Made by a program: the position numbers and the translations under genes. Below, piece after piece: positions 1 to 64,000 of a DNA stretch of 64,000 bases. The DNA is from Hyphomicrobium methylovorum. GTDB taxonomy: Bacteria; Pseudomonadota; Alphaproteobacteria; Rhizobiales; Hyphomicrobiaceae. The notes beneath the pieces are model-generated. The model was not told the DNA's origin. It saw only the letters and a list, made by a program, of their open reading frames with translations, and ran no database searches. Every line of letters begins with the position of its first letter. Position 1 is the first letter of the stretch. The stretch lies in contig NZ_QHJE01000001.1 of the NCBI RefSeq assembly GCF_013626205.1, positions 3,328,501 through 3,392,500 on the forward strand, read 5' to 3'.

Positions 1-109
1 GCGGTCCTTTCAATTTGTAAATGGTGCCAGCCCAACGCGTTTGCGCTGATGGCGGCGGCGGCATTAGAACGGAAGGCAAGTTTTCCGACAATTGGAGTAC
101 GAGGGCAAG

Positions 110-487
110 ATGACCACCGAACGCGAAAAACCGCTTTCAGAAGCGGACGTTAATAGCTGGCTACAGCAGAATCTGCCGTCCTGGAAACTCGAGGACGGCT
201 GGATACGGCGCACCTACAAGACGTCCGGGTGGAAGGGTACCCTTATGGTCATCAATACCGTCGGCCACCTTGCGGAGGCTGCATGGCACCACCCTGACAT
301 AACGGCATCTTACGCGTGGGTCGAGGTGCGGCTCGTCACGCATTCGGCCAAGGGCATCACGTCGAAGGATCTGGAACTCGCGAAGAAGATCGAAGACGTC
401 GTCCATTGGCAGCCCGGCAAAGAAGGAAAGGGCCTGGAAGGCACGCCTCATGGCGATTCCCGCTTCGCTTACATCAAGTACGATTGA
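110..487 (+). CDS. 4a-hydroxytetrahydrobiopterin dehydratase (pterin-4a-carbinolamine dehydratase)
   Basis: The family dehydrates 4a-hydroxy-tetrahydropterins in the cytosol. The 125-residue protein carries the catalytic signature HHPDI, followed by the usual VEVRL...THSAKGIT...DLELAKKI pattern that ends a PCD/DCoH fold. I chose the ATG at 110 (MTTEREK) because GAGGG lies just upstream; an in-frame TTG at 92 would add six residues. It ends 9 bp before folK, so the two pterin genes are probably co-transcribed. In methylotrophs such a protein may serve folate or methanopterin metabolism rather than phenylalanine hydroxylation, and no phenylalanine hydroxylase gene is seen nearby. The family call is firm; the physiological substrate is not. 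Confidence 0.88.
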   Translation: MTTEREKPLSEADVNSWLQQNLPSWKLEDGWIRRTYKTSGWKGTLMVINTVGHLAEAAWHHPDITASYAWVEVRLVTHSAKGITSKDLELAKKIEDVVHWQPGKEGKGLEGTPHGDSRFAYIKYD

Positions 488-496
488 GCGCGCTCA

Positions 497-1015
497 ATGT
501 CCGATATCGGCGGATCGCGAAATGAGGCCAAGCAATCGTTCGATGCCATCCTTGGCCTCGGCTCCAATGTCGGCGATCGCGAGGCAAACATCGAGGAAGC
601 GCTGCGGCTATTGACGGCGGATGGCGCCGTCACCGTCGCTGCGCGGTCTCAACTCTACCGAACCGCGCCCTGGGGCGTGACGAATCAGGACTGGTTTCTG
701 AATGTCTGCGTGGGCGTGCTCACCGGCCTCGATCCCCACGCGCTGCTGAAGCACTGCCAGAGCGTCGAAAGGGAGATGGGCCGCGTCCGCAAGCTCCGAT
801 GGGGTCCGCGGAATATCGACGTCGATATTCTTTTGATGGGAGAGCAGAAGATCGACGAACCGGATCTGACGATCCCTCATCCGCGCATCGCGGAGAGAGC
901 GTTCGTTCTGGTGCCTCTGAAGGACGTCGCGCCGAACCTGATCATCGGGGGAGCTTCACTCGACGATCTTCTGGTGAAGTTGGATAGCAGCGACGTCGAA
1001 CCCTACCGGCCCTAG
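497..1015 (+). CDS. folK: 2-amino-4-hydroxy-6-hydroxymethyldihydropteridine pyrophosphokinase
   Basis: FolK transfers pyrophosphate from ATP to 6-hydroxymethyl-7,8-dihydropterin, a step of folate synthesis. The 172-residue protein starts its fold with GLGSNVGDREANI and contains the family signature RWGPRNIDVDILLMG, which holds the ATP/Mg-binding Asp residues, then IPHPRIAERAFVLVPL. Length is normal. It follows the pterin dehydratase gene directly, and a strong hairpin 16 bp after the stop ends the unit. folP and folB are not nearby. Confidence 0.95.
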   Translation: MSDIGGSRNEAKQSFDAILGLGSNVGDREANIEEALRLLTADGAVTVAARSQLYRTAPWGVTNQDWFLNVCVGVLTGLDPHALLKHCQSVEREMGRVRKLRWGPRNIDVDILLMGEQKIDEPDLTIPHPRIAERAFVLVPLKDVAPNLIIGGASLDDLLVKLDSSDVEPYRP

Positions 1016-1030
1016 TTCTTCGTCCAAAGA

Positions 1031-1067
1031 AAATGCGCCGCGGAGAGGGTGTCTCCGCGGCGCATTT
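1031..1067. terminator. Bidirectional hairpin terminator between folK and the cytochrome c gene
   Basis: A perfect 16-bp inverted repeat (1031-1046 and 1052-1067) with a 5-nt loop begins with AAA and ends with TTT. It lies between two convergent genes, so the A and T ends give a short T-run in each direction. It probably terminates both transcripts. Confidence 0.85.
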
Positions 1068-1090
1068 GAATACCTACCCGACCATAAAGA

Positions 1091-1447
1091 CTACTTGAGC
1101 GTCTTCAGGTACTCGATCAGGTTTGCGCGGTCCGCGTCATCCTTGATGCCAGCGAAGATCATCTTGGTGCCCGGAACCATCTTGCTCGGTCCGTGGAGCC
1201 ACTTGTCGAGGTTCGCCTCGTCCCAAGTGATGTCCGACTTCTTCAGAGCATCCGAATACTTGTAGTCTTCGAGGCTACCGGCCTTGCGGCCCATAATGCC
1301 ATCGAGATGCGGCCCGACGCCGTTCTTACCGACTTGGTGGCAAGCCTTGCACTTGTTGTAGACCGATTTGCCGGCGTCGGCATCGGCAGCAGATGCCGCG
1401 ACCGGCGCGGCTGCGATCAATGCGATCGCCAGAATCCATTTGCGCAT
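1091..1447 (-). CDS. Class I c-type cytochrome (cytochrome c2/c550-like), periplasmic
   Basis: This is a 118-residue monoheme cytochrome. Residues 1-21 form a Sec signal peptide (MRKWILAIALIAAAP...SA). The heme-binding motif CKACH is at 33-37, and the Met ligand is probably in VPGTKM near residue 95, followed by the usual C-terminal helix (NLIEYLKTLK). The likely role is periplasmic electron transfer. Its position next to the pqq operon suggests, by inference only, a role as electron acceptor for a PQQ dehydrogenase or as carrier to an oxidase. It is monocistronic and ends at the bidirectional terminator. Confidence 0.9.
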   Translation of the reverse strand: MRKWILAIALIAAAPVAASAADADAGKSVYNKCKACHQVGKNGVGPHLDGIMGRKAGSLEDYKYSDALKKSDITWDEANLDKWLHGPSKMVPGTKMIFAGIKDDADRANLIEYLKTLK

Positions 1448-1593
1448 CCTGGAGGTTCCTTCCCGTTTCGCTATGAGCGGCTTATGAAACGCTGCAACTC
1501 ATATATTAGCTCAACGAGAATGACATTTATTTTCTGAACGCACCCAGAACAGAATGCCGCACGCAATGGCCAGGACTATTCAATTCAAAGTTT

Positions 1594-1669
1594 TAATTGT
1601 CGACTTAATTCGTAGAGTTATTTGCGCCGTTCGAGACTCTAATTGTCTACCTAATTTGTAAAGTTATTT
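1594..1669 (-). repeat. Imperfect 30-bp direct repeat duplicating the 3' end of pqqE
   Basis: The segments 1594-1623 and 1640-1669 match at 26 of 30 positions, with a 46-bp period. The second contains the last Lys codon and the TAA stop of pqqE; the first repeats the same codon and stop downstream. This looks like an old tandem duplication of the gene's 3' end. It sits in the 216-bp space between pqqE and the cytochrome gene, in which I see nothing else. Confidence 0.7.
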
Positions 1670-2824
1670 CGCTGTCGCCGGTTTGGCAGGCGCCATTCGG
1701 CGATATACGAAGTTCGGCGGCGACGCTTCTGCGCTTTCCATCTCAGCCGCCTGAACGAAGGCGGTGTGGTGGCTCGAAAGTTTGCAAGCCGGATCGGTGT
1801 TCGTCGGATCGCCCGTGAAGGCCATTGCCTGGCAACGGCAGCCGCCAAAGTCGACTTCCGCACGCGGGCAACTGCGGCATGGCTCTTTCATCCAGCTCGT
1901 ACCGCGATACTTCTCGAACGCCTGCCCATGCAGCCAGATGTCGGCGAGGCGTTTGTCTTTCACGTTGTCGAACTCAAGACCGGGGATCGATTCGGCTGCG
2001 TGGCACGGCAGAACGCGACCCTGCGGCGTGACGTTCATGACGCCGCGGCCCCAGCCGCCCATGCAGGGCTTCGGAGTCTTGGCGTAGTAGTCCGGCACGA
2101 CGAAGTCGAAGACCATGATGCCTTTCAGGCGCTCCTTGGCTTCTTCGACGATCTCCGCGCTCTTCAAAACCTGAGCGCGCGTCGGCATGAGGCTGGCGCG
2201 ATTCTTCAAGGCCCAGGCGTAATACTGAATGTTGGCGACCTCGATCCGGCCCGCGCCGATCTCGACTGCGAAGTTGATGATGTTCGGCAGGTTCTCGATG
2301 TTGTGGCGGTGGATCGGCGCGTTGATCGTCAACGGCATATCGAACTCACGGACCCACTTGCCGACTTCGCGCTTTTTGATCAGGCCGCCCTTATAGGCGG
2401 AGATGCGCTCGGCATTGGCCTCATCCACGTCCTGGATCGAGAGCTGAACGTGATCCAGCCCCAAGTCCTTCAGACGCTTCAGGCGGTCTCGCGTCAGCGT
2501 TACGCCAGCGGTGATGAGGTTGGTATACAGCCCGGCCTTGGCCGCGACCTCGACGATGTCTTCGAGATCCTTGCGGACGGTCGGTTCGCCGCCGGAGAGG
2601 TGGATCTGTAGAATACCAAGTTCAGCAGCTTGCCGCATGACGTCCTGCCACTCGGCGGTCGTCAGCTCGGTGTTCACGCGCTCGAGTTCAAGCGGGTTCG
2701 AACAATAGGGGCATTGAAGCGGACAGCGGTGCGTCAGCTCGGCGAGAAGGCCAACCGGCGCCCGAGCGCAGGATGACACGACCGGGGCCTCGGAGAATTG
2801 CTCCATTGGCGCGATTTCGTTCAT
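1664..2824 (-). CDS. pqqE: PqqA peptide cyclase, radical SAM protein PqqE
   Basis: PqqE forms the Glu-Tyr carbon-carbon crosslink on PqqA, using PqqD as peptide chaperone. The 386-residue protein has the radical SAM cysteines at C34, C38 and C41 (CPLQCPYC), the SGGEPTVR motif, and a C-terminal SPASM region with clustered Cys residues ([31 protein letters not shown]) for auxiliary iron-sulfur clusters. It is the last gene of pqqABCDE and follows pqqD by 31 bp. Its 3' end is duplicated just downstream. The family call is certain. Confidence 0.97.
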
Positions 2825-2855
2825 GACATCTGCTCCATTATATATCCTGGCGCAT

Positions 2856-3158
2856 TCAGGCTTGAATTACGCCCTTATCCGTCAACTCCTGCAGCATAGA
2901 TATAGTATCGGTAAGGATCTCTTGCACGGGTGCGTTGTAATCCTTTGCAAGCTCGGCGGCGATATCTTCTACCGATCGAACGCCATCACAGCGTTTCAAG
3001 ATTTCGATAGCGATAGGGTCCGGCTCGAACACGCGTTCGGGAGCGAGCACGTGCCAGCGCCCACGTCCTGCATCGTGGCGCAATTTGATATGCGCCGGCA
3101 TTCGAGGTTTCGATGCCGGCACGATGATCGTTCGAGTGCGCGGCGCGCCGGCAGTCAT
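2856..3158 (-). CDS. pqqD: PQQ biosynthesis peptide chaperone PqqD
   Basis: PqqD is a small RRE-type protein that binds the PqqA leader and presents it to PqqE. The 100-residue sequence has the family core [24 protein letters not shown], then [22 protein letters not shown]. It starts 3 bp after the pqqC stop. Length is slightly above the usual 90 residues because of a basic N-terminal extension. It is a separate protein, not fused to PqqC as in Methylorubrum extorquens. Confidence 0.95.
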
Positions 3159-3161
3159 GAT

Positions 3162-3938
3162 TTAGGTCTCCGGTCGGAAAGCGCCGGGCGGAATATGTCC
3201 GTCGACGTATGCGTGATAGAGCGCGTCGAGCTGAGCCCAGAGCACGTTGCATTTGAAGCGAACGGCATCAACGCACGCCTGCTGCTCGTCGTATGTCTTT
3301 GCGTGTTCGAGAATGTACTTGAGTGCAAAATCTGCGTCGCGCGGCGCTTGTGTCAGCCGGCGTTTGAAATACGTCATCACTTCATTGCCGATGAAGGGAT
3401 AATTTTCCAGCATCCCGGCGATGCGCTCTTTGTGAATCTTGGGCGCGAAAAGCTCCGTCAGCGACGAGGCAACTGCAATCGTCATCGGCTGTTCGCGCAC
3501 GAATGTTACGTAGGATTCGACGGCGAAAATCGTTGCGGGCAGAGCACCGCGGCGTGAGATGACGTAGTCGCGATCGAGGCCGAGGCCGTCAGTAAGGATC
3601 AGCCAGCGTTCGATACCACCGGGCTCATCGGGCATCAGGCCATCGTGATCGAGCAGGCGGTGGGTCCATTCGCGGCGCAGCTCGCGGTCATATGTGCGGC
3701 TGATGAGGGCGGCGTCTTTGCGCGGCACGGCCGACTGATAGCAATAGCGGTTGAGCGCCCAGGCTTGCACCTGTCCCTTAGTCAGCTTGCCGCCGTGCAG
3801 CATGTGATGGAAGGGATGGAGATCGTGATAGCGCTCTGGCCCGACCGCGCGAATTGCGGCTTCGAACTCAGCGACCGGCATCAGCGGCTTGTCGCTGCCG
3901 CGGTCAGCATTTTTTCGTTCAAGGCTGACGGGGTTCAT
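3162..3938 (-). CDS. pqqC: Pyrroloquinoline-quinone synthase PqqC
   Basis: PqqC carries out the final ring closure and eight-electron oxidation that gives PQQ; it is a cofactorless oxidase of heme-oxygenase-like fold. The 258-residue protein contains the conserved block YHDLHPFHHMLHGGKL, then VQAWALNRYCYQ and KDAALISR, all hallmarks of the family. The start ATG has GGAGGT eight bases upstream and overlaps the pqqB stop (ATGA). The N-terminal ~25 residues are an unconserved extension. Confidence 0.96.
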   Translation of the reverse strand: MNPVSLERKNADRGSDKPLMPVAEFEAAIRAVGPERYHDLHPFHHMLHGGKLTKGQVQAWALNRYCYQSAVPRKDAALISRTYDRELRREWTHRLLDHDGLMPDEPGGIERWLILTDGLGLDRDYVISRRGALPATIFAVESYVTFVREQPMTIAVASSLTELFAPKIHKERIAGMLENYPFIGNEVMTYFKRRLTQAPRDADFALKYILEHAKTYDEQQACVDAVRFKCNVLWAQLDALYHAYVDGHIPPGAFRPET

Positions 3939-4867
3939 AGGCGCACCTCCATGCCATCGAAGCCAACTTCCCAGCCGGCCTTCTCTACAAACTTACGAGC
4001 CTCGGAGTTTTCATCGAGGATGGGATTCGAATTGTTGATATGCACGAATACGCGGCGCTTAATATTGAGCGGGCGTAAAACCTCAATCGATCCTTCGGGG
4101 CCGGAAATCGATATATGGCCCATTCGGTGACCGGTTTTTTCCGACAGACCCTGGCTGACCATTTCGTCATCGGTAAATAGGGTCGAGTCGAAAAAGATCA
4201 AATCAGCGCCGCGAATGCGATCTGCGAGCGGAGCGTCGACTTCAGCGCAGCCCGGAATGTAGAAAAACGAGCGCTGTGTTTCCGTGTCCGTCACCTTCAG
4301 GCCGATCGTGTCGCCGTCGCGGCTGCCGAAGTTGTTCGACGAATTTCCTTTTTCGAGAAACAGCGCGACCTTGCCGGGAACGGCGAAGGCCTCAACCGTC
4401 AATTTCAGATCGACGCCGCCGCCGGAGATGGGTGTCGGCTTATCGAGATCGAACACGCGGCGCGCGACTTTATCCGGCGCCAGCACATTGAAAATCGTAT
4501 TGGCATTCAGCGTCGCCAGGACGCGATCGGACGCGTAGACGGAGAAGGGCTGGCCTTCGCGCAGACTGATCAGGCCGGTGATGTGATCGACGTCCGCATT
4601 GGTGACGACGACGGCCTTGATCGGCGACGAACGCAGCGGCCCATCCGCAGCCGGATGGAGTTCCGGTGTTTCGTTGATTTGCTGCCGGATATCAGGGGAG
4701 GCATTGAGCAATAGCCAGTTCACACCGTCCTGCGAAACAGCGAGGGACGACTGCAAACGTGCCTTGAACCCCGCAGCTCCGGACCGCACTTTGGCCGACT
4801 GGCGGCCATTGCAATTCCATTGCGGGAATCCGCCCCCAGCGGCAGACCCGAGCACTTTGATGATCAT
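3935..4867 (-). CDS. pqqB: PQQ biosynthesis protein PqqB (metallo-beta-lactamase fold)
   Basis: PqqB belongs to the metallo-beta-lactamase fold and is thought to hydroxylate the tyrosine-derived intermediate. The 310-residue sequence opens with the family-specific LGSAAGGGFPQWNCNC-like segment (here QWNCNGRQS). At the usual HxHxDH position it reads NADVDHITG, so only the last Asp-His pair is kept; this is normal for PqqB. It overlaps pqqC by 4 bp and lies 135 bp downstream of pqqA. Confidence 0.96.
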   Translation of the reverse strand: MIIKVLGSAAGGGFPQWNCNGRQSAKVRSGAAGFKARLQSSLAVSQDGVNWLLLNASPDIRQQINETPELHPAADGPLRSSPIKAVVVTNADVDHITGLISLREGQPFSVYASDRVLATLNANTIFNVLAPDKVARRVFDLDKPTPISGGGVDLKLTVEAFAVPGKVALFLEKGNSSNNFGSRDGDTIGLKVTDTETQRSFFYIPGCAEVDAPLADRIRGADLIFFDSTLFTDDEMVSQGLSEKTGHRMGHISISGPEGSIEVLRPLNIKRRVFVHINNSNPILDENSEARKFVEKAGWEVGFDGMEVRL

Positions 4868-4937
4868 CGCTTGTAATCGGTTACACCACCCGCAGCGCCT
4901 GTGCAGGACGTGTGTTTTGGTTCTGGTGAAAGCACGA

Positions 4938-4990
4938 CGGCGGCCGATGAGCCCACCGACCGCCGCGCCAATCTCACAAAGCTCGTGAGA
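4938..4990 (-). promoter_or_regulatory. Two hairpins in the pqqA-pqqB spacer (possible attenuator or mRNA stabiliser)
   Basis: Reading the minus strand after the pqqA stop there is first a 6-bp stem (4972-4977 with 4985-4990, 7-nt loop), then a second 6-bp GC stem (4938-4943 with 4960-4965). There is no clear U-run. In other pqq operons pqqA is transcribed far above the downstream genes, and these hairpins could produce that by protection or partial termination. The role is inference. Confidence 0.45.
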
Positions 4991-5002
4991 CCAAATCCGA
5001 CC

Positions 5003-5092
5003 TTAGATGAGGTCGATCTCGGCCGGCAGGTAGCTCGTGACCTCGAGGCCAACTTCCTGCTCGCGAACTTCGGGCTTCGTCCAAATCTTCAT
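5003..5092 (-). CDS. pqqA: PQQ precursor peptide PqqA
   Basis: This 29-residue peptide is the substrate from which PQQ is cut. It contains the invariant Glu-x3-Tyr (E17-V-T-S-Y21) whose side chains form PQQ, preceded by the typical MKIWTKPEV N-terminus. The ATG at 5092 has GGAGG eight bases upstream, which decides the start over longer in-frame possibilities. It is the first gene of pqqABCDE. Confidence 0.96.
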   Translation of the reverse strand: MKIWTKPEVREQEVGLEVTSYLPAEIDLI

Positions 5093-5680
5093 GATGGTTT
5101 CCTCCATGCGGTAAACTGCTTCCCGTCTTGCAAGCCCCGCCGAGGGCCCACACGATTGGTGCAGACACTTGTTGTGCGCGCCCAATCTGCGGATCGTCCG
5201 GCTAAAGTCAAGCGCGGCCGACGTCGGTTACTAAGAGATCATGTTTCTCATCTCTGTTTCAAATCAATGCGCATCACGTCTCTGTGCGGCGCAGTGAGGC
5301 GAGGTGAATGTTTGCCGTAGGGGCGTGGATAAGACCCGCCAACGAGGGGGAGGGGTGCAGTTTTGCGGTACCAGCCCCGATAAGCAAAAGGCACGCGCGT
5401 GCATTGCAAAATATTAGAATATTATTTTCTTATGTAGATCGAATGACGCACGTTAATAGAATATTCTTCCAAGATGGCCCATTATCTGCTCATATGAACG
5501 TGGAAATATTCCAGCGTTGATGCGCGTTGAGCCATCCCGCAACTGCCGTGCTTACGCACAGAGACGAAAAAATATCCGGCCGCTTCTGATTTGGCGGTTG
5601 GACATGGAGCTTTCTGGCGGTTTGACCTGGGCATGTTGCGCAGCAGCAAACTTCCAAAGCTCTGACTTAGGAGAGCCTTG
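5093..5680. promoter_or_regulatory. 588-bp divergent regulatory region between pqqA and cysJ
   Basis: No credible gene is seen here. The part near pqqA is GC-rich; from about 5400 to 5515 it becomes clearly AT-rich. That stretch has three related AATATT-type sites roughly 45 bp apart: AGAATATTA at 5416-5424, the perfect palindrome AGAATATTCT at 5458-5467, and TGGAA-ATA-TTCCA at 5501-5513. They look like repeated operator half-sites for one or both divergent operons. The cysJ Shine-Dalgarno TAGGAG is at 5668-5673. Confidence 0.5.
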
Positions 5681-7462
5681 GTGACTTCGATTCCCATTCT
5701 TCCGCGCAACGCCCCGTTCCTGCCGGAAGACATCGATATGCTCAACACTGTCGTTGCGCGATCCACTCAGCAGCAGCGCTCCTGGCTTGCGGGTTTTTTC
5801 GCAGGCTTCGAGGCAGCGCAGAGCGGCGGTGCGCAGCAGGCTGTTCCGGCCGCCAAGCCGCGCGTTCCAATGTCGATCATTTACGCGAGCGAAAGCGGGA
5901 ATTCCGAAGCGCTCGCTCTCAAAGCGAAGAAGGCGGCCCAGAAACAGGGCATCGACGCCAAAGTCTTCGACATGGCCGACATCGATATTCAGTCGCTCGC
6001 GAAGCACAAGAACATCGTCGTTTATGCAGCGACATGGGGTGAGGGCGATCCGCCGTCGCGCGCTGTCGATTTTTATCAGGCGCTGATGAGCGACGCTGCT
6101 CCGCGTCTCGATGGAGCGAAGTTCGCCGTCCTCGCGCTGGGTGATACGGCGTATGTGAATTTCTGCAGCGTCGGCAGGGCGATCGATGAGCGACTCGAGC
6201 AACTCGGCGGCGAACGCGTTGCGAGCCGGGTGGATCTCGATCTCGACTACCCCAAGCAGGCAGCGGAATGGACTGAGGCTTCGCTCGCGAAGTTCGTGCC
6301 AGCGGACGTCGCAGCGAGCGGCACCGTCGTTCATGTCAATTTTGCAGGCGGGCAGGCGCACCTCGAAGACGGAGAGCCTGAGTTCACAGCCGAGAACCCG
6401 CTCGAAGCGGAGATCTCCGCACTCGTCAATCTCAACGGCACCGGGTCGTCGCGCGAGACGTGGCATTCAGAGTTCGCGTTCGATGCGCCGGGATTTTCCT
6501 ATCAGCCTGGCGACGCAATCGGGTTGCTGCCGGAGAACGATCCCGAACTTGTCGATGACCTTCTGAAGACGGTTGGCCTTGCGTCGGATGCGGCCTTGCT
6601 GCTGAAGATTCAAAAGTCATTCGACGTCACGACTCTTTCACGCGCGACCGTCGAGAACTACGCCAAGCTCACGGGCCGCGACGATGTCAAAGCGCTGTTG
6701 GCGGGCGAGGCTTATACGAAGTTTGCCGCCGATCGGCAGTTGCTCGATCTCTTCGAGGCGTTTCCTGAAAAGCTGACGGCGGAGCAACTTCTCGGTCTGC
6801 TGCGGCCTTTGCCGGGGCGGCTCTATTCGGTGGCTTCGAGCCTCAAGGCGCATCCGGGCGAAGCGCATCTGCTCGTCGGTGCCGTGCGCTGGAAATCTCA
6901 CAACCGCGTTCGCAAGGGCGTGTCGTCGACGTATCTTGGCGAGCGGCGCAAGGTTGGTCAGTCGGCGCGCATCTACGTCAAGCCTAACAGGCATTATCGT
7001 CTACCGGCCGACGGACACACGCCTATCATCATGGTTGGCGCAGGTACCGGCGTTGCTCCGTACCGCGCCTTCATCGAAGAGCGCGTTGCGACAGGCGCCA
7101 AGGGCAAGAGCTGGCTGTTCTTCGGCGAACGCAACTTCACCAACGATTTTCTCTACCAGCTCGAATGGCAAGACTACCTTGCATCGGGCGATCTGACGAA
7201 GATCGATACGGCGTTCTCGCGCGATCAGCCGGAGAAGATTTACGTTCAGCACCGGCTCTGGGAAAAACGCGAAGAGGTCGCCGGATGGCTGAAGGACGGC
7301 GCGCATTTCTATGTTTGCGGTGACGAGAAAGGCATGGCGAAGGATGTCGACCGGACACTCGTCAAAATTCTCGCGGAGAGCGCGAAGGGCGATGAAGACG
7401 CCGGGCGCGCAAAATTGAAAGAGCTGACGAAGGCCGGCCGCTATCAGCGCGACGTCTACTGA
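5681..7462 (+). CDS. cysJ: Assimilatory sulfite reductase (NADPH) flavoprotein alpha subunit
   Basis: CysJ passes electrons from NADPH via FAD and FMN to the CysI hemoprotein. The protein is about 593 residues. It has an N-terminal flavodoxin domain (IIYASESGNSEALA, AATWGEGDPPSRA, LGDTAYVNFC), a connecting/FAD domain (LPGRLYSVASS), and an NADP domain (VGAGTGVAPYRAFIEER, LFFGERNF), and it ends with the family tail GRYQRDVY. I prefer the GTG at 5681, seven bases after TAGGAG; an in-frame TTG at 5678 is closer to the SD. It heads a cysJ-cysI operon. CysI and CysJ here reduce sulfite to sulfide for cysteine synthesis. Confidence 0.93.
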   Translation: MTSIPILPRNAPFLPEDIDMLNTVVARSTQQQRSWLAGFFAGFEAAQSGGAQQAVPAAKPRVPMSIIYASESGNSEALALKAKKAAQKQGIDAKVFDMADIDIQSLAKHKNIVVYAATWGEGDPPSRAVDFYQALMSDAAPRLDGAKFAVLALGDTAYVNFCSVGRAIDERLEQLGGERVASRVDLDLDYPKQAAEWTEASLAKFVPADVAASGTVVHVNFAGGQAHLEDGEPEFTAENPLEAEISALVNLNGTGSSRETWHSEFAFDAPGFSYQPGDAIGLLPENDPELVDDLLKTVGLASDAALLLKIQKSFDVTTLSRATVENYAKLTGRDDVKALLAGEAYTKFAADRQLLDLFEAFPEKLTAEQLLGLLRPLPGRLYSVASSLKAHPGEAHLLVGAVRWKSHNRVRKGVSSTYLGERRKVGQSARIYVKPNRHYRLPADGHTPIIMVGAGTGVAPYRAFIEERVATGAKGKSWLFFGERNFTNDFLYQLEWQDYLASGDLTKIDTAFSRDQPEKIYVQHRLWEKREEVAGWLKDGAHFYVCGDEKGMAKDVDRTLVKILAESAKGDEDAGRAKLKELTKAGRYQRDVY

Positions 7463-7534
7463 CAGCGACCGAATTTTCAACAGCAGTCAACGCAACTCAA
7501 GTGGCCATTCCAGGGTCCGACGGGACATTCACGC

Positions 7535-9244
7535 ATGACCGATAAACCATCCAAAAACGAGTTCTTGAAGGAGCAGAGCAACTTTCTTCGCGGCACGATC
7601 GCGGAAGGGCTCTCAGTCGTCGAGTCTGGCGCGATCGCCGAAGAGGACAACCAGCTGATCAAGTTCCACGGCTCCTACATGCAGGATGACCGTGACGTGC
7701 GCGGCGAGCGCTCGAAGAAGAAGCTCGAAAAAGCGTTTTCGTTTATGATCCGCTTGCGCATTCCGGGCGGCCTCGTTACGGCGCCGCAGTGGTGCAAGCT
7801 CGACGATATCGCCACGACGTATGCGAACCATACGCTGCGCATCACGACGCGCGCGACGTTTCAGTTTCATGGTGTCATCAAGTCGAACCTGAAACGCACG
7901 ATGCAGGCAATCTACGATTGCGAGTTCGACACCATCGCGGCGTGCGGAGACGTCACGCGTGGCGTCATGTCGGTCGCCAATCCGTATCTGTCGAAAATTC
8001 ACCGTGAGGCTTACGAGATCGCCAAGCGGACGAGCCTGCACATGCTGCCGAAGACCAGCGCCTACACCGAGATCTGGCTGAACGGAAAGCCGATCCCCGG
8101 CAAGGAAGTCACGAGCCCGGAGAAAGAAACGATCTACGGATCGACCTATCTGCCGCGAAAATTCAAATTCGTGTTCGCGGTTCCGCCGGACAACGACGTC
8201 GACGTATTTGCACACGATTGCGGGTTCATCGCGATCGTGGAGAACGGCGAGCTCGTCGGCTGGAATGTCACCATCGGCGGCGGCATGGGCATGACCCACG
8301 GCGAACTCGAAACGTTTCCACGTCTTGGCGATGTGCTCGGGTTCTGCACGCACGAGCAGGCGATCGACGTCGCGGAAAAGATTGTGACCGTGCAACGTGA
8401 CTGGGGCAACCGCTCAAACAGGAAGCTCGCGCGCCTCAAATACACCGTGGAAGCGCACGGCCTCGATGCATTCCGCGCTGAGGTCAACAAGCGGCTCGGT
8501 TACGATCTGGGCGAAGCCCGTCCGTATAAGTTCGAACGCAACGGCGATCGCATGGGCTGGGTCCAGAGCGAGGACAAGAAGTGGCACCTCACGCTCTATA
8601 TCGAGAGCGGCCGGGTCAAGGACACGCCCGAGATGCAGCTTCGCACGGCCATCCGCAAAATTGCAGACCTAAACGTTTGCGATTTCGTGATGACGGCGAA
8701 CCAGAACCTGATTTTTGCCAACGTCAGTGCGCGGGCGAAACCGAAGATCGACCGGATCCTGGCGGATCACAACGTCTCGATCGAGACGTCTTCGGGGGCG
8801 CGCCGCAATAGCATCGCCTGCGTGGCGTTACCGACCTGCGCGCTGGCGCTTGCGGAAAGCGAGCGCTATCTGCCGACGATGCTGACGAAGCTTGAAGGCA
8901 TTCTGGCGAAGGCAGGGCTGACGGAAAAAGAAATCGTCGTGCGAATGACCGGATGCCCGAACGGTTGCGGTCGGCCGTATCTCGGTGAGATCGGTTTTGT
9001 GGGTCGGTCGCCGGGTCTCTACAACCTCTATCTCGGTGCAGCCTTCGACGGATCGCGCATGAATAAGCTCTATGCGCAGGACGTCGATGAAGCGCGGGCG
9101 TTGGCGTTGCTGGAGCCGATCATCCTGCGTTACGGCAAGGAACGCGAGGCGGGCGAGCATTTTGGCGACTTCGCGATTCGCGCCGGATATGTGAAGCCGA
9201 CACTGATCAGCAATCAATTCCATGCCGATGTGACACTGGCGTAA
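7535..9244 (+). CDS. cysI: Assimilatory sulfite reductase hemoprotein beta subunit
   Basis: CysI holds siroheme and a 4Fe-4S cluster and carries out the six-electron reduction of sulfite to sulfide. The 569-residue sequence has the duplicated nitrite/sulfite reductase repeat structure. The cluster ligands are CVALPTC and, further on, CPNGCG in VRMTGCPNGCGRPYLGEIGFVG. Family blocks FMIRLRIPGG and LRITTRATFQFHGV are also present. It follows cysJ by 72 bp. The partner CysJ makes the NADPH-dependent complex likely, rather than a ferredoxin-type enzyme. Confidence 0.95.
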   Translation: MTDKPSKNEFLKEQSNFLRGTIAEGLSVVESGAIAEEDNQLIKFHGSYMQDDRDVRGERSKKKLEKAFSFMIRLRIPGGLVTAPQWCKLDDIATTYANHTLRITTRATFQFHGVIKSNLKRTMQAIYDCEFDTIAACGDVTRGVMSVANPYLSKIHREAYEIAKRTSLHMLPKTSAYTEIWLNGKPIPGKEVTSPEKETIYGSTYLPRKFKFVFAVPPDNDVDVFAHDCGFIAIVENGELVGWNVTIGGGMGMTHGELETFPRLGDVLGFCTHEQAIDVAEKIVTVQRDWGNRSNRKLARLKYTVEAHGLDAFRAEVNKRLGYDLGEARPYKFERNGDRMGWVQSEDKKWHLTLYIESGRVKDTPEMQLRTAIRKIADLNVCDFVMTANQNLIFANVSARAKPKIDRILADHNVSIETSSGARRNSIACVALPTCALALAESERYLPTMLTKLEGILAKAGLTEKEIVVRMTGCPNGCGRPYLGEIGFVGRSPGLYNLYLGAAFDGSRMNKLYAQDVDEARALALLEPIILRYGKEREAGEHFGDFAIRAGYVKPTLISNQFHADVTLA

Positions 9245-9478
9245 GACGGGTAATACCGCCTGCGCACCATCCGTCGCCCAGCGCCTCCCTCGTTTGGCCC
9301 ACTTTTTCAACCTAGACTCGCGTGCATCCGATGATGCGCGCGGTCTTTGTGCGTCTATTCGGAGATCGGTGGCGCACAGTCTTCTTTCTCCCGCCGTTGA
9401 CCCAGGCGGCATGCGATCCGATACTTACGGTTGACCGATTTGCACTGCGGGGCGCCAAATCATCCGGCGGCGGAATAA

Positions 9479-10663
9479 ATGATGAGCAAGAGCCGTATTT
9501 GGCGACACGCCGCGGCAACGATCCTGATGGTGGCGGCTGCGTTCCTGGCAACGGCAGCGGCGGCGCAGGATGGACGCATTCCGATCAAGGCGCCGCGCGC
9601 GCTGCTGATCGACGCCGAAAGTGGGGCGACGCTTTTTCAACAGAACGCCGACGAACTCGCGCCGCCTGCCAGTATGAGCAAGCTGATGACGCTTGCTGTG
9701 CTCTTCCGGGCGATGAAGGAAGGCCGCATCAAGCCGACCGACGAATTCGTCATGAGCGTGAATGCCTGGCGGAACGGCGGCGCGCCCTCCGGCACGTCCG
9801 CGATGATGGTGCCGGTGAACACCAAGGCCACCGTCGATGAATTGATCCGCGGGATCATCATCCAATCCGGCAATGACGCGGCCATGTGTATCGCGGAAGG
9901 TATGGCGGGGAGCGAAGCGGCCTTCGCCAAACTCATGGCCGAAGAGGCGCGCCGCATCGGTCTCACCAAATCGACATTCGCGAACGCGACGGGTTTGTCC
10001 GATCCGCATCACCTGATGACGGCGCGCGATCTCGCAACGCTCGCGCGGTATCTGATCGAAGAATATCCCGAGCAGTATAAAATCTTCGGCGAAAGAGAAT
10101 TCCGGTATCGCAAGCACCGCTTCTTCAACCGCAATCCGCTGCTTGCGTTGAGTGTTGGGGCGGACGGGCTAAAGACGGGACACACGTCTGAAGCTGGTTA
10201 TGGACTTGTTGGCTCCGCCGTCCAGGACGGCAAACGTCTGATCGTCGTGGTTAGCGGTCTGGAAAGGGCTGACTATCGCCGGGACGATGCCGCCAAGCTT
10301 CTCGATTGGGGGTTCAAGTCGTTCAATGCCGTGCGTCTCTACGATGCCAATGAGGTTGTTGGGCAGGCGCGGGTGTGGGGCGGCAAGACCTGGTATGTGC
10401 CGCTGGCGCCGAAAGACGACGTCATGTTCACCGTGCCGAAAACTCCGGCCAATCAGCGGATTTCGGCAGAAATTGTCTACAAGGCGCCGCTGAAACCGCC
10501 GGTTCGGAAGGGCGAGCAGGTTGCGATGCTGAAACTTTCGAGTTCCTCGAGTTCATCCACGGAAGTGCCCCTCTATGCCACGGAGGATGTGCCCAATGGT
10601 GGCATTATCCGGCAGGGCGTAGATTCACTTGTGCTAATGGCTTTGCGCAGGCTGGCGTTCTAG
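9479..10663 (+). CDS. D-alanyl-D-alanine carboxypeptidase (PBP5/6 family, peptidase S11)
   Basis: This periplasmic enzyme trims the terminal D-Ala from peptidoglycan pentapeptides. The 394-residue precursor has a signal peptide (about residues 1-29). The penicillin-binding motifs are SMSK (S65, K68), SGN in QSGNDAAM, and KTG in LKTGHTSEAG. A C-terminal PBP5_C domain follows, but a terminal amphipathic anchor is not obvious. A run of seven serines lies near the C-terminus (LKLSSSSSSS). The dacF/dacC/dacA assignment cannot be settled from sequence. tmk starts 28 bp downstream, so transcription may be shared. Confidence 0.9.
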   Translation: MMSKSRIWRHAAATILMVAAAFLATAAAAQDGRIPIKAPRALLIDAESGATLFQQNADELAPPASMSKLMTLAVLFRAMKEGRIKPTDEFVMSVNAWRNGGAPSGTSAMMVPVNTKATVDELIRGIIIQSGNDAAMCIAEGMAGSEAAFAKLMAEEARRIGLTKSTFANATGLSDPHHLMTARDLATLARYLIEEYPEQYKIFGEREFRYRKHRFFNRNPLLALSVGADGLKTGHTSEAGYGLVGSAVQDGKRLIVVVSGLERADYRRDDAAKLLDWGFKSFNAVRLYDANEVVGQARVWGGKTWYVPLAPKDDVMFTVPKTPANQRISAEIVYKAPLKPPVRKGEQVAMLKLSSSSSSSTEVPLYATEDVPNGGIIRQGVDSLVLMALRRLAF

Positions 10664-10691
10664 GATAGGCCGCCAAAGATCAGGGCGAGCC

Positions 10692-11321
10692 ATGCAACGC
10701 GGAAAATTCATTACATTCGAAGGCGGCGAAGGCGCCGGCAAGTCCACGCAAGCCAAGCGGCTTGCGGAACGCTTGGGGCGTCTCAATATCCCCGCGCTTG
10801 TTACGCGGGAGCCTGGCGGCACACCCGTCGGCGAGGATGTTCGCGCGCTCATTCTGAAGGACAGGCCGACCGACCCTGTCACAGAACTGTTGCTGTTCGT
10901 AGCGGCGCGCGCGGAACACGTTACGTCTGTCATCCGGCCTGCACTGGATGAGGGGACGTGGGTCATCTCAGACCGCTTCATAGATTCGACGCGCGTGTAT
11001 CAGGGCAAGCGTTACGGTCTTGAACCGGAGTTCATCCGGCAGCTTGAACGCTACACGGTCGCGCCGGATTATCCTGACCTGACACTGATCCTCGATCTTC
11101 CCGCGAGCGCGGGCGTTGAGCGGGCACGGCAGCGCGGCGCGCTCTCACGCTATGACGCCGAGCGCCTCGAAACGCACGAGCGGTTGCGCGAAGGCTTCCT
11201 CGAGATTGCGACGGAAGAGCCTGAGCGGTGTGTCCTGATCGACGGCAGCCTGCCGTTGTCGAGCGTCGAAACAGCCGTCTGGCAGGCCGTGTCGGCGCAT
11301 CTTCTGGCCGAGGCGAAGTAA
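10692..11321 (+). CDS. tmk: Thymidylate kinase
   Basis: Tmk phosphorylates dTMP to dTDP. The 209-residue protein has the P-loop EGGEGAGKST near the N-terminus, the DR(F/Y/H)-type motif SDRFIDSTRVYQGK, and the REPGGTP motif. Length is normal. The stop overlaps the start of holB by one base (TAATG), so translation is coupled. The tmk-holB-metG-tatD order is common in proteobacteria. Confidence 0.96.
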   Translation: MQRGKFITFEGGEGAGKSTQAKRLAERLGRLNIPALVTREPGGTPVGEDVRALILKDRPTDPVTELLLFVAARAEHVTSVIRPALDEGTWVISDRFIDSTRVYQGKRYGLEPEFIRQLERYTVAPDYPDLTLILDLPASAGVERARQRGALSRYDAERLETHERLREGFLEIATEEPERCVLIDGSLPLSSVETAVWQAVSAHLLAEAK

Positions 11322-12442
11322 TGGCGCGCCAGCCCGTGGCCGCCGATACGGAGGTGCTGCCTGAAGCCGACCGGCTCGAAGGCTTTCCGCACCCGCGCGA
11401 GACGGCTGCACTGATCGGTCAGGACGCGGCGCTCAACGTTCTTTCGGAAGCGTTTCAAAGCGGACGGATGCATCATGGCTGGCTCATCGCGGGGCCATCG
11501 GGTATCGGCAAAGCAACGCTGGCTTATAAAATCGCGCGCATGATCCTGGCGCGGCCTGAAGAGCGTGATCTCTTTGGCGACGGCTTGAGCATCGAACCCG
11601 GATCGCCAACCGACCGGCAAGTTCGTGCGCTGTCGCATCCGGGGCTTCTGCTCTTGCGGCGAACCTACGACGTCAAGACAAAGCGCTTCGCCCAGCGCCT
11701 CCCGATCGACGAAGTGCGACGGCTGCGCGGCTTCCTGGCGCTCAGCGCGGAGGGAGAGAACTGGCGCGTCGTGATCGTGGATAGCGCCGACGATCTCAAT
11801 CTCAATTCCGCAAACGCGCTTCTCAAATCGCTCGAGGAGCCGCCAGCGCGCACCGTCTTCCTCATCCTGACATCCGCACCCGGACGCCTTCTGCCGACGA
11901 TCCGATCGCGCTGCCGTGTCGTGTCGCTGGCGCCGCTTGGCGATCAGGATCTCATCCGCGCAACGGAACAGGCGTTGACGGCAGCGGAGAAGCCGTTGCC
12001 GGATGAAGCGGCCTGGCAGGGGTTGCTGGCTGTGGCCGACGGCAGCGTTGGCCGTGCGCTCAGCATGATCGAAGGCGGAGGGCTGGCGCTCAAAGGACGG
12101 ATCGACGGAATCCTGAAGGCGCTCCCCAAGCTCGACCTCAAGGCGGTTCATGCGCTGGGCGACGATCTGCAGTCGCAGGCCAATACGCCGAAATTCGAAC
12201 TTTTCTTCGATCTCTACCAATCGCGCCTGGCGCGGCTAATTGCGGCGCAGGCGACCGGCCAGGGCGCGCCGGACGACATCTCGCTTGCCGGGCGGATCAT
12301 CGGGCCTGACCGCCTTGCCACTTTCGCCGAGCTATGGGAAACAACGGCACGCGACAAGGCCGATGCCAACTCCCTCAATCTTGACAGGAAATTGCTGATC
12401 GTCGGCAGTTTCGCGCGTCTTGAGGCCGCGAGCCGCCGCTGA
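11321..12442 (+). CDS. holB: DNA polymerase III delta' subunit
   Basis: The delta' subunit belongs to the clamp-loader complex. The 373-residue protein has an AAA+ fold with P-loop [24 protein letters not shown] (the Walker B/SRC-side helix typical of delta') and an SRC-type motif RSRCR. I take the ATG at 11321 that overlaps the tmk stop; an upstream extension inside tmk is not credible. Residues ~80-120 include an alphaproteobacterial insertion before the [11 protein letters not shown] segment. Confidence 0.93.
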
Positions 12443-12491
12443 CGTGGTGGCCGCCGCGGTTGTTACCGACAATCGAAAGGACGCCCCCCGC

Positions 12492-14030
12492 GTGCCGGAT
12501 AAATATTACATCTCGACGCCGATTTTCTATCCGAACGGCAAGCCGCACATCGGACACGCCTATACCGTGATCGCGAGCGATACGCTGGCGCGTTTCGAGC
12601 GCCTCGACGGCAAAGACGTATTCTTTCTTTCCGGTACCGACGAGCACGGCCTCAAAATGCAGCAGGCGGCCGAAGCGGAAGGTATTTCCCCGCAGCAGCT
12701 TGCCGACCGGAACTCGGCAATCTTTCGCGCGATGATCGAAGCCGTGGGCGGGTCGAACGATGAGTTCATCCGCACCACAGAAAAACGTCACTTTGAATCG
12801 TGTCAGGCCATCTGGAAAAAGATGGCAGACAATGGCGATATCTATCTTGGCAGTTACGGCGGCTGGTATTCGGTGCGCCAGGAAGCCTACTTCGACGAGA
12901 AGGAAACGATCGTCGGAGAGGACGGCGTTCGCCGTGAGCCGCTCGGCTCGCCCGTCGAATGGACGGAGGAAGAAAGCTACTTCTTCCGCTTGTCGGCTTA
13001 TCAGGACAAGCTCACCGCGCTCTATGAAAGCAATCCTGATTTCGTCGGCCCGCAAGAACGCTTGAACGAGGTTGCAAGTTTTGTGCGTTCGGGCCTCCGG
13101 GATCTGTCGATTTCACGCGCGAGCTTCAATTGGGGTGTACCCGTTCCAGGCGACGACAAGCACGTCATGTACGTGTGGGTTGATGCGCTGACGAACTATC
13201 TGACGGGTGCCGGTTATCCCGATACGTCCAGCCCCAAGTTCAAGCGCTGGCCCGCCGACGTTCATATGATCGGCAAGGATATCGTGCGCTTTCACGCGGT
13301 CTATTGGCCTGCGTTTTTGATGTCAGCCGGGATTGAGCTGCCGAAGCGCGTGTTCGCGCACGGGTTCCTGTTCAATCGCGGGGAGAAGATGTCGAAGTCG
13401 GTCGGCAACGTCGTCGATCCGTTCGATCTCGTGAAAACATTCGGCCGTGATGCGTTGCGCTATTTCTTTCTGCGCGAAGTTGCGTTTGGCCAGGATGGCA
13501 GTTATTCGCCCGAAGTCATCATCAACCGGATCAACGCCGATCTCGCGAACAACCTCGGCAATCTGGCGCAGCGTTCGCTGTCGATGATCTACAAGAATTG
13601 CGACGGCAAAATTCCTGAGCCGGGCGAATTCACCGCCGAAGACCGCGCCGTTCTCGATGCGACGGATGCGCTCTATGCCGTGGCACGGCGAGAGATGGAT
13701 CAGCAGGCGATCTCGAAATATCTCGACGCGGTTTGGGGCGTCATCGCTGACGTCAACCGCTACTTCGCGGCCGAGGAGCCGTGGGCGAAGAAGAAGACCG
13801 ATCCGGCGCGGATGGCGACAATCCTTTATGTTACCGCAGAGACGGTGCGCCAGTTCGCGATCCTTGCGCAGCCCGTGATGCCCGAAAGCGCGGAGAAGCT
13901 TCTCGATCTGCTCGCTGTGCCGAACAATGGGCGCACATTTGCCAGCCTCGGCGCAGCAGGCCGTCTGACGGCCGGTATTTCAATACCGGAGCCGCAGGGC
14001 GTGTTTCCGCGTTACGTTGAACCCGCTTGA
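12492..14030 (+). CDS. metG: Methionyl-tRNA synthetase
   Basis: MetG charges tRNA-Met. The protein is 512 residues from the GTG at 12492, chosen because homologues begin just before [22 protein letters not shown] and an AAGGA lies ten bases upstream; a longer frame would overlap holB. The class I signatures are HIGH (PHIGHAYT) and KMSKS ([13 protein letters not shown]). The protein lacks the C-terminal dimerisation domain of the long E. coli-type enzyme, as is normal in alphaproteobacteria. Confidence 0.95.
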
Positions 14031-14080
14031 GGACAACGCGACGCAGAACCGGGACGACATTAAGAAAGTAAACTCATTCG

Positions 14081-14893
14081 ATGCTCGTCGATCATCATTG
14101 CCATCTCGATTTTCCTGATTTTGCCCCGGAACTCGATCAGGTCGTTGCGCGCGCTCACGAAGCGGGCGTCGGCACGATGGTGACGATCTCGACGCGTATT
14201 CGTCAGTTCGACAAGGTGCTGGGCGTTGCCGAGCGGTTCGACAACGTCTGGTGCTCGGTCGGCACGCATCCGCACAATGCGCACGAAGAACTCGATATTC
14301 CGCTGGAGCGGATCATCGAGCTGACGCGGCATCCGAAGGTCGTATCGGTGGGTGAAGCGGGTCTCGATTATCACTACCAGCATTCAACGCCCGCGGCGCA
14401 GGCGGAAGGTTTCCGCCGGCATATCGCAGCGGCGCGTGAAACCGGTTTGCCGCTCGAAATTCATACGCGCGATGCAGACGCCGATACGATCGCCATTCTC
14501 GAAGACGAGCATGCACGCGGAGCGTTTCCGGCAGTGCTGCACTGTTTCACGGGCGGGCGGGAACTCGCGATGCGCGCGCTCGATCTCGGGCTCTATGTGT
14601 CGTTCAGCGGCGTCATCACCTTCAAGAAGTCGGAGCCTCTGCGCGAGATTGCGCGCGATGTTCCGCTTGATCGACTGCTTGTCGAAACGGACGCGCCCTT
14701 CCTTGCGCCGGATCCTTTCCGGGGGAGGCGCAACGAGCCCGCATATGTCGCGCGGACGGCATCTGTGCTTGCCGGGATCAAGGGCGTCTCCAATGACGGG
14801 ATTGCAGCGGCCACGACCGAGAATTTCTTTCGGCTTTACGGCAAGGCGAAGCGTCCCGTGTCTGAACTTGCCGGAGGACCAGGAGCGGCATGA
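14081..14893 (+). CDS. TatD-family metal-dependent hydrolase (YcfH-type DNase)
   Basis: This is a TIM-barrel amidohydrolase of the TatD family, which includes metal-dependent 3'-5' nucleases. The 270-residue protein has the N-terminal metal motif HHCHLDF, GEAGLDYHY with the bridging Glu, the IHTRDAD histidine, HCFTGG, and the C-terminal ETDAPFLAP. Length is usual. It overlaps the next gene by 4 bp. The position downstream of metG matches E. coli ycfH and supports orthology with that group rather than with tatD itself. Confidence 0.92.
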   Translation: MLVDHHCHLDFPDFAPELDQVVARAHEAGVGTMVTISTRIRQFDKVLGVAERFDNVWCSVGTHPHNAHEELDIPLERIIELTRHPKVVSVGEAGLDYHYQHSTPAAQAEGFRRHIAAARETGLPLEIHTRDADADTIAILEDEHARGAFPAVLHCFTGGRELAMRALDLGLYVSFSGVITFKKSEPLREIARDVPLDRLLVETDAPFLAPDPFRGRRNEPAYVARTASVLAGIKGVSNDGIAAATTENFFRLYGKAKRPVSELAGGPGAA

Positions 14894-15687
14894 ACTACAA
14901 ATGCACCATCCTTGGGTGTGGCTCCTCGGGTGGCGTGCCGCGCGTCGGAATGAACTGGGGTGCGTGCGATCCGGCCAACTCTAAAAACCGTCGTCTCAGG
15001 TGCTCGCTGCTGGTCGAGCGCAACGGTGCCGAAGGGCAAACGTCTGTTCTGATCGACACGTCGCCTGATTTTCGCGCGCAGATCCTTACGACGCGGACGA
15101 CGACACTAGATGGCGTTCTCTATACGCACGATCATGCAGACCATACGCACGGAATTGATGATCTCCGCATGATCGCGTTCGCGATGCGGCGACGTGTGAA
15201 CGTGTATTTCGACGAGGCGACCCGCGCGAGCCTCATGACGCGCTTCGGATATTGCTTCGAGACGCCAGAGGGATCGCCCTATATGCCCATTCTCAATGGG
15301 CATCTGATCGATGGCATTCAGCCCATCGTTATCGAAGGCGCTGGCGGTCCGATTTCCGCGCAGCCGATCCTGCAGCAGCACGGGTCAATCCCGTCGCTCG
15401 GATTCCGCTTCGGTAATTTTGCGTATTCGCCAGACGTCAGTGATTTGCCAGACTCGTCGCTACCCCTTCTCGAAGGGCTCGACGTCTGGATCGTCGATGC
15501 GTTGCGCTACACGCCGCATGAGAGTCATTTCAGCGTGAAGCAGGCGCTCAAATGGGTGGAGCGGTTGAAGCCGAAGCGGACGATCCTGACGCACATGACG
15601 AGCGAACTCGACTACGACACGCTGCTGCGCGAATTGCCAGCCGGAGTCGAACCGGCATACGACGGAATGACGATACAATTCGATTGA
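14890..15687 (+). CDS. MBL-fold metallohydrolase (PhnP-like)
   Basis: The 265-residue protein has the metallo-beta-lactamase metal motif THDHADHTHGIDDLR (HxHxDH), preceded by LIDTSPDFRAQ and an N-terminal LGCGSSGGVPR. The latter is typical of the PhnP/YcbJ-like phosphodiesterase group. No other phosphonate gene is nearby, so a cyclic-phosphate substrate as for PhnP is unproven. It ends the tmk-holB-metG-tatD run with an ATGA overlap and is convergent with the DUF930 gene. Confidence 0.85.
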   Translation: MNYKCTILGCGSSGGVPRVGMNWGACDPANSKNRRLRCSLLVERNGAEGQTSVLIDTSPDFRAQILTTRTTTLDGVLYTHDHADHTHGIDDLRMIAFAMRRRVNVYFDEATRASLMTRFGYCFETPEGSPYMPILNGHLIDGIQPIVIEGAGGPISAQPILQQHGSIPSLGFRFGNFAYSPDVSDLPDSSLPLLEGLDVWIVDALRYTPHESHFSVKQALKWVERLKPKRTILTHMTSELDYDTLLRELPAGVEPAYDGMTIQFD

Positions 15688-15727
15688 ACTCGGCCAGCGC
15701 GACGCACTCTCTCAGTTCGGTATGCGC

Positions 15728-16132
15728 TTATTTCCAGAGGCCGTAGTCTTCCCATTTGTCTTCGGGAATTTCAGCACCAAGCTTGAAGTCAAACGACGTC
15801 GCGCGCATCTGGTCGTCGGTGACGGTGCACGTGTACTTCAGTTCGTACCAGTGATGGCCCGCTCGTACGGCAGCGCCATTCGCCGTCACCTTGTTGTCCT
15901 TGAAGTGCGCTGGCGACAGGCTGCCCGACTTCAGACGATCCACGCCCTTGAGTTTGGCGCCTTTGCGAACGGCTTCAATTCCGCGCATATTGCATGCCTG
16001 ATGCGCGCGCTCTTCAGGCTCGAGCTTCATCATCGCGCGATCCATATGCGTTTCCGCGATTGCTCCCGTCGCACCTGCAAGTGCACCTAACGTGGCCACG
16101 CAGACGGCCGTGTACATCGTCAACAAACGCAT
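15728..16132 (-). CDS. DUF930 domain protein, predicted exported
   Basis: This small protein of unknown function is restricted mainly to Hyphomicrobiales. From the ATG at 16132 it has 134 residues; GGGGAA lies eight bases upstream, while the in-frame ATG at 16153 has no such site. Residues 1-26 look like a signal peptide (MRLLTMYTAVCVATLGAL...GAIA). The DUF930 core is HQACNMRGIEA ... VTANGAAVRAGHHWYELKYTCTVTDD, with two cysteines that could pair. It stands alone and is convergent with the MBL gene. Confidence 0.8.
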   Translation of the reverse strand: MRLLTMYTAVCVATLGALAGATGAIAETHMDRAMMKLEPEERAHQACNMRGIEAVRKGAKLKGVDRLKSGSLSPAHFKDNKVTANGAAVRAGHHWYELKYTCTVTDDQMRATSFDFKLGAEIPEDKWEDYGLWK

Positions 16133-16308
16133 TCGGACTTCCCCAATTCCCATGTTCTCACGGCCTCAATAGCAAGCCGCTGCCGCCCCCCGACGACACT
16201 CATCAAAACACGCGTGCATGTGTCCTCAATGAGGCAAAAACTGCAAGCGCAGAATCTTCTTCGTTATGCTGCGCTGCGTCAGTACGTGCAAATGCGACGT
16301 AGGCTGAT

Positions 16309-17097
16309 TTATACGTCGGCGTTTGCTACGCCGATATCGGACGTCTGTTCACCGCTGTGCCGTGATGCGCGCCATTGCCGAAAGTTTATGACATTGCCGT
16401 TGCCGGTATACGCGGGCGAGGCGAGCTCGAGGAAGAGCGGCACGAGGTCTGCCGGTAACGGAAGTTTCGATTCATCCTCACCCGGAAATGCCTTGGCGCG
16501 CATTTGCGTGCGCGTTGCGCCAGGATTGATGAGGTTGGCGCGAACATTTGTATTCGTCAGTTCCTCAGCCCACGTCTTCACCATTGCCTCAAGGCCCGCC
16601 TTCGACGCGGAATAAGCGCCCCAGTACGCATACTTGCCGCTTGCCGCGCCCGAAGTGACGAAGACGGCTCGTCCGGCGTCCGACAGCTTCAACAGCGGAT
16701 CGAGCGTGCGGATGAGGCGCCAGTTGGCATTGAGATTGATGTCGATGGTTGCGAGAAACCCGTCCTCAGTCGTGTGGCCCAGCGGTGAAAGCGGACCGAG
16801 GATGCCTGCGTTGGCGACGAGGATGTCGAGCTTCTGCCAGCGCTGATAGATGGTCGGGCCAAGCTGGTCGATGCGATCGCCCTTGCGCAGATCAAGTTGG
16901 AGAAGCGTTGCCGCGCCGCCCGCTGCCTGGATCTCATCATCGAGGCTTTCAAGTCCGCCGAGCGAACGCGCGGTGATGATGACGTGCGCGCCTGCTTTCG
17001 CGAGACCGAGTGCGACGGCACGGCCGATGCCGCGTGACGCTCCTGTAACAAGCGCGGTGCGTCCGCTGAGGCCGGCATGAACGGTGCTGTCGGTCAT
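16309..17097 (-). CDS. Short-chain dehydrogenase/reductase (SDR) family oxidoreductase
   Basis: This is a classical SDR of about 262 residues. It has the NAD(P)-binding motif TGASRGIG, NAG (VANAGILG), and the catalytic Ser-Tyr-Lys in TSGAASGKYAYWGAYSASKAG. The ATG at 17097 is preferred to the TTG at 17100. It lies 43 bp downstream of purF on the same strand, an arrangement seen in several alphaproteobacteria. The substrate cannot be inferred. Confidence 0.87.
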   Translation of the reverse strand: MTDSTVHAGLSGRTALVTGASRGIGRAVALGLAKAGAHVIITARSLGGLESLDDEIQAAGGAATLLQLDLRKGDRIDQLGPTIYQRWQKLDILVANAGILGPLSPLGHTTEDGFLATIDINLNANWRLIRTLDPLLKLSDAGRAVFVTSGAASGKYAYWGAYSASKAGLEAMVKTWAEELTNTNVRANLINPGATRTQMRAKAFPGEDESKLPLPADLVPLFLELASPAYTGNGNVINFRQWRASRHSGEQTSDIGVANADV

Positions 17098-17140
17098 CAA
17101 AGGTACTCAGAACTCGGTTGGCCGAACGCCTGTCCGCTCG

Positions 17141-18628
17141 TTAGCCGACTTCGGCGAGGAGGGAGAGCTGCCTCGGGATGGCTTCGCCATCATGGTCGGT
17201 CAGATTGGTCGGATAATCGCCCGTAAAGCAATGGTCGGTGAATTGCGGGGCGCGATCATCGCGATTTTCGAGGCCGATCGCGCGATAGATGCCGTTCACG
17301 GAGAGAAACGCCAGGCTGTCGGCGCCCATGAATTCACGCATGCCCTCGAGCGAGTGGTTGGCGGCCAGCAGGTCTGCCTTGCTCGGCGTATCGATGCCGT
17401 AAAAATCGGGATGCGTAATCGGCGGCGAAGATATGCGCATGTGCACTTCGCTTGCGCCCGCGTCGCGGATGAGCTGGACGATCTTCTTCGACGTGGTGCC
17501 GCGCACGACGCTGTCGTCAATCAGAACGACGCGGTTGCCGCGAATGACGCCGGAGTTCGCCGAATGCTTCAGCTTCACGCCGAGCTGGCGAATGCGCTGC
17601 TCCGGCTCGATGAAGGTGCGCCCGACGTAGTGGTTGCGAATGATGCCGAGTTCAAACGGCACACCGCTCTGCTGGCTGAAGCCGATGGCGGCTGGAACGC
17701 CCGAGTCGGGAATAGGGACGACGACGTCCGCTTCGATCGGGGCTTCGCGCGCGAGTTCGACACCCATGTGTTTGCGGATGTCGTAAACGGTTTGGCCGCC
17801 GACGATGGAGTCTGGCCGGGCGAAGTAAATGTATTCGAAGATGCAGGGCCGCGCTGGGCGCAGCGGGAAGGGGCGATGGCTCTCGAGGCCTTCGTCCGTG
17901 ATGACGACGACTTCGCCGTTATCGACTTCGCGCAAGAATTCCGCGCCGACGATATCGAGCGCGCATGTTTCGGACGCGAGGACGTATGAGGTGCCGAGAC
18001 GTCCGATGACGAGCGGGCGAATGCCGATCGGATCGCGGGCGCCGATCATCATATCGTTGGTCAGGCAAACGAGGGCGTATGAGCCTTCGATCTGGCGAAT
18101 AGCGTCGACAAAGCGTTCAACGATGCGGCGCTTCTTGGAGCGCGCAAGAAGATGGAGAATGACTTCGGTGTCTGAGGTGGACTGGCAGATGGCGCCGGAG
18201 GAGATCAGCTCGCGCCGTATTGTGAGGGCGTTCGTCAGGTTGCCGTTGTGGGCGACGGCGAAACCCCCGGTATCAATATCGCAGAAGAGCGGCTGAACGT
18301 TGCGGATCAGGGCGTCGCCCGTCGTGGAGTAGCGATCGTGGCCGATGGCCATGCGGCCTTTGAGGCGGGCGAGGACGTCGGCTCGCGAGAAGTTATCGCC
18401 GACGAGGCCCATACGGCGCTCGGAGTGGAAATTGTGCCCGTCGTAGGAGCAGATGCCGGCCGCTTCCTGCCCCCGGTGCTGAAGTGCGTGGAGGCCCAGC
18501 GCCGTGATGGCCGCGGCATCGGGATGATCGAAGATGCCGAATACGCCGCATTCTTCCCGCAGGCGATCATCGTCGTATCGCGTTACCGTCAAACCATCGA
18601 CTTTGGCTGCGTCAGGTCGCTGTGCCAT
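17141..18628 (-). CDS. purF: Amidophosphoribosyltransferase
   Basis: PurF makes 5-phosphoribosylamine from PRPP and glutamine, the first step of purine synthesis. The 495-residue protein begins with a 26-residue propeptide before the nucleophile Cys27 (REECGVFG), as in the Bacillus-type enzyme that matures by self-cleavage. The glutaminase motif HRGQEAAGI and the PRPP-binding VVLIDDSVVRGTT are clear. The C-terminal CFTGDYPT is also typical of the iron-sulfur form. GGAGGT precedes the ATG. Confidence 0.96.
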   Translation of the reverse strand: MAQRPDAAKVDGLTVTRYDDDRLREECGVFGIFDHPDAAAITALGLHALQHRGQEAAGICSYDGHNFHSERRMGLVGDNFSRADVLARLKGRMAIGHDRYSTTGDALIRNVQPLFCDIDTGGFAVAHNGNLTNALTIRRELISSGAICQSTSDTEVILHLLARSKKRRIVERFVDAIRQIEGSYALVCLTNDMMIGARDPIGIRPLVIGRLGTSYVLASETCALDIVGAEFLREVDNGEVVVITDEGLESHRPFPLRPARPCIFEYIYFARPDSIVGGQTVYDIRKHMGVELAREAPIEADVVVPIPDSGVPAAIGFSQQSGVPFELGIIRNHYVGRTFIEPEQRIRQLGVKLKHSANSGVIRGNRVVLIDDSVVRGTTSKKIVQLIRDAGASEVHMRISSPPITHPDFYGIDTPSKADLLAANHSLEGMREFMGADSLAFLSVNGIYRAIGLENRDDRAPQFTDHCFTGDYPTNLTDHDGEAIPRQLSLLAEVG

Positions 18629-18713
18629 GGCACCTCCGCTTGGGCTGCCTTAATGTCCGATACGCCGGTAATAAAACGCTAAACGCGGTCCAGACGCGCG
18701 GCGAATGGTGTCG

Positions 18714-19343
18714 TCACACGACGGTCATATAGTACCGAGTGCCGTTGATGACCAGCGCGACGGACCGCTCTTTTTGTCCCAGCGAACCCTGCTGACCACC
18801 CGGCTGCTCCGTCGCCGGTGGCGCCGTGGAAGGTTGCGGGATGACCTGCAACAGAACAGAGCGGATCGACTCGCCCGTTGCCTTTACGGAATCGCGGAAA
18901 TAGGCATCCCGGACAAGCGGATGCTGCTTCTCCTTGTCCGGCGAAATGAAGGCCTCATACGCCATGTATGGGATAACGAAGAGCAGGAAGCCGCGAAGCA
19001 CGCCGAAGATGAAGCCCAGTACACGGTCAACCATGCCGACCTGACTGTCGAGAATGGCGTCCGATATGCGCGCGGTGATGAGATGGACGATGATGAGAAC
19101 GATCAGCGCCACGACGAGCGCAATGGCTGCCGTTGCGATCTGAGGCGGGAGGCTCGTCTGCGCCGCGATTTCGGCCGTCATGTCTTTCTTGGTCGAGAAA
19201 ACCCAATAGCCGACAGCGGCTGCCGCAATCCAGGAGAGGATCGAGAGCAGTTCGCGGGCAAAGCCACGATACATCGCCAAAAGGCCGGAAATAAATGCGA
19301 CGGCGATCAAAGCGAGATCGAGATACGTCAGCGGGCCGATCAT
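18714..19343 (-). CDS. cvpA: CvpA family membrane protein
   Basis: CvpA is an inner-membrane protein first known from colicin V production. The 209-residue protein has four hydrophobic segments (about residues 6-26, 30-47, 63-85 and 103-123), with the family pattern YRGFARELLSILSWIAA and DRVLGFIFGVLRGF. The C-terminal ~70 residues are Pro/Gln-rich and unconserved. It sits between radA and purF, as in many proteobacteria. Its molecular role is unresolved in the literature. Confidence 0.9.
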   Translation of the reverse strand: MIGPLTYLDLALIAVAFISGLLAMYRGFARELLSILSWIAAAAVGYWVFSTKKDMTAEIAAQTSLPPQIATAAIALVVALIVLIIVHLITARISDAILDSQVGMVDRVLGFIFGVLRGFLLFVIPYMAYEAFISPDKEKQHPLVRDAYFRDSVKATGESIRSVLLQVIPQPSTAPPATEQPGGQQGSLGQKERSVALVINGTRYYMTVV

Positions 19344-19400
19344 GGCCGAAGTCCCTCTTTTAACCAGCCCCGCCGGGCCGAGATTCGCACCCCGAAAAAG

Positions 19401-20777
19401 TCAGTCGCACGCAGCCGCCGCTGCCGCAAGGGACTTGAGGTGTGCAATGCGGGATAGCGTCAACTTCAAACCGTTGGTATCGGCCTCGCCGGCTTCGGGC
19501 AGCACGGCCTGCATAAACCCCAGTTTTGCGGCTTCCTTCAGGCGCGACGTGGTCATGGCGGCGCCTCGAACCGCGCCGGAAAGCGAGACTTCGCCGAAAT
19601 ACACGGCCTCTCTTGGGAGCGTTATCCCAGAGATCGACGACAGCAGCGCGGCGGCGGCGGCGAGATCGGCCGCGGGCTCGGTGATCTTCAGGCCGCCAGC
19701 CACATTGAGGTAAACGTCGTGGCCTGAAAACGACACCCCACAGCGGGCGTCCAGCACGGCCAGAAGCATATTGAGCCGGTTGCTGTCCCAGCCCACAACC
19801 GCGCGGCGCGGCGTGCCGAGGCCCGAGGGGGCGACGAGGGCCTGGATTTCGACGAGCAGCGGGCGCGTGCCTTCGATCCCGGCGAAGACGGCGGCGCCAG
19901 GACTTTGGCTCGTGCGATCGCCTAGAAAGAGCTCCGACGGATTGGCGACCTCGCGCAGGCCGCCCGCCACCATCTCGAACACGCCGATCTCATCGCTCGG
20001 GCCGAAGCGATTTTTGACGGCGCGCAGGATGCGGTAAGAGAGGCCACGATCGCCTTCGAAATACAACACAGTGTCGACCATGTGCTCGATCACCTTCGGA
20101 CCGGCGATCTGGCCGTCCTTGGTGACGTGACCGACAAGCAGCAGGGCCGCGCCTGCCATTTTTGCATAACGGATCAGCGCCTGAGCGGCCGCGCGAACCT
20201 GGCTGACTGTGCCGGGCGCAGCGTCGAGCGTGTCTGCCCAGAGCGTTTGCACGGAATCGATGATGACGAGATCCGGCGGGCGGTCATCGCTCAGCGTCGT
20301 GAGAATGTTCGACAGATTGGTTTCGGATGCGAGGCCGACGGGCGCCTCCGCCAGACCGAGCCGCGCGGCACGCAGACGGACCTGCGCCACGGCTTCCTCG
20401 CCCGAGAAATACACTGAACGTTTGCCCCGCTGCGCGAGGTGCGCGGCGACCTGCAGGAGCAACGTCGATTTACCGATGCCGGGTTCGCCGCCGATCAGGA
20501 TTGCGGAGCCCGGAACAATGCCGCCACCCATGACACGGTCGAGTTCGTCGATGCCGGTCGAGAAGCGCGGTGCTTCCGCCACCGAGCCCTGCAGGGATTC
20601 GAGCTTGACGACGCGTCCCTTCGATTGCCGCGTGATGCCGGAGCCGGGCGGCGGACCAGCGTCGGTTTCTTCGACGAGCGTATTCCACTCGTTGCAAGCG
20701 GAGCATTTGCCCGCCCAGCGCGCCGCAGTCGCGCCGCACGCCTGACAGACGTAGAGTGAGCGAGATGCCTTCGCCAT
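19401..20777 (-). CDS. radA: DNA repair protein RadA (Sms)
   Basis: RadA is a RecA-like helicase that drives branch migration in recombination. The 458-residue protein has a four-cysteine zinc finger (C11, C14, C25, C28), Walker A at 97-105 (GEPGIGKST), the RadA-specific KNRFG motif, and a C-terminal Lon-protease-like domain (VGWDSNRLNMLLAVL, GEVSLSGAVR). It lies 2 bp from the alr reading frame on its upstream side and 57 bp from cvpA. Confidence 0.96.
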   Translation of the reverse strand: MAKASRSLYVCQACGATAARWAGKCSACNEWNTLVEETDAGPPPGSGITRQSKGRVVKLESLQGSVAEAPRFSTGIDELDRVMGGGIVPGSAILIGGEPGIGKSTLLLQVAAHLAQRGKRSVYFSGEEAVAQVRLRAARLGLAEAPVGLASETNLSNILTTLSDDRPPDLVIIDSVQTLWADTLDAAPGTVSQVRAAAQALIRYAKMAGAALLLVGHVTKDGQIAGPKVIEHMVDTVLYFEGDRGLSYRILRAVKNRFGPSDEIGVFEMVAGGLREVANPSELFLGDRTSQSPGAAVFAGIEGTRPLLVEIQALVAPSGLGTPRRAVVGWDSNRLNMLLAVLDARCGVSFSGHDVYLNVAGGLKITEPAADLAAAAALLSSISGITLPREAVYFGEVSLSGAVRGAAMTTSRLKEAAKLGFMQAVLPEAGEADTNGLKLTLSRIAHLKSLAAAAAACD

Positions 20778-20779
20778 GG

Positions 20780-21922
20780 TCAGGTTCGCTCATCGATGTA
20801 GAGGCGCGTGAAGCGCGGGCCGAGGCGCGTCAGGATCTCGTATCCAATGGTGCCCGCGGCAAAGCCCTGATCCTCGATTGTCAGACCGTTCCCGACGAGC
20901 GTTGCGAAGGCGCCCGGTTTTGCCGCGTCGATCGGGAGATCCGTCACGTCGACGGTGATCAGATCCATCGAAATACGTCCCACGATCGGGGCGCGGTGTC
21001 CGCCAATGATGACGTGGCCGCCGGTCTCGCCATTCGAGCATCCTGCCGAGCGCGGAATTCCGTCCGCGTAGCCAGCGGCAATCGTTGCGATGCGGCTCGC
21101 GCGTTCGGCCTGCCATGTGGCCGAGTAACCGACCGTTTCGCCCGGCGCGATGGCTGTGACTGCGAGAATGCGCGCCGCAACTGTCACGGCGGGCGCGACG
21201 GGAGCGGTGTCGGCCGCGGATGCCTGTCCGCCATAGAGCGCGTAACCCGGTCGAACGATTTCGAAGTGATATGCGGGGCCGAGCATCAGACCGTCCGATG
21301 CGGCCAGACTTTTCGGGACGTTCGGAAAGAGTGCTGAGAGCGTGCCGAAGGCGACAAGCTGCTCGCGATTCTTTGGATCGTTCGGCACGTCAGCAGATGC
21401 GAGGTGGCTCATCACCAGTTCGACGCGTATGCCGCTGAGAAGCGCTGGGTCGGCTGCCAGACGGCGAACGTCACGCGAGGGCAGTCCGAGGCGGTTCAGG
21501 CCGGTATCGATATGCAGCGCTGCGGGCAACGCGTCGCCGTGGTTGCGAGCGGCGAGGGACCAGGCGGCGACGTCGTCCAGAGTCGACAGAACGGGATGGA
21601 TGTTATGGCGCACGAATATCTGCGCTGCGTTCCCGACGAGCCCATCGAGTGCGTAAATGTCGGCATCCGGCGCAAGCAGGCGCGCGGCTTCCGCTTCAGC
21701 GGGTGTTGCGATGAAGAATGCCGTACAGCCCGCGCGGTACAGCGCGGGTATCACGCGATCCGCACCGAGGCCGTACGCATTTGCTTTAACGACGGCGCCG
21801 CAGCGCGCAGGCGCGACTTTGTCCGCGAGCGCCTTCCAGTTGGCAGCAATTCGCCCGAGGTCGATCGTGATCGTTCCGGTGGCGCCCGCCAGATGATCCG
21901 ATATGCGCGCGTCCACCGTCAT
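20780..21922 (-). CDS. alr: Alanine racemase
   Basis: Alr interconverts L- and D-alanine for peptidoglycan, using PLP. From the ATG at 21922 the protein has 380 residues. The PLP lysine is in VVKANAYGLG, and the catalytic Tyr in TVGYSATW; RISMDLITVDVTD is also conserved. AGGGA lies just upstream of that ATG. An in-frame TTG at 21952 that overlaps the dnaB stop would add ten residues and is the alternative. The gene is embedded in the dnaB-alr-radA run. Confidence 0.93.
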   Translation of the reverse strand: MTVDARISDHLAGATGTITIDLGRIAANWKALADKVAPARCGAVVKANAYGLGADRVIPALYRAGCTAFFIATPAEAEAARLLAPDADIYALDGLVGNAAQIFVRHNIHPVLSTLDDVAAWSLAARNHGDALPAALHIDTGLNRLGLPSRDVRRLAADPALLSGIRVELVMSHLASADVPNDPKNREQLVAFGTLSALFPNVPKSLAASDGLMLGPAYHFEIVRPGYALYGGQASAADTAPVAPAVTVAARILAVTAIAPGETVGYSATWQAERASRIATIAAGYADGIPRSAGCSNGETGGHVIIGGHRAPIVGRISMDLITVDVTDLPIDAAKPGAFATLVGNGLTIEDQGFAAGTIGYEILTRLGPRFTRLYIDERT

Positions 21923-21948
21923 CACGTCCCTAGCCACGCTATGCTCGT

Positions 21949-23457
21949 TCAATCACGCGGCAACATAAAATCGCGTGCGAGATTGCCAAAGCGGGTAAAT
22001 TGACCCTCGAACGACAGTTCGACCGTGCCCACCGGGCCATGACGCTGTTTGCCGATGATACACTCGGCCTTGCCCGAGACCTGGCTCATCTTGGTCATCC
22101 AATCAGCGAATTCGGGCGTTCCTTCGTTCGGCTTGGTCCGTTCGACGTAATATTCCTCACGGTATACGAACATGACGACGTCAGCGTCCTGCTCGATCGA
22201 ACCCGATTCACGAAGGTCTGAGAGCTGCGGGCGCTTGTCTTCGCGCGCTTCAACCTGACGCGAAAGCTGCGACAGGGCCATGATCGGCAGATCGAGTTCC
22301 TTCGCGAGTGCTTTCAGGCCCGTGGTGATTTCGGTGACTTCCTGCACGCGGTTTTCACCGCGGCCCTTGGATCCGGCGAGCAACTGCAAATAGTCGACGA
22401 CGATCAGGTCGAGACCGTGCTGGCGTTTGAGCTTTCGGGCGCGCGATGAGAGCTGCGCGATCGTGATACCGCCCGTCTGGTCGATGTAAAGCGGGATGCG
22501 CGACATCTCGTTGGCGACTTCGGAGAGCTTGCGGAATTCGTTCTCGTCGATCATGCCGCGACGGATCTTCTCGGAACTGATTTCCGCCTGCTCGGCGAGA
22601 ATACGCGTTGCGAGCTGTTCGGACGACATTTCAAGAGAGAAGAAGCCGACAATGCCGCCGTTGGTCGTTTCCGTCGAGCCATCGGCACGACGCTCCGACT
22701 GGTATGCCTTGGCGACGTTGTAGGCGATGTTGGTGGCGAGCGCGGTTTTTCCCATCGAAGGACGGCCCGCGAGGATGATGAGATCCGAGCGCTGTAGACC
22801 GCCGAGCTTGCTGTCGAGATCGGAGAGGCCCGTGGAGGCGCCCGATAGATGCCCAGCGCGCTGGAATGCGCTGTTCGCGACTTCGATGGCGGTTGCGAGC
22901 GCCGATTTGAACGTCTCGAACCCCTTGCCGTACTTGTTCTGCTCCGCGAGCGAATAGAGCCGCGTTTCCGCTTCCTCGATCTGCGCTTTCGGCGCCTGAT
23001 CCACCGCGCTCTCGTAAGCGGTGTTGACCATGTCTTCGCCGATGACGATCAGCGCGCGTCGCGTCGCCAGATCGTAGATCGTGCGGCCGTACTCGGCGGC
23101 GTTGATGATCGTCGTCGCATTGGCGGCGAGCCGGCCGAGGTACTGCGGCACCGTCGTCGACGCATCGATCGGCTCGACATTCTCGAAGAACGTCTTGACG
23201 GTGATGGGTGTCGCGACTTTGCCCGCGTGGATGAGCGTTGCGAGCGTTTCGAAGATTCGCCCGTGAAGCGGCTCGAAGAAATGATCGGGCGAGAGGAAGC
23301 CCGAGACGCGGTCAAGCGCTTCGTTGTTGACGAGGATTGCGCCAAGGAGCGCCTGCTCGGCTTCGACGTTATGGGGGGGCTGACGGAACGTCAGCGGTTC
23401 ATTTGCCGAGACAGCTTGTTGGAGCTTCTCAGTTGCGAGGTATGCGGGGTCTGCCAT
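21949..23457 (-). CDS. dnaB: Replicative DNA helicase DnaB
   Basis: DnaB is the hexameric replication-fork helicase. From the ATG at 23457 it has 502 residues: an N-terminal domain (PHNVEAEQALLGAIL), then the RecA-like domain with Walker A GRPSMGKTALA, VGFFSLEMS and VVDYLQLL. Starts further upstream (23520, 23580) are in frame but lack conservation-like sequence. A GGTAGGG lies eight bases before 23457. It heads the minus-strand run toward purF. Confidence 0.94.
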   Translation of the reverse strand: MADPAYLATEKLQQAVSANEPLTFRQPPHNVEAEQALLGAILVNNEALDRVSGFLSPDHFFEPLHGRIFETLATLIHAGKVATPITVKTFFENVEPIDASTTVPQYLGRLAANATTIINAAEYGRTIYDLATRRALIVIGEDMVNTAYESAVDQAPKAQIEEAETRLYSLAEQNKYGKGFETFKSALATAIEVANSAFQRAGHLSGASTGLSDLDSKLGGLQRSDLIILAGRPSMGKTALATNIAYNVAKAYQSERRADGSTETTNGGIVGFFSLEMSSEQLATRILAEQAEISSEKIRRGMIDENEFRKLSEVANEMSRIPLYIDQTGGITIAQLSSRARKLKRQHGLDLIVVDYLQLLAGSKGRGENRVQEVTEITTGLKALAKELDLPIMALSQLSRQVEAREDKRPQLSDLRESGSIEQDADVVMFVYREEYYVERTKPNEGTPEFADWMTKMSQVSGKAECIIGKQRHGPVGTVELSFEGQFTRFGNLARDFMLPRD

Positions 23458-23621
23458 GTGGCGGACCCTACCTGATTCAGGAAAGAGATTCGGGGGAACG
23501 TGGGGTGAGGCGGTAGTCATCCCCGATATCAACATGCATGGAGTAGAAAGGCTTGGCCGTGCGAATCCGGCAACGGCCAAGCCCTACAATTCTGGCAGGT
23601 TATCCTGCCGATAACGCTGGC

Positions 23622-24203
23622 TTAGGCCGCGTCGCCTTCAGATTCAGCTTCCGGCCGTGCGTCTTCGAATTCCGCATCCGGATTGAAGGTTTCGAGTTCG
23701 AGCGCTTCATCCTGAACGACCGTGACGTTCTCGCCACGCGCCTGCTTATCGGCTTCGTCCTGCGAGCGGGCGATGTTGAGCGTGATGGCGCTTACAACTT
23801 CCGGATGGAGCTGAACCTTGGCTTCCGTCAGGCCCAGAGCCTTGATCGGCTTGTCGAGGATGATCTGGTTACGGTTCACGGTGAAGCCGTTCTCGCTGAC
23901 GACTTCAGCGATGTCGCGCGTCGAGACCGAGCCGTAGAGCTGGCCGGTGTCGCCGGCAGCGCGGATGAGCGTGAAGCTCATGCCGTCGAGCTTCGCGGAA
24001 ACGGTTTCCGCATCCTTCTTGTGCGAGAGGTTCTCGGCTTCGAGCTGAGCGCGACGGCCTTCGAACACCTTCTTGTTTTCTTCGTTGGCGCGCAGAGCCT
24101 TCTTCTGCGGAAGAAGGAAATTGCGTGCGTAGCCGTCTTTTACGTTGACGACGTCGCCCATCTGACCAAGACGGCCGATGCGCTGAAGCAGAATAACTTG
24201 CAT
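23622..24203 (-). CDS. rplI: 50S ribosomal protein L9
   Basis: L9 binds 23S rRNA near the L1 stalk. The 193-residue protein has the N-terminal signature [33 protein letters not shown], a helical linker rich in Lys/Glu, and a C-terminal domain ([14 protein letters not shown]). The acidic tail after residue ~150 is typical of alphaproteobacteria. It closes the rpsF-rpsR-DUF2232-rplI cluster. Confidence 0.97.
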
Positions 24204-24242
24204 GGGTTCAACTCCTTTAAGTTCGTTTGGTTCTGGTTTGTT

Positions 24243-25193
24243 TTAATGGGGCGCTGCGGGCGGCGGACCGGCGCGGCGATAGTGAAAAATCGTTTCGGCA
24301 AGGCCTCCGAGCGCGAGCAACAAGCCGACATGCGGGATGATGAGCGCGCCGGTATAAAGCGCGGTGAGAATGAAGATCTGCCACGGCGAATTGCGCGTGA
24401 GTACGTGGACGACACCGAGCCCAACGAGCGCGAACGCGAGAAGGAAAGGTGCTGCAATTCCTCCTGCGAGCAGACCGGGCAATCCGCCGGTAAAGCTGAC
24501 AGCGGTTGCGACGAGCAGAACGAGGGTCGCGCTGGGTGGCATCGAGAAATAGGCGAGGTCGGGCCACGGGCGTTTCAGGCGTCCCGACGCGAGCGTAATG
24601 CGCCCCGCGAGCCAGAGATTGAGCAGCGTCGTCGACATCGCAAGTAGACCCAGCGCCCAAGGCAGTGTGGACAGCGTGGTTTGCGTGATCTCGTCGATTT
24701 GCTGGCTCGTGACCTCCGGCGCACCCGGCAGGCGCGCGAGATCCGATTTGACGAACGATTCAACGACGGTGCGGAGCATCTTACTCAGCGTGTCGACGTC
24801 ACCGCCCATCAGGATGATGGCGAGAGATGCGAAAACACCGGCGAAGGCGGCCGCGACGACGACAAGGCGGCCGATTGGATACCATTCGCGATCCTCATCC
24901 TCGCCACGGCTCAACTGCGCGAGTCGCGTCAGGATCACGGCAGGGATCGCGGTGCTGATAGCGTAGACTTCAGCGGCGAGGGGATTGGCGATCAGAAAAA
25001 TCGTGATCGTGGCGGTGACGGCGGCGATCGTTGCGGCAACCGTTCCGAGGCCGAGGCCCGCGAGGTAAAGCGAGAGCGGCGTCAACAGGAAGAGCAAGAC
25101 GCGGAACAGCATCGCGCCCGCCGTCGCCGAAGCGAAGACGACTGCGGACATGATGCCCGCGGCAATTGCTAAAAGGATAACGTTCGTCGGCAT
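24243..25193 (-). CDS. DUF2232 integral membrane protein
   Basis: This protein of about 316 residues is almost wholly hydrophobic, with around eight to ten membrane segments. It belongs to the DUF2232/YybS-like group that lies between rpsR and rplI in many alphaproteobacteria. I start at MPTNVILLAIAAG (25193), since the longer frame to 25286 adds a basic, unconserved stretch that runs into the palindromic element upstream. Function is unknown; the S-component-like fold of YybS relatives is only a suggestion. Confidence 0.85.
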   Translation of the reverse strand: MPTNVILLAIAAGIMSAVVFASATAGAMLFRVLLFLLTPLSLYLAGLGLGTVAATIAAVTATITIFLIANPLAAEVYAISTAIPAVILTRLAQLSRGEDEDREWYPIGRLVVVAAAFAGVFASLAIILMGGDVDTLSKMLRTVVESFVKSDLARLPGAPEVTSQQIDEITQTTLSTLPWALGLLAMSTTLLNLWLAGRITLASGRLKRPWPDLAYFSMPPSATLVLLVATAVSFTGGLPGLLAGGIAAPFLLAFALVGLGVVHVLTRNSPWQIFILTALYTGALIIPHVGLLLALGGLAETIFHYRRAGPPPAAPH

Positions 25194-25258
25194 CTCTCGC
25201 TGTCCCGCCTTGGCGGTTAGAGCCGGATCCGGTTTCCCGTTCCGACCCAACTTTCGTT

Positions 25259-25323
25259 GCACCCGGCGGCGCAATCTTGATTGCACCCGGCGACTCCCCT
25301 TCGGGGAGCCGGCCGCCGGGTGC
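25259..25323 (-). repeat. 41-bp palindromic element (25283-25323) plus a duplicated arm (25259-25270)
   Basis: On the minus strand the 41-bp element has a perfect 9-bp basal stem, an asymmetric internal loop GGCCGG/TC, and a 7-bp upper stem (5' CTCCCC inside, with a flanking C-G pair) capped by GAA. A second right arm at 25259-25270 gives a rival 12-bp basal stem with 25312-25323, so two hairpins exclude each other. It lies between rpsR and the DUF2232 gene. The same core occurs twice in mazG. Confidence 0.85.
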
Positions 25324-25332
25324 GGTAGGTGC

Positions 25333-25587
25333 TTACTTGATCACGTAAGGCAGCAGGCCGAGAAAGCGGGCGCGCTTGATGGCGCGCGCGAGTTCGCGCT
25401 GCTTTTTCGCGGAGACTGCCGTGATGCGGCTCGGGACGATCTTGCCGCGCTCGGAAATGTAACGGCCGAGCGTGCGAACGTCCTTGTAGTCAATCTTCGG
25501 AGCGCCTTCACCCGAGAACGGGCAGGTCTTGCGACGACGCTGGAAAGGACGGCGGGCGCCGCCACCGGCTGATGCGATTTCGGCCAT
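25333..25587 (-). CDS. rpsR: 30S ribosomal protein S18
   Basis: S18 binds S6 in the small-subunit platform. The 84-residue protein has the family sequence [60 protein letters not shown]. It starts 3 bp after rpsF. The hairpin element begins 10 bp after its stop and may separate ribosomal-protein expression from the membrane-protein gene. Confidence 0.97.
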
Positions 25588-25590
25588 GGG

Positions 25591-26124
25591 TTAGCCCTCC
25601 GAGCCAGGATTGGAATCACGCGGAGGACGGGGCGCGCGCGGCGCCTCTCCATCACGCGGGGGACGCGGACCGCGATCGCCTTCACGCGGGGGACGCGAGC
25701 GGAACGTGGAGCCGCCTTCGCGACCGCCAAAACCGCCACGATCACCACGCGGAGGGCCACCACGGCCGCCGAAGCCGCCACGATCACCGCGCTCGTCGCG
25801 ATCCTGCTTGCGCATCTGGATGCTGGGTTCGGTTTCGTGATCTTCAACGCGGATCGTCATGAAACGAATGACGTCGGTGTTGAGGCCCATGCGCCGTTCC
25901 ATTTCGGTCACGGCTGCGGGCGGCGCGTCGATGTTGAAGAAAGCAAAGTGAGCTTTGCGGTTCTTCTTGATCTTGAATGCGAGGTTCTTGAGACCCCAGT
26001 ATTCCTGCTTGCTGATCTTGCCCGTGCCCTCTTCGATGATGCCCTGAAATTCTTTCATCAAGGCTTCGACTTGGGCTTGGGTAACGTCCTGGCGTGCCAG
26101 GAACGTATGCTCGTATAGCGGCAT
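25591..26124 (-). CDS. rpsF: 30S ribosomal protein S6 with Arg/Gly-rich tail
   Basis: The S6 domain occupies residues 1-100 of 177 (MPLYEHTFLARQDVTQAQVEAL, YWGLKNLAFKIKKNRKAHF). Residues ~110-140 form an RGG-type stretch with two GDRGGFGG units, followed by Pro/Arg-rich sequence to the C-terminus. E. coli S6 also has a tail, but an acidic one modified by RimK; here it is basic. The start at 26124 matches the conserved N-terminus. It heads the rpsF-rpsR-DUF2232-rplI run. Confidence 0.96.
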   Translation of the reverse strand: MPLYEHTFLARQDVTQAQVEALMKEFQGIIEEGTGKISKQEYWGLKNLAFKIKKNRKAHFAFFNIDAPPAAVTEMERRMGLNTDVIRFMTIRVEDHETEPSIQMRKQDRDERGDRGGFGGRGGPPRGDRGGFGGREGGSTFRSRPPREGDRGPRPPRDGEAPRAPRPPRDSNPGSEG

Positions 26125-26514
26125 ACGGTTGGCCTTTCGGTTCGAGTTGACGCATCGTCCTTTGGAGGCGCGATACGTTCCTAGCTCCGGTGCAAAGCCC
26201 CAATCGGGCCGAGAAAGGCCGATCTGGTTCCCATTAGGAGAAGACACTGGGGGGCGGCGGTTAGCCTCCTGGCCTGCAATCCAAATAGCGGATGCAACCC
26301 AAGCCCCCGTTCAGCCTCCAACCGGAGCGGGAAGTGGGCCTTATACAGGATTTGCGCCCCCCGGCAAGCGCTGGCGGGGCGGCCATTTGCCGGGGGCGTC
26401 GAATTTCTCCGTGAACGTGGCTCGGAGGAGCATGCGCAAGCCGGGGGAATCATGGCCTATGGGCGCGACTGAGCCGATTCCATTTCCATCGGCGCGTCGA
26501 GGGAGAGAACCCAC
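26125..26514. promoter_or_regulatory. 390-bp divergent spacer between rpsF and a small acidic-protein gene
   Basis: No gene is seen. In the rpsF leader (minus strand) an 8-bp stem, 26171-26178 with 26150-26157, lies about 26 nt before the ATG and could be the S6-S18 autoregulatory site, though I cannot confirm its conserved CCG bulge. Further out a 10-bp GC-rich stem, 26358-26367 with 26387-26396, encloses a 19-nt loop. Promoters for both genes must lie in this interval. Confidence 0.45.
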
Positions 26515-26757
26515 ATGAAGTATGCAGCCTATACAGAGGAAACGATCTGGGCCGTCGAGGACAGCGAGGAAGACGCTCGCGCCGAAGGCGAAGCAACGAT
26601 GGAAGAACTGGGCTCTGACGCTGATCCGGCAACGCTGAAGGTCGCGCCGATCGACGAAGATCTCGTCGAAGCGCTCGCCGCAGCGGAAGAAACAGGCGCA
26701 GAAGTGCTGTTCGACCTGATCGATGGCGAGTTGTGCGAAGTCGAAGCGGTCGATTAA
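26515..26757 (+). CDS. Small acidic hypothetical protein
   Basis: The 80-residue protein begins MKYAAYTEETIWAVEDSEEDARAEG and is strongly acidic throughout, without Cys-pair motifs, membrane segments or a signal peptide; a single Cys lies near the C-terminus. GGGAGA precedes the ATG at a normal distance. The start and codon use look real, and the gene has its own upstream region. It is convergent, 7 bp apart, with the slipin-like gene. I do not recognise a family. Confidence 0.65.
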   Translation: MKYAAYTEETIWAVEDSEEDARAEGEATMEELGSDADPATLKVAPIDEDLVEALAAAEETGAEVLFDLIDGELCEVEAVD

Positions 26758-26764
26758 CGCCGCT

Positions 26765-27589
26765 TCAGCTTTCCTCGTTCGTTACGTCGCCGCCGTCCGC
26801 TGGGCCGGGAGTTGCGGCGCGAATGGGTAATAATCCGGCGCCGCCCTGCAGAACCAGCGTGGGCGGCGTTTTTCCGGCGCCTGCTGTCATCGTCTGCAGG
26901 ATACGCAGGTTCATCAACTCCGGATTGTCTTTCAGAAGCCGCGCCGCGTTGTTCAGCGCGCGCAATGACGCCTGCTCGCCGCGTGCGCGTTCGAGCTGGG
27001 CCTGCGCCTCGAGCCGGGCGCGCACCGTTTCCGTCGCGATCCGGCGGATTTCGGCGGGCATCATCACATCACGCACATTGGCGCGCACCAGCTCGCAACC
27101 CTGCTCCTCGCAGCCCGCGCGCGCCTTTTCCGTCAAGCGCTCATCGAGAGACGCGCGCTGGTCCAACAATCCTTCGAGCGGGGCTTCGGCCGCGAGATCG
27201 CGCAGCGCAAGCTGAAGCGTGCGATAGACTGCCGAATAATAGCCGTCGGAACTGGCTTCCAGCGCTTTGCGGGGGTCGCGCACCTTGATGATCGCGATGG
27301 CGCTGAGGCGGATCGGCAAGCGGTCCTGGCTCATCACCTCCTGCGAGGGAACGGTGATCGCCATTTCGTTGACGGTCAACCGCTTCAGAACCGTGCCTGG
27401 AAAATTCCAGTAGCGCCCGGGGCCGACCTCACGCACGAACAAGCCGTGCTTGTAGAGAACGCCGCGCTCTGTTTCGGAAACGATATTCGCCGCGCCTGCG
27501 AACGTCTTCCAGGCCTGCATCGCGAGGATGATCGCCAGCGCGACGAGGAACACAACAATCGCCGAAATATAGGGATCGTCCGCGAGCAT
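26765..27589 (-). CDS. SPFH/Band 7 (slipin-like) membrane protein
   Basis: The 274-residue protein has one N-terminal membrane anchor (ISAIVVFLVALAIILAM, residues ~8-24). A Band 7 domain follows (ERGVLYKHGLFVREVGPGRYWNFP...VPSQEVMSQDRLPIRLSAIAIIKVRDPRKAL), then a helical flotillin-like region (RARLEAQAQLERARGEQASLRALNNAARLLKDNP). Slipins form membrane microdomain scaffolds; some pair with an NfeD protease partner, which is absent here. AAGGA lies six bases before the ATG. Confidence 0.85.
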   Translation of the reverse strand: MLADDPYISAIVVFLVALAIILAMQAWKTFAGAANIVSETERGVLYKHGLFVREVGPGRYWNFPGTVLKRLTVNEMAITVPSQEVMSQDRLPIRLSAIAIIKVRDPRKALEASSDGYYSAVYRTLQLALRDLAAEAPLEGLLDQRASLDERLTEKARAGCEEQGCELVRANVRDVMMPAEIRRIATETVRARLEAQAQLERARGEQASLRALNNAARLLKDNPELMNLRILQTMTAGAGKTPPTLVLQGGAGLLPIRAATPGPADGGDVTNEES

Positions 27590-27973
27590 CCGCAGTCCTT
27601 TAAAAGAAGCTCTTCCGGCGCCACGGTCACGACACGGGGGCGACCGTCCGAAGACGAGCCCGCAGGGCGGCGTGACGGTTGCCTTTCGGCTGGCTCCGGA
27701 AGAGCCGGTTCTGGATCAGGTCAATGGCCCGAGACCGCCGGCAAACCCCTGCAAACAAGAGACCTACGGCCTCTCCGCAGCCACACCAAGCGGTTCGAGA
27801 CGGTTAGCATGGGCGGTCGGGCGGCGCGAGGGCCAAGGCGCGGCATTGTGCCGGCGGAAACTTGACAGCGAGCGGACGGCCGTGAACTAAGTCCGCGACC
27901 GACGCCCGGGAATTACCGGCGCAGTCGAGATCGGCAGCATTCCTCATTAAACCCACTCATATTCCAGGACCAC
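27590..27973. promoter_or_regulatory. 384-bp divergent spacer between the slipin-like gene and fabD
   Basis: I see no gene or RNA here. It must carry the promoters of the slipin-like gene (minus) and the fabD-fabG genes (plus). A 5-bp stem, 27692-27696 with 27702-27706, is the only local structure and is probably incidental. I could not place a convincing -35/-10 pair or a FabR/FadR-like palindrome. Confidence 0.4.
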
Positions 27974-28921
27974 ATGGCACGCGCATTCGTTTTTCCCGGT
28001 CAGGGCAGCCAGGACGTTGGTATGGGCAAGGCTCTCGCCGACGCATTTCCTTCCGCGCGGGCGGTCTTCGAAGAGGTCGATGATGCGCTGGGCGAAAAGC
28101 TTTCGGCGCTGATCTGGGAAGGCCCGAAGGAAACACTCACGCTAACCGAGAACGCGCAACCGGCGCTGATGGCTGTCTCGATGGCGGTGGTTCGCGCTCT
28201 TGAAGCGGAGCGAGGCGTGTCGCTGGGGAAGACTGTCTCATTCGTGGCCGGTCATTCGCTCGGCGAATACTCAGCTCTTGCAGCGGCCGGGGCATTTTCG
28301 CTCGGTGACGCGGCGCGGCTGTTGCGACTGCGCGGACGTGCGATGCAGAAGGCCGTTCCCGTCGGCTTGGGCGGCATGGCGGCGCTACTTGGCGTCGGCG
28401 TCGATGTTGCGGAGAAAGTCGCGGCTGAAGCGGCGCAGGGCGATGTCTGCGATGTCGCTAATGACAACGAGCCGACGCAGGTCGTGCTTTCGGGTCACAA
28501 GACGGCGATCGATCGCGTGGCGGAGATCGGTAAAGCTCACGGCGTGCGCCGCGCGGTTCCGCTGCCTGTATCCGCGCCCTTCCATTGCGCGCTGATGCAA
28601 CCTGCTGCCGACGCGATGGCGGAAGCGCTCGCCTCAGTCAAAGTCAATACGCCGGTCGTGCCGGTCGTCGCGAACGTATTGGCGGCTCCGCTCAGCGACC
28701 CTGAGGAAATTAAAAAGCGGCTGATCGAGCAGGTCACGCAGCGTGTTCGCTGGCGCGAATGTGTTGCTGCGATGAGCGCGCTTGGCGTCACGGACTTCTA
28801 TGAGATCGGCGCGGGCAAGGTGCTCGCTGGTCTCGTGAAACGAACGGCACCGACGGCGAACGCTGTCAGCATTGGCCTACCCACCGATATCGACGCGGCG
28901 CTCGCCGCGCTTACGTCCTAA
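27974..28921 (+). CDS. fabD: ACP S-malonyltransferase
   Basis: FabD loads malonyl groups from CoA onto acyl carrier protein. The 315-residue protein starts with AFVFPGQGSQDVGMG and has the active-site serine in GHSLGEYSAL; the SAPFHCALM motif supplies the catalytic His. It begins the fabD-fabG-acpP-fabF cluster of type II fatty acid synthesis, and fabG starts 10 bp later. Confidence 0.96.
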   Translation: MARAFVFPGQGSQDVGMGKALADAFPSARAVFEEVDDALGEKLSALIWEGPKETLTLTENAQPALMAVSMAVVRALEAERGVSLGKTVSFVAGHSLGEYSALAAAGAFSLGDAARLLRLRGRAMQKAVPVGLGGMAALLGVGVDVAEKVAAEAAQGDVCDVANDNEPTQVVLSGHKTAIDRVAEIGKAHGVRRAVPLPVSAPFHCALMQPAADAMAEALASVKVNTPVVPVVANVLAAPLSDPEEIKKRLIEQVTQRVRWRECVAAMSALGVTDFYEIGAGKVLAGLVKRTAPTANAVSIGLPTDIDAALAALTS

Positions 28922-28931
28922 GGAGACATTG

Positions 28932-29678
28932 ATGTTCGACTTGACTGGTAAGACGGCGCTCGTGACAGGCGCCAGCGGCGGACTTGGCGCGGAGATCGCT
29001 CGCGTGTTTCACAAGGCCGGCGCAACGGTCGCCATTTCGGGCCGCAAGGTTGAAGCGCTCGACACGCTGGCCAAAGAACTGGGCGACCGCGTTCACGTGC
29101 TGCCTTGCGATCTCGCCGATCGGGCGGGCGTCGCGAAGCTCATCGACGAAGCGGTGAAAGCGCTCGGCGGGCGTCTCGATATTCTCGTCAACAACGCGGG
29201 TCTCACCAAAGACAACCTGTTCATGGTGATGAAGGACGACCAGTGGGACGACGTCATCGCCGTCAACCTGACGTCGACGTTCATGCTGTGCCGCGCCGCG
29301 TCGCGCCACATGATGCGTTCAAAGACCGGATATGGCCGCATCATCAACATCGCTTCGGTGTCGGGCGTTTTCGGCAATCCTGGCCAGGGCAACTATGCAG
29401 CTTCGAAGGCCGGTATTATCGGCATGACGAAATCGCTGGCGCGCGAGGTCGCTTCGCGCGGCATTACGGCGAATTCGATTGCGCCGGGCTTTATCAAGAC
29501 GTCGATGACCGATGTTCTGACGGACAAGCAAAAGGGCGAGATCGCGCAAATCATCCCAGCGCAGAGATTCGGCGAGCCCATGGATGTCGCGGCAGGTTGT
29601 CTCTATCTCGCGTCTAACGAGGGCGGCTACATCACCGGCCAAACGCTGCACATCAACGGCGGTATGGCGATGGTCTAA
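28932..29678 (+). CDS. fabG: 3-oxoacyl-ACP reductase
   Basis: FabG reduces 3-oxoacyl-ACP with NADPH. The 248-residue SDR has TGASGGLG at the nucleotide site, NNAG, and the Ser-Tyr-Lys triad in IASVSGVFGNPGQGNYAASKAG. It ends with the family tail GQTLHINGGMAMV. The ATG at 28932 follows AAGGAGA, which decides the start. Context with fabD and acpP supports the FabG call over a generic SDR. Confidence 0.95.
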   Translation: MFDLTGKTALVTGASGGLGAEIARVFHKAGATVAISGRKVEALDTLAKELGDRVHVLPCDLADRAGVAKLIDEAVKALGGRLDILVNNAGLTKDNLFMVMKDDQWDDVIAVNLTSTFMLCRAASRHMMRSKTGYGRIINIASVSGVFGNPGQGNYAASKAGIIGMTKSLAREVASRGITANSIAPGFIKTSMTDVLTDKQKGEIAQIIPAQRFGEPMDVAAGCLYLASNEGGYITGQTLHINGGMAMV

Positions 29679-30080
29679 GGGCGAATGCGCTGGGCATGGT
29701 AAACGCCGATAACTCCAGACTTCTTTGCATTTCAGGAGCGGCATGAAACTGCGTTCGGGTGCGTCACCGTGAGCTTTGCAAGGCAGGTGAAGTGTGTTAA
29801 CGACACCACGGTTTTGGGGCGGGCATACAACGCTTCCGGGACGCGCGAAGCTGGGGACAAACCGGCGCAGCGGAAGGCATTGCGGTGCCTCGGCGTGAGA
29901 CTCACGCTACGGCGTCAGGATAAAAGATTACACTCTACAATGAGGCGAGCGTCTTAACCGAACAGGCTAGACTTTTCGTAGGCCGAGAGCCTAGCGTCTG
30001 TCCGGTCACGGTTGAGCTGAGCAAACAGGCGGGCCAATAAGGCGCGCCAAAAAATAGATAGAAAGACACGAGGATAGACG
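29679..30080. promoter_or_regulatory. 402-bp spacer between fabG and acpP
   Basis: No gene is supported; a 62-codon open frame at 29769 has no recognisable sequence or ribosome site. A perfect palindrome with a one-base centre, GCGTGAG-A-CTCACGC, lies at 29893-29907, 174 bp before acpP, and looks operator-like. The last 60 bp before acpP become AT-richer, as expected for a strong acpP promoter and leader. Confidence 0.4.
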
Positions 30081-30323
30081 ATGAGCGATGTGGCAGAGCG
30101 CGTGAAGAAAATTGTCGTGGAGCATCTTGGGGTCGAGGCCGACAAGGTCACCGACAACGCCAGCTTCATCGATGATCTTGGCGCAGACAGCTTGGATACT
30201 GTTGAACTCGTGATGGCGTTTGAAGAAGAATTCGGCTGCGAAATTCCGGATGATGCTGCTGAGCACATCCTGACGGTCGGCGATGCCGTGAAGTTTCTCG
30301 AAAAGAACGCAAGCGCGGCCTAA
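30081..30323 (+). CDS. acpP: Acyl carrier protein
   Basis: ACP carries acyl intermediates on a phosphopantetheine arm. The 80-residue acidic protein has the attachment serine in [24 protein letters not shown] lies before the ATG. Two tandem hairpins lie between acpP and fabF, which may help keep ACP at a higher level than the condensing enzyme. Confidence 0.97.
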
Positions 30324-30350
30324 CGGCCCCTCGTTCATCCGCAAGAATTT

Positions 30351-30407
30351 GGCGCGCGTGCGCGCCTCGGACCGGATCAGAAGGGGGCTGGGTGACCGGC
30401 CCCCTTC
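30351..30407 (+). promoter_or_regulatory. Tandem hairpins between acpP and fabF
   Basis: The first is a 6-bp GC stem (30351-30356 with 30361-30366) with a CGTG loop. The second is a 9-bp stem, GAAGGGGGC with GCCCCCTTC (30380-30388 with 30399-30407), with a 10-nt loop. Neither is followed by a T-run. They may act as partial terminators, mRNA-stabilising ends or processing sites. Confidence 0.5.
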
Positions 30408-30460
30408 AGCTGCCCGATCCACGACGGCCATTCATTAGCAACACAACACAAGAAGCTCGC

Positions 30461-31723
30461 ATGCGACGTGTCGTTATTACCGGATTGGGTCTCGTCACAC
30501 CGGTTGGATGTGGCGTCGAAGCCGCTTGGTCTAACCTGCTTGCCGGGCACAACGGCGCGCGGCGGATCGAAGAATTCGAAGTCTCCGACATCACCTGCCA
30601 GATCGCCAATTTCGTTCCGCGCGGCGCAACATCCGAAGGCAAATTCAATGCCGACGATTGGATGGAGCCGAAGGAACAGCGCAAGGTCGATGACTTCATC
30701 ATCTATGCCGTTGCGGCGGCCGATCAGGCGATTGCAGACGCAGGCTTGAAGCTCGACACTTCGGAAGCGCAGGAACGCGCGGGCGTATTGATCGGCTCGG
30801 GCATTGGCGGGCTCTCAGGCATTGCGGATACGTCGCTCTTGCTCAAGGAGAAGGGCCCGCGCCGCGTCTCGCCGTTCTTCATTCCCGGACGCCTCATCAA
30901 TCTTGCGGGTGGCTACGTCTCGATCAAACATAACCTGCGCGGACCGAACAATGCGGTTGTGACGGCGTGCGCAACCGGCACGCACGCTATCGGCGACGCA
31001 GCGCGCATCATCGCGCTCGACGACGCCGACGTGATGGTGGCAGGCGGCGCTGAGAGCCCCATTTGCCGAATCGCGATGGCGGGCTTCGCAGCATGCCGTG
31101 CGCTCTCGACCGGCTTCAATGACCAGCCTACGAAGGCATCGCGTCCGTACGACAAGGATCGCGACGGGTTCGTCATGGGCGAAGGTTCGGGCATCGTCGT
31201 GCTCGAGAGCTATGAGCACGCGAAGGCGCGCGGCGCCAAGATTTATGCGGAGGTCGTCGGCTACGGCATGTCGGCGGACGCTTTCCACATCACGGCGCCA
31301 GCCGAAGACGGTGACGGTGCGTACCGGTGCATGACGACGGCACTGAAGCGGGCGAACGTTTTGCCCAGTCAGATCGATTACGTGAACGCGCACGGCACGT
31401 CGACGCCGATGGGCGACGAGATCGAGCTCAAGGCAATCGAGCGTTTGTTCGGCAATGCTGCGAACGACCTCACGGTCTCCTCGACCAAATCTGCGATCGG
31501 GCATCTGCTCGGCGCGGCTGGTGCCGTCGAAGCCATTTTCTCGGTGCTGGCAATGCGTGATAACATTGCTCCGGCGACGCTCAATCTCGACAATCCGTCG
31601 GTGGAGACGCCCATCGATCTCGTGCCGCACACCCCGAAGAAGCGTGACATCAATGTCGTGCTTTCCAACTCATTTGGGTTTGGCGGCACCAATGCATGCC
31701 TTGTTTTCGCTCGCGCTGACTAG
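30461..31723 (+). CDS. fabF: 3-oxoacyl-ACP synthase II (beta-ketoacyl-ACP synthase II)
   Basis: FabF condenses malonyl-ACP with acyl-ACP. From the ATG at 30461 it has 420 residues beginning MRRVVITGLGLVTPVGCG, as in homologues. The active-site Cys is in TACATGTHAIGDA, with histidines in NAHGTSTPMGD and STKSAIGHLLGAAGAVE. The longer open frame to 30392 would run through the hairpin and is rejected. The ribosome site is weak (AGAAG). Confidence 0.96.
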   Translation: MRRVVITGLGLVTPVGCGVEAAWSNLLAGHNGARRIEEFEVSDITCQIANFVPRGATSEGKFNADDWMEPKEQRKVDDFIIYAVAAADQAIADAGLKLDTSEAQERAGVLIGSGIGGLSGIADTSLLLKEKGPRRVSPFFIPGRLINLAGGYVSIKHNLRGPNNAVVTACATGTHAIGDAARIIALDDADVMVAGGAESPICRIAMAGFAACRALSTGFNDQPTKASRPYDKDRDGFVMGEGSGIVVLESYEHAKARGAKIYAEVVGYGMSADAFHITAPAEDGDGAYRCMTTALKRANVLPSQIDYVNAHGTSTPMGDEIELKAIERLFGNAANDLTVSSTKSAIGHLLGAAGAVEAIFSVLAMRDNIAPATLNLDNPSVETPIDLVPHTPKKRDINVVLSNSFGFGGTNACLVFARAD

Positions 31724-31724
31724 T

Positions 31725-31746
31725 CGAGTGCGAAACTCGCGTTTTT
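31725..31746 (+). terminator. Possible weak rho-independent terminator after fabF
   Basis: A 5-bp stem, CGAGT with ACTCG and loop GCGAA (31725-31739), begins one base after the fabF stop and is followed by CG and five T residues. The stem is short, so termination is probably partial before mltG. Confidence 0.4.
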
Positions 31747-31859
31747 GCCACAATTTCCGGTGAGCGTCCTTGGTAGGGGGCGGACGATGAAGAGACACGG
31801 CTGAGGGGCTGCCCCCAGCACGCCGAGCCGCTTCTTCAAGGGACAATGCTCGCGGTATC

Positions 31860-33245
31860 ATGAGTCAAAATCGAAGGCGCCCGGACGCGACCAGAACGGC
31901 CCGGACCGCAGGTGCGCGCAGCCCCGCAGAACGCCTTGCGCCTGGCCGCGCTCCCAGCCGGCCGCGCGGGCTTGACGCGCGCGAACCGTCACGCGTCGTT
32001 TCCGGATTTGTGCATGTCATAAGCGGTGTGCTGACGATTGCGCTGGTGGGCATGCTGATCATCGGCGGCACCGCGTTCGTGATTTTCAATCAGTACGAAA
32101 GCCCCGGACCGCTCACAGAGGTGCGGACCGTTATCATTCCGAAGGGCGAAGGCCGCATCGCGATCGCCGAACGGCTCGAGCGCGAGGGCATCATCACCAA
32201 CCGCTGGACGTTCGTTGGAGGCCATCTGCTGCAAGGCTTTGTCAGCCATCGCAAGAATTCGGAGCTGAAGGCGGGCGAGTATCAAATAAAAGAGCACGCG
32301 TCGATGCGCGACGTGATCGATACGCTCTCGGAAGGCAAGTCGATCCTTTACAAAACAACGCTGCCCGAAGGGTTGACGAGCGGACAGATCGTTGAGCGCT
32401 TGCGCGCCGATCCGAACCTCACCGGCGAGATCGCGATGATCCCGGAAGAGGGGACGCTGCTGCCCGACACCTACTATTATTCGAAGGGCGCTTCGCGGCA
32501 GGAAATCATCGACCGCATGCAGGGCGAGATGCAGAAGGCGCTCAGCGCTCTTTGGGAAACGCGCGATCCGGATTTGCCGATCCGTTCGGAAAAGGAATTG
32601 GTGACGTTCGCGTCGATCGTCGAGAAGGAGACGGGACGTGCGGATGAACGCGAGCGGGTTGCTGGCGTGTTCTATAATCGTCTCCGCAAAGGGATGCGGC
32701 TGCAGTCCGACCCGACGATCATCTACGGAATCGTCGGTACGCAAGGCGTTCTTGGTCGCGGCATCACGCGGGCCGATATCGATGCAAAGTCGCCATACAA
32801 CACATATCAGATCAACGGTCTGCCGCCCGGGCCGATCTGCAATCCGGGAAAATCATCGCTGGAAGCAGGTCTCAAACCGGCCAAGACGAACGAGCTTTAC
32901 TTCGTAGCGGACGGTACGGGCGGACATGCGTTCTCCGAAACGCTGAAGGATCATAACTCGGCGGTTCAGAAGTGGCGCGCCGTCGAGAAGCAGGCGCGAG
33001 AGAAGCTGAGCTCCGATGCGAACAGCAACGCCGCGCCCATTCCGCCGAGCGCTGGGGATGCGCCGGCTCCCGCAGTTGCGCCTGTAAAGGGCTCGAAGAC
33101 GGCCAAGGCTAGCTCATCGGGCCACTCGAACGCCTCTGACGCTGGCAGCCAGGCCGATGCGTCACCTGACGATGACGCTTCCGATACCGAGCCTCGCGCT
33201 TCCGGCGGCGTGCCCTTGCCAGTGCGCAAACCCAAGAAGCCGTAA
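31860..33245 (+). CDS. mltG: Endolytic murein transglycosylase MltG (YceG family)
   Basis: MltG cleaves nascent glycan strands and is anchored in the inner membrane. The 461-residue protein has a basic Pro/Arg-rich N-terminus, one membrane segment (VISGVLTIALVGMLIIGGTAFVIF, about residues 54-77), a LysM-like region, and the YceG domain with the catalytic Glu in FASIVEKETGRADERERVAGVFYNRL. It has a C-terminal low-complexity tail of ~85 residues (Ser/Ala/Asp/Pro-rich) after the YceG domain, not found in E. coli MltG. Location after fabF is conserved in alphaproteobacteria and E. coli. Confidence 0.93.
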   Translation: MSQNRRRPDATRTARTAGARSPAERLAPGRAPSRPRGLDAREPSRVVSGFVHVISGVLTIALVGMLIIGGTAFVIFNQYESPGPLTEVRTVIIPKGEGRIAIAERLEREGIITNRWTFVGGHLLQGFVSHRKNSELKAGEYQIKEHASMRDVIDTLSEGKSILYKTTLPEGLTSGQIVERLRADPNLTGEIAMIPEEGTLLPDTYYYSKGASRQEIIDRMQGEMQKALSALWETRDPDLPIRSEKELVTFASIVEKETGRADERERVAGVFYNRLRKGMRLQSDPTIIYGIVGTQGVLGRGITRADIDAKSPYNTYQINGLPPGPICNPGKSSLEAGLKPAKTNELYFVADGTGGHAFSETLKDHNSAVQKWRAVEKQAREKLSSDANSNAAPIPPSAGDAPAPAVAPVKGSKTAKASSSGHSNASDAGSQADASPDDDASDTEPRASGGVPLPVRKPKKP

Positions 33246-33346
33246 AACAGTCTACGGACGGCAATTCCTTGAATTGGCCCTTGGGTTGGCGTTCGGCCGC
33301 TGACCCGCTAAGTTGCCCGCCTTCAACAAGGCGGGATGCATACGTA

Positions 33347-34237
33347 ATGACAATTTCCAGCATGACAGGCTTTGCCCGCGCGGACGGCAGCGGCGAAGGT
33401 GTGGCCTGGACCTGGGAAGCCCGCAGCGTCAACGGCCGCGGCCTCGATGTGCGGCTGCGTCTGCCGCCGGGCTTTGAACCTATCGAGATTGCGGCCCGCG
33501 AAGCTGTCAGCAAGCGACTTACACGCGGCAATATCTCGGTGACGCTCACCATCGAAAAGCAGCAGGCCAACGGTGCTTTCCGCCTGAACGAAGCAGTATT
33601 AGCGGACGTCATCAAGGCCGCAGAACGCGTGACGGAATTGAGCGGCGCGACGCGGCCGGATGCGGCGCAGCTCCTGATGATCAAGGGCGTTCTCGAAACG
33701 TCTGACCAAACGGTGGAAGATGCGGGCGCGCGCCAGCGTCGCGAGGCTTCGCTGCTGCAGAGCCTGGAGACAGCCCTCGACAAGCTTGCCGAAGCACGGC
33801 GCGGGGAGGGCGCGCGGCTGCAGACGGTGATCACGGACCAGATTGCGCAGATCGATCAGCTTGCCGCGAGTGTCCGTGTGTCTCCGTCGCGCACGCCGGA
33901 AGCGATCATGGGACGGCTTCGCGACGCCATCGCGCGCCTCGTGGATACAACTGCTACTCTCGATCAGGAGAGGCTGCATCAGGAAGCCGTTTTGATCGCC
34001 ACGCGCGCCGATGTCGAAGAGGAACTGCAGCGGCTCGCCGCGCACGTTGCGGCCGCGCGCGAAATTCTTCAGGAACGCGGATCGGTTGGGCGAAAACTCG
34101 ACTTTCTCGCGCAGGAGTTCAACCGCGAGGCCAATACGCTATGCTCGAAGGCGAATGCCGTCGACGTCACGCGGCTCGGTTTGCAGCTCAAGACGGTTAT
34201 CGATCAATTCCGCGAACAGGTTCAGAACGTCGAATAG
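33347..34237 (+). CDS. YicC/YloC family endoribonuclease
   Basis: YicC-type proteins are recently recognised endoribonucleases linked to RNA decay. The protein is 296 residues from the ATG at 33347, with the family N-terminus MTISSMTGFARADG and ARSVNGRGLDVRLRLP. The C-terminal block is RKLDFLAQEFNREANTLCSKANAVDVTRLGLQLKTVIDQFREQVQNVE. It directly precedes gmk (1 bp), the usual arrangement. Confidence 0.94.
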   Translation: MTISSMTGFARADGSGEGVAWTWEARSVNGRGLDVRLRLPPGFEPIEIAAREAVSKRLTRGNISVTLTIEKQQANGAFRLNEAVLADVIKAAERVTELSGATRPDAAQLLMIKGVLETSDQTVEDAGARQRREASLLQSLETALDKLAEARRGEGARLQTVITDQIAQIDQLAASVRVSPSRTPEAIMGRLRDAIARLVDTTATLDQERLHQEAVLIATRADVEEELQRLAAHVAAAREILQERGSVGRKLDFLAQEFNREANTLCSKANAVDVTRLGLQLKTVIDQFREQVQNVE

Positions 34238-34238
34238 C

Positions 34239-34916
34239 ATGAGCACACGCGCACCAGATTCGCCTGAGGGCTCCGAATTGAGCGAACCGCACATCGCGCG
34301 CCGCGGACTTTTGTACATCATCTCGTCACCCTCCGGCGCAGGGAAGACGACGCTGGCCCGCAAGCTCCTTGCGACGGCACGAGGGATCACGATGTCCGTC
34401 TCTATCACGACGCGTTCGCCGCGGCCGGGCGAGCGCGACGGCGTCGATTATCATTTCGTCGATCGGGACCGCTTCGAAATCATGCGCGAACGCGGCGACC
34501 TGCTCGAATGGGCGCGCGTGTTCGACAATCATTACGGCACGCCGCGGGAACCCGTCGAAAAGGCCATCGCTGCGGGAGAGGACGTTCTCTTCGATATCGA
34601 CTGGCAGGGCGCGCAGCAGCTTTCCGAGAAACTTCCGGGCGACGTGGTGCGCGTGTTCGTTCTGCCGCCTTCGGGGCACGTTCTCGAGGATCGTTTGAAG
34701 ACGCGCGCGCAGGATTCGGCGGAGGTCGTTGCGCGACGCATGGCAGCGGCTGCGTCCGAACTCAGCCACTGGCCGGAGTACGATTACGTGCTCGTCAATT
34801 CGGATCTGGCGCAGAGTGTGATAGCGGCGCAATCGATCCTGACGGCGGAGCGTCTCAAGCGGGCGCGGTTGCTCGGACTTTCCGAATTCGTTCGCGACAT
34901 GCAGAGCGTGCTTTAG
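34239..34916 (+). CDS. gmk: Guanylate kinase
   Basis: Gmk phosphorylates GMP to GDP. The 225-residue protein starts with a short unconserved extension, then LLYIISSPSGAGKTTLARKLL (P-loop), TTRSPRPGERDGVDYHFVDRD (GMP binding) and DIDWQGAQQL. The ATG at 34239 is one base after the yicC stop, so translation is coupled. It ends the plus-strand fab-mltG-yicC-gmk run; the large inverted repeat follows. Confidence 0.96.
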   Translation: MSTRAPDSPEGSELSEPHIARRGLLYIISSPSGAGKTTLARKLLATARGITMSVSITTRSPRPGERDGVDYHFVDRDRFEIMRERGDLLEWARVFDNHYGTPREPVEKAIAAGEDVLFDIDWQGAQQLSEKLPGDVVRVFVLPPSGHVLEDRLKTRAQDSAEVVARRMAAAASELSHWPEYDYVLVNSDLAQSVIAAQSILTAERLKRARLLGLSEFVRDMQSVL

Positions 34917-34940
34917 TTTTTTGATTGCGAGGCGGTGCGC

Positions 34941-35089
34941 CCGTCATCCTCGCTCGAGCGCGACGCAGTCGCGTCGAATGCGCGAAAACGTTCGGCTGAA
35001 CAGCCCTGAAGACGAAGGAACGGCTTCGCCGAGTCTCACGCTGGATCCCCGGCCCACATTCGCTTCGCTCATTCGGCCGAGGATGACGG
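34941..35089. repeat. 149-bp intergenic inverted-repeat element
   Basis: The ends are a perfect 12-bp inverted repeat (CCGTCATCCTCG at 34941-34952, matched at 35078-35089). Inside lies a smaller hairpin, CGACGC-AGTC-GCGTCG (34961-34976), and GGATCCCCGGCC-type sequence near the right end. Intergenic elements with GTCATCC...GGATGAC ends are common in Hyphomicrobiales genomes. It fills nearly the whole space between the convergent gmk and rsmA genes and may serve as a bidirectional terminator. Confidence 0.75.
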
Positions 35090-35112
35090 AAGGGGTGAGC
35101 CAACTCGGAGGC

Positions 35113-35976
35113 TTATGCGAGTTCGCCGCGGTCGAAGATGGCGGCGAGGTGCGCGAATTCCGCGACAGAGAGATCTTCCGCCCTGCGTTCGGGTGCGATG
35201 CCTGCTTCGCGCAACAGGATTTCCGCCATCGGCGTCAGTTGCTTGAGGCTCGAGCGCAGCATCTTGCGGCGCTGACCGAAGGCGGATGCCGTTACGCGCG
35301 ACAGCGTTTCAACGCGGCAGGCGGGCTCCGGGCGTTCGCGCGGCCGGAACTCGACAACGGCCGAGGACACCTTCGGCGGCGGCGTGAAGGCCTCGGGCGA
35401 CAGATGTAGTGCGATCCGCGGCTCGGTCCGCCATTGCGACAGCACCGAGAGCCGTCCGTATGCTTTGCTGTTCGGCGCCGCTACGATGCGTTCTGCAACC
35501 TCGCGCTGGAACATCAGCACCATGCGATCGAACCACGGCGGCCAGGGATCCGTTTCGAGCCAACCGACGAGAAGCGCGGATGCAATGCCGTAAGGAAGAT
35601 TGGCGGCAATCGTGACGGGACGCTCTTCGCCGATGAGGCGAAGCCAATCGACTGCGAGGGCATCCGCAGCTTCAACTTCGAGACGGCCGGGATACGCGCG
35701 CGATATGTCTTCAAGCGCCGGGAGGCAACGGCTGTCCCGCTCAACGGCAACGATGCGTTTGGCGCCTTCCATAAGAAGGGCGCGCGTCAGCCCGCCGGGG
35801 CCGGGGCCGACTTCGATAATCGTGCGGTCGTCCAAGCTGCCTGCAAGGCGGGCAATCTTGCGCGTCAGATTGAGGTCGAGCAGAAAATTCTGGCCGAGCG
35901 ATTTTTTCGCGCGCAGTTCGTGGCGCTCGATGACGTCGCGTAGCGGGGGAAGGCCGTCCGGTGTCGCGGTGCTCAT
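35113..35976 (-). CDS. rsmA: 16S rRNA (adenine1518-N6/adenine1519-N6)-dimethyltransferase (KsgA)
   Basis: RsmA dimethylates two adenines near the 3' end of 16S rRNA, using SAM. The 287-residue protein has [11 protein letters not shown], motif [14 protein letters not shown], the acidic loop ERD, and the catalytic NLPYGIAS. It overlaps pdxA by 4 bp. The lptD-surA-pdxA-ksgA order is the same as in E. coli. Confidence 0.96.
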
Positions 35977-37019
35977 GTCGACCCGGCAAATTGCCGACGT
36001 TCAACCATTTCGCCAGCCAGCTGTAGCGCTGCGATCAGGCTCGCCGCAGATGCCCTGCCTTTTCCAGCGATGCCGAACGCGGTGCCATGATCCGGCGACG
36101 TGCGCACGAAAGGAAGACCGAGCGTAACGTTGACGCCTTCGTCGAACGACAGCGTCTTGATCGGGATGAGCGCCTGATCGTGATACATCGCGATCGCCGC
36201 GTCGTAGTTTCGGCGTGCCGCGGCGTGGAACAGTGTGTCAGCGGAATGTGGGCCGGTGACGTTCAGTCCTTCCGCGCGCAAGGCGTCTACGGCCGGTTTG
36301 ACGACGTCGCGATCTTCGAGGCCCAGCGCGCCGTTCTCGCCCGCATGTGGATTGAGTCCGGTCAGGACGATCCGCGGTGCGTGAATACCGAAATCGCTCT
36401 TCAGCGCGGCAGCGGTGATGCGCGCAACGGCTACGATCTTCTCGGTCGTCAACAACACGGGCACGTCTTTCAGTGCGACGTGGATGGTGACAGGAACGAC
36501 CCGAAGCTCGGGAGAGGCAAGCATCATCACCGGGTCGGCGGGTTTGCCGGGCCAGTGGTCTTGCGCCAGTTCGCCGAGATATTCGGTGTGGCCTGCGTGC
36601 TTGAAGCCCGCCTCATACAACACGGCCTTCGCTATGGGGTTCGTGACGACGGCGCCAGCTCGACCGGCCGCAACGTCCGCCACGGCGCGCTTGATGGATT
36701 GGATCGTCGCTGGGCCGTTTTTAACGTCGGGCGTGCCCGGAACGGCGCTGACTGCGAGCGGCACTTCGACGACGGGGAGGGCCTTGGCAAAGACCGCTGC
36801 AGCAGCGGCAGCATTCGGCACGATGCGAACCGGTATTCGCGTCGTCAGTCGGTCGGCTGTCGTCGCGATCAGTTTGGGATCGGCGTAAAGCGCGAATGGC
36901 GGCACGTCGGACGTTTCGCGGACGCGCCACGCCTCCATCGCGATCTCCGGGCCGATACCGGCGGGATCACCCATTGTCAGGGCGAGCGGACTGGCAGCCT
37001 CCGCACGAGGAGCGGTCAT
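35973..37019 (-). CDS. pdxA: 4-hydroxythreonine-4-phosphate dehydrogenase
   Basis: PdxA oxidises 4-phosphohydroxythreonine in the DXP-dependent pathway to vitamin B6. The 348-residue protein opens with [15 protein letters not shown] and has metal-binding histidines in [17 protein letters not shown] and [11 protein letters not shown]. The following gene surA on the upstream side ends 1 bp away. The sequence is complete and of normal length. Confidence 0.95.
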
Positions 37020-37020
37020 G

Positions 37021-38340
37021 CTAGCGGTACTCGATGTGTGCGTCTTCCCGCAGATCCTTGAGATAGCGCTGGGCCATCACTTCGAATTCTTTCTGCTTCA
37101 GCTCGCCTTCGACTTTGGTGCGCGCATCCGCATCGCCCGCGACGGCATCGCGGCCGCACACGACCCAAAGCTGGACCTCGCCTTCCTCGACGCTCGGCGG
37201 CAGCATTTCGCCATCGTGTGCGTTGAGCAGGAGGGTGCGTGTGGGTTCGGGGATCGACGATGTGCGGCGCTTGCCGAGCTGTTCGAACTTCGCGCCCGCG
37301 ACGCCGGTTGCGGCGGTTGCCGTCGATTTGCAATCTGTGAAGCGCGAGCGGATTTTTTCCGCGTCCTGCAGGCGCTGCGCGACGCCGTGTTCTTCCATCT
37401 TCTTCGGCAGCGTGATGCTGATACGCTGAATCTGCAACTCAGTATCTTGCTGTGCGGCGCCGCTCGCGCTGGCGACCATCTTGTCGACGTCTCTATTATT
37501 GATATTGATCAGCGGCCCGAAGCGGCGGCGGACGACTTCGTTCCAGGATAGCGCCGCACGGATGCGGTTCTTCATCGGATCGATGGACCCGCCAAGCTGC
37601 TGCGCAAACTGCTCCATCGTCATCTTATTGCGCTGGGCGATACCGGTGATGACGCGGTCCACCTCGGCATCTTCAATCGCAACGCTCTGCTTCTTAGCTT
37701 CCTGCAGTTTCAGCTTTTCGTCGATCAGCTCTTCGAGAGCCTGTTTCTTCACCGCAGGCAACGCCGTCTTGCGCGCGTTTTCGAGTGCCTGGCGCTGCAT
37801 GCTCATGCCGAATTCTTTTTTGCGCCGTTCGAAGATGGCGATGATCTCATCGCGCGACTTGCCCTGATTGGCTTCGACGACTTCGTTGAGAATGGCCTTC
37901 AGGCGCTCAGATGTTTTGGGATTCTTGACGATCGCTTCGAAGTTCGACTTCGCCTGCTGCTGCACGCTGGCGCCGCCGAGCATCATGGCGCGGCGGTCGA
38001 CTTCGAAACCGGTTACCGGCTCATCGTTGACGAGGGCGGTGATGGCGTGATCACCGGACATGGAGTCCATGCCAGCGTCACGACTTGCGGTCTCTGTGCC
38101 TTTCTTAGCTTTGGATGCCTTGCCAGCTTTCTTGTCTTTCGGCGTCGCTTCCATGTCCTTCGTGTCGCCGCCGACAGAGGGGCGAAGAAACGAGCCCGAG
38201 CCATCACCCGTGACGGCGACGGTGCCGCCTTGAGCCGATACCGGCGCGGACGCCAGCATCAGGGCGGACGGCAGCGCGGCTGCCAATGCGAGCAGGCGCA
38301 CGGAGCGCAAAATGGTCGAGTGTGTGTACAGGTTCGGCAT
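37021..38340 (-). CDS. surA: SurA-type periplasmic chaperone / peptidylprolyl isomerase
   Basis: SurA assists folding of outer-membrane proteins. The 439-residue precursor has a signal peptide (to about residue 36, PVSAQ), then a ~65-residue linker rich in Lys/Gly/Asp, then a SurA N-terminal domain (ITALVNDEPVTGFEVDRRAMML). The parvulin region is weakly conserved (QRISITLPKKMEEHGVAQRLQDAEKIRSRF), and I see no clear complete active site, so isomerase activity is uncertain. Position next to lptD supports the SurA assignment. Confidence 0.85.
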   Translation of the reverse strand: MPNLYTHSTILRSVRLLALAAALPSALMLASAPVSAQGGTVAVTGDGSGSFLRPSVGGDTKDMEATPKDKKAGKASKAKKGTETASRDAGMDSMSGDHAITALVNDEPVTGFEVDRRAMMLGGASVQQQAKSNFEAIVKNPKTSERLKAILNEVVEANQGKSRDEIIAIFERRKKEFGMSMQRQALENARKTALPAVKKQALEELIDEKLKLQEAKKQSVAIEDAEVDRVITGIAQRNKMTMEQFAQQLGGSIDPMKNRIRAALSWNEVVRRRFGPLININNRDVDKMVASASGAAQQDTELQIQRISITLPKKMEEHGVAQRLQDAEKIRSRFTDCKSTATAATGVAGAKFEQLGKRRTSSIPEPTRTLLLNAHDGEMLPPSVEEGEVQLWVVCGRDAVAGDADARTKVEGELKQKEFEVMAQRYLKDLREDAHIEYR

Positions 38341-38432
38341 CCGAAGTGGCGTCCAATGGGTCCCCGAGTCGCTAGGCCGTAGTTTATAGCAGCCGAAGCA
38401 ACCTATATGGCCTTATCCACATCAAGAGTGGC

Positions 38433-38466
38433 TAAAATCCGGAAGCTGTCAGGGTGAGGCTTCCGG
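38433..38466 (-). terminator. Possible hairpin terminator/attenuator after lptD
   Basis: On the minus strand an 8-bp stem (38459-38466 with 38439-38446, 12-nt loop) is followed by ATTTT. It lies about 50 bp downstream of the lptD stop and before surA, in the 177-bp spacer. Termination is probably partial, since surA-pdxA-rsmA follow on the same strand. Confidence 0.5.
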
Positions 38467-38517
38467 CATAGATATTTGCGCGGCTCGGCCGGATTTGGCT
38501 GGCGCGATAGACGCTTG

Positions 38518-41007
38518 CTACTGCGTGCGCTCGTCGCCGCCAAGGTTAAAGCCGAGCGTGTCGGTCTTCGCCGCGAAGTCACCAAGGTGCTTGAACTCGA
38601 AGCGCAGCATGAAGGTACGATCGGCCTCGATAGTATTATCCTTGTAGTTGGATTCAATGTACGAGGCGGTCAGCACGAAGCATTCGTCAGAGTATTTGAC
38701 GTTAACGGCATCGTAAAGGATCTCATCGGCGTCGATGTCGTAACGGACGATGCCGCCAACGCTCCAGCGATCCGTCAGGCGAAGGGTGACGCCGCCCAGG
38801 ATTTCCTGCTGCGGGATGCCCGTCCGAATACCCTGGCTTGGATTCAACGGATCATAGAGGAAAGCGTTGGAGTCGTAGCTGTAGCCGGCCTGCGCCGACA
38901 GCGGGCCGTAGTCGAACACCGCTGCTGTATCCTGGCGGCGAAGGTCCATCGACGATTGGTCGAAGCGGCTTTGCGAGATGATGCGGAACGAGTCGACGGG
39001 CGCGATGTAGGCACCGAGCACGTAATCGGAGCGATCCGTCTCAAGGCCGCTGTAGGGCGTGTAGATGTAGTTGCCGTCGTCGTCGCGGCCGGGATTCAAA
39101 TAAATGTTGTCGCCGCTTAGGTGATAGCTTTGCCCCGCGAGGAAGCGAGCATAGCCGCCATCATTCGCCTGGAACGTGTACTGCACGCCAACGTTGGCGC
39201 GTGTGCCCGTTTCGATACGGTCGTAGCCGGAGAACTTTGTAGTTGCGAACAGGTTGGTGTCGTCGAAGACGAGGCTCTGTGCGTCTTCGTTCGGGAAGCG
39301 GCGCTGCGGCAGGCTTTCCTGGTGCACGACAACCTGACCGATCGGCTCGACAATGTGGCTGGCGTTGCCGCTATGGGCGATCAACGGATAGGAGACCGTG
39401 GCGCCACCATCGACGACGCCGCGCGTAAGAGTATCACTGCCGACGAGGCGGGCAGTCGCCGGATTCACGGAGCCGTCCGGGTTCAGCGTTATCGACGTCG
39501 GGTCGTTATAGTCGTCGAACTGGTAGACATCGCCGCGAACGTTGGCGAACGGCGTGTAGCTGATGCCGATGGCGTCGGTCAGGCGGCGACGCCATTTCAG
39601 CTCAGTGACGATACGGTTGATGTTCTGGTTCCGCGTCGTGTCCGGGCTTGAGAATACCGTCGTGCCGTCTTCGCGCGTGAAGCTCAGCGCGTTCGTGTTC
39701 CAGCGCAATTCGCCGCCGAGCACGGGATCGGCGAAGACGTAGTTATAGTCAATGAGCGGATGGGCATAGCTTTCCGTTCGTGGCGTGTCTTCGGTCAACA
39801 AGCCGCCGAACTGGTAGAGCTTGGCGCTGAAGTAGTTCCGGTCCGATTGGCCCGTCAGGTAGATCTGGTTGACGCGGTCGGTGACCAGAAGGCTGTCGAG
39901 CTTATAGAAGCGACGGAACTGGTCGTCGCTTTCGACGATCGCGTCCCAGCCGAACTTCCACCAGCTCGATAGCCGGAACGCGCCATGCGTTTCGACGCTG
40001 CCGCGCAAGCCGTCGTATTTTGCATTCGTCGAAGGCGTTCCATCAAGATCGGCTGCATCCTGATCGATGCCCGCGAGCTTGACGTTGTAATATCCGTTGG
40101 CAAGGCGATGACGCCATTCGGCCTGCATGAAGAGGCCTTGATTGCTCATGTAGGTCGGCGTGATCGTCGCGTCGTAGTTCGGCGCGATCGCCCAATAATA
40201 GGGGATGCCGGTGATGTAACCGAGCGACGTGGAGTGTCCGTAGTCAGGCGTCAGGAAGCCAGACTTGCGCTTGACCGAGGGGTCAGGCGTCTGGAACCAC
40301 GGCATATAAAACACGGGCTGGCCGTAGATCTCGAAATACGCGTCCTGGTAGGTGATCGTCGCCGCGTCTGCGTCATGCACGATCCGGGCGGCGCTGATGC
40401 ACCAGAGCGGCGGCGTGTTCCCGTCGCTTTTGCACGGCGTGAAGCGGCCGTTTTCGAATTCGTTGACGTTGCCGCCGCGGCGCGTCGCGCGGTCTGCCGT
40501 GATGCGCGATTCATCCTTCGAGACGACTGAGAGCGACTGCACGAAGCCGTCCCGGAAATCGTCCGTCAGTGTGTAGCGGTCGGCGTGGACGATGTTGCCT
40601 TGCGGCTCCTTGAGCGTGACGTTGCCGATTGCCGTCAGCGTGCCGGCGCTCTGGTCATAGATGACCTCGTTCGCCGTCAACATGTTGTCGTTGTAGTAGA
40701 TTTCGACGTTTCCGCGCGCGATCACGCGGTTTCCGGACTTGTCGTAGATCAGTTGATCGCCCTGCAAACGCATGGGCTGCGTGTGATCTATCTTGGTGTC
40801 GACCTTGCCGAAAATGCTCTGATTGCTGCCGAAGGACGACGGCTGTTTTTTCTGGCTGAGGGCTTCCGTGGGATGGAGGGCCGTTGTTGCCAGAAGAGCC
40901 GTAAACAGGACGCACGAAAGCGCACGACCGGTTACCAGTGCCTTGAAGCTACTGGGACCGTCGCGTGACGTTCCGCAACCCTGCGGTGTCCGCGCCATAC
41001 GCCTCAC
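38518..41007 (-). CDS. lptD: LPS-assembly outer membrane protein LptD
   Basis: LptD is the beta-barrel that inserts lipopolysaccharide into the outer leaflet. The 829-residue precursor has a long, basic N-region and hydrophobic core (ALSCVLFTALLATTALHP) before ALSQ, then an OstA/jellyroll domain (MRLQGDQLIYDKSGNRVIARGNVEIYYNDN) and a large barrel region. The GTG at 41007 is favoured: it abuts the lptG stop (TGAGTG) and has GGAGGA seven bases upstream; the ATG at 40998 would be poorly spaced. Cys residues are few, so the E. coli-like disulfide arrangement is not evident. Confidence 0.94.
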   Translation of the reverse strand: MRRMARTPQGCGTSRDGPSSFKALVTGRALSCVLFTALLATTALHPTEALSQKKQPSSFGSNQSIFGKVDTKIDHTQPMRLQGDQLIYDKSGNRVIARGNVEIYYNDNMLTANEVIYDQSAGTLTAIGNVTLKEPQGNIVHADRYTLTDDFRDGFVQSLSVVSKDESRITADRATRRGGNVNEFENGRFTPCKSDGNTPPLWCISAARIVHDADAATITYQDAYFEIYGQPVFYMPWFQTPDPSVKRKSGFLTPDYGHSTSLGYITGIPYYWAIAPNYDATITPTYMSNQGLFMQAEWRHRLANGYYNVKLAGIDQDAADLDGTPSTNAKYDGLRGSVETHGAFRLSSWWKFGWDAIVESDDQFRRFYKLDSLLVTDRVNQIYLTGQSDRNYFSAKLYQFGGLLTEDTPRTESYAHPLIDYNYVFADPVLGGELRWNTNALSFTREDGTTVFSSPDTTRNQNINRIVTELKWRRRLTDAIGISYTPFANVRGDVYQFDDYNDPTSITLNPDGSVNPATARLVGSDTLTRGVVDGGATVSYPLIAHSGNASHIVEPIGQVVVHQESLPQRRFPNEDAQSLVFDDTNLFATTKFSGYDRIETGTRANVGVQYTFQANDGGYARFLAGQSYHLSGDNIYLNPGRDDDGNYIYTPYSGLETDRSDYVLGAYIAPVDSFRIISQSRFDQSSMDLRRQDTAAVFDYGPLSAQAGYSYDSNAFLYDPLNPSQGIRTGIPQQEILGGVTLRLTDRWSVGGIVRYDIDADEILYDAVNVKYSDECFVLTASYIESNYKDNTIEADRTFMLRFEFKHLGDFAAKTDTLGFNLGGDERTQ

Positions 41008-42102
41008 TCAGCCGTCCTCCTGATGCAGGAGCACCGTGGTTGAAATGGCCAGGGCCAAGATAACAGGCACCCACGCAGAGACCCACGCAGGCGTGAGTCC
41101 GGCGATACCAATTTGTCTTGCAATTTCCGAAAGCAAGAAGAACCCAACCCCACCTACCATCCCGGTCGTAACCATAGTCTGGATGCCGCCTGACCGGAAT
41201 GACCGCAATGACACAGTTGCCGCCAAAAGGACCATCGCCAGGCACAGGAGCGGACGAACCAGGAGGGACTGAAACTGAACGCGCAGCCTTTCGGTGGAAA
41301 GTTTAGCTTTTTCAGAGTCTTCGATTAGGCTCGGCAAGTCCCAAAAAGAAATAGAAAAAACGGTGCCCAAGGCCTCCTGAACGCGATCTGGCGTAAGGTA
41401 GGTCGAGACGTAGTAGGATGAGTATTTTTCGGGCTGCTGACCGAGGCGCGCGACCCACGCATCTTCCATGTCCCAGTAGCCGTCTTTCAGCTCGGCGCGG
41501 CCTGCATCGACGCGTTCGGTGAAATGCCCCTCGCGATCATAAGCGAAAAGCAGCACGCCCGTGAGGGTCAGGCCCCGATTAGACGCGGCTGCGGCTCCCA
41601 GAATCGATTCTCCATCGGCGCCGTTCTGGCGAATCCATGAGCCACCGCCCTGTGCGCGCAGGAGATTGGTTTCGTTGCCGAACGCTTTGGCGAAGATTTT
41701 CTCCGAGGTGGCGCGGCCGCGCGAGGCGAGCGGGTTGAAGACCGCCATGGAGAAAATCCCGACACAGAGCCCCACGAAGAGGCCGGGCTTCAGGAATTGC
41801 CACACGGACATGCCGCCGGCGCGCATGACGGCCAGCTCGCTTTTGCGATTGAGGTAGATCAACGTGCTGATGCTGCCGACGAGGACCGCGAAGCCGATCA
41901 GGAATTCGATGTATGCGGGCAGGCGGAGGAGGGCGATGCGCAGCAGCGTCAGCCCCGGAACATTCCCGAATTTTCCTGACATTCTAAGGAGTTCGACAAA
42001 GTCGATCATGAAGATCAGAAGGGCGCAAACGGCGAGCGTCGAGGTGATCGAAACCAGGAACAGCTTGGCGATATAGCGGGAGAGGGTGCTGACGCCGATC
42101 AT
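41008..42102 (-). CDS. lptG: LPS export ABC transporter permease LptG
   Basis: LptG pairs with LptF as the membrane part of the LptB2FG transporter that extracts LPS from the inner membrane. The 364-residue protein has about six membrane segments (STLAVCALLIFMIDFVELL and IALLRLPAYIEFLIGFAVLVGSIS near the N-terminus, three at the C-terminus) around a periplasmic jellyroll domain. It overlaps lptF by 4 bp and touches lptD. lptB and lptA/C are not in this window. Confidence 0.94.
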   Translation of the reverse strand: MIGVSTLSRYIAKLFLVSITSTLAVCALLIFMIDFVELLRMSGKFGNVPGLTLLRIALLRLPAYIEFLIGFAVLVGSISTLIYLNRKSELAVMRAGGMSVWQFLKPGLFVGLCVGIFSMAVFNPLASRGRATSEKIFAKAFGNETNLLRAQGGGSWIRQNGADGESILGAAAASNRGLTLTGVLLFAYDREGHFTERVDAGRAELKDGYWDMEDAWVARLGQQPEKYSSYYVSTYLTPDRVQEALGTVFSISFWDLPSLIEDSEKAKLSTERLRVQFQSLLVRPLLCLAMVLLAATVSLRSFRSGGIQTMVTTGMVGGVGFFLLSEIARQIGIAGLTPAWVSAWVPVILALAISTTVLLHQEDG

Positions 42103-43295
42103 GACGGCGTTCCTTGTGCTCTGCGACGGCGAAAGAGCGAGCGAAGCCCCGCGCCTATGAAGTCGGTTGCGTCGCTAATGTAATCGCGCAGGCCGGGGCC
42201 GGATCGCTGGACCTCCTGCCTTCTGAGAATGATCATCGATAGAACGATGGCGCCGATCGGCAGCGCATAGGCGACGATGACCATGCTCGGGTTGCGCGCC
42301 ATTGCGTTGTTCACCGCGAGACCGATGAGACGACAGGCTGCGGCCACGACGAATGTGATCACAAGGCTTTCCATGCGGCTCGATCGCGTCGATTGCGCCT
42401 GGCCGACGAACGCTATGATCAGAAACGCGAAGGCGATCGGATAAAACGGATTGCTCAGGCGCTCATGCAACTCGGCTCGGAATTGGCCGGGCGACTGGGC
42501 GTAGATTTTGCTGTCGGGTGCAGGATTGACGAGTTCATCGTAGTACCGCTCACGCGGCTTCAATTCACCCGCGCCGCCGTCCTGCGGTTCGAACCGGTCG
42601 AGGTCGACGACATATTTGTCAAACGCGACGATCTGGGGCGGCTCGTTGGCGTCCGTGCGGCGGATGATGTGGCCTTCCGTCATGACGAGGTAGGCCGTGC
42701 CGTCCTGCTTCACGATCGTCCCGTGCTCGGCGAGGTAGCTTTGCGTCTGCGCCTTGTCGCGCGTGTCGTGCATCACGAGGCCGAGAAGGCGGCCTTCGAC
42801 GTCACGGTCGCGGATGTGGAACATCAGGTTTTGTTCGGGGCTCGAAAACCGGCCGGGCTGGATGACTTGCGTGAGCAAATCACTGCGCACCTGCACCATG
42901 TAGTCACGCAGCGTGCGCATGCTCCACGGCTGCGCAAAATGTCCGACAAGCGCGAGGAAGACGCTGACGATGACCGCCAACAACAGCAGCGGACGCGCGG
43001 CCGTCCAGACTTTCGAGCCCGCGGCCGAGAGCACGATGAGCTCGCTGTCGGTATTGAGGCGGTTGAGCGTATGGATGGCGGCGATGAGGAACGAGAAGGG
43101 GGCGATGATCGCCATCAGATTGGGAACGGCGAGGGACGTCATCTTGATCAGAGTCCAGGTGTCCTGACCCTGGCTCGTCACGACGTTGAACTGGCGCAGT
43201 GCCAGCGCAATCCAGACAATGCCGGTCAGCGACACAAGGATCAGCAAAAACGATCCCGTGACCTGTCGAAACACATAGCGCGAAAAAATTCGCAT
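42099..43295 (-). CDS. lptF: LPS export ABC transporter permease LptF
   Basis: LptF is the second permease of LptB2FG. The 398-residue protein shows the YjgP/YjgQ layout: three N-terminal membrane segments (FLLILVSLTGIVWIALALRQF, ...LIAAIHTLNRL, LLLAVIVSVFLALVGHF), a periplasmic domain, and three C-terminal segments. FSRYVFRQVTGSFLL is typical of the start. It heads the lptF-lptG-lptD-surA-pdxA-rsmA operon. Confidence 0.94.
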   Translation of the reverse strand: MRIFSRYVFRQVTGSFLLILVSLTGIVWIALALRQFNVVTSQGQDTWTLIKMTSLAVPNLMAIIAPFSFLIAAIHTLNRLNTDSELIVLSAAGSKVWTAARPLLLLAVIVSVFLALVGHFAQPWSMRTLRDYMVQVRSDLLTQVIQPGRFSSPEQNLMFHIRDRDVEGRLLGLVMHDTRDKAQTQSYLAEHGTIVKQDGTAYLVMTEGHIIRRTDANEPPQIVAFDKYVVDLDRFEPQDGGAGELKPRERYYDELVNPAPDSKIYAQSPGQFRAELHERLSNPFYPIAFAFLIIAFVGQAQSTRSSRMESLVITFVVAAACRLIGLAVNNAMARNPSMVIVAYALPIGAIVLSMIILRRQEVQRSGPGLRDYISDATDFIGAGLRSLFRRRRAQGTPS

Positions 43296-43673
43296 GCGTC
43301 CGCCGTATCCCCCCAGCCGGCCATGCCGGCGCTGGCGCTTCCGCCGGCCGCTCGCCTAACCCCTCTACCTCGGAGGTCCCATACCACAGTGGCGGAATTT
43401 CGGCTCCAGGCTATGTGGCCGATGGTGTCGTGGAGCAGAATCGGCATTTGAACACAGAGAGTTGACCCTCTTTCGTGTTCTGGCGCTCGTAGACTGGAAT
43501 GCCCGTCTTGCCAGACCCGCGCGAACGACTAATCTAACGTGTCTCAACCTTCCTGACGTGTCCTCACCGCGGCCTCTTTCCGAGGCAGGCGCCGGACCGA
43601 ACCGCGGATCGGCGTTCGCGACTTCTCGAAAAACCATCCTGGTTCGAACCGTCCTCAATGGAGCTTATCTGAA
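43296..43673. promoter_or_regulatory. 378-bp divergent spacer between lptF and pepA
   Basis: No gene or RNA is supported. Near lptF it is very GC-rich with several GCCGGC words (43313-43355) that can fold in several ways. The rest is of ordinary composition. Promoters of the LPS-transport operon (minus) and of pepA (plus) must lie here, but I cannot place them reliably. Confidence 0.4.
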
Positions 43674-45200
43674 ATGGCCGATCGTCTTGACGTTAGCTTT
43701 GCGCCTCTCAACGCAGACCCGGAGGCAGTAACCGTCATTCTGGCGGCCGATGGGCCAGCGTTCGGACCACAGGCGAAGGATCTCGATTCCAAATCCGGCG
43801 GCGCGATCACCAAGGCGGCGGACGCGGCGGACTACAAGGGCAAGTTGAAGGCGACGATCGAAATTCTGGCGCCAGCGAAACTCTCCGTGAAGCGCCTGAT
43901 CGTGGCAGGGCTTGGCAAGGACAACAGCGAGGCTGGGGCACAGCCCTATGTCGAACTTGGTGGTGCAATCCTAGCCGCGATCGAAGGGCGCAAGACATCG
44001 AGCGCGAGCATCGTTGTCGATGCGGATGCTGGTGAAGACTTCCCGGCTGAGCGCATCGCCGCGCTGATCGGACAGGGCGCCCTGCTGCGTCACTACACGT
44101 TCAAAAAGTATCACACAAAGAAGACGAGCGAGAGCGGCGGATCGGGCAAGGACGGCTTGAAGAAGCTGATCATCCATGTGGCGCATCCCGACAAGGCGAA
44201 GACCGCATTCCATCCGCTGAAAGCCGTCGCGAACGGAGTCAACTTCGCGCGCGATCTCGTCAATGAGCCGGCCAATATTCTCGGTCCCGTCGAACTCGCA
44301 GAGAAGACCACGGCGCTCGAAAAGCTCGGCGTAGACGTCAAAATTCTCGACGTGAAGGATATGGAAAAGCTGGGCATGGGCTCGCTTTTGTGCGTCGGCC
44401 AAGGCAGTGCGCGGCCGTCGCGTCTCGCAGTTATGGTGTGGAACGGCGCGAAGGGCGCGAAGAAACAAAAGCCCATCTGCTTCGTCGGCAAGGGTGTCGT
44501 ATTCGACACCGGCGGTATTTCGATCAAGCCAGCGGCCGGCATGGAAGACATGAAGGGCGACATGGGTGGCGCGGCAGCCGTCATCGGCACGATGTATGCC
44601 CTCGCTGAGCGCAAGGCGAACGTCAACGCCGTCGGGCTCGTCGGCTGCGTCGAGAACATGCCGTCGGGCAATGCGGTGCGTCCGGGCGACATCGTCACGT
44701 CAATGTCGGGCCAGACGATCGAAGTCATCAACACGGACGCGGAAGGCCGCCTCGTGCTTGCGGACGTGCTCTGGTACGCGCAGGAGCAGTTCAAGCCGAA
44801 ACTCGTCATCGATCTTGCGACGCTGACCGGCGCCATCATGATCGCGCTCGGCAAGGAGTATGCGGGGCTGTTCGCGAGCGACGACAAACTTGCGGACGAT
44901 CTACTGGCGTCGGCACGCAGCACAGGCGAGAAGCTCTGGCGCATGCCGCTCGACAAGGCATTCGACAAGGCGATGGATTCCAAGAACGCCGACATGAAGA
45001 ACACCGGCGGGCGCTGGGGCGGCTCGGCGACGGCGGCAGCGTTCCTGCAGCGCTTCGTGCAGAAGGACGTTCCGTGGAGCCACATCGATCTCGCTGGCAC
45101 GGCGATGGACGGCGCGCGCAACGACATCAATCAAAGCTGGGGCGCTGGCTGGGGTGTCCGGCTGCTGAACGATTTCGTGGCGCAGCATCACGAGAAGTAA
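43674..45200 (+). CDS. pepA: Leucyl aminopeptidase (cytosol aminopeptidase, M17)
   Basis: PepA removes N-terminal residues from peptides in the cytosol. The 508-residue protein has an N-terminal macro-like domain (LDVSFAPLNADPEAVTV) and the catalytic M17 domain with GKGVVFDTGGISIKPAAGMEDMKGDMGGAA (metal and Lys) and NTDAEGRLVLAD. Length is normal. E. coli PepA also binds DNA in Xer recombination; nothing here speaks for or against that. In E. coli pepA is also divergent from lptF-lptG. Confidence 0.96.
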   Translation: MADRLDVSFAPLNADPEAVTVILAADGPAFGPQAKDLDSKSGGAITKAADAADYKGKLKATIEILAPAKLSVKRLIVAGLGKDNSEAGAQPYVELGGAILAAIEGRKTSSASIVVDADAGEDFPAERIAALIGQGALLRHYTFKKYHTKKTSESGGSGKDGLKKLIIHVAHPDKAKTAFHPLKAVANGVNFARDLVNEPANILGPVELAEKTTALEKLGVDVKILDVKDMEKLGMGSLLCVGQGSARPSRLAVMVWNGAKGAKKQKPICFVGKGVVFDTGGISIKPAAGMEDMKGDMGGAAAVIGTMYALAERKANVNAVGLVGCVENMPSGNAVRPGDIVTSMSGQTIEVINTDAEGRLVLADVLWYAQEQFKPKLVIDLATLTGAIMIALGKEYAGLFASDDKLADDLLASARSTGEKLWRMPLDKAFDKAMDSKNADMKNTGGRWGGSATAAAFLQRFVQKDVPWSHIDLAGTAMDGARNDINQSWGAGWGVRLLNDFVAQHHEK

Positions 45201-45209
45201 GGATCGCAT

Positions 45210-45241
45210 AACGGCCAGACAGCTCGCGCTGTCTGACCGTT
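45210..45241 (+). terminator. Hairpin terminator after pepA
   Basis: A 14-nt arm (45210-45223) pairs with 45228-45241 across a TCGC loop with one mismatch. It lies 9 bp after the pepA stop and runs into TTAATAT. The following ~100 bp is AT-rich and includes a perfect 16-bp palindrome (45280-45295) and a 6-bp stem (45295-45300 with 45306-45311). Confidence 0.75.
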
Positions 45242-45390
45242 AATATCCTGTTATATAATTAACTCCATCGTTTTGTTTCCATAATATATATTATGCGAAT
45301 TTGATATTCGCGCTCGGATGGCCTTAATAAGCGTTCGGCAGATCGAGTTGCTGATGAGAAATTTTGGACGCTCGGCAGCGATGCGCGCCG

Positions 45391-45756
45391 TCATTCTCCG
45401 GAGCCCAACCCTCGCAGTCCTTCGTTGCGATACCAGAACGGAAACGGCGCACCGATCAGCAGCATCGCGAACGTGAGCAGCGCGTTGCGGATGGGCCGCC
45501 GTCTGAAAGCGCGGCTCTCCAGCGTCTCGTAGCCTGGCACCTCCTCCACCACGTCGGCAATCAGAGCACGTGCGGCGGCGAGATCGGATTCCGCGACGCG
45601 GATCTCTATGCCGCCGAACAATGTTGTGAGTTGCGGGCACTGGAAGACGATGTCTTTGCTGGCTGTCGCGACGGCAATGCCATGGGCTTCGAGCAAGCTC
45701 TCGATAACGAGCGCTTCCGGCAGCATCAGCGTTCTATGGGCGGTGACGAGCGCCAT
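45391..45756 (-). CDS. DUF2007 domain protein
   Basis: The 121-residue protein has a DUF2007 (putative signal-transducing) domain: TLMLPEALVIESLLEAHGIAVATASKD...LFGGIEIRVAESDLAAARALI. A C-terminal hydrophobic segment (ALLTFAMLLIGAPFPFWY) probably anchors it in the membrane. It is the last of a minus-strand group with the 254-residue membrane protein 19 bp upstream. Function is unknown. Confidence 0.75.
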   Translation of the reverse strand: MALVTAHRTLMLPEALVIESLLEAHGIAVATASKDIVFQCPQLTTLFGGIEIRVAESDLAAARALIADVVEEVPGYETLESRAFRRRPIRNALLTFAMLLIGAPFPFWYRNEGLRGLGSGE

Positions 45757-45775
45757 GTGCGCAGTCCCTTGTTGG

Positions 45776-46540
45776 TTACGCTCTCGTTTCGAGCCGCCGT
45801 ATCCCTTCAGCGATCAGAACCGCATAGAGCGCCAGCACGAACCCGGTCAGCATGTTGACGGAGACGACCGCGCCGATCGCCTGGGCGAGTGACGGATCGA
45901 ATATCCACGACAGCATGCGTACCACGATTTCATCAAAGCTCTGTTTCAGGAGGAACAGGAACTCGCTGCCCTGCTCCATTGTCGGGCGCGCTGGGAGATC
46001 GAACGTGGCGCGCTTGGCAAGCTCCGTGATGCCGGGCGCTGGCAGGAACGTCAGCCCGGCGGAGAACAGGAGCCCGAGCGGCGCTGCGAGGCGGAAGTAT
46101 CCCCAGCGCAGCGGCTTGGCTTTCAAACGCTCGATCAGGAAGCGCACAGCCTGGACGCCGAGGAAAAGCGTGACGGCGAAGATCACCGCGACCCACATAA
46201 GGCGATCCTGATCGGTGCCGAGGAATGTCAGCAGGCCGACCACACCGGCGAGCACCGCCTTCGTGATCGCTTCCAGAGCGCCGACGGCGATGATGAGATA
46301 ACGGGAGCGGCCCGGCAGGCGGTCGAAGTAGAACGGAAATTCGTAGTTGAGGCGCGCGACCTCCAGCGAAGCGCCGACGGCGAGTGCGATGAGCGCGGTT
46401 CCACCTGCGAACAGCAGCGGTTCGGTGAAGCCGATCCAGGCGATGCCAGCGATCGCCGCCAGCTCCAGAACCATCATCAGGCCGTTGAAAAGGATGTGCA
46501 CCCGCCCGCGCCCCGTTCGTGCGTTTCCGCTCCCTCGCAC
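45776..46540 (-). CDS. Uncharacterised integral membrane protein
   Basis: The open frame encodes up to 254 residues with about six hydrophobic segments, including LMMVLELAAIAGIAWIGF, LIALAVGASLEVARL, YLIIAVGALEAITKAVLAGVVGLLTFLG, LMWVAVIFAVTLFLGVQAVRFL and SVNMLTGFVLALYAVLIAEG. Starts are poor: GTG at 46540, GTG at 46501 or ATG at 46477; none has a strong ribosome site. I do not recognise a family. It lies between a GNAT gene and the DUF2007 gene on the same strand. Confidence 0.65.
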   Translation of the reverse strand: MRGSGNARTGRGRVHILFNGLMMVLELAAIAGIAWIGFTEPLLFAGGTALIALAVGASLEVARLNYEFPFYFDRLPGRSRYLIIAVGALEAITKAVLAGVVGLLTFLGTDQDRLMWVAVIFAVTLFLGVQAVRFLIERLKAKPLRWGYFRLAAPLGLLFSAGLTFLPAPGITELAKRATFDLPARPTMEQGSEFLFLLKQSFDEIVVRMLSWIFDPSLAQAIGAVVSVNMLTGFVLALYAVLIAEGIRRLETRA

Positions 46541-46597
46541 GCGATCGTAACATCAATTCGTTGACGGCGCCTCAAGGCTTCTCCGGTAGCGTCATTC

Positions 46598-46624
46598 TCT
46601 ATGCGTTTGGGTCTATGCGTTTGG
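46598..46624 (-). repeat. 13-bp tandem direct repeat duplicating the 3' end of the GNAT gene
   Basis: TCTATGCGTTTGG occurs at 46598-46610 and 46612-46624. The second copy contains the last codons and TAG stop of the acetyltransferase gene; the first repeats them just downstream. It is an exact copy, so it is probably a recent slippage duplication. Confidence 0.75.
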
Positions 46625-47128
46625 ATCTGGCAGCCCGAACGCCGGATGGTAGATGAGCACCGCATCTGGTTCCGGCCCAGCGAACGCCCGCGCGAGAATG
46701 TATTCCGGCGGAATGCCGTTGACCCGCAAATGCGCGACGGGCGCGAAGCCAAAGCGGCGGTAGAAATTCGGCTCACCGACGACAACGCAACCCGCAGCAT
46801 CCGCCGCGATGAGTTGTAGGAGGTCGTCTTCGATCAGCCTTGTGCCGATCCCTTGCCGCTGAGCGTCTGGCGCAACTGCTACCGGCCCCAATCCGAACCA
46901 GCCGCTCTCTCCCGTGCTCAAACGGACAGGCGAGAACGTGGAATATCCAACGATTTCGCCGTCCCTGAGCGCCACGAGCGGCAACACCAGGGCTCCAGCA
47001 CTGCGCAACGCGTCTACGATTGCTGCCTCGGTGCCCTCGCTATGGGGATTACCTAAAAATGCTTGGGTTATGAGCCTGCTTATTTCCGGCGCGTCGGCCG
47101 GGATTTCGCTGCGGATAACGATGCTCAT
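46613..47128 (-). CDS. GNAT family N-acetyltransferase
   Basis: From the ATG at 47128 the protein has 171 residues. It starts MSIVIRSEIPADAPEISRLITQAF and has the acetyl-CoA motif A LGPVAVAPDAQRQGIGTRLIED, followed by VVVGEPNFYRRFGFAP. That combination is typical of the YhbS-like group of GNAT enzymes. The longer frame would overlap the upstream gene. Substrate is unknown. Its 3' end is duplicated. Confidence 0.85.
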   Translation of the reverse strand: MSIVIRSEIPADAPEISRLITQAFLGNPHSEGTEAAIVDALRSAGALVLPLVALRDGEIVGYSTFSPVRLSTGESGWFGLGPVAVAPDAQRQGIGTRLIEDDLLQLIAADAAGCVVVGEPNFYRRFGFAPVAHLRVNGIPPEYILARAFAGPEPDAVLIYHPAFGLPDPNA

Positions 47129-47132
47129 GCCT

Positions 47133-47744
47133 CTAGCTGGTCGCCTTCTCGAGGGTGCAGATCGCATCTCCGGCGCGAACGAAATTGGCATGGAACGGAT
47201 AGGAGCGCCGGAACAGACGAAGCTCGGGCCCAGTGTCGCCGACGAAATCGAGCCGCTGTGCGGGATCGTCTGCGCTGTGCGTGGACGCTTCGACAGTATA
47301 GGCCTGAGAGCCTTTCGCCACTTCGAATTTGCCTCGGAAGACGTTAGCGGGCCTGTTGTCGGCGGCCGCCAAGCGGAACCCCACCGCGCCGCACGTCTTC
47401 TCGTTCGTTACCGCGATACCGCACCAACCATCCTTGCAGGCGACGATATCATACGTCAGCGCGCAGCCTTTTTCATCGCATGCCGGATCGCCGCGATGAT
47501 CGTAGCTGTAGTAGTGTCCCGTCCAGCGGCCCGCGAGCGAAGGGACCACCGCAGCCGTCGTCACCTTTTCTTTCACATCGTCCTGCGCTGCCGCAGAGCC
47601 GACAAAACTAGCCGCGATCATCACCCCTGCCATGAGTGACAGCGCCGCGACGATCCCTGCCGACCGATACCGGAGCTTTGCCGCCGCCAGAACGCGCGCT
47701 CGCCCGGCCGTCTCTCTCGTTCGGTTCGCAAGCCTTGTTATCAT
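47133..47744 (-). CDS. Hypothetical exported protein
   Basis: From the ATG at 47744, which has GAGGA five bases upstream, the protein has 203 residues. It has a basic N-region, then a hydrophobic core (AGIVAALSLMAGVMIAASFVGSAAAQ) that looks like a signal peptide. The mature part has six cysteines in the first half (DPACDEKGCALTYDIVACKDGWCGIAV...KTCG), suggesting disulfides in the periplasm, and a WTGHYYSYDHRG segment. Its 5' 113 bp overlap, on the opposite strand, the start of the DUF2306 gene. I do not recognise a family. Confidence 0.65.
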   Translation of the reverse strand: MITRLANRTRETAGRARVLAAAKLRYRSAGIVAALSLMAGVMIAASFVGSAAAQDDVKEKVTTAAVVPSLAGRWTGHYYSYDHRGDPACDEKGCALTYDIVACKDGWCGIAVTNEKTCGAVGFRLAAADNRPANVFRGKFEVAKGSQAYTVEASTHSADDPAQRLDFVGDTGPELRLFRRSYPFHANFVRAGDAICTLEKATS

Positions 47745-48309
47745 CGCTGTCCTCGTTGTTCCGGTTGGGGTCGTCGCGATCGGGTCAGGCACCGGGTTGA
47801 TCCCGCTGCCCTATGAGATGTTCGAACTGGCGCGCCGCACGCCGATCCTGTTTCCGCTGCATATGCTCTCGTCGGCTCTGGCTCTGCTGCTGGCGCCGGC
47901 CGTCATCCTGCTCCGCCGCCGCCCGGAGATTCACAGACCGCTTGGCCGGGCGTTGGGCATATTTGTGTTGATTGGTGGGCTGACAGCTTTGCCCGTAGCG
48001 GTGCTGAGCCATTCGACACCGTTGGCGCGGGCCGGTTTTTTTGTCCAGGGGCTCGTCTGGCTTTACCTGATGATCGCCGCCGTCGTCGCGATCCGGGCTG
48101 GTGACGTTCCCCGCCATGCGCGCCTGATGATCGCAATGGTTGCAGTAACGACCGGCGCGGTCTGGTTTCGCCTGATGACGGGCACGGCCATCGCCTTCCA
48201 GTGGCCCTTCGAACCGGTCTACGCGCTTGCCGCGTGGCTCGGCTGGCTGCTGCCTCTTGCCATCGTTACGGCAAAGCCGCGGCTCTTCGCACGCGCGTTT
48301 GCCTCCTAG
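47632..48309 (+). CDS. DUF2306 family membrane protein
   Basis: The 225-residue protein has about six to seven membrane segments, among them VIIAVLVVPVGVVAIGSG, FPLHMLSSALALLLAPAVIL (with the His typical of DUF2306), LGIFVLIGGLTALPVAVLS and VWLYLMIAAVVAI. HRPLGR and HARLMI repeat a motif that in DUF2306/cytochrome-b561-like proteins may bind heme; this is inference. The start codon lies inside the divergent exported-protein gene, and no good ribosome site is seen. Confidence 0.7.
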   Translation: MSDSAATIPADRYRSFAAARTRARPAVSLVRFASLVIIAVLVVPVGVVAIGSGTGLIPLPYEMFELARRTPILFPLHMLSSALALLLAPAVILLRRRPEIHRPLGRALGIFVLIGGLTALPVAVLSHSTPLARAGFFVQGLVWLYLMIAAVVAIRAGDVPRHARLMIAMVAVTTGAVWFRLMTGTAIAFQWPFEPVYALAAWLGWLLPLAIVTAKPRLFARAFAS

Positions 48310-48385
48310 CCTGGCGCTGCGACGGCCCTCCCCTCGCCGTGCCGCTTCCCTTCCTCTAGTCTCCCGCCCGATTGAAGGATTGGAC

Positions 48386-49303
48386 ATGGCAGGCGGAATG
48401 AAACCTTCCCGGGATATTGGTCGTCTCATCGAGATCATGGCGGCGCTGAGAACGCCCGGCACAGGTTGCCCATGGGATCTCGATCAGACGTTCGCGACCA
48501 TCGCGCCTTACACCATCGAGGAAGCCTACGAGGTTGCCGACGCCATCGAACGCGACGACCGCGATGACCTCAAAGACGAGCTGGGCGATCTCCTGCTGCA
48601 GGTCGTCTATCACGCGCGGCTCGCGGAAGAAGAAGGCGCGTTTCAATTCGGGGACGTGGTCGAAGCGATCACCCGGAAGATGATCCGTCGGCATCCGCAC
48701 GTCTTCGAGAATGCGGCGCGCGATCAAGCGTCCATCAAACGGACCTGGAGCGCAATCAAGGCCGAGGAGCGCGCCGAGCGGGCCGCTGCGCGCGGACACG
48801 ATCCGGCAAAGGAGCGGGCGACCGGTCTCTTGGGCGACATTCCCGTGACGCTTCCAGCGTTCGCACGCGCGATCAAGTTGCAGGACAAAGCCGCAAAGAC
48901 CGGGTTCGATTGGCCCAGCATCGGGCCGGTGTTCGACAAGCTGAAAGAAGAGATCGCAGAGCTTGAAGAAGAGATGGTTTTGTCTGCGCCTTCCGGCCGG
49001 CACCCCGTAGGGGAGTCGGTAGGCGCTGCGTCAGGCGGCCGGCTCGCGGAACGCGAGTCGCCTGACGCAATCAAAGAAGAGTTCGGAGATATGCTGTTCG
49101 TGATGGCGAACATCGCGCGGCATCTTGAAATTGATCCCGAGGCGGCTCTTCGGTCCGCCAACCAGAAATTCGTGCGCCGCTTCGCACATATCGAGGCGCG
49201 GCTGGCGGAAAGCGGCCGGACGCCGGAGCAATCGACGCTCGCGGAAATGGATGCGTTCTGGGACGAAGCAAAAGCGATCGACAAGCTGGCGAAGTCGCGC
49301 TGA
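48386..49303 (+). CDS. mazG: Nucleoside triphosphate pyrophosphohydrolase MazG with a 28-residue insertion
   Basis: MazG hydrolyses NTPs to NMP and PPi and cleans or adjusts nucleotide pools. The 305-residue protein has two MazG domains: GTGCPWDLDQTFATIAPYTIEEAYE...DELGDLLLQVV near the N-terminus, and E188-E189-x2-E192 ... E232-x2-D235 in the C-terminal one. Residues 201-228 (Ser/Gly/Arg-rich, APSGRHPVGE...) are encoded entirely by two adjacent 41-bp palindromic elements, and they fall in the loop between the two metal-binding helices. Without them the length would match E. coli MazG more closely. The start at 48386 fits homologues. It is convergent with the monooxygenase gene. Confidence 0.93.
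   Translation: MAGGMKPSRDIGRLIEIMAALRTPGTGCPWDLDQTFATIAPYTIEEAYEVADAIERDDRDDLKDELGDLLLQVVYHARLAEEEGAFQFGDVVEAITRKMIRRHPHVFENAARDQASIKRTWSAIKAEERAERAAARGHDPAKERATGLLGDIPVTLPAFARAIKLQDKAAKTGFDWPSIGPVFDKLKEEIAELEEEMVLSAPSGRHPVGESVGAASGGRLAERESPDAIKEEFGDMLFVMANIARHLEIDPEAALRSANQKFVRRFAHIEARLAESGRTPEQSTLAEMDAFWDEAKAIDKLAKSR
48986..49026 (+). repeat. 41-bp palindromic element, first copy in mazG
   Basis: This copy has the shared core CGGCCGGC ... GAGTCG with a GTA apical loop. The basal stem is GCGCCT with AGGCGC, one T-T mismatch, then CC with GG; the upper stem is CCCC with GGGG. It lies on the coding strand and starts exactly at codon 201. Confidence 0.85.
49027..49069 (+). repeat. 41-bp palindromic element, second copy in mazG (with one extra pair)
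   Basis: It directly abuts the first copy in the same orientation. The basal stem is a perfect 10 bp, TGCGTCAGGC with GCCTGACGCA. The upper stem is CTCGCG with CGCGAG around a GAA loop. The core CGGCCGGCTC ... GAGTCG is the same as in the rpsR copy, while the stem pairs differ by compensating changes. Together the two mazG copies span 84 bp. Confidence 0.88.
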
Positions 49304-49312
49304 ACGACCGCT

Positions 49313-50545
49313 TTAAGTGACCGTCCGCCCGCCGTCGCGAATGGCTTGCGATATGTGCTCTGGACGGAACCCCAAAGCGAGCAATCGCGCTGGAATGCGT
49401 GATATCAGCGGCAAGCTGGTGAGAAGTCTCAGCAGCAGTGGCGGCTTGATTTTTCCTGTCGCGGCGAGCGTCGGGGCGATGATTGAATTCTGCATCGTTA
49501 GTTGCAGGCGCTGGGTGGCGCGCGTTGGAAAATCGCGTCGCGCTTGAACTTTTTTCAGATCGTCGAAGCTCAACCGCTTCTCCTTCAGCGGTTGCCAGAG
49601 GACATTGGCAGCCGCGACGGCGTCCTGCACGGCGAGATTGATGCCGACTCCACCAACCGGGCTCATGGCGTGCGCCGCATCGCCGATACAGAGAAACCCT
49701 GGCCGTGCCCACTCTTTCAGCCGATCGACCGTAACGGTGAGCAGCTTGACGTGATCCCAATCGGGAATGTCGTTTGCGCGCGCGGCGTCGAACGGCAGCA
49801 GCGCACCGACTGATCGCCTGAAGGCGTCGAGCCCCTTTTTGCGCACCTCGGCATCGCCACCTTTCGGAATGACATACGCGCACTGCCAATAGTCGCCACG
49901 CTGGAGCATGATGAACAGGTGCCCTGCTTCGAAGCGCGCTTGCGTGTCTTCCGTATCGGTCTCACGGCGCGGCAGGCGAAACCACATGACATCCATTGGC
50001 GCGCCATAGTCTTCACTAATAAAACCCGCCGCTTTGCGCAGCACTGACGAGCGTCCATCCGCGGCGACGACGAGATCCGCTCGCACCGTCAACGGCCCTT
50101 CGGGCGTTCGCGCTTCGACGCCGGTTACGTGTCCATCTTCCGAGATGAGCCCCAACGCTTCGGCATTCATCATCAGATGGAAGCTCGGATACGCGCGGCC
50201 CTTGCGCGCGAGAAAATCGAGAAAATCCCATTGCGGCATCAGCGCGATGTATTTCGCTTTCACCGGAAGATGCGAGAGGTCTGCGATCGTCAGCGGCGTG
50301 TCGCCAAACTGGCCGGTTAGCTTCGTCACCTTCTGATGCGGGAGACGGAGAAACTCGTCGAGCCAGCCAAGCTCATCCATCATCTGAAGCGTTGATGGGT
50401 GGATTGTATCGCCACGGAAGTCGCGCAAAAAATCCTTGTGCTTCTCGAGAACAAGCACATCGACGCCCGCGCGTGCCAACAGCACGCCGAGCATCATTCC
50501 GGCCGGACCGCCTCCGGCTATGCAGCACGTCTGGCGTTGTTCCAT
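49313..50545 (-). CDS. FAD-dependent monooxygenase (PHBH/UbiH-like)
   Basis: The 410-residue protein has the Rossmann FAD motif CIAGGGPAGMMLGVLLARAG, a DG motif (VVAADGRSSVLRKAAG), and the GD motif FLCIGDAAHAMSPVGGVGINLAVQDA of group A flavin hydroxylases. No membrane segment is clear. The GDTIHPSTLQMMDELGWLDEFL segment is common in a group annotated only as FAD-dependent oxidoreductases. The substrate is unknown; it is not adjacent to ubiquinone genes. Confidence 0.87.
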   Translation of the reverse strand: MEQRQTCCIAGGGPAGMMLGVLLARAGVDVLVLEKHKDFLRDFRGDTIHPSTLQMMDELGWLDEFLRLPHQKVTKLTGQFGDTPLTIADLSHLPVKAKYIALMPQWDFLDFLARKGRAYPSFHLMMNAEALGLISEDGHVTGVEARTPEGPLTVRADLVVAADGRSSVLRKAAGFISEDYGAPMDVMWFRLPRRETDTEDTQARFEAGHLFIMLQRGDYWQCAYVIPKGGDAEVRKKGLDAFRRSVGALLPFDAARANDIPDWDHVKLLTVTVDRLKEWARPGFLCIGDAAHAMSPVGGVGINLAVQDAVAAANVLWQPLKEKRLSFDDLKKVQARRDFPTRATQRLQLTMQNSIIAPTLAATGKIKPPLLLRLLTSLPLISRIPARLLALGFRPEHISQAIRDGGRTVT

Positions 50546-50568
50546 GCTTACTGTTGTAGCGGCGCTGC

Positions 50569-51969
50569 TCAGACTTTCAAACCGGCTTTTCGCAATCGGC
50601 CGATCACGCGGTCTTTCTTTTCGCTCGGAATGCGTAACCGCAGTTCAATCGCGCCGTCCTTGCGGCCTTCGCGCGCGATGACTTCGCTGGTCTCGTGCAG
50701 CCAGTTGAGAAGTTGGCCTTCGCTGCCCGGCACCACGACGTCTAACATCACGTCGGACGTGCTGAGCGCGGCGTCGATCGTATCGAGCAGCGGCGCGATC
50801 CCCTCGCCGGTTGCCGCCGAAACGAGAACCGGCGGTCGCGCGTCGCGGCGACTTTCGTGTTGCAGCTCCTCGCGGCGATCGTGCGTCAGTAGATCGATCT
50901 TGTTCCAGACTTCGAGGATGTGGCCATCGACCGGCAGCGTATCGATGCCGAGTTCGGTCAGGACCTTCTCAACGTCACGCGCCTGCGCTTCGGACTCGGC
51001 GTGCGAGATGTCACGGACATGCAAAATGAGATCGGCTTCGATCACCTCTTCGAGCGTGGCGCGGAAAGCCGCGACGAGCATCGTCGGCAGATCGGAAATG
51101 AAGCCGACCGTATCCGACAGGATGATGCGTCGCCCGCTCGGCAACTTCACTTCACGCATCGTTGGATCGAGCGTCGCGAAGACCTGGTCGAGCGCGACGA
51201 CACCGGCGCCCGTGATCTTGTTGAAGAGCGTCGACTTGCCAGCGTTCGTGTAACCGACGACGGCCACGATCGGGTACGGCACTTTGCGCCGTCCCTTGCG
51301 ATGCAGATCGCGCGTTTTGATAACGTCGGCGAGATCGCTTTTGATCGAGTCGATGCGGTCTTGCAGCATGCGGCGGTCAAGTTCGATCTGTGCTTCGCCA
51401 GGGCCGCCGAGGAAGCCGCCGCCGCCGCGCTGACGTTCCAAGTGTGTCCAGGCGCGAACGAGACGCCCCTTCTGATATGAGAGATGCGCAAGCTCGACCT
51501 GCAGCACGCCTTCGCGCGTTCGCGCGCGTGAACCGAAGATTTCGAGGATGAGCCCTGTCCGGTCGAGAACTTTGGCGTTCCACGCCTTCTCGAGATTGCG
51601 CTGCTGGACCGGCGTCACAGTGTGATCGATGATGATGAGCCCGATCTCGAGTTCAACAACGCGTTGCGCAATCTCTTCGACCTTGCCCGATCCGAGCAAC
51701 GTCGACGGGCGCGGCTCGTTCATCGGAACGGTCGACGCATCGATGACGTCGAGATCGATCGCGTTCGCGAGGCCTACAGCCTCGGCAAGCTTATTTTCCG
51801 GGGTGTGCGTTTCCGCGCCCGCGATCTTGCTGCCGCGCGCGGCGCGCTTCAAAATCGGCACCAGGACAAGAGCGCGTGTTCGCGGCCGCCGCGTCTCTTC
51901 GCTGACGCGACCGCGACGGCGCTTATCCGGAAATCCCTTGTCGTCCCCCTCTTCGGAGCGCGACGTCAA
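50569..51969 (-). CDS. hflX: GTPase HflX
   Basis: HflX is a ribosome-associated GTPase that splits stalled 70S ribosomes. The 466-residue protein has the HflX N-terminal domain ([26 protein letters not shown]), the glycine-rich linker [20 protein letters not shown], then the G domain with [22 protein letters not shown] and WNKIDLL. The start is a TTG that overlaps the hfq stop (TTGA). The hfq-hflX order is conserved in proteobacteria. Confidence 0.94.
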
Positions 51970-52217
51970 CCGGGACCGCTTTCATTGTCCTGATCGTTGA
52001 GGTTCACAGGACCACCCGGCATGATGGTCGAGATCGCATGCTTGTAGACAAGCTGCGAATGCCCGTCGCGCCGGAGCAGCACGCAGAAATTATCGAACCA
52101 GCTAACGATGCCTTGGAGCTTCACGCCATTGATGAGGAATATTGTCAGGGGCGTTTTGTTTTTGCGGACGTAGTTGAGAAACGTGTCTTGAAGATTTTGG
52201 GTTTTTTCGGCGGCCAT
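51966..52217 (-). CDS. hfq: RNA chaperone Hfq
   Basis: Hfq is a hexameric Sm-like protein that pairs small RNAs with mRNAs. The 83-residue protein has the full Sm core: [45 protein letters not shown] and the Sm2 motif YKHAIST. The C-terminal tail is short, as usual in alphaproteobacteria. It is translated together with hflX. Confidence 0.97.
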
Positions 52218-52365
52218 TGTTTTTGTCCGTTCTTCTTAGTCCGTCGTCTCTAAACACCGGCGTCGTCAAATGTATCCGGCCAGTGTGTTCGAGCCCGGGG
52301 GAGGCTGTGAAGTCATTGTACATTATAGACGTTATTGCTCCGCACAATGCGGCATAGGTATATGC

Positions 52366-53229
52366 TCAAACGCCTGAAAATGCGGCAAATCGGTAGAACT
52401 CTCTTCGTAGCCGCTTGGCTATAGCGCCCGGTCGGCCGTCTGCCACTAATTTTTCATCAATCTTGACGATCGGCATCACAGTTTGGGTCGCCGATGTTAA
52501 AAAAGCTTCCTGGGCAGCAAGCGCTTCGCTGCGATTGAACGGGCGTTCTTCCACGTTCAGCCCCAGCGCTTTTGCCACATCAAGAACAGTCAAACGCGTG
52601 ACTCCCGGCAAGATACTCGGGTCGAGCTGACGCGTCACCAGCACACCCTTGTCCGTCACGATCCACGCGTTGCTCGAACCGCCTTCGGTGATTGCGCCTT
52701 TGGGGTCGAGGAACCAGACTTCGCGCGCGCCCTCCTTGCGAGCCTCCTCCTTGGCCAGCACCGCGGGCAGCAACATGACAGTTTTAATATCGCACCGAGC
52801 CCAGCGCGGGTCCGGCATCGTCTTGACCGCGATGCCTTCGAGCGCGCGTTCGTCTGCCATGCCCGCGCGGAGCTGGCGGGCCAGAACGACAAGGGTCGGC
52901 GGGGTATCAGCGGGCGGAAGCGCAAAATCGCGCGGTCCGGCACCGCGCGTTACCTGCATATAGACGACACCGTTGCGGACGGCGTTCAACCGGATCACCC
53001 GCGCGATGATGATCCGCAGAGCTGCGTCCGACATCGGGCGCGGAATTGCGAGTTCGGCCAGTGAGTTGTTGAGCCGCGACAGGTGTTGAGTTGCATCAAC
53101 CAATTTGCCGTCACGGACCTCGATCACCTCATAGATGGCGTCGGCAAACTGGAAGCCGCGATCCTCGGCATGAATAGCCGCTTCGGCGTAACGTTTGTAT
53201 GCGCCGTTGACATAGACGATGCGGGTCAC
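52366..53229 (-). CDS. D-amino-acid transaminase (class IV aminotransferase)
   Basis: The 287-residue protein is a fold-type IV PLP enzyme. It has the N-terminal VYVNGAYKRYAEAAIHAEDRGFQFADAIYEV, the PLP lysine in DIKTVMLLPAV, and EGGSSNAWIV, as in D-alanine aminotransferases. It makes D-amino acids such as D-glutamate or D-alanine from oxoacids. The start is a GTG with AGGG upstream. It lies 9 bp after ntrX and precedes hfq, a neighbourhood common in Hyphomicrobiales. A branched-chain aminotransferase-like activity is the alternative. Confidence 0.88.
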   Translation of the reverse strand: MTRIVYVNGAYKRYAEAAIHAEDRGFQFADAIYEVIEVRDGKLVDATQHLSRLNNSLAELAIPRPMSDAALRIIIARVIRLNAVRNGVVYMQVTRGAGPRDFALPPADTPPTLVVLARQLRAGMADERALEGIAVKTMPDPRWARCDIKTVMLLPAVLAKEEARKEGAREVWFLDPKGAITEGGSSNAWIVTDKGVLVTRQLDPSILPGVTRLTVLDVAKALGLNVEERPFNRSEALAAQEAFLTSATQTVMPIVKIDEKLVADGRPGAIAKRLRREFYRFAAFSGV

Positions 53230-53238
53230 GCTGCTGCC

Positions 53239-54639
53239 CTATGATGCGGAACGCAAATCGCCGGAGCGCTGCTCGGACGAAACGCCGAGCGCCCGCAGCT
53301 TTCTATGCAAAGCAGACCGCTCCATGCCGACGAACTCCGCCGTCCGCGAAATATTTCCGCCGAACCGATTGATCTGCGCCAGCAAATACTCGCGTTCGAA
53401 AATTTCGCGCGCTTCACGCAACGGCAGCGACATCAGATGTTCCGCCCCACCGTTGACGGGCAGCGGCACATTGGAGCCGATCTCATCGGGAAGCATATCG
53501 GCTGTGATCGCCGCGCCGGCGTCACCACCCGCCAGGATCAACAGACGCTCGACGTTGTTTCGAAGCTCGCGCACGTTGCCCGGCCAGTCATGCGCCTGCA
53601 GCACGGCGATTGCATCTTCGCCGATACGGCGCGGTGCAAGGCCTGACGTCTGCGCCACCTGCCCGATGAAATACTGAATAAGGTCGGGAATGTCTTCGCG
53701 CCGTTCCGCAAGGCTCGGCACGCGCAACGTCACGACGTTCAGGCGGTGATAAAGATCTTCGCGGAAACGCCCTTCGCGAATGTCCTGTTCGAGATCGCGC
53801 GACGTTGACGAGATGATGCGGACGTCGACCGACACCTTCTGCGCTCCACCGAGGCGAAGGAACTTCTGCTCGACCAGAACGCGCAGGATCTTGCCTTGCG
53901 TTTCCATCGGCATGTCAGCGACTTCGTCGATGTACAGCGTTCCGGTGTGAGCTTCTTCGAGCGCACCGACCTTACGCGGCCCGCCGGTGCGATCTTCAGT
54001 GCCGAAGAGTTCGTCCTCGACACGTTCAGGCACCATTGCGGCAGCGTTCAGCACGACGAACGGACCGTCGCTGCGCAGCGACTTCTGATGCAGCACGCGG
54101 GCGGCCAGTTCTTTGCCCGTGCCGGATGAGCCACGCAGCATGATGCGGCTGTTGGTCGGCCCTGCCTTGTCGATGTTGTTCTTCAGTTGATTGATCGCAG
54201 GCGATTTGCCGATCATCTCGGCGGAGACGACCGAGCGCTCCTTCAGCTCCTTCACCTCGCGCTTCAATTGCGAGGCTTCTAGCGCACGTAGCGCGACGAG
54301 CACGAGGCGATCAGCCTTGAACGGCTTTTCGATGTAATCGTAGGCGCCGCGTTTAATCGCCGTTACCGCGGTTTCGATGTTGCCGTGTCCGGAAATGATG
54401 ACGACGGGCAGATCGGGATACGTGCGCTTCATGATCGTAAGCACTTCCAGCCCGTCAAGGCGACTGCCCTGAAGCCAGATGTCGAGCACGACAAGATGCG
54501 GCTTGCGATCTTCGATCGCGCGCAGCGCTTCATCGCTGTCGCGCGCAAGGCGCGTGCGGTGGCCTTCATCTTGCAGAATACCCGAGACCAGATCTCGGAT
54601 ATCGGCTTCGTCATCTACGATCAAAATATCAGCGGACAT
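53239..54639 (-). CDS. ntrX: Nitrogen/redox response regulator NtrX
   Basis: NtrX is the regulator paired with the sensor NtrY. The 466-residue protein has a receiver domain (DILIVDDEADIRDLV, phospho-Asp in LVVLDIWLQG), a sigma-54-type AAA domain with Walker A RGSSGTGKE, and a Fis-type HTH (ISRTAEFVGMERSALHRKL). Where sigma-54 activators have GAFTGA it reads GGPRKVGALEEAH, so it is unlikely to contact sigma-54; this is characteristic of NtrX. The ATG at 54639 is best placed after AGGAG. Confidence 0.94.
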   Translation of the reverse strand: MSADILIVDDEADIRDLVSGILQDEGHRTRLARDSDEALRAIEDRKPHLVVLDIWLQGSRLDGLEVLTIMKRTYPDLPVVIISGHGNIETAVTAIKRGAYDYIEKPFKADRLVLVALRALEASQLKREVKELKERSVVSAEMIGKSPAINQLKNNIDKAGPTNSRIMLRGSSGTGKELAARVLHQKSLRSDGPFVVLNAAAMVPERVEDELFGTEDRTGGPRKVGALEEAHTGTLYIDEVADMPMETQGKILRVLVEQKFLRLGGAQKVSVDVRIISSTSRDLEQDIREGRFREDLYHRLNVVTLRVPSLAERREDIPDLIQYFIGQVAQTSGLAPRRIGEDAIAVLQAHDWPGNVRELRNNVERLLILAGGDAGAAITADMLPDEIGSNVPLPVNGGAEHLMSLPLREAREIFEREYLLAQINRFGGNISRTAEFVGMERSALHRKLRALGVSSEQRSGDLRSAS

Positions 54640-54670
54640 CACGGCGCTCCTGGGGGATTAAGCGGTTGTA

Positions 54671-57001
54671 TCATGCTCCACTCGCGACATGGGAGGGGGC
54701 GCGAGCGTCTTCGTTGGAAACAGTCTGATGATTTTTAGTACCGATCGGCAATGTGAGGCGGACAAGCGCGCCTCGCGTTCGCGTTTCGGTCAGCGGCGCA
54801 TCTTCAAGTGACAGCGCGCCATTGTGCTGCTCAACGACCTTCTGCACGATGGCAAGGCCGAGGCCGGTGCCTTTCGCGCGCGTCGTGACATACGGTTCGA
54901 GCAACTTGGCGCGGTTCTGTTTCGGCAGGCCGATGCCGTTGTCGATCACTTCGATCGCAACGCGATCGGTTCCCGGAACGACGCGGACTTCTATCGCTGG
55001 CTTGTAATCGGGCGGACGGCCCTGTGCCTCGCCATACGATTCAATTGCTTCGGCGGCGTTTTTGATCAGGTTGGTGACTGCTTGGGATACGAGGCGCAGA
55101 TCGAAGCGCGCACGAACCGGCGTATCGGGAATCGTGATTTTGAAGTCCACGTCTTTGTGGCCTTCGCGGAAAAGGATCGCCGGTTCCTGAACGGCGAGAC
55201 GCAAATCCTGATCGGTGATGACGGGCTGCGGCATGCGCGCGAACGAGGCGAACTCATCGACCATGCTCTTGATCTGACCTGTCTGGCGCTCGATCGTCTG
55301 GGTCAGCGTCTCGAATAGATCGTGATCTTCGACGACCTGCTTGCCGAATTTGCGGCGCAGGCGTTCGGCCGAAAGTTGTATCGGCGTCAGTGGGTTTTTG
55401 ATCTCGTGTGCAATCCGGCGCGCGATGTCAGCCCAGGCGCTCGTCCGCTGCGCCAACACGAGTTCCGAGACGTCGTCGAACGTCAACACCGAGCCGACGT
55501 CACCCTCGTCTGCCTTTTCGTGCGTGATCTTGACGGCGAACGTGCGTTCCTCGTCGCCGATCTGCTTCTGGATTTCGCTTTGACCTTTGCTCTTGAAACC
55601 GGACTCTTCATTCGCCGCGAGGATCTCAGCAAATTCAGGCACGACTTCCGCGAGCGTTTTGCCGACGACGCTCTCCCCTTCGAGCCCAAGCAGGCGTTCC
55701 GCTGAGCGGCTGAGCAACGTGATGCGATCGGAGCTATCCATGCCGATAACGCCAGCGGAGACGCCGGAAAGCACCGCCTCGATGAAGTTGTGCCGCTCGG
55801 TCAACTGCGTGTTGGTTTGATGCAGCGCGTCCTGCTGGCTCTTCAGCTCGCGCGTCATCAGGTTGAACGTTTCGGAGAGCCGTCGCAAATCGCCCTCCCC
55901 TCGCCGTTCGGGTAGCGCAACTTCGAGGTTGCCCTTCGATACCTCCTGCGCGCCCGCGATCAGACGGCGGATCGGGGCAACGAAACGGCCTGCGAACCAC
56001 ATGCCGACCCAGATCGCCGCGAGCAGCGACGTCATCGAAATCATAAAGTAGATCAGGCCGTGCGCGACCTTGAGCCCGCCCTTCGCCTGCCGCAGCCGCG
56101 AATACTCGTAGACGTTCTGCTCGGTGCTCAGGAGGTGGCTGATCACCTTCGGACTGACGCCGCGCGCGACATAGAGATAACGGCCCGGCATCGTGTCGAT
56201 TTTGGCAATGGCCGACATGCGGTAATCGCTCGACGGCAACGACAGTGCCACCTGCCCCGACTCCGCTTGTTGGATCGCTGCTTGTGGCGGCACGACATAG
56301 GGCAACTTCGGATCGTCCAGGGCGAGGACGGTCGGAACACCTTCGGCGTCGATGATGTAAGCGGACGTCAGATCGCGCAGCCCGGCCTGGCCGATGAGGA
56401 ATTTCTGAAAGGCATCTGCGTCGGTGTTCAGAGTCGCGGACTCGCCGTTGATGTCTCGCACCATGTTGACGATGTCGGTGCGGATGATCTGATTGTGCTC
56501 ATCGACGTAGGCTTTGGCGACGTCGTAGGAATTCTCGACGATTGCGCGCGTGCGGCCCGAGAACCATCCGTCGAGCGAACGCGAAAACGTCGTCGTTGCG
56601 GCGACGGCGAGAAGCACAGCCGGCAGCGCGGCGATCAAACTGAAAAGCGCGACGATGCGAATATGAAGGCGAGCACCGGGAACGCGTTTCTTCCACGCGC
56701 GGCTCAAACCAACCGCCTGCCAGACGATGATGCCGAGCATCGTCAGGATCAGCAGGACATTCACGGCGAGCGCGGTCCAGACGTATTCGTTGCGCGGCGC
56801 GATGGCCGTCAGCCCGGTCAGGATCAGGTAGCTGACGAGCGCCGACAGCATCGACAGCAATACGACGCCAAGGCCAAACCAGAATGCTGGGCCCGACGGA
56901 TTGAGGTGGGCAGCCGCTTCCTCACGCGCCGCCGCAGCGACCGCGGGAGCACGTTCGGGTGCCGGTCCGGGCACGGCTGCATCGCTGTGGCGCGCTTCCA
57001 T
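54671..57001 (-). CDS. ntrY: Sensor histidine kinase NtrY
   Basis: NtrY senses a nitrogen or redox-related signal and phosphorylates NtrX. From the ATG at 57001 it has 776 residues: an N-terminal cluster of membrane segments, a periplasmic domain (about residues 150-280), another membrane segment, HAMP, PAS (VLSGVSAGVIGMDSSDRITLL), HisKA with the phospho-His in [21 protein letters not shown], and a C-terminal ATPase (NLIKNAAEAI, DNGIGLP, GTGLGLAIV). It lies 31 bp before ntrX and 239 bp after ntrC, so ntrYX may also have its own promoter. Confidence 0.95.
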   Translation of the reverse strand: MEARHSDAAVPGPAPERAPAVAAAAREEAAAHLNPSGPAFWFGLGVVLLSMLSALVSYLILTGLTAIAPRNEYVWTALAVNVLLILTMLGIIVWQAVGLSRAWKKRVPGARLHIRIVALFSLIAALPAVLLAVAATTTFSRSLDGWFSGRTRAIVENSYDVAKAYVDEHNQIIRTDIVNMVRDINGESATLNTDADAFQKFLIGQAGLRDLTSAYIIDAEGVPTVLALDDPKLPYVVPPQAAIQQAESGQVALSLPSSDYRMSAIAKIDTMPGRYLYVARGVSPKVISHLLSTEQNVYEYSRLRQAKGGLKVAHGLIYFMISMTSLLAAIWVGMWFAGRFVAPIRRLIAGAQEVSKGNLEVALPERRGEGDLRRLSETFNLMTRELKSQQDALHQTNTQLTERHNFIEAVLSGVSAGVIGMDSSDRITLLSRSAERLLGLEGESVVGKTLAEVVPEFAEILAANEESGFKSKGQSEIQKQIGDEERTFAVKITHEKADEGDVGSVLTFDDVSELVLAQRTSAWADIARRIAHEIKNPLTPIQLSAERLRRKFGKQVVEDHDLFETLTQTIERQTGQIKSMVDEFASFARMPQPVITDQDLRLAVQEPAILFREGHKDVDFKITIPDTPVRARFDLRLVSQAVTNLIKNAAEAIESYGEAQGRPPDYKPAIEVRVVPGTDRVAIEVIDNGIGLPKQNRAKLLEPYVTTRAKGTGLGLAIVQKVVEQHNGALSLEDAPLTETRTRGALVRLTLPIGTKNHQTVSNEDARAPSHVASGA

Positions 57002-57240
57002 CAATACTCGTCCCGGCAATTCAACGTATTAAATTCGCTTGTTGATTCAGAATTTTGCGGGAGGATTTCCAGTCGCCGCAGGCAAGTTGCATAACGCACT
57101 GTGGCTCTCCCCCGTTTGCTCAGAGAGACCCAATATCCTAACTGTGACATTTTCGCGACTACTGTGGCCTGCTCCATGAGCTTTTTCAATGCTCTGGGCA
57201 AAGTGCCGACAGATTTTTCGTCGCTGCTATCGGTCCGGGT

Positions 57241-58686
<1,446 letters not shown>

Positions 58687-58692
58687 GATTGA

Positions 58693-59847
58693 CTACTCGC
58701 TGGTTGAAGGTTCGCCGCGTGTCTGCTGCATCGGCAGCAAAACGCGGAAGGCGGTGCGCTTATCTTCGCTTTCGCATTCGATGATGCCGCCATGATCGGC
58801 GACGATCTTCGCCACAAGGGCGAGGCCCAATCCGTTGCCTGACGGTTTCGTCGTCACGAACGGATCGAACAGGTGTTGCTTCAGGTGATCTGGAATTCCG
58901 GCGCCGTTGTCTTCGATCTGGATCATCAACGGCAGGCTGACGCGCGTGCCGGTGCCCGGAAGCGAGAGGCGGACGCCCGGACGGAAAGCCGTTTGCAAAA
59001 CGATGCGGCCATTGCCCGAGCGCGCACCGATGGACTCCGCGGCGTTCTTCAGAAGATTGAGGAACAACTGCACGAGCTTATCGCGATTGCCGAGCACGTG
59101 CGGCAGCGAAGGGTCGTAGTTCTCGATGAATTCGATGCGGCTGCCGAAACCGTGTTGGGCAATCTTGCGCACGTGGCTCAGCACGTCATGAATGTTGACG
59201 GCGTCCTTCGTCAGTGGCCGCTCATCGCCGAACACTTCCATCCGATCGACGAGGTCGCGAATGCGATCCGTCTCAGCGCAGATGAGTTGTGTCAGCGACC
59301 GGTCTTCGTCGGATAGGCCGGGCTCAAGAAGCTGCGCGGCGCCACGGATTCCGGACAACGGATTTTTGATTTCGTGCGCCAGCATGTCGGCCATGCCCGA
59401 GACGGAGCGGGCGGCGGCGCGATGCGTCAACTGCCGTTCGATCATCTGCGCGACCGATCGATGCTGCAGCATCAGGAAAACAAAGCTCGGGTCCTCGGGT
59501 AGCGGACCAGCGAAGATGTCGACGAGTTTCGGCGTACCGATACGCGGAGATGCGACCTCGATGGCGTACTCGCTGACTGTCGCGCCCGTTGTTTCAACCT
59601 GTTCGATCAGCGGCAATAGCGGCGAACCGAATGCAACGATATCCGCGATCCGGCTGCGGCCAAGCGTCGGCGCGCTCATCGAGAAAAACTGTTCCGCCGC
59701 CTGATTGGCGAATACGATTCCGCGATCGCTGCCTATGACAAGGATCGCGTGCGGCAGGGCGTTGAGCAGGCTCTCGCCATCGATGAAGCCTGGCACCAGG
59801 TTGGCGGCGAACGACGGCATACGCACTGACGACACTTTGTTACTCAT
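58693..59847 (-). CDS. ntrB: Nitrogen regulation sensor kinase NtrB (NRII)
   Basis: NtrB is a soluble kinase/phosphatase controlled by PII that sets NtrC phosphorylation. From the ATG at 59847, which overlaps the dusB stop (ATGA), it has 384 residues: a PAS domain ([29 protein letters not shown]), HisKA with the phospho-His in [21 protein letters not shown], and an ATPase domain ([34 protein letters not shown]). No membrane segment is seen. A longer open frame reaching into dusB is rejected. Confidence 0.95.
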
Positions 59848-60842
59848 GCGGCTAACGGCTCCCGCTCCGCGTAAAACTGTTTCAACCCGGCAAAGACGCG
59901 CTCGGGATCGGTTTCGGTGCAGAGTTTCGCGCGCCACGGCTTGGCCTCGACAACGGATGCACCACTCGACAGCAGATACCAGCCGATGTGCTTGCGCGCG
60001 TTTTTGAGGCCGAGATCGCGACCGTAGTGCGCGAGCATGGCGTCCACATGCGAAAGCGCGATATCGCGCTGCTGAGAGAGGATCGGCGCACCGGGATCGC
60101 GGCCAGACGCCAAGTACGATGCGATGCGTCCCGGTAGCCACGGCGCACCATATGCGCCGCGTCCGATCATGACGCCGTGCGCGCCTGAGGCTTCGAGCGC
60201 GGCCTTCGCGTCTTCCGGCGTGAGGATGTCGCCGTTGACGAGCACGGGCAGACTCGTTGCCTCGACGACGGAGCGCACCGCCTTCCAGTCGGCCGTGCCC
60301 GTGAAGAACTGACAGCGCGTGCGCCCATGCACGGCGATGAGACGAACGCCTTCGGCTTCAGCCCGGCGCGCGAGTTCGGCTGCGTTTGCTGTGGCGTGAT
60401 CCCAACCGAGGCGCATCTTCAGGGTCACCGATACGCGAACGGCGCCGACGACCGCTCGGATCAATTCCTGCGCGTGATCGAGATTGCGCATCAGCGCCGA
60501 GCCCGAAAGCTTGCCCGTTACCTCCTTGGCCGGGCAGCCCATGTTGATGTCGATTGTCTGCGCGCCTTTATCTTCGGCGATGCGCGCGCCTTCTGCCATC
60601 CAGTGTGGTTCGCGGCCGGCGATCTGGATGACGAACGGGGTGAGGTCGCGCCCCTCCGCGCGGCGGACGACGTCCGCACGCGCGCGCACGAGTTCCTCGC
60701 TGGCGATCATCTCCGAGACGACGTATGTCGCGCCGAGGCTGTGGGCGAGGCGACGGAACGGCAGGTCACTCACGCCGGACATCGGGGCGAGCGCCACCGT
60801 CGGTCCGGCTGTCGCGTCGGATTTCATTTCGAACGGGGGCAA
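59844..60842 (-). CDS. dusB: tRNA-dihydrouridine synthase DusB (NifR3)
   Basis: DusB reduces specific uridines of tRNA using FMN. The 332-residue protein has [16 protein letters not shown], the catalytic Cys in [21 protein letters not shown], and [11 protein letters not shown]. In alphaproteobacteria it was named nifR3 because it heads the ntrBC operon, as it does here. The start is probably the TTG at 60842, preceded by AAGGA; the ATG at 60827 would give five residues fewer. Confidence 0.93.
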
Positions 60843-61001
60843 GGGTATTCCTTGTTTGCCTAATAATTAGACACGAGTAACAACTGCCGCGAGATTGGGC
60901 AAGCTATTCTGAGATGGGCAAATTGCGCAAGGGCTCTTTCCGCGCGGAATTGCCCCGCCGCGCCCATCCGGGCTATCGCTCGGCTGGATTTAATTCAGGA
61001 T

Positions 61002-62207
61002 ATGGAGTTCGCCTTGCGCATCGCCGCTTTGATCGTCGCCGCCGGACGGGGCACGCGTGCCGTTTCGGCCGCGTCCGCCCCCAAGCAATATGCCGTGATC
61101 GGAGGTGCGCCGGTCCTTTGGCATACGCTTGGCGCCTTCGCGGCGGCGCCGGGTATTAGCGATGTTCAGGTCGTCATTCATGCCGATGACATGGAATTCT
61201 ATCGCGAAAGCGTTCCGCCCTCGGCCGCAACCGTCTGGCCGCCCGTCACGGGGGGCGCGACGCGGCAAGTCTCCGTCAGGCTCGGGCTCGAAGCGCTGAG
61301 CGCGCTAAAGCCTGACGCCGTGCTCATTCACGACGCTGCGCGTCCGTTCGTTTCGCAGGAGACGATCGCACGCGTTATCGCGGTTCTTCAATCGGAACCG
61401 GCAGCGATTGCGGCCCTCCCCTTGGCCGATACGCTCAAGCGCGCGGGCGGTAACGGTACGATCGCAGAGACGATCGACCGGCGCGGACTTTGGTGTGCGC
61501 AAACTCCGCAAGCCTTCCGCTTCGACGCGATTTTGGAAGCGCATCGTCGTGCCGCTAATGCAGATCGCGATGACTTCACCGATGACGCGGCTCTTGCAGA
61601 ATGGGCCGGAATTCCAGTGACGCTGGTTGATGGCAACGTCGAGAACATCAAGCTGACGACGGCGGCCGACATCATCGCCGCAGATCAGAAACTGACGAGC
61701 GCGGCAACCGTCATGTTCGAAACACGGACCGGCTCCGGCTTCGACGTGCATTGCTTTACCGACGGCGACCATGTCTGGCTTGGCGGCATCAAAATCCCCC
61801 ATACGCATAAGCTGGAAGGCCATTCCGATGCCGACGTCGTGCTGCACGCGCTGACGGATGCGCTCCTCGGCGCAATCGGCGACGGCGATATCGGCCAGCA
61901 TTTCCCGCCTTCCGATCCCAAATGGAAAGGCGCTGCGTCACGGCTTTTTCTCAAAGATGCGGCCCGGCGCGTTCGTGCCCTTGGCGGGCGCATCGGCAAT
62001 GTCGACATAACAGTTCTGGCGGAAGCACCACGCATCGGCCCACATCGGCCGCAAATACAGGCGTTAATTGGAGAGGTGCTCGGCCTTTCCTCTGACCGGA
62101 TCGGTATCAAGGCGACGACGATGGAAGGCATGGGCTTCGTTGGGCGACGCGAAGGTATTGCGGCAATGGCGAGCGCAACCCTGCATCTGCCGGTTCAACG
62201 CCGATGA
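61002..62207 (+). CDS. ispDF: Bifunctional IspD/IspF enzyme of the MEP isoprenoid pathway
   Basis: The N-terminal half (residues ~6-225) is 2-C-methyl-D-erythritol 4-phosphate cytidylyltransferase: AALIVAAGRGTR, VLIHDAARPFVS, WCAQTPQAFRFD. The C-terminal half (~240-400) is MECDP synthase: TGSGFDVHCFTDGDHVWLGG with metal Asp/His, HSDADVVLHALTDALLGA and the IGIKATTMEGMGFVGRREGI tail. The fusion is common in alphaproteobacteria, although the two steps are not consecutive. It overlaps the next gene by 4 bp. Confidence 0.96.
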   Translation: MEFALRIAALIVAAGRGTRAVSAASAPKQYAVIGGAPVLWHTLGAFAAAPGISDVQVVIHADDMEFYRESVPPSAATVWPPVTGGATRQVSVRLGLEALSALKPDAVLIHDAARPFVSQETIARVIAVLQSEPAAIAALPLADTLKRAGGNGTIAETIDRRGLWCAQTPQAFRFDAILEAHRRAANADRDDFTDDAALAEWAGIPVTLVDGNVENIKLTTAADIIAADQKLTSAATVMFETRTGSGFDVHCFTDGDHVWLGGIKIPHTHKLEGHSDADVVLHALTDALLGAIGDGDIGQHFPPSDPKWKGAASRLFLKDAARRVRALGGRIGNVDITVLAEAPRIGPHRPQIQALIGEVLGLSSDRIGIKATTMEGMGFVGRREGIAAMASATLHLPVQRR

Positions 62208-62824
62208 GCGACGATGACGACATCGAAATCGATGACGTCAAAGGCAACCGCGCGCTGCGCTACACTGTGCGCAACGTCGCGGTGCTCAACCTTAGCTACT
62301 TCGGTATCGAGTTCGCGGTTGCGCTGGCGATCGGCTCGGTTGCGCTCTTTGCCGACAGCGTGGATTTCCTCGAGGACGGCGCGGTCAATCTGCTGATCCT
62401 TGCGGGGCTCGGCTTCACGGCGGCGCGGCGGGCGAAACTCGGCATGCTGCTCGCCGCCATCATTCTGCTTCCGGCGCTGGCAACGCTCTGGACGGCTTGG
62501 CAGAACTTTACGACCGGCGCCGTACCCGATCCCGTACCGCTGACATTGACGGGCATGGGCGCCATGGCCGTAAACTTCATCTGCGCGCGCATGCTGGCTC
62601 CTTTCCGGACCGTGGGCGGCAGCTTGACGCGGGCGGCTTTCCTCTCGGCACGCAATGACGTGATTGCCAACATCGCGATTGTTATTGCCGGGCTTTTGAC
62701 CGCCCTCCTCGCTTCGCGCTGGCCCGACATTATCGCGGGCCTGGGTATCGCCGCGCTCAACGCCGGAGCGGCCCACGAGGTCTACGAGGCGGCCCGCGAA
62801 GAGCACAGGGCGGCGCGGGACTGA
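62204..62824 (+). CDS. Cation diffusion facilitator-like membrane protein (transmembrane domain only)
   Basis: The 206-residue protein starts with an acidic segment (MSDDDDIEIDD), followed by about six membrane helices. The FADSVDFLEDGAVNLLIL segment resembles the metal-site helix of CDF transporters (usual HSxxD...D replaced by FADSVDFLED), and FLSARNDVIANIAIVIAG gives the second Asp site (SxxND). It ends without the usual cytosolic C-terminal domain, so it is a short CDF family member. Metal substrate is unknown. It overlaps ispDF by 4 bp. Confidence 0.75.
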   Translation: MSDDDDIEIDDVKGNRALRYTVRNVAVLNLSYFGIEFAVALAIGSVALFADSVDFLEDGAVNLLILAGLGFTAARRAKLGMLLAAIILLPALATLWTAWQNFTTGAVPDPVPLTLTGMGAMAVNFICARMLAPFRTVGGSLTRAAFLSARNDVIANIAIVIAGLLTALLASRWPDIIAGLGIAALNAGAAHEVYEAAREEHRAARD

Positions 62825-62966
62825 GTTGCATCCGCGCATCGTTTTTCGACGCGCCGGAAGGCATGTTTGTCACGCACGGTCGTTGACCGGCTTGAGAGAA
62901 TCGCGGCATCAATGGGTAAGTGGTTGTATTGCCACGACCCGGAAGATAGCGCTCACGGGAGCCGAT

Positions 62967-63452
62967 ATGAACATCATGCCCCACACTCTCGACCGCCAAC
63001 CCGCCGATGCAGCGATTAGTACGATCGCCGAGATGACGTCTGAGATGTGTTTAGCCACCCGTGTGCGTCAACTTTCACGTATCGTCACGCGCGTATACGA
63101 CGATGCCTTGCGCCCACTCGGCATCACCGCGAGCCAGTACACCTTGCTCGCGCAGCTTGCCTCGCGTGACGGAATTACTGCAGTCGAGATCGGTCACGAA
63201 CTCGATATCGAGAAGTCTACACTCTCTCGCAACCTGAAGCGCCTCTTGGCACTCGGCCATATCATTATGGATCCTCCCGCGGGACGTCGCGGTCGCGGTC
63301 TTCACCTTACGCCCAAAGGTCAGGTCGTTCTGAAGGATGCCTATCCGATCTGGCAAGGTGCCCAGAAGCGGGCTGTCGGAGCCATGGGTTCCGATAGCCG
63401 CTCCGTCCTCGATGGACTGCTGTCGCACGCCGAAGTTCTGGCAGCGGCCTGA
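62967..63452 (+). CDS. MarR family transcriptional regulator
   Basis: From the ATG at 62967 (GGGA upstream) the protein has 161 residues. It has a MarR winged helix: LGITASQYTLLAQLASRDGITAVEIGHELDIEKSTLSRNLKRLLALGHI, with the wing DPPAGRRGRGLHLTPKG. MarR proteins usually repress their own or neighbouring genes in response to small ligands. The neighbouring targets are not obvious; the 142 bp upstream would hold its operator. A strong terminator follows. Confidence 0.87.
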   Translation: MNIMPHTLDRQPADAAISTIAEMTSEMCLATRVRQLSRIVTRVYDDALRPLGITASQYTLLAQLASRDGITAVEIGHELDIEKSTLSRNLKRLLALGHIIMDPPAGRRGRGLHLTPKGQVVLKDAYPIWQGAQKRAVGAMGSDSRSVLDGLLSHAEVLAAA

Positions 63453-63492
63453 TCAGCAAGGCCGTTTGCACATTCGCCTCTCTCTAGCTAGT

Positions 63493-63528
63493 TTTCGGAG
63501 AGTGCTTCAATCGAAGCACTCTCCGAAA
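63493..63528 (+). terminator. Rho-independent terminator after the MarR gene
   Basis: A perfect 16-bp stem (63493-63508 with 63513-63528) with an AATC loop is followed by TCGTTTT. It lies 40 bp after the MarR stop and just before cinA, with TTT on the upstream arm as well. Confidence 0.88.
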
Positions 63529-63558
63529 TCGTTTTGGACCTAGCCAGAGGCGCGCGGC

Positions 63559-64000
63559 GTGTTTCCCCCACAGATCCAGGATCGCGCGGAACGCCTCATC
63601 GCCCACCTCCGCGCACGTCGGCTGACTGTATCGACAGCCGAAAGCTGCACTGGAGGACTCGTCGCCGGGGCACTCACCGCTGTGGCCGGTTCGTCAGAGG
63701 TGTTCGAGCGCGGCTTCGTTACGTATTCCAACGACGCGAAGACGGGGATGATCGGTGTCGACGCGGCGTTGATTGAGCGCCAAGGCGCGGTCAGCGCCGA
63801 AGTTGCGGAAGCGATGACAACCGGGGCGCTTCGCACGGGGATGAGCGATCTCTCGGTCGCAATTACCGGCATTGCGGGGCCCGGCGGCGGATCGGCGGAC
63901 AAGCCCGTCGGCCTCGTCTACATCGCCACAGCCACAAAGGGCGGCGCTGTGCGCGTTGAACGATTCACCTTCGGCGAAGTCGGGCGTGACCAAATTCGCC
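63559..64000 (+). CDS. CinA C-terminal domain protein / nicotinamide-nucleotide amidohydrolase (partial)
   Basis: The frame runs off the right edge after 147 codons. Read from the GTG at 63559 (AGAGG eight bases upstream) it encodes the PncC/CinA-C fold: VSTAESCTGGLVAGAL, GSSEVFERGFVTYSNDAK, ITGIAGPGGGSADKPVGLVYIA. That family deamidates NMN to NaMN. The protein is the stand-alone C-terminal type without the N-terminal CinA domain. Confidence 0.9.
   Translation, partial: MFPPQIQDRAERLIAHLRARRLTVSTAESCTGGLVAGALTAVAGSSEVFERGFVTYSNDAKTGMIGVDAALIERQGAVSAEVAEAMTTGALRTGMSDLSVAITGIAGPGGGSADKPVGLVYIATATKGGAVRVERFTFGEVGRDQIR

Follow-up and report, generated by a model that had tools for sequence, protein, structure and literature searches.

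A family of DNA hairpins with paired, freely varying arms and mostly one-strand orientation in Hyphomicrobium

The rpsR and mazG Loci

Hyphomicrobium is a bacterium of soil and water. The stretch analysed here (the window) comprises 64,000 nucleotides of Hyphomicrobium methylovorum, at positions 3,328,501–3,392,500 of a 3.44-Mb contig (C1). It contains three copies of a 41-bp hairpin element. Copy A lies between rpsR and a membrane protein gene; copies B and C lie inside mazG. The features of the two loci are as follows:

24243–25193, minus strand: DUF2232 membrane protein gene (PF09991), downstream of copy A
25251–25272, minus strand: probable remnant of a second copy, with right-arm-like sequence and tail, recognised by eye only
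25274–25282, minus strand: 3′ tail of copy A, AATCAAGAT; the family consensus tail is AANCAAAAA
25283–25323, minus strand: copy A, 41-bp hairpin element, intergenic, beginning 9 nt past the rpsR stop codon
25333–25587, minus strand: rpsR, ribosomal protein S18 (PF01084), upstream of copy A
48386–49303, plus strand: mazG, nucleotide pyrophosphohydrolase (PF03819), start from ab initio gene finding
48986–49026, plus strand: copy B, 41-bp hairpin element within mazG, with one A/A mismatch in the inner stem
49028–49068, plus strand: copy C, 41-bp hairpin element within mazG, one base past copy B
49069–49078, plus strand: 3′ tail of copy C, AATCAAAGAA

Re-reading of the sequence confirmed the coordinates and strands of the three copies. 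CGGCCGGC (element positions 9–16) and GAGTCG (28–33) are unchanged in all of them, and the stem positions named in the original prediction do vary as compensating pairs. The asymmetric GGCCGG/UC internal loop described there has to be corrected: copies A and C show a one-sided 4-nt bulge within GGCCGG and fold into 10 outer pairs, the bulge, 7 inner pairs and a 3-nt loop. The fold of copy B, with its A/A mismatch, departs somewhat from this. A pattern search of the window with up to three mismatches gave nine matches, as against 6.59 expected by chance; the matches with zero mismatches are copies A, B and C only. A weak covariance-model match at 37808–37853 (E 0.95, 10.4 bits) was taken as chance.

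Copy Number and Distribution

A covariance model of the element was built on 24 copies. In the genome containing the window it gave at least 46 hits at E ≤ 0.1; the number is a lower bound, as 150 of the 2352 first-look candidates were scored and copy B, though included in the model, is absent among the hits. On contig C1, 43 of these 46 hits lie on the minus strand and three on the plus strand. The proposed hairpin family thus extends genome-wide, the count being neither limited to three copies nor free of an excess over chance. An unselected 160-kb sample of the same genome contained one core match.

The pattern of the element was found in 28 of 60 genomes, namely 21/22 of the genus, 6/14 from elsewhere in the family and 1/24 from elsewhere in the order. 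The single genome outside the family has two pattern matches and one control match, and the one genus genome with no match is an 84% complete assembly. At E ≤ 1e-4, the covariance model matched 30 of 59 family genomes, in 13 of 22 genera. Presence is patchy: eight genomes of one other genus carry 0, 0, 0, 1, 4, 4, 80 and 81 copies. Two relatives with no model hits had no core matches in the 190 and 200 kb sampled. The 81 named element-bearing stretches come from Hyphomicrobium, Hyphomicrobiaceae and loosely named Rhizobiales, alphaproteobacterial or proteobacterial bins. On a contig named H. facile, four positions of the element agree with those in G001, a genome assigned to the same genus as that of the window. 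The hairpin pattern was also seen in 44 stretches of viral contigs, often several times per contig; these stretches may be proviral or gene-transfer-agent regions.

Pairing of the Arms

Structure is kept while sequence varies, as had been claimed from the three copies; the hairpins form a multi-copy family with paired, changing arms. Among the 24 copies, both sides change in 8 of the 10 outer pairs, and 88.7% of cells are paired as against 71.0% in shuffles; no shuffle of 500 attained the observed values. Pairing was further assessed in a core-only set (n = 153), whose copies were picked by the core, excluding those fetched with fixed-loop patterns or with the model. At least eight of nine arm pairs are Watson–Crick in 124 of the 153 copies, as against a mean of 11.1 and a maximum of 23 copies in 500 rounds of shuffled right arms. 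There are 70 distinct left arms in the set, and five copies have other core lengths. A chance origin of the family is rejected by the shuffles, the 46 model hits and the arm pairing of the core-only set.

Pairing can also be followed at orthologous sites. Thirty orthologous pairs of lone copies were compared, with flanks 81.9% identical on average and several pairs belonging to a common locus; a copy was left out if another lay within 200 bases of it, and a pair if its two flanks both exceeded 98% identity. Among the pair positions, 78 differ in a compensated way and 42 on one side, while 208 are unchanged and 2 lack pairing in both copies. Some orthologous sites have similar arms and an inner stem swapped as a block; gene conversion may contribute part of the inner-stem covariation. 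In one subfamily, two of the inner-pair positions carry G/A and A/G instead (39 and 38 copies).

Compensated changes would arise without selection if the palindromes were kept by template-switch correction (quasi-palindrome repair) and had no mobility now. Such correction, however, leaves the fixed unpaired bulge, the GNA cap and the tail unexplained, as it does the near-identical copies at several sites, and this origin is hardly credible.

DNA Signature of the Hairpin

The loop was left free in the pattern used for the core-only set. There, the 3-nt loop is GNA in 127 of 137 cases and the 4-nt loop is GNNA in 11 of 11; in a set that includes stretches fetched with loop-fixing patterns, GNA accounts for 288 of 306 loops. 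According to the text of PMC4686876, DNA mini-hairpins with a GNA or GNNA loop are extraordinarily stable when they have two or more G-C pairs. G-T and A-C mismatches are equally frequent (12 vs. 12 in the core-only set and 24 vs. 24 in a larger set), which, small as the numbers are, is not what a selected RNA fold would predict. Of 239 complete copies folded with DNA parameters, 235 reach a lower energy on the element strand than on the complementary one. The RNA notation in which the element had been written is therefore not favoured; loops, mismatches and folding energies lean towards a DNA hairpin.

Genomic Placement

Positions relative to genes were assigned to the 46 hits by ab initio gene finding, with tandem copies counted singly. 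In the window's genome 42 of the 46 are intergenic: 25 lie between converging genes, 11 between codirectional genes (8 sense, 3 antisense) and 6 between diverging genes. The other four fall inside predicted genes: mazG contains one, a weakly scoring frame two and a 2964-bp frame one.

This placement bears on the possibility that the hairpin is a transcribed RNA element, acting as an mRNA 3′-end stabiliser, a terminator or a protein-binding hairpin. Most copies are indeed located past gene ends, and copy A follows rpsR by 9 nt, where other species have a different hairpin. However, the antisense copies next to codirectional genes do not suit such a role, the loops are of the DNA-stable GNA type, and G-U is no commoner than A-C, although numbers are small. 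The hairpin also lacks the T-run that would follow it in an intrinsic terminator, its tail being A-rich; read on the other strand, the T-rich stretch precedes the hairpin. A search of the window with the Rfam 15 covariance models at gathering scores gave no matches. Overall, an RNA element is decidedly improbable.

The mazG reading frame continues through copies B and C, which lie in a linker late in the MazG protein; this protein has two MazG domain stretches. The gene is stop-free in 21 of 22 loci, the 22nd (in G009) being one where the element only was matched; mazG is thus a gene kept open around an in-frame hairpin repeat, as in the Rickettsia palindromic elements (RPEs). The core occurs in 9 of 20 mazG linkers compared, in either orientation. 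Two mazG loci also have another, distinct insert nearer the start of the gene, and the frame continues through that one as well.

Downstream of rpsR, a comparison of 17 species by eye found one to three copies, some of them degenerate, in six; some of the remaining species have a different hairpin or repeat instead. At four of the rpsR loci another palindromic repeat, of the CCTCTCCCC...GGGGAGAGG type, stands in the hairpin's place. The site therefore seems open to several repeat families.

In four other species, a phage-like cluster holds 9 to 11 copies within 8 to 10 kb. In G008, this cluster includes terminase, portal, prohead protease, capsid, connector and tail proteins by Pfam; judged by gene order, it is presumably a gene transfer agent. 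Copies in the phage-like clusters have mixed orientation, and some are inside the terminase and portal genes. The capsid protein of the G008 cluster has no match in the window's genome and a distant match only in G003. Its absence from the former indicates that the hairpin family does not need the cluster. The region from ssb to past uvrA (genes named by eye) is copy-rich in G000, G007, G008 and G019, and has several copies in G018.

Relation to Known Repeat Families

The element had been likened to REP elements, which RAYT transposases can spread, and to RPEs. The likeness partly stands: copies are intergenic, as in REPs, and occur inside reading frames, as in RPEs. The RAYT link is not supported. 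Y1_Tnp (PF01797) is missing from the window's genome; one of the 22 genus genomes has it, as do three of 15 from elsewhere in the family, so that 4 of the 37 genomes searched have a Y1 or RAYT gene. Five Y1 loci of about 3.3 kb each contain no match to the core pattern. In the flank columns of 265 complete copies, neither a GTAG nor a CGTC tag borders the hairpin. The family is accordingly described as REP/RPE-like and is not filed as REP.

Hairpins of GTAG-tagged REPs and REPINs probably move as single-stranded DNA. They share gene-end placement with the present family, which differs in having no GTAG tag and in the near absence of Y1/RAYT from the genus. Integron attC sites offer another possible likeness: a folded single strand is read by its structure, the letters of the stem varying and the unpaired bases staying fixed. 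Unlike attC sites, the copies of the family are dispersed around the chromosome.

Closest among the described classes are the CGTC-tagged REPs, which, according to the text of Di Nocera et al. 2013 (PMC3733652), are found mostly in alphaproteobacteria and have no dedicated transposase known. Both are short hairpins, often between converging genes and sometimes inside genes. Compared by text description, the CGTC REPs have a CGTC tag, a 4–5 nt loop and a CCA tail; the family does not show this combination, having no CGTC tag, a length of 41 bp with a bulge, a GNA cap, an A-rich tail and free arms. Hyphomicrobium, GGCCGG and GAGTCG appear nowhere in the main text of that paper. RPEs are described there as hairpin repeats inserted in frame in likely still working genes; the present family, likened to them by description and not by sequence, has another host group and is mostly intergenic. 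No named REP class was matched, the CGTC REPs being compared by text description only, and a search of open-access papers gave no description of such a hairpin family.

The elements might still be a REP family moved by a RAYT that has since been lost or is supplied in trans from elsewhere. Their size, hairpin, 3′-end placement and intragenic copies are as given for REPs in the text of PMC3733652, and Y1 is present in 3 of 8 element-bearing genomes of other genera and in none of seven element-free ones. This is nonetheless quite improbable: besides the missing GTAG or CGTC tag, the rarity of Y1 (4/37) and the lack of the core at any of the five Y1 loci, three genomes of 80 to 85 copies have no Y1.

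The Repeat Unit and Its Proposed Mobility

Conservation extends beyond the stem: among the 265 complete copies, a C before the hairpin (with a weak second position) and the A-rich tail AANCAAAAA after it are conserved. In a near-identical subfamily of the window's genome, 5 of 6 complete copies have the same arms at different sites, which indicates that the arms travel with the unit; derivation of the arms from the target site is for the same reason unlikely. About 10 copies lack the left arm and begin at GGCCGG behind the tail of an upstream copy. A clean empty site with target duplication, of the kind expected for a MITE, was not seen, the rpsR and mazG sites being old or mixed, and no mobilising gene for the family was found in this analysis.

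The best explanation, to which we assign a probability of about 0.58, is that the family consists of short mobile elements, which would spread as folded single-stranded DNA with the help of a trans-acting mobiliser. Mobility as such is very probable; the patchy presence, the subfamily arms at different sites and the variable occupancy downstream of rpsR all point to it. The mobile unit would be the 41-bp stem–loop with the C before it and the A-rich tail after it. The mobiliser, a putative enzyme that is probably no RAYT, would recognise the GGCCGG bulge, GNA cap and tail of just one of the two strands; with reading confined to these unpaired parts, the arms would be free to change letters as long as pairing is kept. 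Copies would persist where they do least harm, past gene ends and above all between converging genes, and some would persist in frame where a protein linker tolerates them, as in MazG. Both the movement as single-stranded DNA and the enzyme are inferred parts of this model.

One-Strand Orientation

In six genomes with long contigs, most copies share one absolute strand. Isolated sites number, plus to minus, 1/26 in the window's genome (G000), 33/1 in G019, 2/17 in G007, 2/16 in G018 and 5/19 in G008, with 1, 0, 1, 1 and 2 mixed sites, respectively; the raw count for G003 is 2 plus and 36 minus. In clusters the two strands are represented more evenly (10 and 14 in G008, for instance). Fragmented assemblies are often nearer even (33 and 20 in G011; 27 and 22 in G012), as expected from random contig orientation; others are fragmented and uneven (6 and 33 in G017; 12 and 45 in G020). 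The six genomes are not independent, as elements are shared by descent.

In all six, dnaA is on the strand opposite most copies (located by Pfam in G000, G003, G007 and G019; recognised by eye from the start of the protein in G008 and G018). Between dnaA and the window, G000 has 14 minus and 2 plus copies; elsewhere it has 29 minus and 1 plus. The bias is thus present in both arms, with the terminus placed by skew only, and, as it does not flip between them, a replichore-linked orientation is rejected on that placement. Orientation set by neighbouring genes is unlikely, since 25 of the 42 intergenic copies are in a symmetric converging context. One-strand orientation is not obviously explained by known repeat families, and it does not follow from the mobility model.

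It would suit a hairpin with a host function, such as an old chromosome-protein site or a start of single-strand synthesis selected in place, the one orientation being kept because some process circles the chromosome one way. The one-strand orientation in both arms, the pairing preserved at orthologous sites and the fixed bulge and tail agree with this; persistence at orthologous sites would also fit it. Presence is, however, patchy between and within genera, and the pattern is missing in one of the 22 genus genomes (84% complete). Tandem and 5′-truncated copies, and copies inside genes and phage-like clusters, form a selfish pattern. A host function is rather unlikely.

GC Skew and the Direction of Replication

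The main chromosome of a bacterium is usually regarded as symmetric about its origin and terminus, and any orientation bias is then expected to flip from one arm to the other. Skew was measured at fourfold sites with the effect of gene strand removed, in 7 to 21 stretches per genome, with arm limits chosen from skew and gene positions; the split of G000 at 1.65 Mb was fixed before dnaA was located at 1.92 Mb. The strand effects in the two arms are +0.118/+0.019 in G003, +0.189/+0.055 in G007, +0.166/+0.047 in G000 and −0.003/−0.101 in G019, whose assembly is flipped. The skew is thus lopsided in four of four genomes tested: one arm is strongly skewed, and the other has a skew that is close to zero or does not change sign. 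Outside the arm limits, one stretch of G000 has −0.049 and two of G019 have −0.098 and −0.149. Escherichia coli K-12, sampled in the same way, gave +0.058 and −0.026, with a net 0.016 whose interval includes zero.

Two relatives with no model hits were also measured. In G088 the effect is +0.172 and positive in 18 of 19 measurable stretches; in G063 it is +0.082 overall, with strong positive, near-zero and negative parts, the negative stretches lying at 2.4 and 3.0 Mb. The element is unlikely to be the cause of the lopsided skew, since the copy-free G088 is strongly lopsided and G063 partly so.

The text of PMC7858055 reports that one-way replication was shown for Pseudoalteromonas chromids and that a skew survey predicted it for 77 of 16,103 large replicons, Alphaproteobacteria among them; its main text makes no mention of Hyphomicrobium. 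In the budding Hyphomonas neptunium, skew and dnaA gave no clear origin, as stated in the text of PMC6650430. The lopsided skew found here fits a largely one-way process. It may tentatively be suggested that some process runs over the chromosomes of Hyphomicrobiaceae in a single absolute direction, the simplest candidate being replication that leaves the origin largely one way, and that the hairpins trace it by being laid down on one strand all round the circle; this remains doubtful. Copies are one-sided in the weak-skew arm too, and the relation of dnaA to the G-rich strand differs in G088, both of which count against one-way replication; inversions could flatten the skew of one arm.

Significance

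The family provides hundreds of natural DNA hairpins that keep their structure while their letters vary freely, and such a set is useful for finding the protein that reads them. In several species, one absolute orientation is mostly kept over an entire chromosome; taken with the lopsided skew, this points to a process acting in one direction.
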